Assembly: GCF_000002995.4 (NCBI RefSeq)
Contig: NW_025062475.1
Location: forward strand, 124,001 to 188,000
Length of the DNA: 64,000 bases
Direction: 5' to 3'
From: Brugia malayi
Lineage: Eukaryota; Nematoda; Chromadorea; Rhabditida; Onchocercidae
Position numbers and translations under genes: made by a program. Position 1 is the first letter of the stretch; each line of letters begins with the position of its first letter. A model generated the notes under the pieces. That model was given only the letters and a program-made list of their open reading frames with translations, was not told where the DNA came from and made no database searches. This document shows, in pieces, positions 1 to 64,000 of the stretch.

Positions 1-314
1 TTTTGGTTTTAATTCTAACTAATTTCAATTTAAGTATTCGATACCGATAATATTAAATTTGAAATTTTCCATAAATTTTACACTAAATAAAATATTTTTT
101 TTTCTTTTTGTTTATTAAATTAAAAAAATACAACTGCCTAAATTTAATACTTTCCTTTATTATTTAAGTGATTAAAATTATAATAAACAACTTTTTTTTT
201 TTGCTCATTTATTTTTTTTTCTCTTACAAAACTTAATAATTTAATATTTTTATAAACTGTACTAAAAAAAAAAAATTAATAAAAAATTTTTAAAAAAATT
301 GCAACAAAACTTAC
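1..314. other. Intron sequence at left edge
   Basis: AT-rich sequence following the splice donor of the last visible exon of carboxypeptidase-like gene A (minus strand). Nothing coding is recognisable; the missing exons should lie further left. Confidence 0.6.
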
Positions 315-3300
315 TTGCATGCAATCCATTTACTAATAGTTGACGGAATGTGTAATGCAAAACGCACTTCCGGTTGATTCAGATAATTTGCAACAGCTAA
401 TGATTTATGCCAATAAAAATTTCTCATTCCATCAATTGTGTTATAATTATTTTGTGACTAAATATTTTAAAATAATAATAAAATTGTTTGTGATAAGTAA
501 AATTTGAAATTATGAATGAAATTTTTATAAAAAAAAAAAAAATGGATTAGCATATTTCTTTTATTTTAAATGAGACAAATGCGCTTATTCAATGAGAAAT
601 TAATAATTACTAATTTTTTTTTTTTTTTAAATCCATTTATAATGTTTCATTGGTAAATTAAAGTTTTTTGCGTAATTATTATTAATTAATGAGCTAAAAA
701 AAATCAATGTGATAAGATGCTAGTGAAAACTTTATCACTTTATCATATAAATATAAGATAAAGTGTAAAATATAAAGTATGAAATTTTAATTGAAATAAT
801 TAAAAACTTACTCTTGCATACATTGATAAGCTAAAGTTAGGGAGAATAATCGTTTTATCATCTGCCATTTCACTTTGATTATTATTGCATTGATAATGAA
901 TACTTTCATAAAGACTGCAAATATTTTAACCGTAAATTAAAAATAAAAATTGAAGGACTCTTCCAATTGGAGTATTATTATACTCTTACTTATTTAAGTA
1001 TAAAACTCTCATTATCAGTCATTATCACTCATATATTCTTTTTAAAGAATAAAAACTACTACAACCCTAACTCTAAGCAATATTTTCAAGTTTAGTTTCA
1101 TTTCATTTTAGTTTCAAATTTAGTTTCATTTCAGTATTTCAATATAATGAACATAATTTACTAACAGATTTTAAGATTACTTTTTGTAAAATAATCTTCG
1201 CACAAATTTCGAATTTAAATCAAAAAAATCTGAATGGAATTTTTTTTAGTTATTTGAAAAAGAAAATGGAAAAAAAAATTTTTGAAAAAATGTTAATTTT
1301 GACAAAAAAAGAAAAAAAAGAAAAGGAAAATAAAAACTGACAATTTGTGATTTTCCCACATATAATCACGAACAGATGATAAATAATCACCACAACTGAT
1401 ATTTGCAATCGGAATAACATTTCCATATTCCGGAAATTCAACATATTGCGAGAAATCAAAATATGCTTCCGGTTGAGTAGTGCTTGAATTTTTGTAATAA
1501 TTCATAAGCTTCAAATAATACCTTAAAAAAAAAAAGAAAAGAAGAATTATCATATTAAAATAGAAATATGATAATATAATCACTAGCAAAATGCATTGCT
1601 TATCTCATTTAACCAAATTAAATGATAAATTAAAATTAATTAATTTTATTTTATTTTTAATTAAAGAATATATGATAAGTTAATTTAATAAATTAAATAA
1701 AAATTTATCAAATATTTTCATACAAATAAATAAACAAAAATTAGCAAACTAACTCATAATCGATTACTCCTTTGTATGAAAGTATCGTAATCAATGAGTT
1801 ATACTGTTCGATCTTACTTAACATACCATTTTCAATTGCAATACCAACGAGATTTAAATCATTAGTTTTTTCAATCTGTATAAATTATAATTAAACTTAA
1901 ATGCCAATTAATTAATTGATAATATTGATACTAAATTGATAAAATGATGATAAGATGGTGAAGTGATAATAAACATGGATTGATGAAATGATAGTAAATA
2001 ATATTATCTAATTTAATTAATTAACTGGTAACGAATGACAGTCCTGATGATAAGCTAATGAAGTGATAATAAATTTGTTATTTGATTTGATTGATTGACG
2101 ATCAATGATAAAATTGAATAATGGATTGATAAAATGATAACAAATGCAGTTGTCTAATTTGACTGACTGATCGATAACAAGTGATAATATTAATGATAAG
2201 TTAGTGAAGTGATAATAAATGCTATAGTTTGATTTGATTGAATAAATCTATATTACTTAGCATATAGTTGCGATCACTCGAATTAATAAAAATGATTAAT
2301 TTGATCTAAAAAAATATATAAATTTAAAGAATTATATTTATATTTTACCTGAATTCGATTAATAATTTGAGCTGATAATTTTAAAATGTATAAAGAAGCA
2401 TATGAGTGACCAGTAATGAAGAATGGACGATTGATATATTCCGGAAATACAGTCAAAAAATCCATCAAAGCATGAAAGACTTCTGTAACAGTCTAAAAAA
2501 AGAAAACGAAATTTTTTTTATTAATTAAATTATTCCAATTATTTATCAATTAAGCATATGTAATTAAAATAAAAAAGAAATTCACCTAAATTATAACTAT
2601 TATCTTTTCATTTTTATTCATTTATCATTTATAGTCAATTAAAGATAATTTGAAAAAAATAAGAAAAGACATGAAACCTTATTATTATTAAAATCAAATT
2701 CATTTATCGAAAGAATTTCCTCTGAAAAGCCAATGAAACGTGATGAATCAAGGTAAAGCACATTTGCTATCTATAAAATAAAATGTAATTTAAAATTTAA
2801 ACTTAAATTTTTCTTTTTGAGGAAAAATTATTTCATTATAATGTATTAGTTTTTATTTAAAAATATTTAAAAAGTTACATTTTCTATATTACAATCATTT
2901 CAACATTCGATGAATGCATTACCTTATTAATTGCAAAAGAAAGTTTTTCATACTTTAAGCTTAAAGATTAAACATTTGTAGGATGATTTAAGATAACAAA
3001 TGAATTTATTAATTAATTTAACCTATTTAAAAACAAATATAAAAGCAACAATTAATTTATAAATTTGAATTTGTAAATAAAATGAAAATTTTTCGAATAA
3101 TTCCTAAGGTTGTAATCAAATTTTATTCAGCGTAAAATAAATAAATGTATGAAAATTTAAGTTTTATCAAACCGGCAAATCAATCATTAACTTTCCAGTA
3201 ATTGCTGAATTTAAATTATGAGTTAGAAACATACTTTGTTCCATGAGTAATTATTTTCCGACAATGTCATATTATCTGAATTTGACCGGAATGGCCCATT

Positions 3301-4526
3301 TCCGGAAAAGAAACTATTAAGTGAGCTACAGCTTGGCTCACCACTTAACCATAATATTAACGGATCGTTGGATGAATTGCGTTGTGATTCAACAAACCTT
3401 AAATTCACAATGTAAAAGTGGTGTTATCAATTTTGTTGAATGATTAATTCTAGGAATAATCAGTCCTTATCACTTCATTCTAACTTGTCAAAGAAAAAAG
3501 AAGCTATCAAAGTACATTTGATAATTTATTTACCAATCTTTAAAGTCATTAAGAGAGTATTGTTGAATAAAATTTCAACAATTTCCAATTAACAGTGAAA
3601 AAATTCAACTGTTAAAAAATTTAATGCAAAAAAAAAAAAATTAATAAATGAACGGTTTATTTTATAAGTAATCAGTTTTTTTTTTTTTAAATGATTTATT
3701 CTATAAGTAATGATAAGAAAATGATAAATCAATGATAAGCAAAAAAAAAAGATGAAAGTAATAACTCATTAGATTTGATTAGCTCATTTTTGTGATTACT
3801 TTTGATAACAATAAATAAATCAACAAATAATCATTGATAAAAGCATCAGAGAATTTTAAAACTTATTAAAATTTAAAAAATTTTACAATTTTAAAAATAT
3901 AATTTCTTATTGAAATAGCAATAAAATAACACTATGTGTCACCACAATGGCGAAGATATAACCTAATGAACAAAGGCTATTGTTTTAATCCACTTCGTAA
4001 CCTTAACACCCATAAGTCCCTCCCAATTTTCTTCCTTACAAAGCCATTCATTACAGTTCCTTGTTTGGTATGACTCGGTTGCGAGGTGTCTAGCTTGCTT
4101 ATATCTTTAATGGTTTATAATTAAGTTACATTTCTGTGTTATCTATCAATTCATTATTGTATTTTTGTATAATATTTAATGTTAATCAGTGCTTTAATTA
4201 CCCAACTTTGAGGTTTGAATAGTAAAGTATTTCACGAAAACTCCCACAGTACACGTACACAGAATGGAATCAATACAGATTCCAGATTCTATCAGTATCG
4301 AGGGCAAAGAAGTCAACGATTTGAACCATCAAGAAAGGAAACTTATTTTGTTTCACAAGAAAACAGGGCAGTAAGAAAGAGATTCTAAATTTGCTTTTAC
4401 ACTATGACACCTACCAATAATGCAAATGGCCAGAATCAGCTTTCAGATAGCCAGAATACTGCTTAAAATTTGGTTCAAAGGTTAATCCAGGTAAATTCCA
4501 TATACGATCACGTTGCTTGCGTGTTG
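315..4526 (-). CDS. Serine carboxypeptidase-like protein A (3' part runs off the window)
   Basis: Member of the S10 serine carboxypeptidase (cathepsin A / CPY) family, recognised by joined exons at about 4526-4415, 3397-3236, 2770-2678, 2492-2349, 1875-1754, 1521-1360, 914-812 and 457-315. Phases agree throughout and no stop interrupts the frame. Family landmarks in order: [18 protein letters not shown]; the oxyanion region read as [14 protein letters not shown] instead of the usual [19 protein letters not shown]; the nucleophile elbow GHSYAS instead of GESYAG; and [14 protein letters not shown]. The nucleophile Ser is kept. The Asn and Glu that family members use to hold the substrate carboxylate are replaced by Ser and His. 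The Asp/His part of the triad lies beyond the left edge. No signal-peptide exon is obvious upstream of 4526, so the 5' end is uncertain. It is a tandem paralogue of the gene at 5053-11374, with several identical intron positions. It may be a divergent enzyme or a non-enzymatic relative. Confidence 0.82.
3935..4380. other. GC-richer island inside intron 1 of carboxypeptidase-like gene A
   Basis: About 450 bp with visibly higher GC than the surrounding intron. Several overlapping open frames of 35-50 codons occur on both strands, including a plus-strand ATG frame at 4264-4374 and two minus-strand frames between about 4105 and 3960. None is recognisable as a known protein. Composition and clustered open frames suggest an old inserted element or a relic exon, but no terminal repeats were found. 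Confidence 0.3.
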
Positions 4527-5052
4527 CTAAAAATATGACGTTATTTTCGTGTTGCCAAAAAAAAAATAATAATTTCACATTTTATTGCTAAATTATGATT
4601 TCATATAAAATACTGCAATATTTAGTATCATTTTTGTGCCAGTAATTGTCACATAGCTATTGCTTCTCTTATGTGAAATTAATTAATTTAAATTCAATTA
4701 AATTTGATTATTAAACATCTTTTTTCCTAATTTAATTTTTGAGTAATTGCTAAGAAATGGAAATTTATCAGATGTGTTAAATTTAGGAAATTAAATTTAA
4801 CATAATACGCGTATGAAGTTAATAGTATTTTAGAACAGAATTGTAATTCAAATCAATTAATTTTAAGCATTCTTATCATTCTCATATTTTAATTTTAATA
4901 ATTAATTAAAATTATTTTGCATTAATGAATTCTGAACTAATAATTTCTTCAAATATTGATTACATGATGCATTATTGCTTGTAAAATAATAAAATATTTT
5001 TTAAAAATTATAAAATTATTGTTAAATTACTTAGGAGTGGAAAAAAGTTAAG

Positions 5053-8000
5053 TTAAAAGTTACGAGTTATTTGTGGTACTGGTTGATATTGTGGAAGAAT
5101 TGATTTTGGTTTTGTATCATAACTCAAAATACTACTATAATTTGCTTTTTCAATAAAATTTGCAAACATTTGCAATGATGGTCCACCGCGATCCAACGGT
5201 ACAAAATGACCCGCACCCTAAAGAAATAATTTTAAAATCGTTTCTTAATAAATTTAGTAAAAAAAAATTATAAATTTCAATTAAAAAATATTGTGAATTT
5301 TTTTTATCAAAATAACGTATTTATCATCATTCATCTTACCTAATTAATTTATTCATAAAAATTTAACTTTTCTTTTTTGAACAAATTAGATTAATCTAAC
5401 TAGTACAATCATTACATTACAAACATGTTTTTGATGAATTAATTGAAATTAAATTAAGATTTCTAACCTTTAACCTCTCATTCTAGCATCTTATCTAATA
5501 GAATCAAAATTTGAATAAAAGATTAGCAAAAATAAAAAATATAAGGATATTTTTCTTGCTTTGAAATGACTATAAACTAGTTTGTTAAATAATGATAATA
5601 ATAATTTAAACTTTTTTTTTTTTATCTCACTATAATTTTTATCATTTTTTATTGAAACAATCAAAAAAAAAAAAAGAAAAATTACTAACTTTTACAGTGA
5701 CATAATCAATTGTCACATAATCACTCATAAAAAATTGCTGATAATAACCAGCTAATTGCTCAAGAAATTCTGAATTTTCTTGATAAGTCCATAATTTACG
5801 ATTTGATTTTGGATAATTATTAGTAATTCTCATCACAAACCATTCATTACTCAAAAAATTATATTGAATATCAGCATCACCATTATAAATTAATATTCGT
5901 ATATCATTTGGATAAACTATAAAGAAAAAAAAATTTTTTTTTTGTTTTTAATTAGTAATTAAAAAAGTAAACAAAAAAGAGCAAAGAAAAATATGTAATT
6001 ACTAGGAATGAAAGTATTAAAATCGTGATCAAAATATTCACGAAGTGAAAAGTTTATTTAACATTTTGTAAATTTTGTAAAGGTTTTTTTATTTTTTATT
6101 TTATTTCACTTTAATTCAAAAAAAAAAAAAATGAAATGAAAAATATTTAAATAAGAGTAAATTTTATATTATGTAACAAAAAAAAAAAAAAAAAAAGAAA
6201 GTTTCTTCCTCACAAAATTATATTAGTTACATAAATCAGTGCAAAAAAAAGAAGAAAAAATTAGTTTAAAAACATTATTGTTTTATTTGAACTTTTGCGC
6301 TCACTTTTGCGCTCATTCCATCAAACATGCAAAAAATTTTGATTAAATTTAAAATGAGTAAAAATATAAACAAACTTAATGGGAAATGATGAATAATTGA
6401 TTGAAAAATAGGCATCATATCAAGATATTTTCTTTTATAATTCGATTGGAACATTTTACTAAAAAAAAAAAAAAAATAATATAATTAAAATTATTTTGCT
6501 AAAGTTTGAAAATATTATATAATTTTAGTAAAATTGCAAATTATGAATAACATTTTTTATTATTATCATAGTATTTTGTCCTTTTTTTTGTTTATTGTTT
6601 ACCCTCATTAGAGGTAAAGTAAAGTAAATCTATATGACAATTCATCAATTTCAAAAAATTATTTTGTTTTAGGAAACAGAAAAAGAAAAAAGAAAGGAAA
6701 AAGAAACGTAAATGATATTATATGCATTTAAGTAAAATTAATTTTAATTTCAATTTGAAATTAGAATAATTAGATAAAATAAATTATAATAGTAATATAT
6801 TAACCTGCACATTGACCAAGATGGTAAATTATTGGGAATATTTAATGCTTCTCGTACAGTTGATAAATTTAAATAATTTTTTATTGCATTTTTAATCCAA
6901 CATGGAAAACCATATTGTGCATCAGTTGATTCAATATTTATGAGTGACTGAAACATTATCATACTTATATTTTAATTAGATTACAATTAAATGGTTTTTT
7001 AATTTTGTATTCATTACCGTAAAAAATTTATACAATTGATTTTTTTTAAATATTTAGCATTTTTTTTTAAAAATATTTATCAGTGAATTATTCATTTTTC
7101 CTTTTTTTTTTTTTGGAAAAAAATTGAAAAATTGAATGAAATTTCATGTGGAATTTAAAATAAGAATTATTAATTATTAATTTCAAAATTTTTTTTTATT
7201 TGATTTTTTTGATCTATCATAAATATCAATAAGAAACGTACACCTTGATCGATAAATGTTTCAGGTGAATTTACATTAAACATTGGTTGTTGTTGATAAT
7301 TCATTGTTTTCATTATTTTTATATCATCCGTTGATATCGGATCCATATAGCAATCTTGATATTTATTAAAAGAATTTTCTCTAAAAATAAAAAATCTTGA
7401 TTTCTAGAAATTTCTAAATTATTCCATTTGTTTGCTTTTTCTTTAATTCAAATAGTTTTTTTTTTTTTTTTTTTCAGAAAAATAAAAAATAAAATTTAAA
7501 AAGTAAAAAAAGAACTTTTTCTTTCATATTTTACATTTTCAAAAATTTTAATAAATTAATTATATAGGCTGAAAAAGAAGAAAAAAAAAGTTTCGTTATT
7601 TTTTCAATTGATTTTATAAACTTACAAATTTTTTTTTGAATATTTCTTTTTTTTAATGCTATCAAATTACATTAAACTGCTTGACTTTTAGCATTTATTA
7701 TCAATTTCAAATTGCCAAAAAAAGAAAGAAAGCAAAAAAGAAAAATAAATACAACAAATTACTATTTGAACAATAATAAACATACAATTATCATACAAAA
7801 AAATAAACAAATGAATAACAGCAGAAAACAATAACAATGCGACAAATGCGCTTAATGTTTTGTCAAAAATAAACAAAAAAAACTTACAATCGTTTATTAA
7901 ATGCATATTTCGTTATTTTGGATGCACATTCACTATTATCGATGGGTTTATTTGTTGTCCAATTTATAAACTGCGAAAAGTTACAATATGCCAATGGTCC

Positions 8001-11000
8001 GGGAATAGCCGTTAAACAACAATTAGTAAAACTTTCAAATTCTCTTAAAAAAAAATTTAATTAATTAATTATTTACAACTTGAACATTGAAATAAACACT
8101 AAAACTATCTGCTTTTTTTTTCGATTTAAATTTTGTTTAATTAAATATTTCTAATTTTTTCTCTTTTTGTTAAAACATAAAAAAGTTCAAAAGATTCTAC
8201 AAACAAAAAGAACAAAAAATTTGCTATAAGGTTTTTTTTTTTTTTTTTTTTTTTAATTTTACTATTAAACATTAATATTTATTTTCATTCAATCATTTAC
8301 GTCAATAAAAAGTAAATTTGAATTAAAATAAATTAAAAACTTTTCAGTGAAGGAAACAGAAAAAAAAAGAAAAGTAAATATACTTTTTATCAAGCATTCC
8401 ATTGTAGTACTGCAAGGCAATCATTGAATTTATTCTGTCCATTTCATTGTAAGCACCATTTCCAATAGCTAAGCCAGCTAATTTGATATTATAAAGATTT
8501 CCATTCTGCTAAAATATGTATACGAAATTATTTATAACTATCTGAGGAATCATTTATAACTATCTGAGGAATCATTTATAATTATAACTATCTGAGAAAT
8601 CATTTATAACTATCTGAGGAATCATTTATAATTATAACTATCTGAGAAATTCAACAATTACTTAAGGAATAATTTATAATTACCTAAAGAATAATTTTTA
8701 ACTTACATAATTTTTTCATAATTTTTTTATAGTAACCACCTAAATTTAATGTTAACTGTTGATGTTAGATCTGTGCTATTTAAACTCTATTACGAAGCAA
8801 TATATTTGTTTATACCAGAATTAATATGATGTTTACAGGTAATATATTCATATTCTTAACCGTAAATGTAGTAAATAATATTGTGCTAATTAATGCAATA
8901 TTTAATTATTAATTAGTGCTTAAATGCTTAATTAACAAAAAAGTGAAAAACAAATTTTGTTTATTGTTATCTTTTGCTAATCATTCATTTCAGACATTTC
9001 AAATAAATAATTAAAAAAAAAAAAAAAACAAATAAATAAAAAAAAAAAAAAGATAAAACCTGAATTCGTTTGATCAGTACATTTGCTAACATTGGTCCAT
9101 GAATTGCTGTATATGCTTGACCAGTAATGTAGAAATCACGATTCTGATATTGTTTAAATCGTTGAAAAAATTGCTCTAATGCATCAGCATTATCTTCAGC
9201 TATCTAAATTGAGAAAAGAAAAACAAACAAACAAATGTTTTGTTTACAAATTAAAAATACATTCAAATTGTTTATTATTAAAAAGAATTTATTTAAACTT
9301 ACAAATATGAAAAGCAATTATATATTTGAAATTTAATAATTTAAAAAAAAAAAAAATTTTCAATAATTTTGATTTTGTTTTTTTGTTTTTTGTTTATTTT
9401 TAAACAAACCAATTGCATATTTTTAGACAAAGAAGAATTAGCAAATATGGTAGAAAAAAGAAAATTAAAAAATATATTGCAATTATGAGTATTAATAATC
9501 AAATTATTAATAATTAAAACTAAGCTAATTAAATATATAAATAAAAATTTCTCATATGGATGCAATTACATTAAAAAAAAAAAAAAAAAGAAGGAAAGTT
9601 TATAAAATCAAATGTTAAATATGTTAAAATTAAAATTGTAAATTTTAATAAAATATTAAAGCATATTAGCTAATTAGGCAATAAATTATGCCAATTTAAA
9701 TTTTTAGCTAACATTTTAAATAATTCATATTCAATATTTTTTTTGTCAAAATTATTTATCAAGAAGATATTGTGAATATATTATAAGTGTTTAAAATTTC
9801 ATTGTTTTAAATTTCACAAAATAAATTGTTATTTACTTATCAAATCAGTAATACTTTTATATTTTTCATTGCTAACATTGCTTTTAAGCTTTGTTGTTGC
9901 AAAATTTTTTTTGATAAAAATTTGCATTTCTTCATTTATACTGCATTTTATAAATCTTTCCAGATGATATTCAAATTCTCATTGAATTGCAGAATTAATT
10001 TAAATTAATTAATTTAATTTCGATGTACTAATCATTTATTCATTATCATTTGATTAATTGAAATGATTGGATGCAAAACTTTAATAAATCATTTTATGAA
10101 AATTTTTTTTAATTTCTGCTTAATTACCTCTTTCAGTATTAACTTTTGAAATCAAAAAAAAAAAAAAAAAATTTGTAGAATTTTTTCAAACTAACAAACT
10201 GATAAATTATTTGTTTAAGAAGAAAAAAGAAACAAAAGGAATTATTCGATGATAATACCAAAAAAAGTAGAAATTTAGTTTCTTTTTTTTTTAATCACTA
10301 TTAATAACATTCATTGTTAATTAATACTTTCATTTAAAATATCACTGAAATTTTATTCAAACATTTATGAAATCTACCTGTAATATTATAATTTACTAAT
10401 CATTAATAACTAATAATCTTTTCTTCTATTCAATTACCTGTCATTAATGATTATTAATTAATAAACTCTTCTTTTGAAATAAACAAAACAAAAAAAGTCG
10501 GACAGAGAGGAATTGAGAAAGATTTGAAAAAAAAAAATTTAAAAAAAACTTCGAAATTAAAAAAAAAAAGAAAAACTTTTAAATATTACCATATCATCAT
10601 CCCATATCACATCTGATGGTATTGAAGTATTTCTGTATGAATAACCGATACCATACGGTGATTCGAGAAATATTAAATTAGCAACCTTAAATTCAATCTC
10701 ATTTAGAATTTTTTTTTTCTCTACTAAAACTCAGCAATGAAACTTTAGTAATATTTAATATTAATAATTTTGATAATTATCTTTTATCTTAGTGACTGCT
10801 ATATTTTCAAAGAACAAACTTATCAATAAAAATGCTCTAAATGCTATTTGTAAAATTTACAAAAAAAAAAAATAGTTAAATTAGCTAATTGATTAAAATT
10901 TAATTAATTGACAAACCTTATTCCAGCTGTAAATATTTTCGAATAAACTTTCACCATCCTGATTAACGCGGAATGGTCCAATTTGCGCCAATGGACCATC

Positions 11001-11374
11001 AAGTGAGTTACAACCTAATCCACCATTAAACCATAAAACTAATGGATCAGTTGATGGATTATTTTGTGATTCGATAAGCCTAAAAAGTTTTAGCTATTAA
11101 TTAATTATTGTTGCAATAATAAAATAAAATTAATTACATTAATTTCGTGATGTTTTATCTCATAAAAAGTTTCAAAATATAAACAATTGTACCAATAATG
11201 CAGAAAATTTCCGGTTTTTGTTGGTAAGAATCCGGAATATTGCTCAAAATTAGGTTTAAATGTTAATCCAGGTAAATTAACAATTCGATCATCATTCCAA
11301 ATAAATGCTACGGTAGTATGAGAGGATACTGTAGAAAATACAAGGAGCAAAAATCGGAAAAACTGATTAGCCAT
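5053..11374 (-). CDS. Serine carboxypeptidase-like protein B, catalytic Ser replaced (probable pseudoenzyme)
   Basis: S10-family protein of 540 residues from eleven exons: 11374-11193, 11079-10917, 10685-10590, 9203-9060, 8508-8384, 8043-7888, 7380-7242, 6947-6805, 6458-6376, 5916-5690 and 5217-5053. Their lengths and phases sum to one uninterrupted frame ending in TAA. The start MANQFFRFLLLVFS is followed by a hydrophobic signal peptide. Landmarks: LPGLTFKPNFEQYSGFL, WFNGGLGCNSLDG (oxyanion region, slightly altered), ANLIFLESPYGIGYSY, GQAYTAIHGP where GESYAGxYxP is expected, LAGLAIGNGAYN, YNGDADIQYNFL (triad Asp present) and GAGHFVPLDRGGPS (triad His present). The nucleophile serine is therefore Ala, and the preceding Glu is Gln. 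Intact exon structure and frame argue against simple decay. Likely secreted or lysosomal. Expected to lack peptidase activity; a binding or carrier role would be speculation. Confidence 0.88.
8520..8700. repeat. Short tandem repeats in carboxypeptidase-B intron
   Basis: Repeated blocks reading CTATCTGAGGAATCATTTAT with variants (gagaaat, plus an extra ATTATAA insert), four to five copies. They decay into related units toward 8700. The block lies in the intron between the exons at 9203-9060 and 8508-8384. Confidence 0.8.
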
Positions 11375-11456
11375 ATGTGATGGTTTAATTTTCTCTTATC
11401 AGTAATTCATTTTTCGTTTATTATATAGTAAATTTTAAGACAAAAATTGTAAATAC

Positions 11457-11488
<32 letters not shown>

Positions 11489-14229
11489 GAAAACAAAATT
11501 TTATTTTTACAGAAATGACTTTGATAAGAAATTGTACTTACTTATTTCAATTTTTAACCTTAACAAATTCATTTCATAGAATTAATCATTTTATTTTTTT
11601 AATTAAATTATTGGAAATTATTTTAAATGAATTTTTGCAAAATGTTTAAGCGAATGAGATGTAATTTTAAAAATATCTAAATTTGTTTACATCTTAAAAT
11701 ATTTGTAAAATATTTTTAATAGAAACATTTGCAAAAATATTGCATTCCAATTTTACTAATTTAACTCTAAAACTATTTCTTTTGCACAATAATCTAATAA
11801 TAATAATAATAATAATAAGTGTTTAATTTCATTTTAATTATTTTATTAGCAAAAATAATTATCAATATGACAGTTAAAGTTTCGTTTTTTTTTTTTTTTT
11901 TTTCCATTTTAACAGTTGGACCAAATCAAAATAATCTTTGTTTTTGAAGAATTTATTGAAATATTTTACTTACATTTATAAAGTAAATGAAACTTTTTTT
12001 TTCGTTTGCAGAAATTACTTTTAGATAAAGTAATAAATATGAATAACTTTCCATTGCTTTTTCATAATATTTTCTCATTTGCAATGAAATTATCAATTTT
12101 TTCATACAATATTGTTTATCAAATATTTTAATTTCTTTTTTCTTTTTTTTTTTTCAAATAAACTTAAAAGATCAAAAAATTTTTTTCAAGACCAAAAAAA
12201 TACATAGTACATTAATGTTGTTATGAAAATTATTTCAAACAAAAAAATTTTAATTAAAAAGTACAAAATAAAAAAGCTAATGTTTATAAATATTTCATAT
12301 TGCTAATATCTTTTCTTTTCTAACTAGAAATATCATTCAAAATAAAAAATTTTCTAGCATTATTTTTCGAAAATTTTTCATCTTTTAATTTTTAGATAAA
12401 AAAAAAAAAATGAAATTGCAGATTATTAAACTAAGAAAATTTGAGTTAGCAAAGATGTTTTTGTAATTTTGCAGAAAAAAATTTAATTTCACATAAATTA
12501 AGTTTTTTCATTTTTCCTTTAAAGAAAAAAAAAGTAAAAATATTGTTTATATTTAAAATGAATATTATTTGATGCTAATTCATTCTATAATATTTATTAT
12601 TTCATGCGTTTGTTCAAAGAATAAAAAATTTTTTAAAAAAAAGTTTTTGTTAAATTTGATGAAACATTTATACTTTTAAGCTATTACAAATACAATAAGA
12701 CAATAAGTTTACAAGTACAATATGCTATAATTGTGCTCGTAATAAATTGTATTTCATATTATAGATAGATGAGATAGACAGATTAGATAGATAGATCAGA
12801 TAGATAGATCAGATAGGTAGATCAGATAGGTAGATCAGATAGATAGATCAGATAGGTAGATCAGATAGGTAGATCAGATAGATAGATCAGATAGGTAGAT
12901 CAGATAGATAGATCAGATAGGTAGATCAGATAGGTAGATCAGATAGATAGATCAGATAGATAGATCAGATAGATAGATCAGATAGGTAGATCAGATAGAT
13001 AGATCAGATATAGATCAGATAGATAGATCAGCTGGATAGATAGATAGATAGAATGAATATGAATAGTTAATATTTTATAGTTTCATTTATTTGTTTCATT
13101 TAATAATTATAATTTGAAAAAAAAAAAAAAAAAAACTATTTTCCTTTAATATGAAAATGTAATAAAAACTTTATTATTAATAAAATACATATATATTTGC
13201 AACTTTTAATTGAAACGAAAAAAGTTAATTAATAAACAAATAATTAATTGTGAGATAGTTTTAATAAAATATTAGTGGAAAATGACGAAAAAGGAATAAA
13301 ATATTGATTAGAAATGTGATTAATATTTCGTCAAAAATTTCAAAAAAAAAGGAAATGGAAGAAAACATTGTTTTAGTTTAAAATTATTTTTTTTTTTTTA
13401 GTAAATTATCACAAAAATTGTAAAATTAACTCAAATATATTTCCCTTTTTTTTTTTCCACTTTTTTGTTTTTTCTAAATTCAATGAAATAAATAAGCTTT
13501 TGTTGTCAGTGCTAAAAAAGAACTCAAAATGCTTAAAAAATAAAAAAATAAAAAAAAAAAAACAAACTTAAAAATGTTTAATTGGAAGCAAATTTTAACA
13601 AATGCAAAAATGAAAAATTATTTATTGTAATTAAATTTTGATAACAATAAGAAATTAACTAATTATATACATTAAATAACATTTCAAAAAATGATTTAAC
13701 AATATAAAAGTCATTTCCTTCCAAAAATAAAGGAAAGGAACAAAAATTAATTAATAAATATATTTTTTTTTTTTTTGCAAATAACAAAAAATTGAATTTA
13801 AATTGAAAAGAAAAATTAAAACAATAAAAAATAATTTTTTGAATAATGCTAATTTTATTGAAGCTTTCGATATATATTAGATAAAAAAAAAAAAAAAAAA
13901 AACAAATTTGTTTTTTTGTAAACTTTTAAAAGTTAAAAGTTTTTGTTTTATAAAATAACAACTGAAAATACCCATTATCATTGTTAAATTGATTATATTT
14001 TAACATTAACATTTGTTTTATTTCGAATACTGTTGTTTAATTCTTTGATATTCTAAAAATGAATAAAATATAATTTGAGCAACAATTTGGAAGAATTTCC
14101 TTTTTTTTCTTTTTTTTTTTGAAATTTTAATTAAATTTTAAAATTGAAAGTTTAATATTATAATAGAAATAAATTATTGTTTTATTATTTCATGTAATAT
14201 TAAATGATTAATTAATGAAAAAAAAATTT
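11375..14229. other. Intergenic region between carboxypeptidase B and the four-TM gene
   Basis: About 2.85 kb of AT-rich DNA with long homopolymer A/T tracts and the 13-bp minisatellite described separately. It should contain the promoter of the minus-strand carboxypeptidase B just above 11374. No convincing exon was seen, although a splice-acceptor-like site near 14055 could give the four-TM gene an alternative last exon. Confidence 0.5.
12767..13055. repeat. 13-bp GATA-type minisatellite
   Basis: About 20 tandem copies of a 13-bp unit that begins GATCAGATAG and ends in either ATA or GTA. The two variants alternate, partly in an ordered G-G-A pattern (a 39-bp higher-order unit). One shortened copy and a plain (GATA)n run lie at the right end. 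Intergenic. Confidence 0.93.
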
Positions 14230-15989
14230 TTATACCCTTTCTAAAGATGAAGTGATCTCAATTGGTGGTTGACAAAAAAAAATAATCAAAATTAATATTC
14301 CAGCTAATAATATTGATCCAAATGTGTAGCACTAAAATTTAAATTTTACTCGTTTCATTTTTTATTTTTTGTTTAGATACAATTAAAATTTGTTTATTTT
14401 AAATAAATAAACAACTAAATGATCAAAATTGTTATAAAACTATCAACTCGTTTTTTTTTTTTTTTTGATTCTTATATATTTTTTATGATTCATATTTATG
14501 ATAGATTTAAATTTATGTATTTAATCTAATTATTGATAAAGTTATTGATAAAGCTAAAATATAAAAGATTGTTTGTTATACTTTTATACTAATTAGTAAA
14601 AAAATAATTATTATTGTTATGTGATAAGATGATTAAATAAATTTTCTAGCTATTAATAAAATTTTTAATTTGATTTCAATTAAAATTATGAAAAAAAAAA
14701 AAGAAAAGAAAAGCTAACTGAAGCAGTGATAAGTACTTCAGAATACTTAAATGGACCGCATAGTGTTTCCGGATTTTCCTGTTTTATGATTACAATAAGA
14801 AGCATTATTAATGTTATCAGTGAGGTGATAACTGATATCCCATGAAAGACAATTGTCTAAAATGAATCTTAGCATTTCGTTGTTAAAATTATTTGATAAA
14901 AAGTAAAAATTAATAATTATAAATAAGTAAAAGATAAAGAATTAATAGAGAGAGAGAGAGAGAGAGAGAGAGATTCTAATAATGGAAAGTTTAATTAAAT
15001 AAACTATATTAAATAAGTTATGAAACTATTTTGAAGCTTAAATAATGTCAAATAAAAAATAAACGAATATAATTTAAAAAAAAAAAAAAAACAATAAGTC
15101 GAAATGTAAGTTAATTATGCAGTAAAAATTTTAATTCCAATTAAATAACAATAAAAATAAAAGTATTGTTTTCATAATTTTTTTTTTTTTTACGTAAGTT
15201 TATAAAATACGTATAATACGTATAAAAGGTTTTTTTTAAAAAAAAAAAAAAAAAAATAACAATAATAATTATAACAAAGATTACAAAAATTGGTGCAATT
15301 TGAATACGTAAACATTTGAATGTTTCACAAATTAAATTAACAATTTGAAAAAAAAGCGCAATAGACATGAATGAAAATGCAATGATTAATTTTGTATTAC
15401 TTGTCCATACGTAACGTGAAATAATTAACGTTACTGATACGAATGCCAACATCTATAATAAATAGTTAATTAATTAATTATAATACTACTTGATAAAACG
15501 CTAATTTCTTTGTTAACTTTAAGATTAAAGTTTTATTTTTATAATATATTATTATATTTATAGGTCAATTAATCTGCAATTATTATTAAATTAAATTTTC
15601 ATTATGACTTTTATCAATGATATATCAATAATCAGTCAGTGATTTGCATTGAGTTACAAACGTTTTTTGCTTGTTTCTAATGATCTATTCAGGAAGATTT
15701 CTCGACGATCAATCAAATTGATTGAGTGAAATCACAGATGAGAAGGGTCAAAAAGGTCAATCAAAATTAATTGAAATTTTTATTCTTACAGCAAGTAATT
15801 CCTCTAATCTGAAATTAATGAGAAATGTGAATTAAATGCTTTTCCCGTCAAATAAGTTTAACCTAATCAAACAAATTTAGACTTGAAATCCGGATTAGAG
15901 TTAAGAAACCGGAATGATTCATTTCATTTCATAAAACAAACCGTAGACAGAAGTGTAAGTGAATAATACAGCTCACGTGGACAAACCAT
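14230..15989 (-). CDS. Small four-transmembrane protein, unrecognised family
   Basis: Four exons at 15989-15942, 15452-15285, 14856-14719 and 14331-14230 join in phase 0 to give 151 residues. The ATG directly follows an acceptor-like AG (gctagccag), as expected for spliced-leader trans-splicing, which decided the start. Four hydrophobic segments lie at about residues 8-31, 38-58, 78-96 and 121-138. The N-terminus MVCPRELYYS and the C-terminus PPIEITSSLERV are probably on the same side of the membrane. The loop after TM3 contains KQENPETLCGPFKYSE. Size and topology fit MARVEL/claudin-like or other small tetraspan proteins, but no family motif is clear and I assign no function. Alternatives: a short extra exon near 15820-15802, which breaks the frame if the strong donor is used, or an extra last exon near 14055. 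Confidence 0.6.
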
Positions 15990-15998
15990 CTGGCTAGC
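15990..15998 (-). other. Candidate SL trans-splice acceptor of four-TM gene
   Basis: On the minus strand the sequence gctagccag ends directly at the ATG of the four-TM gene, so the acceptor leaves essentially no 5' UTR. An ordinary upstream cis exon was looked for and not found. Inferred from position and context only. Confidence 0.45.
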
Positions 15999-17723
15999 AA
16001 TCAGCTAGTAAAAATAACATTTAATTTAAAAAAAAAAAGTTATGTTAAAATTTATGCATAAATATCATTAGGTAATATGATACCTGAGTCAAGTAACGTG
16101 ATTAAGCGCTCACACGTAAGCTTACACGCAAAATAATTTAATGAGTTCAAATTCAATAAGCATTTTTCTTTTTTTTTTTTTTTTTTTAGTCAATAAGTTT
16201 TTTAGGTTTGAATTTATTAAACAATCTTAGGACTTATGAATAATTACTTTAGCAGCAAATACGAAAGTTTTTTATTCACTTTTTTTCTTTTTTTTTGCAA
16301 TTGCGTGGGAGTTTAACAAATGAAATTTTTATTTGAAACTTTTCAAATAATTAAATTGAGATAATAATCACAATTATTATTAATTTCAAAATAATTGTAT
16401 AACTTCATAACAAAATAAAACAAAGTATTCTGATTTATCTCAAATGAAACATAATAATTTTCCTAGCTTTTATTCCTTCTTAAATCGGATTGAAATTCTG
16501 GAATAATTTAGAAAAGTTATTTTTACATTTATTTGTTCAGTCACACTTCTAACCAATAATTAAAATAGTTTTTTATTTAGAATTTCTATTATTAACTAAC
16601 ACATACAGATGGATTCCATCTTTTTTTTCAGCAAATCTCGAATTTATTCAAACTATTAAATTAACTAATTTTTACTATAAGATAGATTGCATTTGAAAAT
16701 GCTTCCTTGTTCTTTTAAACGAAGATATTTAGGTTTAAGTAGATTAAACTGGCATAAAATATTAGTTGCTAAATAACTAATAATTCAATGATATATTTTA
16801 AACCATATAAAAAGTACACAGATAGATTAAAAAAAAAAAAAAAAATTAAAAAGAAAAATATTGCAATTTCAATTCAAAACAGGAGATTAAAAGGAAATAT
16901 TGCAACCCATATGCATTGAATAATATTCATAATACAATGATATTTATGCGTATTACAGAAAAAAATTCAATACACTTTTTTCTTTTTTTTTATAATTTAT
17001 TTAATTCCACTTACAAATTCAATTCCCATTAAAATTGTCAAATGCTAAATTGCCAAATTACCACTAAATGACAAAATAATTTCACAGAAGAATTAAGCAT
17101 GGAATTATTCAAGTTCAAAGTTTTATGAACAAGATGAACTTTACATAAAAACTTCATGTTACAAAATAAGTTGCAAAAACTTACCATTTGAAAGAAACAC
17201 TTCAATTATTTGCAGTAATGATTATTGCAATGAACAGAAATCTAGAAGTGAATGATATGCTCTTTCTACAAAAAATTTAAAACAATTTCGAAAAGTAGTA
17301 CTACCACTTTTCTTTACAATAATTTTTATTCATAATAAATATAATGCAAAAGTGTAAAGACATCGATTAATATGCTCTTATCACATTGTAAAAAGTAATC
17401 AATATAAAATGGAATGAATGAAACAATTGCAGAAATTAAAAAAAAAAGTTGTTTGATGAACAAAAAGAAAGAATTTCAATCTCATATATATTTGTCTCTT
17501 CCAAAAATTGAAGAAACTCCTTATTATCAAATTACCATATATGCATAATAGCAGATGCATTAATTAGATATTTTCTGAAAAAAAAAAAAAAAAGCAACAC
17601 TTCACAATTTGTTTAGCTTCCCAATTTTAAATGAAAACTTTTCTTGCAAAATATAATTAACATAATCAATTTGAATAATAAAATAAAAAATATAAATAGT
17701 ATGAAACTTTTCTTTTGATATAA
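15999..17723. other. Intergenic region between four-TM gene and SCYL1
   Basis: About 1.7 kb without a recognisable gene. It should hold the promoter of the four-TM gene and the 3' UTR of SCYL1. Poly-T and poly-A tracts are common. An ATG followed directly by a donor-like GTAAGT occurs near 17184 on the minus strand, but no exon partner works with it. Confidence 0.5.
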
Positions 17724-20700
17724 TTAATGAATGCTTTCATCATTATTGGATATTACTCGAGTAGTTCGTTTCCTAGCCATTTCCATATTATGAGCTTTAT
17801 TTCGTGCTGCATTTTTTGCTTGATGAACATCCTTACTTTCTGATATCGATGAAACTAAGAAAAAAAATCAATAAATATATATATATATATATATTTAAAA
17901 CAACGGTATTTTTATGTATGATATTGAAGCAAAAAGCAATAGCTAACATATTTAAAGCTATTTCTGACTTTTAAGATTTGCCAAATTTCCTAGCTATGGA
18001 TATTAATTTAATCATCATTGTCCTTTGTTACTGAACGAACACTCCACTAGAGATATTATGTAATTTCTTAAAAAAAAAAAAGAATTTACTTTCCACAGGT
18101 TCATCAGCATTCCATGAAATATTCCATTCTCCATCTTCCATTACTTCAGTAGATATTCCACCTGAAAATGTAACAAATTAAGCTGATATTGTTGCTTTAA
18201 CAAATTCTAATAGTCCACTATAATTTTTTCAACTCTTTCAAATTCTCATTCTTCACTTTTCTTATGAGCATAAAAAATTTAATGTATCAGTAATATTTAC
18301 ACAAGAAGTTGAAGAAATTAATAATGAACCTGAGCTAACATCGAAATCATCCCAACCGCTTGTACTGAAATTATCACTCCAACCATCAGTCAGTGTATCA
18401 CTGCTATTCTTTACTGCAAATGTGTTCCTATTCGTAACTTCATTGTCATCTGCGCTCGACTTAGATTTAATGCCTAACAAACAATTCAAATCATCTTCAC
18501 CTGTAAAAATATATTCCATATTTTAAATTATTTGTTACTTAATACTATATCACTTCAGTGTGACACATCTAAATATATATTATATCGTTTTAATTACTAC
18601 AATCGATTTAGAATCTAATTTGCTTTTTCTTTTGAATCATTCTAAAAAAGAAAAAAAAAAAGACCTGTAGATTTTAAAAATGGACGTTGCAATTTTAATC
18701 CTTTTGTTCCTGATGTTTTCCCGAATGGCTTCGAAGATGTCGTAGTAGACGGTTTACTTTTAGCAGCTATTACCTACAAAAAAAAAAAAAAAAAAGTGCA
18801 TAAAACAACTGAACAAATGATTTTAATCCAAAATTTTTTTTAGGTTAAAATAATTTATTATAAATTTTAAAAATTAATAATCTCTATTTTCAGTAAGAAA
18901 TATGCGAGAAATTATCACAAAAAAATTTTCCACAGCATTTTTTCTATCATAATGAATACTCTACTGGCTTTTAACTACACACAAAAACTTGTCATATTCT
19001 TTATGCCATAAAATACACATATGCACTATTATACTTCCATAATTTTCCGTCAATTACGATGGTGAAAATTTCAAGAACTATATAAAACATCTCCTCCTCT
19101 GAACATCTCCTCCTCTGCTAATTCTTCATTTCGAACTTATTCTTACTGATAGATAATAAAACTTTAGTAACATTCATATAAACTCATCGTTTCTTCAATA
19201 CTTCAGGGCAAAACTAGATTAGCATAACTCTTCTATTACTCATAAAATCATCTTTTTCTAAAATCAAATCCTGCTCCAATCTATTTTTAAGTGTAAAACT
19301 CATAATTAAAAGAGAGGTAAAATAGCTGCTTACCAAATAGTCTTGTTTATGAATTTGATTTAAAATTAACAAATTAAATTCAATTTAATTCTTACTTCTC
19401 TCTGTTCATTATCATATCTTTCGTTGATGTTTGTGGCATTTATTATTAGTACATCATTAGCATCTTCCCACTCATCTTCATTTTCTGCAGCTAAATTATC
19501 TTCCAATTCACCCCAACCATCATCATTTGCAAATTTCTCTGGTGCTGTATCATATGATTTTAATTCAGAGGATGTTTTTGTGTTAGATTTTGATTCACAA
19601 ATGGGTGCTTCTTGCTTAGGTGCTGACCCAGATTGGTTTTGCATTGAGGAAGAGTAGAATTTGCCTGAAAGTGATTTTAACGCCCAGCTTGCCCATTGTG
19701 GCACCTGAAATATATTATCATGTGGTATTAACAAGTTGATAAGGCCATATTCTTCGAAAGAGAATATGAATAACCTGTAAATAACGGAAATTACATTTTT
19801 AATATTTATTATCTCTCCTAATTAAAATTAGAGAAGGAAGAGATGTCGTAATTATTATTTGATTGATCAAAAATAATAAAAACAGTTAGTAGTATTAAGA
19901 AAATAATAATAAAAAAAAAAAAAAAAAACCTTGTCACTACTTAGCAAACCGCTTTTTCCACCAGCTTTAACTTGTGATTCGAGTTCTGCTATCAGTTCTG
20001 GATTTTCACTAGCTTTTTCCAGCTTTTCGATGAATCCATATAGTGCTTTGAAGCTTTGATCTCTGACCTGAATGTATATTACTTTGCTTTAAAAAAGAAA
20101 AAAAAATGAGTGTCAATAATATGCATACTAAGTAATAAAAATAAAAATGTGATAAAATGTGAAAATGCCTCATGGTAATAGCTACAAGCAATCTAAACAA
20201 ACTTTCGATGTAGATCAAACTAATTCAATCAATCAATGAAAAAAAAAAATGAATCAATCTCTTCAAAATTGTGTATGTTATGAAAGTTTGCTTTCACTTT
20301 CAATATATATTTTGTATCATTTTGCAATTTTATCTAACTATGACGAAATATAGTAAATGAAATGTATGTAGCGAGTTTAGTGGAAAAAATTAAACATAAT
20401 TTGTTCGCGAGATTAAATAACAAAATTTTACTAATCTTAATATTTTATTAAAATTTAATATTAAATGACCTGCTTTTCCTGATCACATGTCACTGGTGAT
20501 AAGGCTGGTAATATACGATTTGCAACTTCAATTAATGAGTAATACTGTTGCGTAGCACTAAGTGCTAGAATAGCTGCCATTCTAGCAGGAGGAAATGGAT
20601 CTTTGAGTGCACGAGTGAAGGCACTAATTAGAATTTGTTGACGATGACTTGGATCAATGTAACAACCAATTTTACCGAGGCAAATTGTTGCATTTGTTCG

Positions 20701-23700
20701 AATACCTGGTTGATCATCTGCGCCTGAATGCATTTCAAATAATAGAATCAATTCATTCTAAGATTTTTGGACACATCAAATTATTTAAGGAAATCGTTCT
20801 TTAAAAGAAGTTATTGTTGAGATTATTAAGAGAGAATAATTTGGAAATGGAGAGTTTTTTTTTTTTTTTACCATCAAGAAATAAAGCTAAGGATCAATTT
20901 TTTATGCGTTTTATTTTTACATCACATTTTTAAGCTTTGAGAGAAACATAGGAAAACTTCGGTAGTATAAACCTTACCTTGCAATCTTGCTAAATGCCGC
21001 ATCAGATCAGTATTTAAATTTTGATTATTCAATTTATCAGCCAGCGAAACCATTGCTTTCACTGTACTTTCACGGACAGCCGGATTTGTATCCATAAAAC
21101 CAGATGCAACATTCCTGAAAAATAAACCTTGATCTTTATTACAGTTTCACTGCATAAAAATTATACTAATTTAAGATAAAAAAAGGTGCATTTTCTTAAA
21201 TGTATTTTTCCAATTTGATACTCCATGACAATGTCATTACACTTGTAGTAATTCGAAAAAAAGAAAAAATGCGCATAATGCATTTTGAAAACTTTCCAAA
21301 AAACAAAAATCCAAGAACCAACTTATATATCCGATCGTTAACAATTTGAGGCGTTAAATGCGGTGCGAATTCATCAATTCGTTCTAATAATTTTACACGT
21401 GTTACACGATCCGGTGAACTAAATAATTTACAAAGGCAAGGCACAATACGAAGCTGATACTCATTTTCATCCAATAAACGTCCCAATCGAAACAATGGCA
21501 TCAAAACATGCGATCCAGCGTCACCATATTCGTAACTCTGTCATTAATAATAAGTAGGTAGAATAAGGATTAATGAATCTTGAACTTCAAATTAAGCAAT
21601 AATGCAATTGTGATTGAAATAAGTATTGCATTTCTTTTTTTTTTTCTTTTATTTTGTAATTGAGAAGAAAAAGCTAAAGAAAAACCTATTGTGAGAAGAT
21701 ATAATAATAAATATTACTTGCAGTCTTTTAGCCATATATAACATACATGTATTAATTTTGGAAGAATCCTATATTTAGCAATGTTATCAGGAAAAAAATC
21801 CAATTCATTTTTCAATTCTGTGAAGAATGCCTGCTTTTCATGAGCATCTTTCAGTTGAAATTCATCCAAAAATAGCAATATATCTACATATCGATTCTTA
21901 AAAAAGCCTCCTGTTTGACGCAATTCTAAAATTTTTCCTGTATTATTATTGTAATATAATAAAATTTGATCAAAAAATAACATGCCAAACTTATAATAAA
22001 AAGTGATGTTTTAGTAAATAAGGGAAATAATTTGTTGACTAATAAAAAATGAGCACAAATATAAGTAACAACAGTTTTTTTTTCATTGTTCGTGAAAATT
22101 TATTAGAAAAAAAAAATGGCAAAAAACTTAAAGAGAAAAAGTAAAAAACTATGAAGCAGTACCTCTTAATAATTCTCCAGTATTTAGTTTAGCTGCTCGA
22201 TTAGTAGCCATTTTTTTATAATGCACATGCAGTTGTTGAGGAACTCGTTTTGGTGCTTCCGGTTTCGTTATCGATTCATTGAAGCCGTTGAAAATTTCCC
22301 ATGTAAGTAATGCGAATGAATTAAGATCAGTACATGGATTACTAAAATAAGGTTAATTTAAATAAAAGCTATCAGTATTGAATTAAATAAAACGCAATGA
22401 AAAGTAAATTTCAAAAAAGGAAGGAAAGTATTTCTCGATGGTAGAGAGAAAAAAGTGTACCTAAAAACGGTTGATTTTTCAAAACCACCAAGTTTCCAAT
22501 CTCCACTTTCTGTGACATAAACAGAGTACCGGATATTTTCATGACTTAATTCGGCCTCTTGATGCAAGAATTTTAAACAGCTCTGTAAGCTCAGGATTCA
22601 TTGGTTTTCATTTTCACTCACACAAAAATAACAATATGATAGACTAGTAACTGTATAACGAATCCACAAACAAGAATTTTAATTAATCTCTGAAGCTCTG
22701 AGCTTTGTTCTACTTTGCAATTATCTTGAATCTTGAATTCTTTAAAAACACATTTCGGAACTTTCCAAAAGCAACAATGAAAGTCTAATATATTATTATT
22801 TAATTCCAAAATGAAGCATTTCCATTTGTTATACTCAGAAAGGCTGACACAAATGAAGCTATCTATAATTGAAAAATATTTTACAATTAAAAAAATGAAA
22901 AATGCAAATAAATCTATAACGGCAAAAAGAGACATACCAGTAGCTGAAATAGACCCCAGGAAACAACAAAATCTTTTTGTTTATCAGTTAGTTTGTTTTC
23001 CGTAATATAAGTTTTCAGAGGAACGCAAGCTTCTGTTATCAAATAAAAAGTACCATTCATCTGGAACAAAAACTAAATTAGTGAGTACTGTAAACTGAAT
23101 ATCATTAGTGCTATCAGTTGTGATTTCAGAAATATTAAGCGTGGAATGCTAAATTAGCAACTATGAAGTCTCAAGCTACATTATTATTCATGAAATGAAT
23201 CTTAAACTCTTGAAGAAATGAATATGCAATATAACTTTTGAAGAAAAAAAAGTTTGTTAAATTAAAGTTTGACAAAAAAAAAAAAAATTAAAAGCTATAT
23301 TTACAAAATATTAAAACCTCAACGCTATCCAAATAAGCGAGAACATTTGGGTGCCGGAGAGTTTTCAGTTTACGTGCTTGAGCTTTCAGTACTGATCCTG
23401 GACCATAATCGGATACTGTTGCCCAGAAACAGGTAGCAAGTTCGGATGGTTCAGCCTGAAATAATACTGAATTATTGACAAGTGATATTTGAAAATTAAA
23501 CTTCCTATAATTCTTATTTCAGACAAACTAAAATTCATCTAAATTAATTATTTTCTTAAAAAAATGCCTTTTTTTTTCTTTTTTTTTTTAAGATGAAACA
23601 TTACTTTTTTAAAGCTTTTTCCAATGTATATGCCATCGAAGGTATAAAAACTGCTAGCAGGTAGCTCATATGGGAATACACTTTTTGGATCACGTGAAAA

Positions 23701-23724
23701 AAGTGATGACAATACCGATGTCAT
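17724..23724 (-). CDS. SCYL1: SCY1-like pseudokinase, SCYL1 orthologue candidate
   Basis: About fifteen exons encoding roughly 800 residues. The N-terminal kinase-like domain starts [22 protein letters not shown], the usual SCYL1 opening. Key kinase motifs are degenerate, as in the family: ELSHENIRY at the HRD position and WKLGGFEKS in place of DFG. It is followed by [19 protein letters not shown] and then HEAT repeats ([91 protein letters not shown]). The C-terminal third is low-complexity with acidic-tryptophan motifs ([31 protein letters not shown]). The end is a basic helix, [17 protein letters not shown]. Family role: COPI binding and Golgi-ER traffic. The predicted end DESIH lacks the C-terminal basic COPI signal known in mammalian SCYL1, so it is worth checking for an alternative last exon. 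An acceptor-like AG lies 9 nt before the ATG. Confidence 0.9.
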
Positions 23725-23733
23725 ATATTTTTC

Positions 23734-23744
23734 CTGTAAAATAT
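23734..23744 (-). other. Candidate SL trans-splice acceptor of SCYL1
   Basis: On the minus strand tattttacag ends 9 nt before the start codon at 23724. No in-frame coding precedes it, so it is a candidate trans-splice site. Position-based inference. Confidence 0.45.
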
Positions 23745-25001
23745 AAAAGATACGTTCAAAATGCTCTTATCAATAATGACTATATTTCTTGACGTTAGCA
23801 TCTAACGTTTATCATAATTCACTGATATAATGATTAATCAATCACTTATAAAACAGACTAACTTGAAAAGATAATAATAAATGCAAAGATAATAATATAC
23901 ATATAATAATAATAATAATAATATAATAATAATAAAACAAAGATAACAAATAATAATATAATAAAGAAAAGATAATAATAAATAATAAATGCTTAGATTC
24001 CTCAATTTTTCACTCTTCAATTCATCTTTTCAATAAATTTTGCATCATTATTAGTTTGAAATTACAAATATAATTTGATTGAAAGTTTCGATCAAAAGTT
24101 AATCAATGTAATTTGATCATTTGAAACGATAATAAAAATTTCATAAAAACAGAAAAAAAAAAAAAAAAAACATTTTATATATAACTCTTATCCATGTATT
24201 ATAACATTTAACAATAACAACAAAAGAAAAAAAAAAAATAAAAATTCGAAAACAAGATTTTAGCAAAATGATCTTACGCCCAAACGATGAGATATCATAT
24301 TTATCAGTTACCGTATTGTTGACTATTTTATTATTTCTCAGCATTTTTATCATTTTTTCTTCAATGCATTACTGATTTAATTGATCTTATCACTTTTATC
24401 TTATCACTATTACTATTTATAATTCCTAATCAGTGAAATAAAACAGTAATTAATCTGTGTTATTTATTTCATCAATTTATTTAATTAAATCAATTATGCA
24501 TTAGGAATTATAAATCATAGTGATAAGATAAATGATTTTTTGCTAATTTTTAAAATTAATTCTTCAAATTTCACTCATTTGTAATAATTAGCTTAAAAAA
24601 AAGTTTATAATTTGCAATCATAAATATAATGAAATTTGATAGGTAATAAAAAAAAAAAAAAATTGAAATATTAGACAAGAAAAATGTTATATCATTCTTA
24701 TAAATTTTTATTTTTTATTTCAAATTATAAATAATATACATTGAATTTATTATTTATAATAAAATGATTAAAAGTTTTGTATATTTAACACTTTTTTATT
24801 AAATTTTATTTTGTTGAGCTAATACGATCTTTAAGATTTCTAGTTTTTTTTTTTTTCTTATAAAATTTATGTATTTTAAAAGTATATATTTATGATTGTT
24901 TGATAAATGTGAAATTAGCAATGATTGATTGAAAGGGTTTATTTATTTATTTTTTTTTAAACTATTATTCAAGTAAGATAATTAGTAATTGTTGAGTTAT
25001 T
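23745..25001. other. Intergenic region, ATA/ATT-rich
   Basis: About 1.25 kb between the SCYL1 start and the PDZ gene stop, both on the minus strand. It contains a degenerate ATA/ATAATA simple repeat at about 23875-23970 and several A/T tracts. No gene was seen. Confidence 0.6.
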
Positions 25002-28518
<3,517 letters not shown>

Positions 28519-29242
28519 CACTCACTCGATCATATGCAAATATCAACAATGCTTTAGAAATTCATACAATTATCATTTTTATTTATTTATATAAATATTT
28601 TCCTATTTAACTTTTTTTTTTTTTTTTTTTTTTTTTTGAGATTTTATTATTGATTAGTTATAAATTTAGAATTAATATTTGAATAAATTATTGTTTAAAT
28701 ATGAAGAAATATGTATACAATTTTTTATTTAAAATAAATGTATAAATCATAGAACTATGCTATTTTATTGAAATTTTTAACTTCTTTTTTCTTATTTGTT
28801 TTGTTTTATTTTATTTTGTTTTTCTTTTTTTTTTTTTTTTTTTTGTCTTTTTTTCTGAATAATAAGGAAAAAATGAACTCATAATAGAGTATTAGATGAA
28901 TGAAATATTCTAGAAGATATTTTTAAGAATAACTCTTTTTTTTTCCTTTTTTTTCTGGAAAAAATTTAGCTTTTAGAAAATTTAATTTTATTTAAAAATC
29001 GAATTTCCTTATGCAAATAGCATTCCTAATTGTTATAATTTCTACTAGCAATATTTGGATATAAAAATATGCAAAAAAATTTACATTATTTTTTGCAATA
29101 GCAATGTTATGATTGAATTTCATTTGATATAAAACTGAATATAGTGTTAAATTTATATTTTGTGTTTTTGTTATTTTGCTAAAATGAATGTTTGGTAGTT
29201 TTTTTTATTTTCAGATTTAAGGATTTAAGTTTCATTTTCAGG
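28519..29242. promoter_or_regulatory. Divergent promoter region: PDZ gene / CD36-family gene
   Basis: A 724-bp region between two divergently transcribed start codons, rich in poly-T tracts. It must hold both promoters, but no specific element such as a TATA box can be singled out in such AT-rich sequence. The plus-strand tract ttcattttcag at 29231-29241 is a good acceptor 1 nt before the CD36-family ATG and is probably its trans-splice site. Confidence 0.45.
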
Positions 29243-32200
29243 ATGGATATTAAAATTTCCATTATTGGAGCTTTAGCACTTGGCTCAATATTCATTATTG
29301 TTGGCGTTCTCTCTCTAACTATCGTTCCATTAACGGTAAACAAGGAAGTTATCAAGGTTTATTTATTTATTTTTTAGCATAATCATTTTGTATTCAATAA
29401 CATAAATTAATAAATTGCAAATAAGCAAACAATTAAATAAGCAGATAATATGCTATCTTTATTTATTTCATTATTTTAAATATTTAAAATACTTTTTTAT
29501 ATCTTAATTATTAGATTAGCAAGCTAATAGGAATAATACTTGTTTTCTATGGAATGATTAATGATTAATGATATTTGAAGTGTAGATTTTTTATCATTTG
29601 CAGTTGTTAAGTATATTATTTAATTTAAAATGATAGTAATTGTGAATTAGTGGATTGATTGAATGAAAAAATTATACTTATGACTTTTTAAAGTAACTTC
29701 AATTACAAATAATCTCTCATATTCTAAGCATTAAAAAAAAAAAAAAAAGTTTTTTCTTTTTCTTTTATTTTAGCATTTTTAATTTTAGAATGAACATTTG
29801 GGTTACGATGAAAATGGTACTTATAATGTAATGACTCAGCGTTGGATTGAGCAAAAATATTCAATGAAATTGAAAATATGGACAGTTTCTGTGGCAAATC
29901 CAAATGATATTTCAAAAGGAAGCTATCCTGTGCTTATTGAAAAAGGACCATATGCTTACACGTTAGTTATTTGTGTGCAATTTATTTATTTATTTATTTT
30001 TTTGATGTTTAATATAATTTTTTCTTTTTTGCTTTTGATTATTTCCATTAGCTAACTTGGATATTTGATGAATTGATAAGTAAAAATTGTACACCTCTCT
30101 CTCTCTCTCTCTCTCTCTTTTCCTCTCTTTTTTTAAGAAGATAATATCTTTTACAGGGAATATCGGAAGAGAGTAAAGGTAAATTTCATGCATAATAATA
30201 CACGTGTACTGTTTCGTAATCAACGTTATTACATTTACAATAAAAATGAATCATGCGCAAATTGTTATTTAAATGATACGGTTATGATACCAAATATTAT
30301 GTTCCAGGTATGTATGATTTTTAATGATTTTCCTTAATTTATATTTAATTATGGTGAAGATTTATTTCATTGTTATACTAGAAAAAAATATAGAGTAAAA
30401 AGAATGAGAATAGTATTACTAATTGATATTAATTTTATTTCAAAATTTTTCATTTATTAGAAATTTAAGTTCAACTGTTTTTCTTTTTTCAAGTATATAG
30501 CTAATATTGCTGCTAAAAGTGGTCCAATGGTAAGACAAGTGATTAAACTTGCTCTTCAACAATTCAAATATGAAACACCATTCATTAATGTAACTGTGAA
30601 TCAGGTTCTCATTTTCTTTTTATTATTATTATTATTCAACCAATATTTATCTCTTCTAGTTTTAGTAAGGTTACTTAAATAAGTTTGTATGGAAAAAAGA
30701 AAGACAAAAATTTACTGCTAATTCGTAAAAAAAAAAAAAAAAAAGAAGTGAAATTGAAACATTTGAAGGTGAATTTGATAAGATTTTTAATTCAGTAAAA
30801 TATGCGCAAATTAACAGTGAAACAATAATGCTATTAAATGTATATGCAAATTTTAATGCAAATAATTTTTTCTTTTTTATTTTAGATGCTATTTGAAGGA
30901 TATGAAGATCCGTTAATAAGAATGATTTGTGATAACAGCTTAATTCATAATCTATGTATTGCTGCCGGGATTCCAATGCGTGTAAAATTCCTGGTAAATT
31001 TTTTAAATTATTTGATCAATCTATAAGTATGAAAGGTTTTTTTTTTTTCTTTTAATTTGATCTCATTTCTTTTCAATAAAAGTTTAACCTAAATCTCTTC
31101 TAATTACAGTTATAAATGAAGAAAGAAAAACTTCCTGAAATAAAAATTGTATAACTACGTCTGTTATGATGATATATGTGAAATAAGATTGATTATTTTA
31201 AAATTTATAATAAGATAATAAACTAAAAAAAAAAATGTCTTTTTAAACTTAATAAAATAATTGAATGTGTGTGTGTGTGTGTGTGATTATTCTATTCTTA
31301 TTTGTAATGACTGTTTTTTTTTTCTTTTTTTTTTTTTCAGAAAAAAAATTTTAAATCTTTGATAAGTATTTTTTTTTTTTTTTTTTTTTTTTAGGAAAAT
31401 GGTACAGATAATGGTGAATATTTGATTGATACTGGATTAGAAGATAATAGTAAAATTGGTCAAGTATATAAATGGAATGGACAAAATGAAACACCATGGT
31501 GGAGCACTGCACAAGCACGTAAAATTAATGGAACAGATGGAGAACTATTTTCACCATTTTTATCGGAATCTAATAATTTACCCATTTTTATTGGTGATTT
31601 AGGCAGGTAAGATATTTTATACTAATTAATCATCAAATAATTTTATAATTTTTAGAATATTAATCTTGTACAGTACTTTTCATAATTCAAATATGCCTAA
31701 TTCTCCAATGAGTAAGCAAGAAGAGAATGATTTATTTGAGTTAAATTGAGTTGATTATATTTTTGGTTTATTGTGCTTTTATGTTTGATACTTTTAAGAT
31801 TCAAAAAAATATATGTTTTTTAAATTCAATGGATTAGTGTTATGCTCAGTTACTTTTTTTTTTTTTAAAAAAAAAAAAACAATTCATATTTTTTTAAATC
31901 TATTTTTTACTTTTTCTTTTCTTACTGTTTAGTTGGCAAATGACAAAAATTTTTTCTCCATTTAAAATGTTTGATCTAGAATAACTTTTTTTTTTTGAAA
32001 TGATTCATTTAAAAAAAGAAACTAAAACTCTAAAAGGTGAATTTATTTTCTTCATTCGTTGAAAAATTATTAATGTTATTGTAAAAGTTATTGACCTTAC
32101 CTTTAGAACTTTACAATTTTTGATTTGCTTCCTATCCCTCTCCATAATGAATTTTTTGATGTAAATTGAGATTTCTTTAGCATTATTTTACTTTTAGTTT

Positions 32201-34624
32201 CCTTTTTTCTAGTAATGCATAATTTGTTCATACTTTACCTGGCTTAATAGATTACTTTGATAAGTGATTAGTTATCCTTAAGGAAGCATATGTGTGCGAT
32301 ATTTTATTCTTCATCTTAGCTATTTCTTTTATAGATTTTAAATTTTAAAATAAATTACATTTTAAGAAGTGCTAATGAATACGTAGCAATTTGAAGAAGT
32401 TGAATTGATATAGATAAGCAGTAAGTGATAAGAATGAAATCATTCTAAAATTATTCTAAAATATATATGAAATCTTAGGTAAGATATAATGTAGCACTGC
32501 AGCAATAAAGTTATTAAATGTAGTCAGTAATCAATTTAAACAAGGAAAAAATCAATTATTAAAGCAAACAGAGAGTGATTATAGCTTAATGATAATTATA
32601 GGTTTTTTTTTTTTTTATATGTATAACAAAGACTTGAATGCTGATTTGATAAAGAATTGACAACTTATTTTAAACTTTCAAGATATCAGTATCAGTTTAA
32701 ACATATGGTTGGATTATTGATGTGTACTGTAAAGATTAGAAGTAAAATTAAAAGAAATAATAGTAAAGTAAATCAAAGAGTTATTCTACTTCCAAGTAAT
32801 TCGTTTTGATTATTCTATCAGTTATTGTAATTAAACACTTTAAAAAAAAAGGAAAAAAAAGGAAAAAGAAATTTCTTTTACACTAAAATATTAATTATAT
32901 CATATTGATATGTAATATTTGATAAATTAATCTCTAAAAGAATGTTAAAACTATTAAAATTATCATTATTATCATTTACTATCTTTTACCAATGTTTATA
33001 ATTAGTAAAAGGAAGAGAGAATTTAATTAAAATGAAAAATATATTCTATTAGTAGCATTAAAAATAATCATTAAATGACGAATGATAGTTTCTTATCAAA
33101 TGATAATCAAAATTAATTATGAATATTTTTCAATTAAAAGTTCTTTTTTTTTTCCTCACAATTTCAATGACCATTAACTCTTTTTTTCTGAACACATTTT
33201 TTATGATACATTACTTAACCGAATTTTTGAATTTAATAGCTTTTGATATATTTCTATTAATGCTACTATTACATCTAAATATATTTAAACCATTGTAAGT
33301 TTACTTATTCTTTAATATCTGGTAGAAAATTTTATTCAAAACAGTTGAAATTTTGCATATGATTCACTTTGATTATGAAAATTGGGGAAAAAAAAAAGTT
33401 ATTTCTTATCCTGGAAATATTTGTTGATGAGAATTAAAGAAACAACTATAAATTTTGAATTTTAATATGCATATATATGTATAATTTTGATTTCATTCAT
33501 TTTAATATGATATTCAAGAATTATAAAAACTTTCTTCTTCCTAATATTTAAGATGAAAATTGATCATTTTTAAATTTTGCTCTTCAATTTTTGTTTTTTA
33601 CCTTTTCAAATAAGACTTAATGAGCGGAATCATTAATATTCTTGTAAAGTTTTGATTTATAACTTTTTTTTTGATAGCATTATTAACTTTTACTTTTTTA
33701 ATTTTTTTTAACTTTCAAATTTGAAAATACAGGAGTACGATGAATTAGATTGATGTAGTTACGGCAATAAATGATTGATGCTATTCTTTTGGAATTTTTT
33801 CTCAAATTAAATTTGTCATTTGTTTCTTCTAAAAAGAAAGCGAAGTATCTTTGTCTCTTCTCATTCGTATACTGCAGTAATTTCAAACGTAGTAATTTCT
33901 TCGTTAATCTTTGATCTTTATCTATTTTTGTTAATACAATTAATTAAATAGCATAACTGTATTAAGAAAGGAAAAAAGGAAGCGCAACATATTTGATTTT
34001 TAAAAATTTAATAACATAAATTTTACAGACAAAAGAGATATCTTTGCTACTTTCCTTCTTTTTTCTTTTTTAGTGATATTAATTTCGAATTATTTCATTT
34101 AAAATGAACAAACTATGAATTGAAAAGAATTTATTTTTGTCTCTTTTTTGTATTTGTTTGTTTGGTAAAATGTAAATGGCTTCAAGTAAAAAAAAAAAGA
34201 AAGAAAAATGCCTAGTTAGAAGATTAAAAAGTTAAAATGATCATTTTAAATTAGATAATGAAAGATTAATGAATGAGATTGAGAAGGATATTGAAAAGAA
34301 AATGAAAAATCATTAATTCTTGATAGGCAAATTTCTTTTTTTTTTTTCTGATCTGTTAACATTTTTTTTTCTTTATTTTCTAGTTAATTAACTAATGAAA
34401 TAGAAAAAAAAAAATGTATATATATTTTAAATTTAACTTCCAATTTTTTTTTTTTTCATTTAAATTTATAAAACAAGCAATTTCGTTTTCGTTTTCGTTT
34501 TTTTTTTTTTTTTGTTTTAATTGTTAGATTAAAAAGAAAAAGAAAAAAATTAAGTGTGAGAAATTTTTTATTGAATATAATAGATCATTTCGTTTCATTC
34601 AATCATTCTCTTTCTCTCTTTTTT

Positions 34625-34665
<41 letters not shown>

Positions 34666-37192
34666 ATTCATCAGTAAAGCATATCGATTTTTATATTTAG
34701 AAATGAAATAATTAAACCTAACATTCCATTCATCCATCAGTATCAACCTCTATCGCACAACAATCCTCATTTGTGGGCCTTATATAGCGCTCCCGTGGCC
34801 TAATGGATAAGGCGTTGGTCTCCTAAGCCAGCAAAAATAGAAAGAGTCAACCAACGATGGGGGTTCAAGTCCCCCCGGGAGCCTAACGTTTTCTTCTTTA
34901 TATACCTATTTTTATAAGTTATTAATATCTCTTCTCCTCTAAAAATATTAATTTAAAAAAAAAAAAAAAAAAAAAAATTATCCTATAAAGTAAACAAATT
35001 TATTTCATATGTTTCTCAATTAATTAAGATAAAATAATATGCATAAGATAAGTTAAAAAGAATAGGAGGATATGTAGCAGTAACATTGTAAAGTAAATTT
35101 TTAGAAATTGTGTAAAATTTAGAAATTTTAATTGTATTTACTTATAGTAGTATAAAAAATCTTTCTCTCTTCCTTTTTTCTTCCCTCTCTCTCTTTCTCT
35201 CTATTCCTTTTCATTTAAGATCTCTGTCTTTCATTCATATTTAATAATTTTAGTAGTTCAATTTAATATTACCATCAGAAAATGTTTTACGATCAAAAAA
35301 AAAAAAAGGGAATTTGTAGTACAATTAAGTGGATTTCTTATTGCAATACAAGTTTTTTTATTAAATTATTGGTTGTTATTTGGTTCGTTTTAGAATTTTA
35401 AATTTTATAATTTTCAAACTTGATAAATGAACCATTTTTCAAATGAAAAAAAGTAATGAATTCAACTTTAAATGAATTCAATCTTATCTCAGGTGACTCT
35501 TTTTCAGCTTTATAATTTCAGCTTTTAGTTTCTATTTTAATTTATTTTAAATGACTTATTCTTTTCTTAATGCTACCAATATTGCAGTAATATTTTGCTC
35601 TTCTAATTCGAGTAGTTTGAATTTAGTGCATTTTGATTTATGATATTTCTAGAAATTCAAATTTTAATAGTGAATTTATTTGGTAAAATAAAGCATTGAT
35701 CAGATCTTTACAAAAATTAATTCAAATATTTGAAAAGAATAGAGAGAGAGAGAGATAATTTTAGATCAGTTTACCTGGATTATGATGGAATGGTGACACA
35801 TGGACGAATACCATCATATCGTTTTGTGATTCCGTCAACAGTTTATAATCCATTTTTGCCCGAAAATAAAGGATTTTGTAGTCGTGAAACACCTCGCTAT
35901 TTCAGTAATGATATACAACCTGGTTAGTTTCCTATCAGAAATTAAAATTTATTAATTAAAAAAGAAAAAATGAACTAATTCTAATTAAGCTATCAAACAA
36001 AAAGTTTTAATTTCGATGTTTGAAATGAAATGTTGCGTACATTCAGACATTTAAATTCATGAATTCTTAAATTCACTTACATAACTTTGATTTTCATTTT
36101 TTTTTTTTAGAAGGATGCTTACCTGCTGGTATGTTTGATATTGGTCGTACAAAAATTGGTTCTCCACATATCTATCTATCTGGTGTTCATTTTTATCAGT
36201 CACCTCCACAGATTTATCAAAATTTCACCGGTTTCCGGCATCCGGATAACAGCGACGCAACATATATTGACATTGAACCGGTCAGTTTGTTTTGTTTTGT
36301 ATTTTAAATGCTTAAAATATCAAATTTAAATAGATGCTTGAATTTGAATTTTGTTCTGGAAAAGGAAAAAAAAAAACTTAAACTTTCGAAAATTTCAATA
36401 AAAATTATGATTTAAATTTTTATAATCACAAAAAAAATTTCTTTCTTTTTAATGATAAATTTAGAAAAGATTTAGACATTCGATGTAAATAATTTGCATT
36501 TTATTGATTGCAGTATACTGGTGTTGTTGTGAGTGCATTTGGAGCTTCTCAAATTAATATTGGAATGATCAGTGGCAATTCATAGTTTGTTTTTTTTTCT
36601 TCGTTATCTTATAAATTTTTAATCAAATTAACGAATGAATTAAAATGAATAGCTAAGGAACAATATCGTGAAATTTCTTTTTCCGAAAATAATAATTTGA
36701 AGTTTTTGTATAGTTTTATCATTGGCAGAATTGCATTGAATTGATATTTTGTGGATAATTTGAACTTTGTTAGCAATGATTAAGAAATTGCATAAATTAG
36801 TTAAAATTAAGGTCAAATTCGAAGTTATGCAATGAAATGAATGTAACATTATTTGATTTTTGTATTAAATTATTTATAACAAGTGTGAAATTTAATTTGC
36901 TAAATATTTTTTTTTTTTTAAACTTTAAAAAAACTAACTATTCTTTTTAGCTTGCTTAGTGAAATGCCAAGTATGATTGTACCTGTACTATGGATGAACG
37001 AATTGATAAATTTAGATGACGAGACAAGAAAAGATTTAGAAAAAGTTGTGCTTGTGCCACGAGGAGTAAGTTGTGATTTTAATTTATTGAAATGTTGACA
37101 GTTTAGCAAATGGATGGATTAATGAGGAATGGTTCGATGATGAGAATGATCGAAAGCCTATGATGTTTCATCTCTATAAAACTTTGATTGAC

Positions 37193-37224
<32 letters not shown>

Positions 37225-37858
37225 TATTACTATTATCATTATCATTGTTATTATTATTAATGATAATACGGTTAAAATTAAAATAATTAGATAATTTATG
37301 AATGTTTAATCGTATTTTAGGCACGCATTCTTGGTATTTTACTGATAGGCTTAGGCTTACTTCTTTGGACAATTTTCTTGATAATCTCATTGAGAAATAT
37401 GTACTTAAGAGTAAGTTCTTTATTTTATTTTATTTTTTTTTTTTTAATTTCTTGGCAAATTTTTATTAATCTTATAAAACATTATCAATTTTCAAAAGCA
37501 TAGTACTTTGGTTTTAAATATTTTTTTTTTTTATTCGGAAAATATTTACATTTAAAAAAAAAGAAGAAAAATATAATACTTTGGTACAACTCATGTAATT
37601 TTAATTACGCTGGAGTTTTTGCTTTTCTTTTTTTTAAAAAAAGGGAATTTAACCTTTAATTCGATGAAAAAGCAGTAAGAAAGATTGAGAAGAATGATTA
37701 TTAAGTGAGAAGAAAGTTGAGAAATACAAACTTTTGAAAAATGTAGGGATTAAACTTTGAATTGGTTGAAAAAGTTAATTAATTAATTAATATTTAGTGT
37801 GTTTTAGAGGAAAGATGATGACGAAGCACATCTAATTGACGATAATGTGGAAAACTGA
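29243..37858 (+). CDS. CD36/LIMP-2 family class B scavenger receptor
   Basis: Twelve exons (about 29243-29356, 29790-29962, 30158-30308, 30495-30604, 30886-30991, 31395-31606, 35765-35921, 36111-36281, 36514-36583, 36950-37066, 37321-37411 and 37808-37858) give about 505 residues, the usual family size. An N-terminal TM (ISIIGALALGSIFIIVGVL) is followed by the large luminal/ectodomain with family blocks: YPVLIEKGPYAYT, TPWWSTAQARKINGTDG, RSVYLDYDG, LPENKGFCSRE, PHIYLSGVHFYQSPP, YIDIEPYTGVVVSAFGASQINI and MPSMIVPVLWMNE. A C-terminal TM (ILGILLIGLGLLLWTIFLII) and a short tail RKDDDEAHLIDDNVEN follow. DEAHLI fits the [DE]xxxL[LI] sorting motif, as in the LIMP-2 tail, so lysosomal residence is inferred. 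Several NxT/NxS glycosylation sites are present. Family members bind lipids, lipoproteins or lysosomal enzymes. The 4.2 kb intron 6 contains a tRNA gene on the same strand. Confidence 0.93.
34789..34883 (+). tRNA. tRNA-Arg (anticodon CCT) with a 23-nt intron
   Basis: The acceptor stem pairs GCTCCCG with CGGGAGC, the D stem GCCT with AGGC, and the T stem GGGGG with CCCCC around TTCAAGT. The anticodon stem TTGGT pairs with ACCAA once a 23-nt intron (about 34826-34848) is removed from the canonical 37/38 position. Loop CTCCTAA gives anticodon CCT at 34822-34824. The intron begins AGCCAG, and GCCAG could also pair (with G-U wobbles) with TTGGT. A TTTT Pol III terminator follows near 34890. The gene is nested in intron 6 of the CD36-family gene on the same strand. 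Confidence 0.92.
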
Positions 37859-39966
37859 AGCAAATGAAAGGTAATTCTTTTTTGAATGAACGAATTACGA
37901 ATTTATTTTGTTTTTTGTCAATGGTAATTTAAAAATATAGCTATCATTCAGATTTCTGATGTTTTTTTTTTACAGATTCATTTGATTAAAATACTTATTT
38001 TAAACATTGTAAAAAGAAATATGTATGTATTTATGTATAAATATTTGAGATTAGAGTTGTCCGAAAGTATTTTTGTATAATCTAAAATTTGTAAATTGCT
38101 TACTAGAATTGAATTTTTATACATTCCGTGCATCTTTAGATATATTTACATTAGAAGTAGATTTTATAATGCAAAATGTTTGATTGTATCTATCAGAATA
38201 ATTAATCGCTATTGATAGCTTTCAAATACAATTACGACTTTCATTTATTATTAATTACATTGATAATTATTTCAAGTATTCTTACCTGTAATGAAAAAAA
38301 GAGAAAAAAAAAAGAGCTATGATAAAAATAAGTTAATAATAAAACTTATTAAGATAAAATAGACTGGTAATATATCTCATACTTAATCAGTATTATAATT
38401 TTAATTTAAAAAAAAGTGACGAATTTCACCTAGAAGTTTTAAAATAAAATGAATATTATTATCATATTGTTGTATATATTAAATTAAAAATGAATTATGA
38501 TGAAGAAAGGAATTATAAAAGATATATTTAAAAATTTTTCTCTGCCTTTTTTTTCTTTTTTCTTCAAAGAAAGTCGAAAGAGTATTTTTAAGCTATTATT
38601 TTCTATTTTGTTAAATTTACGAGGACATGCTTTTTGATTTTATTTGGCTTTATACTTTTGCAATTTTTTAACAAATATAAATATTTTATTTTTTGAAGCT
38701 TTTCAATTAAAATTCAAATTTCAGTCATATAAAATTTCTATTTCATAAAGAATATACGAAGATTGCATACCACAATGGCTGCAAACTATCTTAAGAATTA
38801 TTGGAGAAGTCTGTAGAATTTGTAAGAGAGAAATTTAAAATCTATAAAGAGAGAGAAATTTAAGATCTATAAAAGAGAGAAATTTAAAATCTATAAAAGA
38901 GAGAGAGGAAAATCTGTAAAAGAGAAAGAAGTTTAAAATCTATAAAAGAGAGAGAAATTTAAGATCTATAAAAGAGAGAAATTTAAAATCTATAAAAGAA
39001 AGAGAGGAAAATCTGTGAGTTATTATTCATTATCAATCTCATATCATTGAGTACAATCATACTGTAAATGCTACCATCGTTTGGAAAGAAAATGATAAAT
39101 GATTTTATCATGATTTTTATCAGTGTTAATCATAATATCATAAAAAGTATTCGTACATGAGCAATAATATACATTTTTGTTTCAATTTTCGAACATATCC
39201 CATACCTTCAAATATAATACCGGAAAATTTGGTAATTAATTACATTCACATAAAATTATTTCAATTTATCTTCGCAATCTGTGTTAAAATTTAATAGAAT
39301 TTGTTTATAACATATTATATTTAGTACGATATTAACGAAATTTCATCCCTTTGCTAAATTTCATTCTAAAAAATTTTCATTTTGCAAAAATATATTTCAT
39401 ATTTATTAAACAATTATGAACGACCGTCATTGTTACTATTATTTGATTCGGAATTTGATGAGCAGAATAGCTTGAAATTTAATATATGGTGCACTTCAAT
39501 ATGTTTAAATGTAAAAGCAATGCTTTATGGTGGGTGGTTTTTTTTTTTTTTTTTTTTCCTGAATGCTTTTTCTTTCCTGTATGTTTAAAAAATTGTCATT
39601 CGGAATGCATGGAATCAGAGTATTTGAAATATTATCAGATGATATTTGATAATGATTTGTGGTCTCTGAATTTGGAAATTTTTATTTTAATATAAATTTC
39701 AACAGTTCAACAAAATATCATAACAATACCCGTAAAGAGAATATTAGAATTATTAGGATGACAGGTGGTTTACAGAGGTGGTTAACCATAAATCGAAGAT
39801 TATCAACCAAAAATTTAAGTTAATACATTTCTAAAAACAATACTAAAAATGGTAAAGCAGCAGATAGAAAACAGAAGTAGAAATTTACGATATATATTAG
39901 AAAATTTAAACTTCTAGCAACTAACCCTAAAATTCTAAGCTGAATCTCTGGCCTGCTCTCTACGGG
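37859..39966. other. Intergenic region between convergent CD36-family and POLR3B genes
   Basis: About 2.1 kb containing the 3' UTRs of both genes and a degenerate tandem repeat at about 38818-39020. Short open frames around 39380-39695 look like chance frames without splice or family support. Confidence 0.6.
38818..39020. repeat. Degenerate tandem repeat, unit about 25-27 bp
   Basis: About eight imperfect copies of a unit resembling TTTAAAATCTATAAAAGAGA with variable AG length (one to three GA steps) and G/A substitutions. It lies about 1 kb downstream of the CD36-family stop codon. Confidence 0.88.
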
Positions 39967-47548
<7,582 letters not shown>

Positions 47549-48156
47549 TTTCAATTACTTCAATATGACTGCTAATTAATTCATCTGTAGCGTTTAGCAC
47601 ATAACTAATAACATTTCATTTTATATTACTTGTTTATTTTAAATTAATTAACTTCAGATTAATAAAATAAAAAAATCAATCTAAAAATTAACCTAAAGAT
47701 TAAATTAATTAACAAAATAAAAAAAAAAAACCTAACCCAATCCAAAAACAGAAAACTGAAAATTCACCACTCCATTTTCATAGGGTGGGAAGAGAAGAAG
47801 CACCGCCCACAATTCTCAGACCACCATACCAAAGGATTGCATAAAGGTGACGCTATGCAATTGTTGCATCACTACTGTATGTGTTTGTTTTCCGCATCAC
47901 TCTATTATCACATTTCTCAGTAATTCGTCATTTGAAGTAATGTGCATTAGTATACTTATAAATGTTTTTTTTTTTTTTTTTTTACTTAAGTATGTGATAA
48001 TAATAATAATAAAAAGGAAGACGGAAATTTATATGTTTGTTTGTATATTTTTTTATTAATTATTAAAGTAATAATTAATGATATTCTTTGTTATTAACAA
48101 AATATCAATTTAATATAATAATAATGTATGAATTTGATATAATTCATACATTATTA
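47549..48156. other. Spacer between RING-H2 gene and POLR3B (same strand)
   Basis: 608 bp separating two minus-strand genes. Candidate acceptors (ctacag, ttagcag, ttgaag) occur just upstream of the POLR3B ATG, so trans-splicing from a shared transcript is possible. A short GC-richer patch lies at about 47765-47890, with no recognisable gene. Confidence 0.4.
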
Positions 48157-49507
48157 TTAGCATAAATATTTTTTTTTCTTATCTTTTCTCTTTCGTTTTT
48201 GCCAATTATTTATTTTAGTCGAATTGAATTCACATTTTTGACAACCATTTCGATTTTGACGCATTTCTTGCACACATTCTGGATGCATTGCATGAGCACA
48301 TGTTAACATTATCACATCCTTTAGTAAATTATACTTTATCAAAATTTATTAAATGAATAAATTTTTGAAGTGTTTGATTAATGTAATTTCATTTCATTGA
48401 ATAATATTTGATGATGAGAGAGATAGAAAAATCATTCCATTTTTATTCTTTATTGTTTAATAACATTTCATACTTTTAGTAAATATATCTAAAGATACTA
48501 TACATAATTCATATAACAATAATATTTACCTTCCCAGAAGGAATCAAAAAAAAAAGTTTATTAAATCAAAAAAAGCTTTTTTTTTTTTTTTTAAATTAAC
48601 ATAGAGTGCTTAAATTTATAATGTCTTTGAACTGCATTTTTCTTTTAAAAATAAGCCTTCTAATAATGAAATAAAATTAATTCCTTCCTATAAATATATT
48701 TCATTTAATTTTATATCAAATACTCAAACATTAAAATTCCCTAACTTCATGTAATCCATTAAGCGGTCGATCACATAAAGAACAATTACCATTTCGTGAT
48801 AAATATTGATGCCATAACCATAATCGAATTGAACATTTTCTTACTTTTGTTTCTTCATACGTACGTATTTTCTACAAAAAGAAAAAGAAAAATAGAATTC
48901 TTTCATTTTCTGAAATGGAAAATTATTTATTTATTTATTTTTTTCTTCATTGTATTATATACGATAATTCTTAAGTTGAAATGAAGAATAATAAACAAAT
49001 TGCTTATTTTTATTAGAAAATGCTAATAACCTGCGCAAAAATTATCGGTTCAAATGAATTCATTAGCAGAGTGATTTGCTTATTTGAATTGTTCGATTCT
49101 ACAAATATTATCAGTTCGAAATGTTTAACAGTAACTTATTGCATAGTGTTTAATTTATGCATTTGTAAATGATTTTAAACTATCAATGAAATTTTGTAGA
49201 ATTTAACTTTTTAACCGGATAAAATTTTATATATATATATATATTTTACTATTTATCAATTGAATTCGGAAAATTTTACGGCTTTATAAAAGCCTCAATT
49301 GAATTCGGAAAATTTTACGAAAAAAATAGTACCAGAAGAAGTTTTTACGTCTACTTTCTCCTGCAGTACAGAATTTTTTATTCCCAGTAATTGAAGACGT
49401 TGTTCAAGTATTCTACTTGCTTCCAAATCCCCTACATTTGTATGCAATTTTACTTCTAGCGAGCCATAAAGTTCCTTAGCTGGTTGACAATTTGGCACAG
49501 TAAACAT
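48157..49507 (-). CDS. Small RING-H2 finger protein
   Basis: Three exons at 49507-49319 (or from the acceptor at 49520), 48871-48746 and 48318-48157 join in phase 0 to about 158 residues. The N-terminal part looks helical (VGDLEASRILEQRLQLLG). The middle exon has KIRTYEETKVRKCSIRLWLW. The C-terminal half has CSLC, then 15 residues, then CAHAMHPEC and CQKC, a C3H2C3 ligand pattern typical of RING-H2 fingers. It ends in a lysine-rich tail (KRKRKDKKKK). RING fingers usually recruit E2 ubiquitin-conjugating enzymes, but similar C-terminal RINGs occur in Vps11/Vps18/Vps41-type tethering proteins. The short length could also mean that upstream exons were missed. No orthologue is recognised. A 25-bp direct duplication overlaps the first splice donor. 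Confidence 0.55.
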
Positions 49508-49520
49508 ATTATTATGACGT

Positions 49521-51210
49521 CTAAAATGTGTAGAATGTTTTATTTTTTCTCTCTTTATGTTCGATTTGAAATCCAAAATTACAAATATAAATTGTTTTTC
49601 AATCAGAAATTTCAAGTTATTCAGTGTTTCTTTTCATTGCTTTTTATAAATTTGTAATTAAAGTAAAAACTAGTTGTACTCGATTTTAATTTCTACAACA
49701 AAGTATGAACAATGATTAATGGATGCAAACATTTCAGGGAAAAGAAAAAACAAAGTATCCAAATAAACAGAATAATTCAAATAGGTAAAATAGTATTATA
49801 TTTTTAAAAGTTAACGACCGCTTTCAACTACTGAGATACTGATTGTTATCAATTATTATAATTTACTCAATATTTTATATCACATCATTTATTGATAATT
49901 TTAAATAATAAAAATTAAATGAAAATATAGTAATTCAAATAGAGTTCAAAAAAAAATGAAAATTTTTTTTTTTAATTTTGTTTCAGATGAATGCTTAGCT
50001 TTCATTTTTTTTTTTTTTACCATAATTAATGTTTATACACAGTATTTGTCCTAATATTTTGAAAATTTTACTGACATATTATTGTACTTTAAAATGCTTA
50101 CTAAAAAAAAGAAACTTATGCTTATACTTATAAAATTTCACTTGATTATTTCACCAGATATCTATTTAATTACAATCATAAAGCTAATCAGTAAACATTT
50201 TATGTCTTATTACACATTTCTGTTAGTCGTTGTTTTTTTTTTTTTTGTTTTTTCTTTGTTTTGTTTTCAAACTTTTAAAACTTTTCTTTTCATATTTTAA
50301 TTTTACATTTAAGATTGCTAATGTACTGTCAATCTTAACTAATACACTGTCTAATGTTTGCTTTTAACATTTATTTTGTTTACTTATAGTCTGTTTCTAT
50401 GTTGCACACATCTCACAAATATTTGTTCTCTAAATCTTCTCAAAATTTCTCTCTTCTTGCACTAGCATTTAGAATATATCAATAATAACATTTATCTTAG
50501 TAAAAATTATTTTTATTGCTTAATTTATCTAAGTCATTAATTATAATTTCTAATCAATTATACTTACATCGCAATTGGTTGATAATTTTTGTGTTATAAT
50601 TAATTACCAAAAGTAATCAATAGTTTATTGATTTCTTTTAGTTTGGTCAGTTTTTTTTTTTTTTTTCAAAATTTAACTTTTCACAAAATTTTTCTCTCTG
50701 CAACCCTCATATTTCTTCTAGAAAGCAAATTTTATCTTTTCTTTTTCTTCTTTTTAATGATTTTTTATCACTACTAACACATCTGTAGTAAATTCATTTC
50801 ATATTAATTTGTAATTTCAATTTCATATTAGACTGAATATTTGGACTAAACAAAGAAAAAAGAACCAAAAAATAATAATCAATGAATGAATGAACATTTG
50901 ATTGTATATCACTTTAATACATATAATATTTTATAATATATCATTATTGATTTGAAATTGAATTAATATATAAGATGTGCATCATTTATTCTATTAATTC
51001 TTAAATAACATTTATTAATTTTTATCCATCTATTATATCTTCTTAATTATTATTGTTATTATTATGATTCAAGTATGAAAATTTTAGATTTTAACTTATC
51101 TGAAATATTTATGATATGGAAAGGATGAAGATGAAATTGCCGTAATATCATCATTGATTAATTATCATCATATTGCTTATATTGCATTTTGATGTTAAAA
51201 CAATTAGAAA
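49521..51210. promoter_or_regulatory. Divergent intergenic region: RING-H2 gene / repeat-rich membrane protein
   Basis: About 1.7 kb of AT-rich sequence with poly-T tracts and no supported exon. It should hold both promoters. A candidate trans-splice acceptor (caattag at 51201-51207) lies 3 nt before the ATG at 51211. Confidence 0.45.
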
Positions 51211-54200
51211 ATGGAAATTATGCGGAATGGTTACTGCGCTATAAAATCAGCTATTTTAGCAGTAATCGAATGGCGTTCCGCTGCTTCTGCACCATATTTT
51301 ATGTTTATTAATAGTGCTTTTTGGTAAGTGAATATTATTTTTTTTTTTTAAAAAAGAATAAGTTTTTGTAAAGATATTTAAATGATAAAATGATAAATAT
51401 ATATCCAGTTATTATCTGTGTTCGATTGTATTGAATAATCGATTGATCTTAATTATGTGATAAGAGAAGAGATAGTATGTGATAATTTAAAAGGAAGGTA
51501 AAGTGTCTTTTATTTCGATAAAAGAATATACTGTAGAAAAATTGCAAATAGAAAAAGTTGATTCTAAAAAATTGGATCAAAACATATCTAAAAAGAAAAA
51601 GAAGAGAAACGACTAAATGTAAAAGTTACTGGAAAGATTATTTAAGTCTCAAATTTTTTGAGCGTTTCTTTTTTTTTTTTTTTTTGTTATAAAAGATTGC
51701 TTTCGTTTCATTTTTCTTTATTTTTAGGTGGAGTGTTTTTTATTTGGATAAAGGAACACAACTACGATTATTGATCTCATTTGCTGCAGGTGTCTTCAGT
51801 TGGGATATTTTATTATCCTCAACTTATGATCGAAGTATTTTGTGCCATATCTTAACATGGCCTATACGAAGTGTATTGAGGGTTAGTTTTTGCAAATTTT
51901 AGCTAAAAAGTTTTTAATCGAACACTTTTGGTTAAGTTTATTGCGGTTTGAAAAATGAAATAAAGGAATGAAAATTAGGACAACAGAATTTAAAACTATA
52001 AAAATTCATTTTAAAATATGATTTTTAGAGTGAAATACGATTGTAACAATATAATTGGCATTATGCTAAGTTATAGATTAAATTTCTTTCAGTTCTGTCA
52101 TTTTGATCATTAATAACTTTTATTTTGTGATTCATTAGCATTGATATAAATTTGAATGATAACTCTAGTAATTTCAAAAATATTTACTATTTCTTTTTTA
52201 CAGACGGCAAGCGTAGTAATGGCATTGTACAGTGCAAAGTTCCTTTATTTGACCGAATTTGAAAAAGCATGTTGGAGTGCATATAGTGCAGGTTTTCTTT
52301 TTTTGATTTTTTAAAGATTACATTGTCAGTAAACACATAAACAATGATATATACTTTTGGCAGTTGTACTTTTTACTTCCTATAATTTTTATAGTATTTA
52401 CTTTGTAAAGATGTGCTTCTTAATGTGCTTTTTATTGAATTTGACCTCTTATAACTCGTTATTACTTAATTTTCTTTTTTATTTGATCGCATTCTAAAAA
52501 AAAATTTTACTTTTTTAGTTGGATTATTAATGATAAACCCGGTATGGCTATACTATCAAATACCACAAAAGATCAACGAATGTTTATATACAGTGTGCAT
52601 AACAACGAAATATATTGCTGAGATAACTATCATTTCTCCTTTCTGTAAATTTTATAGAATTCTTGATTATATCATCAGATTAAAATGGCTGATAGGTTTG
52701 TTTTCCTTATTTTAAATGTTAAAAAATTTTTTCTTTTTAATTTCATGTTTTTGTTGATATTCTTTCTGTTGCTATTTAAAATGTTTTAGTTTTTTAAAAC
52801 TAAAATTTCCAACAATTTTAGGAAAGCTTTGAAGTGTTTAAGAAGTTATTTTTGTCTTTTTTCTTATGTTTTGAAAGAAGAATAATGTCTTTCAACAATG
52901 TTTTATTTATTTTTTTATTTTTTTTTTTTTATGATTTTTTGTTTCTTTCCTTTGTTGGAAGAATTTGAGAGATATAAAATTTTTATTTCGAACTTTTTTT
53001 TTTTTTTCCAGCAATACTAGAAAAAATCATGGAAGAATTACTGAGGATAAAAGCAACAGTAAGAAGTATCTATGTTGCAACAATTACTAAGTTATGCGTT
53101 GGAAAAAATGCTGTGCTAAATGTTACAATTTCAACCTTATTCAATCTTAAGAATTTCATATTATGCACAGTTTACGAATTTAGAAGTAAATTTTATAAAT
53201 TTTTCACTACTATCAAAATTTCTTATTATCTATGAAAATATTGTTTAAAGTTAATAATTGGCATGAAAAATAGTAATATGTATATTTACAGTGGCAGTTA
53301 TAAATGGAATAGTATTTCTGGTAATGACTACAAGGAATGGAATATTAAATGCAATAATGAGTACAAGGAATGGAATAGTTTTCATAATAACATTTCTCAA
53401 AGATGGAATATTTTTTGGATATTTGACACTTAAAAATGGTTTAATTGGCATGATTCTACGATTAAAGCACTGTTTAAATGTGGCATTTATTAGATCAAAA
53501 GATGCATTATATTATACTATTATTGCTATAAAAAATTATATTCATTATACATTTGTCACTGTTCAAAATTCAATTTTGAATTTTTTTTCTGCTCTTATAA
53601 GATGGATAAAAACGAAAATTGTTAAACCAATACGGAATGCTTGTCGTGCAATTATTCAATTTCTACAATATTGGCTGTTTGCTCATTGGTGGCCTAGTCT
53701 TAAGTCTTGGTTTATTCTAAATATTACACTTCGGCTACAATTACTTTTTAACTATTTCTGCTTTGGTCTTGTATATATTTTTCATGGCTATTGGTTTAAT
53801 CCATTTATTGTTTTTCTTTCAAGATATTTCAAATGTTTTTATAATTTTTTTCAACAGTCTATCTTGAATCCAGTTAAAATGTAAGTGATTTTTGATTCTA
53901 AAAATTTCAATTATTTTAATTTTAAATTATTCCAAAATGTTTATGATTATTTTAATAATCTTTGTTATCTGTTTGTGTTATAGTAATTTTTAGACTTCGT
54001 TTCTTTGCATATTTCAGATGGATTAAACACCAAATTGATAAAGTTTTGGTATATATAAAACGATTGTTGCGTACTTTAGCGATAAGAGTGCGCGACAGTA
54101 TATTATGGCCTTTCTTTGTATTACTTATTTCATTAATGCATAAGGTATGTACTCTTAGTTTATAGTTTCTTTGCTTTTGACTTCAAATCAAGACAGTATC

Positions 54201-55614
54201 TTTTAATATACGGGAATAAATGGATAATGATTTTTTTTTTTTGATACCTCTTGAATGACCTCACTTACTTGTCAAAAAACTACTTAAAGTTTTTTTTTTT
54301 TTTTTTTTTTTAATTTTTTGTAGGCATTCTTTTCAGCATTTTTTTGACAATTTCAGGTCTGCGCACAACTTTATCGAATTTTACTGCAGCCGGTAATTGA
54401 TATTCTATATGAGAAATATAAAGTATGCGAGGACTACTTATTAATTTATTGTTTAGGTCCGGTTTGCCAAGTTGTTGTCAATCATATTCCTGAAAGATCG
54501 CCATTTTGCGGTAAGTAATTTACATTTGTATTCTCTAAATCTTTTATATCTCAGATTTTTTTTTTTACCAATGATACTTAAAGTACTATACTCTTTGTCT
54601 TTACACCGCTGTTTTTTTAAAAAAATAAATTCCAACAACTTTCTGATAAAAAAATCTCTAGAATATTGATTGGTATAGAACAAACACAACAAATCTTATA
54701 ATTTTAATGTAATATGAGATTTTTTTTTTTTTTTTTTTTTTGCGATACAATTAGCTGTTTAGATGATACAGATACTGAATTAGCGGATTTGCTACCACCT
54801 GGTTTCAGTAATGAAGAAGAATCTGACATTGAAGAAGCCTCCGACAAACCTTCGTTACCAAGTCGATCTCTTAGTCCTTTCACAGGTCATTTTTAAATTT
54901 CTGTATGTTTTCGAGCCAGATTTATTAAGCAAAATACAATAAGCTATTTCATTCTTTTCACTATCACTGTGAGAAATGATTTTCCTTTTTTCCCTCATCT
55001 TCAGTTTCAGATATATTTGTGTAGGCAACTTAATTTGTATCTTTAAAACTATTATTTTCTAATAGTTACAAGTCATTACTTTTTTGTTTTTAGAAGATGA
55101 ACGTGATTTTGTTCGTGGTTTGAAATTCCCGAACTTAGATAGTTCAGACTCAAGCGAAGCTGAATTCGCACTGAGAACGAAGTCAAATTCTCAGAAATCG
55201 TTGAGAAAAAGACCAAAGATCCATCCAAAAGATCCAGCACCATCGACTTGCAGTGATAAGTTAATTTCAAGAGCACATAAAACACAGAACGATGAAAATA
55301 AATATAAGCGTTCATCGTCAACAAGTAGTCATTCTGAAAGTATGCCTTCATCGTCTGCTCAGAATGCATCAGATGATGCGAATCTTCAAAACTTAGATGC
55401 ATTTGATTTTGAATCGGAGAGTTGTCCGGGAGCAGAATTTCAGAGAGATACTGTGGAAATTCAAAAATTGGAAGATTCCAATGATGAAAGATCAAATGAT
55501 AGAAAGCAAAATATGGATCAGAAGAAAATGGGAGAAATTGAAGTTTGCTGTGCAGAACAAATGAGCTTAGCAACAGTTTTTAAGGATGATAGCTTCGAAA
55601 TTCTCGATAAATAA
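51211..55614 (+). CDS. Membrane protein with 11-residue hydrophobic repeats and C-terminal LIR-like motif
   Basis: Ten exons (about 51211-51323, 51728-51881, 52204-52290, 52519-52695, 53012-53186, 53292-53880, 54019-54144, 54357-54512, 54761-54886, 55094-55614) join with agreeing phases into about 740 residues. The N-terminal third has hydrophobic hairpins around WRSAASAPYFMFINSAFWW and LRLLISFAAGVFSWDILL. A central region (53303-53665) is eleven consecutive 11-residue units such as NGILNAIMSTR, NGIVFIITFLK, DGIFFGYLTLK and NGLIGMILRLK, with K/R at position 11 and usually N/D at position 1. Further amphipathic segments follow (WIKHQIDKVLVYIKRLLRTL). From about residue 525 the protein is hydrophilic, acidic and Ser-rich (ELADLLPPGFSNEEESDIEE), ending FKDDSFEILDK. 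FEIL preceded by acidic residues fits an LC3-interacting motif and resembles the tail motif of FAM134/RETREG ER-phagy receptors. Orthology to that family is inference only; a lipid-droplet or other membrane-curvature protein is the main alternative. Confidence 0.72.
53303..53665 (+). repeat. Eleven consecutive 33-nt / 11-residue coding repeats
   Basis: Within the sixth exon of the gene at 51211-55614 the frame divides into exact 33-nt units starting at 53303, each encoding 11 residues. The first three units are similar at DNA level (acaaggaatggaat recurs exactly 33 nt apart near 53329 and 53362), suggesting duplication more recent than in the later, diverged units. Confidence 0.85.
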
Positions 55615-57360
55615 TACACATATTTCGAAGTTTATTGCTTGTGTAATTTTTATACTGTACGTAGGTCATAGGTCAATCATAAGAGCGAAAGCAGGAAGGT
55701 TTAGAATATTAAGCTTCATTTTCTGACATCCTTTTAGCATTAACATTTCCCAGAAATCTTCACATTCTCTTTTCAATTACTATATTCCTGTTCTCAAAAA
55801 ATTTGTTTTTAAAAAAAAGCTATATTGAACGAATGTAAGCATTTCTCTCATTCAATGCCCTTAATGAGTACTACTTCTTTATGAGCTCTTTCAATGTCAT
55901 TCGGATTTCATATTGAGTTCTGATAATTTTAATAACAATTAATTGCATTTCTCTAGAGTTTTGAAAGAACTTATTCTGCTTTTGCAACACCAATTACAGT
56001 TATGTTAATTGAATTCATATGTTCATCACAATTAGATTTGCATTTTCTTGTTATTTAGTATAGAATAGTAAATGCTTTGATATATTTTTGCACATCTTTA
56101 CATCATATGTGTGCATTGTTGACAGTGACAGCATTTTAATAATATCCAACGTTCAAATCTAGCAGATATATTTTGTGACCTACGTCTTTACGCATGATTT
56201 TTTTACATTCAAATTAAAGCTTTGCAACTTATTAATCTTAGTGGTGAGTGCACTATGTCAGTGAGAGAATGAAAAGTGAAGACAATTGTGACTTACTAAA
56301 GTCAAAAACTGAAATTCTTTGAGAAGAAAATACAGCTGGAGTGAAAAAAAAAATTAAAAAGAAAAAGTACTGATGTTATCATTGGAAGTGCTCATAATTC
56401 GAAATGTATTACCTAAATATATACTATTTGGACAAAATTCCACTTAGCATCAAGAAGAAAGTAGATGTAGATTAGTTAGACGTTATATTATTTCTCTTTC
56501 TACAATTTATGAAGTTTGTAAATCTCTTAGTATCTCGCCTGAAATATAAGGTTGCCAATTTTAAATCCCTTAACCATGCAGAATCTTAGTAGCCCTAGTA
56601 ATTATTTTCTCAATCACTTGATTAAGAATATATATGTGTATATCGAATATGTTTATATTGAAGCAGCAACTATTCACAAGCTGAATCCATTAAAAATGAA
56701 TAATGGAAAAAATAAGTTGAAACCTAATAGTATCTGCAATTCTAAACTAATTGTGTAAATATGAATATGCGACAAGCGCTAATAGACTTTCAATAATTGT
56801 GCTTAGCGGTTGTCACATTACAGGATTAGGATTACAGGATTAATGCTCGACGGGTAAAGCAGATATGAATAATTAATAAAATGACACGCCTAAGTATACA
56901 TTGCATATTTAGGAGTATTTGATTAATCCATGCAGCTGCACTTCTAGTTTTAACATGAAAAATCTAATTTCTTGTTTTTTTGGACTAGTAATCACAATAA
57001 ATTCAAACTACACTCATAAAAAACTGAAATGCAACTTGCAATTAATAGGATCGTCAGTTTCAGTGTGATATCACTTGTAAGAGCACATAAATACACAGGC
57101 AATTTGTATTCAGCCAAAAATATTCATCAGAAGCAGCAATCACGAATACTTCAATCGCGCCATCATATGTTCTAATTCGGAGATATTTTTCCTGTTAAAT
57201 TTTCCGAAAATTAATGTTTGTTTAAAGCCTAGACTAAAGCAGCAATAAAATTCTAAATTAATTTGAAAAAGGAAAACAAAGTACACACTCAAAATTTTTT
57301 CTTAAAACCAAGCTCATCAAATTTATGCGCCAAAAATGATCAAAAAAATAATCCATTATA
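55615..57360. other. Intergenic region between convergent genes
   Basis: About 1.75 kb between the stop of the repeat-rich membrane protein and the stop of the C2-domain gene. Composition is slightly less AT-extreme than in other gaps. Open frames such as 56552-56758 have no family or splice support. Nothing else was recognised. Confidence 0.55.
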
Positions 57361-60294
57361 TTACCTCAATTTTTCGAATACTTCTTCCCTTGTCATCTTT
57401 TGTAATCGTGGACATGTTTCAGTGAGAAAAGGCCTGAGCGGTATTGGTGGTGATGGAGCCAATAATGGCGTGTTATTATATGACTCACCATGTGGAAAGG
57501 TTTCACATGAAATAGAGAGCTGAAATAAAGAGCAAATGAAAGATTAACAATCAAAGATGTGCATTTTTGCATGTATTTATAGCAAAGAGTACAGCTTTGA
57601 ATGTAGAGTGATCGGTAGAAAGAACTTAAAGTAATAAGTAAATTTTAACAATATCTTCAGTATATTTTAACATATTTTAACAATATCTTCAGCACTTTAG
57701 ATCAGAAATATGGAAACGATTTTTTTTCACCTAAAATACTAAGTTATATATCAGTATAGCTAATAAACATAACAACAATCGTAATAATACAACAAAATAA
57801 ATGCTTACAGTTATCAGTGGTGCTTGATCTGAAATTGATAAATCTGACATTTCGTACTCCGATTTTCTTGTATCAGTAGGTGGCAGTTGTAGTGATATAA
57901 AACCAATTACTTTATCTGCTCCAACAATACAACGCTTCCATAATTTCACGACCAAATTTTGACGACTTCTTGATACCTAAAACAGAAAGAATCTGCTGCT
58001 CAATTTGGAAAATTAAAATCAAACTCATTGGGAAAAGATTAAGGAATTAAAGCTTTCTTTACATTGTTGAATTATTCTGTACATAAAATTATGAACAAAC
58101 ATTGAATGTTTCCGTCCAGTTCCATTCTGGATGTAATGATCCAGCACGTACCGGTGAACTCAAAGTACGTCCATCTTCTCCAATCACCGTTAGATAAGTT
58201 GATGGCGCAACAGCATCACCTCTGTAAAAGGAAAATGTGCATTAATTTCCTTAAGAAAAACTATTAACGAACATTGAACATTACCGTCCAGTAAAATATT
58301 TGAAAACTAGGGAAAAATTACCTGGAATTGAATGAAAGTGGCAAACGACGAGCCGAATAAACGGTTAATCTGATTCGATAAGATGGACTTGTTGGACAAA
58401 GTTCACGTATTGCTGTACGCGGAACATTAATTGCATGCGGTGAAGTATTTCGTGAACTACTACTGTCAAGATTCAACGGTGGAGGTCTCAGTACTAAAAT
58501 ATTTTTTGAACAGTTAAAATTAAATTTTCAAATGTCCGAAAAATTTTTCACTCACTGTAAAAAAAAAAAAAAAAAAACATAAAAATGATATTCCAAGATA
58601 GAATAAAAGTAGCAACAAGAAACTTAACTTGATCAGCGATCCTTGAAGAACGAGGAGGAGATGAAGAGAAGGCACGACGTTGTGGTAGTGGAGATGCTAG
58701 TCGTTTTGATGTATAACTTGATCCTTTTCTACTGCAGGACCTTGATCTGGCACGAGTAACTGATCCATTTTGTGGTAAACTACCATTTCTCATCCATTCC
58801 AACCTTTCCATCAATAGTCGTATATGTGATCCAAGATCAATTTTTATCTGCAGCACTAAAGTTATGACAATTTAATTGATTAATTAACAAATTGAGCATC
58901 ACGACTTAAGTCCTTAAAAGTTAAAAGTGAAAGTTGTAAGTTCACTTGTATTTTGGTATCCCAAAATCTTCTAATAATAACAACAACAGATGAAGAGCAT
59001 CTTAAAAAATTGTTCATAATCGAGGACCTGCTTAACTTAATCAAATTCATTCTGTCAAATAAACGATCAAAATTTAAAAAAAACTCGATTTTTGAAAACA
59101 AACCAAAGCAGAAGCTGAGAATCCGGGACCAGCAAACAGAAAATCTCGACAGATGATAAAAGGAGGAATAACAAGTTCCTCTAACGGCACTTCACAGATT
59201 CCTAACCTTTTCATCTGTAAAATTCGGGCTGCTTTAATTGTAATCCTTATATTAAGCTTTGTTTGCAGAGCACAAATTTCTTTGAGACCCAAAACACAGT
59301 AAAAAGAAATATGAAATTACACATGCATCACTCTTTCTTCGCGGAACAGTCAACAACACTATTCATAAAAGAAAAAAAAAAATCATGAAACCAGTAAAGA
59401 AAAACTATATTGGACACGAAAGCTTCCAAACAAAAACTGAAAACATCAATTTTTCCCAAAAAGAAATTTTTCCCGAATTTATTTTGAAAAAAGTCTTTCT
59501 ATCAATGATTACCAATAATATAATAGTGAACTGAATCGAATTTGGGGAAATTTAAACTAACAGAATATTTTCCCAATGTGTTCAATTTCGCATAAATTGC
59601 TAACAACAACGATGACCGTTTCCATAAATTAACCAATTCCGGAATCATCTTAATCCGTATAACACGTTTATGTCGGAAATGAATGACATTACCATTGAAG
59701 TGCTTTGCATGTATGCGAACCCTTGCCTTCAGTGATGTAGATGCAGCATCTATCGATGGAAATTGATATTCCAGAATAAATCTAAACTATGAAAATTGAG
59801 CAATATAAAAGTTAGAATATCAATAAAGCATGATGAAATTACTCAGTTATTGTATAACTTTTAATTGGGCCAACGAAACAAAAGGGATGAAAAATTTAAA
59901 AGAAAAAAAAAAAAAAAAAACAGTACCCAAACAAGGATCGTTTTCTGATCACTTCCATGATAAATTCATCTTCTTCATTCATGCAAACATCTTCTACATT
60001 TAACCTTACGAATGTAATATCCCTGAGAATACGTGATGCATTGATATTTTCAAAAACTTCTGCAAAGAAAAAAACCCGAATATCTTGCAGAATAAATAAG
60101 ACACAAAACAATACAATTTATTTGGCTTTTAATTATGAATCAAATAAACACATTAATCTAATTTATTTTGTTACTAATAACTGTTAGTAAATGAGATTTA
60201 ATTATAACTCTATAGAATTAATTATTACGTATTCATAATACTTACGATAAGTGTTATCATTGATATATTTTGGCGCTTCATCGTAATTAGTCAT
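57361..60294 (-). CDS. C2-domain protein of unknown role
   Basis: About nine exons (first 60294-60246, last about 57523-57361) encode roughly 480 residues. The N-terminus MTNYDEAPKYINDNTY leads to FENINASRILRDITFVRLN and a basic, beta-rich region (VIHFRHKRVIRIKMIPELVN; NIRITIKAARILQMKRLG). Then comes a helix with DLGSHIRLLMERLEWM, an Arg/Ser-rich linker (VTRARSRSCSRKGSSYTSKR) and a C2 domain at about residues 320-430. The C2 domain reads YRIRLTVYSARRLPLSF, TYLTVIGEDGRTLSSPVRAG, LHPEWNWTETF, LVVKLWKRCIVGADKVIGF. The usual calcium-binding DPY segment is replaced by APSTY, so membrane or protein binding without calcium is likelier (inference). It ends TREEVFEKLR. No orthologue is recognised; the middle region might be a second diverged C2 fold. 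Exon joins in the middle are the weakest. Confidence 0.62.
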
Positions 60295-61402
60295 TTTGGT
60301 AATACAATAAGTTTCTTCCGGTTATCAACGAATATTACTTCATCAGAATCTATGTGATTTTGATAATTATTTCAGTACCAATGAATAATGCAAATAAAAA
60401 ATATGAATGAAAATTAAAATTGTCAATTTATTAAACAACAACAAAAAAAAAAAAAAACACAACAAAAGGAGAATATTCAAACCGCGAATTACCATGGGGA
60501 AAAAATATGTTAAATGCAGTTTTGGAAGTCGCCGAGAGCAAGAGAAGCGGCTAAATTTGCTGAGTGTTTCCCGCTTAGCTCGAGAAGTGGTCAATATCTA
60601 ATGATTTATTCTCGATGATTATTATGTTTCCAATGGTAGAAAGTTTTTCCAAAATTTATCATACTTTTAACTTAATTTTCCTCTTTAATAATTGGATAGT
60701 AACTTTTTCTTAATTCAGTTATTTTTTATTAAAATTAACTTTATCTTTGTTATTTTTATGCAGTATTCTCGTAAATAAATTTCTTTATGCAGTATACTCC
60801 CTCTCTTCTTCATTTTATTTGCTTACTTCTAATTTTAACTATAATGTTAAAGTGATACAGATACTTTGATGAGATCCATGTGTTATTTAAATGTTTCAAA
60901 ATAAACCTATCAATTTATTTGTTCAATATTTAGCACATCTAATGCTTCACTTTCTTTTATTAGCTAAATAAATATTGATGTATTCATATTAGCATTGATT
61001 AGTGTAATTTATTTTATAGTCTTATTGTTCGCAAGATTCGAAAGTAAAATCTTTTTAAAAACTCAATTTGTTGTGCTTTGCTCTTCCATTTTGAATTTCG
61101 AAATTTCTCATTCTCTTTTTCTACAAAAAATAAATATAAGAAAACTGTTGGCATTTAAAGCAGATTGATTTATGAGTATTATCGAATGGGAAATTTGACC
61201 ATTTATTGGAAAATAAAGTTCTGCTTTCCAGGTGATTCAGTTTCTTCATTTCATTTTTCCATCGTTTTAGATTTACGCTTGTTGTGTAGCGTTTGATATT
61301 TATTTTCCAGAAGAAATTTTACACGTATTTTAGATGCGATAAATAAAGCTGCTGTTAATCAATAAAATATGTAAATCTTATAATTTATTCGCTACTGTCC
61401 AC
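60295..61402. promoter_or_regulatory. Divergent intergenic region: C2 gene / MADF-BESS gene
   Basis: 1.1 kb between two divergent start codons. It includes a GC-richer stretch at 60475-60601 with a short open frame (listed separately). The rest is AT-rich with no recognisable element. Confidence 0.45.
60494..60601 (+). CDS. Possible 35-codon ORF, unrecognised
   Basis: The ATG lies in a strong context (ACCATGG) and opens a basic 35-residue frame, MGKKYVKCSFGSRREQEKRL ending AREVVNI, that stops at TAA. The segment is clearly GC-richer than its flanks, which in this window usually marks coding sequence. It lies between divergent promoters. It may be a small gene, a 5' exon or upstream ORF of the MADF gene, or chance. 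Confidence 0.25.
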   Translation: MGKKYVKCSFGSRREQEKRLNLLSVSRLAREVVNI

Positions 61403-63829
61403 ATGGAAAAAAATTCATTATTTACCACAATCACTACCACCATCGCCGATATTCCAACAACTGCTGCTATCAGTATGGATAATAAACCTCCTGCTTACGC
61501 TCCTATTAAAAAAGAGTATATCGATGAAAAGAGTGATAATCCAAGAACTAGTTGTGGTTGCTTGTTTGTCGTTCTTTCTTTTTTTTTTTTAAATTAGTTT
61601 TTTTTTTTGGTTTTTAAATTGGTTTTTTATTTGCTTTTCTAGTCGATCTTCTTGTTTGCATAATTTTCATCGAGCTTATGCTTATTTTGTTAGCTCCTCC
61701 ATACATTGCAAAGCATCAATTTTTTTTTTTTTTTTTTTTTCAGAAAACTATGACAAAGTGGTTATGGAAAGACCGAGACATAAATATCGTGGCATGAACC
61801 GCGAACGCAGAAAGGAAATGGCCAAGGTTCGTCTTTTTTGAACTTTGCAGTATTTGAATGGTGCTTTCATGAATATCTAAAGAAATAAAATTCTTGTATG
61901 TGAAATCTGACCAAAGTCTGAATCGAAATGCAGGGAGGTAAGTATTTTGCATAATTTTGGATTTTGGATGTTTGTAATTTTGGTGCAACTGTGGATCTGC
62001 ACAAACTCGAGGAACTTATTTCCTCACAGTATTCCACTAACACTGTTGACAGTAGTTGATAGATGACCAAAATAGTTAATGACCTCCATGCTGTCTTCTT
62101 ATGTTTACTCCCATGGATAAAATACGTAACTAATTTTAAAAAAATGAATCTCATTGAGCAAGTTAGTCTGCTGAATCTAATTTGGCAGCTTCAAGCAATT
62201 CTAAATTAATATAAGTGATATCTAAGCTAATGATTGGTACGTATTGTCTTGGTGGTCCTTGGATTTATTTATATGTAAGTCATCCTTTGTGTGTCTCCTT
62301 CAGAAATCTGTCAAATCTTATAATTGCTTTAATATTGTATAATTCAAAAAGAAGTCAAAAAAACCGTGATGGTCTCATCGATTGACTTTTTATTAATCCA
62401 TTATATTATAATTCAAGTAAATATTATTTTTTGGTCTTCCTGGGTAATCTATTATTTTAATGAGAAGCATGTTCACTGTTAAATATGCTTTTTTATACTT
62501 TCAAATTCTTTATGCAACTAATCTTTCCCATCGCATGAGATTTATCCGCTTTATGCATGTTGGTTTTTCTTCTGATCTTTTTTTTTTTCTTTAGTTTTAG
62601 GATGTTTTCTTTTTTTGCTCAGAACTGACGAAAAGGATGAGGATTAGTACTTAAGATTTTGGACTCAAAACTAAATTATTATTTCATTCTGAACGCACTG
62701 GATATTTTTGCAATTTGCTTGGTCATCAGTTAATTTGTCATTCGCCGATGTTTCCAGAAAAATGTGAGCTGGCCCGTAAGGGATGTTTGTGAAGTCAGAT
62801 CAGAAGCTATAATTTGGGCCGTTGAGCAGTTACCTTGTCTATGGAATTTAGCATGTGAAGATTATCGAGATAGGACAAAGCGGCGACAGGGATGGTCTAC
62901 TGTTAGCCGCATGCTTATTCATGATTTTGAAAATAAGGACTTGACAGAACGTCAAAGAATTGGTTAGTTTCATAGTTTTCGTTTTTTTTTTTTTTTTTGT
63001 TTTCTTTTCACTTTCCTAAAATATTTAACTTTGTTCGTAATTTTTGGGAGGTGTAAATTCTCAAAAATTTTTGTTGAAATTTCTGAAAGCCTTGTGTATT
63101 TCAGAAAAAGAAATACAAAGTAAATGGAAAAATATACGCGATTGTTATGTGAGAGATGTACGAAGAAAGAATGGCGAAGGAATAAAATCGAGAGGTAAAC
63201 GAACGCGCGAATATATCCATGCCGGATTGCTAGCATTCCTGGGTACTCCGTGTGTTACTAAGCCAGATTCTGTTCATTCTTCAGCAACTGATCCTGGAAA
63301 TTCTTGTGATTTCGTTCTCGATAATACTGTGAAGCCTTTTTTGGACCATAGTGCAGAGGTTAACTGTAACTGGATAAAGCAGGAAAAATTGGAGGAGGAA
63401 CTGAGAATAATTCTGGAAAAACGATGTCCGGATCCGGAAGATGATGAAGATAGCGCTTTCTTCTCTACCTTACTTCCTACTATAAGAAATTTGGATCCAG
63501 AACAAAAAGTTGAATTTCGTTTGGAAGTTCTTCAAGCTCTACGGCAAATTACTACAAAACAACCATCGCCACCATTACTTTTTCAATCCGAAAATCTAAA
63601 CATTAGCTCTAATGCTAATTTATCAGGAAGTGTGTCTAGAAACGGCAGTATCCCTTCGAAAACTGAAAGCAGTGTTATTTGTTCGGGCATCTCTGGCTCA
63701 GACTCTTTTGCTTTGCAATTTAAAGCTACTGAAGACTTTATGATATCCTTGCGAAATATGCAGCAGGAATGCTCTGCATCTTTAAGATCCTTATTATCGT
63801 CTCTTACTCAACTCAGAAGTATTCATTAA
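61403..63829 (+). CDS. MADF-BESS domain DNA-binding protein
   Basis: Four exons at 61403-61556, 61744-61826, 62758-62962 and 63105-63829 join in frame to about 388 residues. The N-terminal exon is Thr-rich and contains KPPAYAPIKKEY, a PPxY motif that can bind WW domains. The second exon is basic (RPRHKYRGMNRERRKEMAK). The MADF domain (about residues 90-190) shows AIIWAVEQLPCLWNLACEDY, RDRTKRRQGWSTVSRML, EIQSKWKNIRDCYVRDVRRK and YIHAGLLAFL, with the spaced Trp residues typical of this Myb/SANT-like fold. The C-terminal part has DSAFFSTLLPTIRNLDPEQK followed by VEFRLEVLQALRQI, which fits a BESS motif. MADF-BESS proteins bind DNA through MADF and self-associate through BESS, acting as transcription regulators. 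Targets are unknown. Confidence 0.85.
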
Positions 63830-64000
63830 TTAAGCCTTTGCTGGAAGGATATAATTTAAATGTTTATGACGTTCTATGTTCGTATTGATTTCTCTCATAT
63901 AATTAATCGTTATATTATTTCTTGTACTGCAAATTTCGAAGTTTTAAAGAAATTATTATCAAATTTAGTTTTCAAATTCAAAGAATGAAAGGCAAAAAAA
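63830..64000. other. 3' flank of MADF-BESS gene
   Basis: 171 bp of AT-rich sequence after the stop codon, presumably 3' UTR. No other feature was seen. Confidence 0.5.

What the first reader, a model, noticed from the sequence alone, without database searches (positions are those of the whole stretch)
53012..54144. Eleven or more consecutive 11-residue hydrophobic repeats in a membrane protein
Starting at 53303, the translation divides exactly into 11-residue units, each with K/R at position 11 followed mostly by N or D. Related segments (KNAVLNVTIST, KNFILCTVYEF) lie upstream and amphipathic ones downstream. 11-residue periodicity is the signature of 3-11 helices in membrane-surface proteins such as alpha-synuclein and perilipins. 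Here the units are far more hydrophobic, with one polar stripe, suggesting a long helix embedded along a membrane. I do not recognise such an architecture in any family.
Basis: partly seen in the sequence, partly recalled or inferred. Interest (0 to 1): 0.75.

Follow-up and report, generated by a model that had tools for sequence, protein, structure and literature searches.

The report
Probable nematode ER-phagy receptor, repeat-rich
A little-studied roundworm membrane protein looks like a distant cousin of the receptors that mark pieces of the endoplasmic reticulum for recycling, but it carries a very long helix of the membrane-hugging type, built from a variable number of 11-residue units.

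Summary
The repeat is real. The window holds Brugia malayi gene Bm2796 (10 exons, 739 aa). Residues 177-350 have their strongest hydrophobicity period at 3.67 residues (98.2 degrees per residue, the 3-11 helix; p 0.0005). Seven clean units lie at 53303-53533; four degenerate ones follow. Orthologues occur across chromadorean nematodes. The stretch between conserved anchors varies from 46 to 229 aa (about 4 to 20 units): of 26 measured, 17 lengths are 2 mod 11 and six filarial ones 6 mod 11.

The N-terminus resembles the RETREG/FAM134 reticulon-homology domain, but weakly: Pfam E 0.0011 in one of 26 members, below cut-off; profile comparison beats 100 of 100 shuffles with Plectus and 99 of 100 without, at low hhalign probabilities. 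The C-terminus is an LC3-interacting-type motif, FE[LIVM]L in 26 of 38 proteins, like the FAM134B LIR in PDB 7fb5. I read the protein as a RETREG-like ER-shaping and ER-phagy receptor whose amphipathic helix has become an in-register array of variable length. ER location, membrane binding and Atg8 binding are inferred.

The parts
51211..55614 (+). Whole coding region of Bm2796, 10 exons: 51211-51323, 51728-51881, 52204-52291, 52519-52695, 53012-53185, 53292-53880, 54018-54144, 54357-54510, 54763-54885, 55094-55614
   Evidence: All nine introns GT-AG; translation identical to the public Brugia malayi protein over 739 of 739 residues
51259..52598 (+). Reticulon-homology-like region, residues 17-145; hydrophobic segments near residues 26-44, 52-70, 87-105 and 111-129 (two hairpins inferred)
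   Evidence: Pfam PF24456 in the Plectus orthologue, sub-threshold; hhalign to FAM134B/C; hydrophobic minima, which do not separate this part from the array
52692..53635 (+). Proline-poor 3-11 helix region, residues 177-350, spliced over exons 4-6
   Evidence: 98.2 degree optimum; 14 successive 22-residue windows keep one moment direction within 36 degrees
53303..53533 (+). Seven clean 11-residue units with K/R at position 11; four degenerate units follow to 53665
53627..54491 (+). Proline-punctuated amphipathic block, residues 348-519, spliced over exons 6-8; Brugia proline intervals after the HWWP motif 36, 23, 34, 23, 23, 10
   Evidence: Pro pairs at lag 23: p 0.00075 in Brugia, 0.00005 in Plectus and Toxocara
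54498..54797 (+). Most conserved motif SPFCDDTDTELADLLP, residues 522-537, exons 8-9
   Evidence: Mean pairwise identity over residues 518-537: 0.77 in all 26 rows of A4
55117..55167 (+). Second tail motif GLKFPNLDSSDSSEAEF, residues 575-591
   Evidence: 0.58 mean pairwise identity over residues 571-591 in all 26 rows; hhalign lays it on a DFPSL stretch of FAM134B, but E 0.086 only, inside the shuffle range
55585..55611 (+). Predicted C-terminal LC3-interacting motif DDSFEILDK, residues 731-739
   Evidence: FE[LIVM]L in 26 of 38 family proteins; in 18 of the 20 A4 rows that have letters there; FAM134B LIR in PDB 7fb5_B

Best explanation
Bm2796 and its nematode orthologues are RETREG/FAM134-like proteins of the endoplasmic reticulum. 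Two short hydrophobic hairpins (reticulon-homology-like region) hold the protein in the ER membrane. A long basic 3-11 helix, followed by proline-kinked amphipathic helices, lies in the cytosolic leaflet and bends or senses curved membrane. The acidic tail ends in an LC3-interacting motif that recruits the nematode Atg8 proteins (LGG-1/LGG-2 type), so that curved ER pieces are delivered to autophagosomes. The number of 11-residue units (about 4 to 20) sets the length of the helix; gain and loss of whole units keeps the hydrophobic stripe in register. Shown from sequence: periodicity, register, motif conservation, weak domain similarity. Inferred: ER location, membrane insertion, curvature, Atg8 binding.
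For: 11/3 periodicity and fixed moment direction. Lengths in register across nematodes. RETREG RHD match in Plectus, E 0.0011; the RETREG guess was noted before the scan. hhalign of the 21-sequence N-terminal profile to FAM134B: E 5e-4, score 30.6 over 123 columns, reversed 14.5, at most 20.6 in 60 plain shuffles; class-preserving shuffles at most 24.0 in 100 and 21.0 in another 100; to FAM134B+C 29.2 against at most 20.4 in 100. C-terminal FE[LIVM]L in 26 of 38, like EGDDFELLDQSEL of 7fb5_B. The genome has Atg8-family exons (7 matches). In FAM134B, fragments holding the amphipathic helices drive directional curvature in simulation, and the LIR is needed for ER fragmentation (PMC6542808, passages).
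Against: Brugia itself has no Pfam match; Plectus scores 18.9 bits, below the cut-off of 27. hhalign probabilities are low: 32% for FAM134B, 23% for FAM134B+C. Without Plectus (18 rows) they fall to 2.6% and 5.6%, E 0.018 and 0.0069, and 1 of 100 shuffles is as good in each case; ARL6IP1 reaches 4% at most, 1-3 of 100 shuffles as good. The tail comparison lies inside the shuffle range. A Haemonchus tail piece did not find the FAM134B LIR chains in the PDB at E up to 10. Simple hydrophobicity does not set the putative hairpins apart from the array (19-mer sums 4.3-6.1 against 3.8-9.8). 12 of 38 proteins lack the motif; two are labelled partial, several end early, causes unchecked; two Bursaphelenchus models lack motif and, by eye, array. 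The linker between hairpins is about 16 residues, against 60 in FAM134B. In cells, a deletion of amphipathic parts of FAM134B (the legible words name AHC) did not change ER fragmentation. A PF24456 search of the own genome found nothing, but is exon by exon and rang in no control.
Confidence: 0.55

Rival explanations
1. ER-shaping protein only: a reticulon/ARL6IP1-like curvature protein whose tail motif is not used for autophagy.
For: Weak reticulon-homology signal and large amphipathic region; ARL6IP1 has the same hairpin plan but cannot bind LC3 proteins itself (PMC10247384, passages).
Against: The C-terminal motif is kept in 26 of 38 proteins and in 18 of 20 A4 rows with letters there, while the 592-728 stretch before it aligns poorly; it has the FELL core of the FAM134B LIR.
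Confidence: 0.22
2. Lipid-droplet or other monolayer coat protein using a perilipin/synuclein-like 3-11 helix, made in the ER and moving to droplets.
For: 3-11 period; Synuclein Pfam E 1.5e-4 and 1.3e-3 in two strongylids, both below the cut-off; longer 11-mer helices target droplets better in Plin4 (PMC5889406, section 6).
Against: No PAT or perilipin family among the Pfam matches of 26 members; array far more hydrophobic than Plin4; RHD-like N-terminus and LIR-type C-terminus are not explained.
Confidence: 0.1
3. The array is a structurally neutral spacer grown by slippage of a 33-bp unit; register is only a by-product of whole-unit duplication.
For: Near-identical units in Haemonchus (within-array identity 0.78) and variable unit number.
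Against: Brugia units are diverged (within-array identity 0.22) yet keep one moment direction and the 98.2 degree period; proline intervals in the next block also tend to 11n+1.
Confidence: 0.13

Closest known systems
RETREG1-3 / FAM134 ER-phagy receptors (Pfam PF24456 RHD)
   Same: Order of parts: hairpin region, amphipathic helix after it, long tail, LIR of the DDFELL type near the C-terminus
   Different: Pfam match only sub-threshold and in one of 26 members; short linker between hairpins; in place of one amphipathic helix, about 170 residues of 11-mers plus about 170 residues of proline-kinked helices
ARL6IP1 (RHD without LC3 binding)
   Same: Same Pfam family by hmmscan of the recalled sequence; two hairpins
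   Different: No array; hhalign E 0.01 over 36 columns, 1 and 2 of 100 class-preserving shuffles as good
Alpha-synuclein (PF01387)
   Same: 11-mer period; 25 of the 29 PDB sequences listed for P0034 are versions of alpha-synuclein (one protein, many entries), E 0.094 to 3, so none significant alone; the other 4 are a nitrate reductase subunit
   Different: No membrane hairpins (recalled), less hydrophobic; Pfam cut-off not reached
Perilipins 3 and 4
   Same: Long 11-mer helices; net positive charge in Plin4 (passages)
   Different: No PAT or perilipin match; much lower hydrophobicity
Phage tail tape-measure proteins
   Same: 11-residue pattern: four proteins, two so named and two unnamed, matched the family profile; in the two whose domains were printed, the best match covers profile positions 177-352 and 178-343, the array
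   Different: No other shared part seen; I take it as convergence

Membership tests
RETREG/FAM134 | RHD at Pfam curated cut-off (PF24456, 27 bits) | tested here: not met
   Best of 26 members 18.9 bits, E 0.0011; the other 25 have no match to it
RETREG/FAM134 | RHD by profile comparison | tested here: inconclusive
RETREG/FAM134 | LIR of DDFELL type near the C-terminus | tested here: met
   As a sequence motif: FE[LIVM]L in 26 of 38; 7fb5_B
RETREG/FAM134 | About 60-residue linker with amphipathic helix between hairpins | tested here: not met
   About 16 residues between the second and third hydrophobic segments of Brugia; 60 in FAM134B
RETREG/FAM134 | ER localisation, Atg8 binding, ER-phagy activity | not testable with these tools
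   Needs experiment; Atg8-family exons are present in the genome
Synuclein | PF01387 at cut-off 23.3 bits | tested here: not met
   22.5 and 19.4 bits in two of 26 members
Perilipin | PAT/perilipin domain | tested here: not met
   Not among the 11 families matched by any of 26 members at E up to 10 (HMMER filters drop most weak matches)
3-11 helix proteins (structural class) | 11/3 hydrophobic period over many turns | tested here: met
Multi-pass transporter or receptor | A transporter or receptor domain | tested here: not met
   None among the Pfam matches of 26 members; deposited names such as GPCR, bestrophin and TLC come with no precomputed Pfam domain

The most novel reading that the evidence does not exclude
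Nematodes carry a fast-changing ER-phagy receptor in which the curvature-making amphipathic helix is a synuclein-like 11-mer array that lengthens or shortens by whole units while its register is under selection: a natural series of helices from about 4 to 20 units on one receptor, tuning how strongly each species' ER is bent or cleared.
Probability: 0.37. Interest if true: 0.78.

Novelty: new variant of a known kind. Interest (0 to 1): 0.6.

Why it matters
If true, chromadorean nematodes have an apparently unrecognised ER-phagy receptor, and its helix length differs several-fold between species while the rest of the protein is kept. That is a ready-made series for asking how amphipathic helix length controls curvature and autophagy; for lipid droplets the question has been put with perilipin 4 constructs of different length (PMC5889406). 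It would also place the synuclein-type 11-mer on a membrane-anchored protein.

Tried and rejected
The first gene model missed exon 4; searches used it. It was corrected from the orthologue alignment. Dropped: beta strands (best period 3.67 in a scan that reaches 2.0); coiled coil (more than half of the residues are hydrophobic; reasoning, not tested); tape-measure relationship (the array alone matches); transporter or GPCR (names without domains). NCBIfam gave six families at E 0.005-0.2, which I take as chance. Of the 11 Pfam families, nine besides RETREG and Synuclein had best E 0.028-3.8, taken as chance. PF24456 in the own genome: uninformative.

Ten paper searches: '11-residue repeat' + amphipathic helix + nematode, 0 papers; Bm2796, 0; CBG09774, 0. 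FAM134/RETREG with nematode or C. elegans terms: I saw 20 of 46, 15 of 96, 9 of 9, 20 of 188 and 3 of 3 listings; no listed title and no opened passage describes a nematode RETREG. Two more were background (4 of 4, 10 of 51). Opened at passages only: PMC7615515, PMC8004021, PMC6542808, PMC8727931, PMC9093606, PMC9126229, PMC10247384; PMC5889406 at passages and section 6 in full. No named Caenorhabditis protein was returned in three protein searches; word, length and candidate limits mean that absence is not shown.

One of 100 was as good as the real score, so I lowered the main confidence from 0.6 to 0.55 and the novel case from 0.4 to 0.37, and raised two rivals slightly.

Full report
What is there. 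The finding lies in exons 5-7 of a 10-exon gene on the + strand, 51211-55614. All nine introns are GT-AG, and the translation is identical over 739 of 739 residues to the public Brugia malayi protein Bm2796. The window is part of an 86.8-Mb assembly in which the exon-6 protein has one match, itself.

Is the repeat real. Yes. Residues 177-350 (52692-53635 spliced) have their strongest hydrophobicity signal at 98.2 degrees per residue, 3.67 residues per turn, which is 11/3; the moment, 0.281, exceeds all 2000 shuffles and falls to 0.033 at 100 degrees. The direction of the moment stays within 36 degrees over 14 successive windows. The N-terminal part, the proline block and the tail have their best angles elsewhere (173.0, 93.8 and 129.6 degrees) and only 0.06-0.07 at 98.18. 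Seven units have K/R at position 11; the next four do not. Two DNA copies of 33 bp are still recognisable, 76% alike, so most of the array is old.

Orthologues. Three protein searches returned 38 family proteins from filariae, Thelazia, Toxocara, Steinernema, strongylids, Diploscapter, Mesorhabditis, Bursaphelenchus and Plectus, and five from a source without names; some species are there twice (for example Wuchereria, Dirofilaria, Acanthocheilonema). Four further hits are two phage tape-measure proteins and two unnamed ones. In the 15 proteins measured, lag-11 autocorrelation had p 0.0015 or less in 14 and 0.0165 in Steinernema glaseri; the spectral peak lay at 3.66-3.70 in 14 and at 5.42 in the Elaeophora model. 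Strongylid arrays read like IKNGIVYVVTS; Haemonchus repeats one unit almost letter for letter.

Register. The distance between two conserved anchors was measured in 26 of 38 proteins; the others are truncated or lack an anchor. In three proteins (P0030, P0035, P0040) I set the N-terminal anchor by hand, because the first pattern missed it or hit another place. The lengths are 46 aa in Plectus, 57 in Diploscapter and Mesorhabditis, 68 in three, 79 in three Steinernema, then 123, 145, 156, 167, 189, 200 and 211 (two): these 17 are all 2 mod 11. Six filarial proteins are 182 or 193, 6 mod 11. One unnamed protein (229) is 9 mod 11; Elaeophora and Wuchereria give 0 and 3 and look like faulty models, which I did not verify. 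A shift of 4 or 7 residues turns a 3-11 helix by only about 33 degrees (arithmetic), so the filarial class and P0020 nearly keep the stripe. Register is partly expected from duplication of whole units; the diverged Brugia units (within-array identity 0.22) suggest that it is also kept afterwards.

The next block. Between residues 348 and 519 prolines tend to stand 23 or 34 apart, 11n+1, with exceptions (Brugia 36, 23, 34, 23, 23, 10; Plectus 23, 22, 12, 22, 24, 23, 23, 23, 23, 10 beside two PP pairs). Lag 23 was picked after looking; it is the top lag in all six proteins tested, p 0.00005 to 0.0032. It recalls apolipoprotein A-I, whose helix Table 1 of PMC5889406 lists with seven prolines; this is an analogy only.

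The flanks. Writing down the C-terminal motif suggested FAM134. The Pfam scan of 26 members then matched PF24456, the RETREG reticulon-homology domain, in one member, Plectus (E 0.0011, 18.9 bits, cut-off 27), and Synuclein in two, Cylicocyclus and Necator (E 1.5e-4 and 1.3e-3, also under the cut-off). The N-terminal profile (21 of 26 rows; five truncated or exon-skipped rows dropped) aligns with FAM134B over 123 columns, E 5e-4, probability 32%, above 60 plain shuffles and two sets of 100 class-preserving shuffles. With FAM134B+C the score is 29.2 against a maximum of 20.4. With ARL6IP1 added to that profile only 32 columns align, E 0.0019. Without Plectus (18 rows) the scores fall to 21.3 (FAM134B) and 23.9 (B+C), and 1 of 100 shuffles is as good in each case. 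ARL6IP1 alone scores 22.4; 1 of 100 and 2 of 100 shuffles are as good. So the RHD reading is likely, not proven, and leans on one species.

The tail. FE[LIVM]L stands at the end of 26 of 38 proteins. The 12 without it include two labelled partial, several that end early or oddly, Thelazia, S. glaseri with LELL, and two Bursaphelenchus models that by eye also lack the array. Of the 26 rows of A4, 20 have letters at these columns and 18 of those carry the motif. Mean pairwise identity in all A4 rows is 0.54 over the motif, 0.77 at SPFCDDTDTEL, 0.50 over the RHD-like part, 0.43 over the proline block and 0.25 over the array; the stretch 592-728 aligns well enough in only 53 row pairs, at 0.36. 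An earlier count with 14 proteins gave 0.60 for the motif, but all 14 carry it, so I do not lean on that figure. C. elegans LGG-1 and LGG-2 bind [W/F/Y]xx[I/L/V] with acidic residues preferred before it (PMC7615515, passage). The Brugia genome has Atg8-family exons (7 matches).

Mechanism. FAM134B is described as two hairpins plus amphipathic helices that bend the ER, and a LIR that binds the phagophore (PMC6542808, passages). I propose the same job here with a far longer helix: hydrophobic fraction 0.56, net +16 over 174 residues, about 26 nm at 1.5 angstrom per residue if straight (arithmetic). Two facts speak against a simple reading. Deleting amphipathic parts of FAM134B left ER fragmentation unchanged in cells. 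And the array's 19-residue windows are about as hydrophobic as the putative hairpins, so hydrophobicity alone does not tell which parts span or dip into the membrane. Shown are the sequence facts; ER location, insertion depth, curvature and Atg8 binding are inferred.

Verdict. I do not file it as a RETREG member, because the curated Pfam cut-off and the linker feature were tested and not met; I claim that it most likely works like one.

Noticed in passing
P0010 (B. pahangi), P0003 (Loa loa), P0009 (O. ochengi): Deposited models lack part or all of the array or exon 4; Brugia exons 4 and 5 have lengths divisible by three and could be skipped in frame. Real isoforms or annotation errors cannot be told apart here.
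   Followed up: partly
window 63041-63829 +: Open frame with MADF and BESS motifs, probably a DNA-binding regulator.
   Followed up: no
window 43896-44213 -: Probable exon of an RNA polymerase second-largest subunit (Rpb2 domain 3, E 7e-16).
   Followed up: no
window 20461-20754 -: HEAT-repeat open frame (E 2.2e-6).
   Followed up: no
window 29789-30052 + and 5642-5944 -: Open frames matching the CD36 family and serine carboxypeptidases.
   Followed up: no
orthologues P0003, P0005, P0008, P0009, P0014, P0019: Public names (GPCR domain, futsch, GPI mannosyltransferase 2, bestrophin, RING, TLC) disagree with each other and carry no precomputed Pfam domain; they look like misannotation.
   Followed up: partly
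window 12761-13052: Array of about 23 copies of a 13-bp unit.
   Followed up: no
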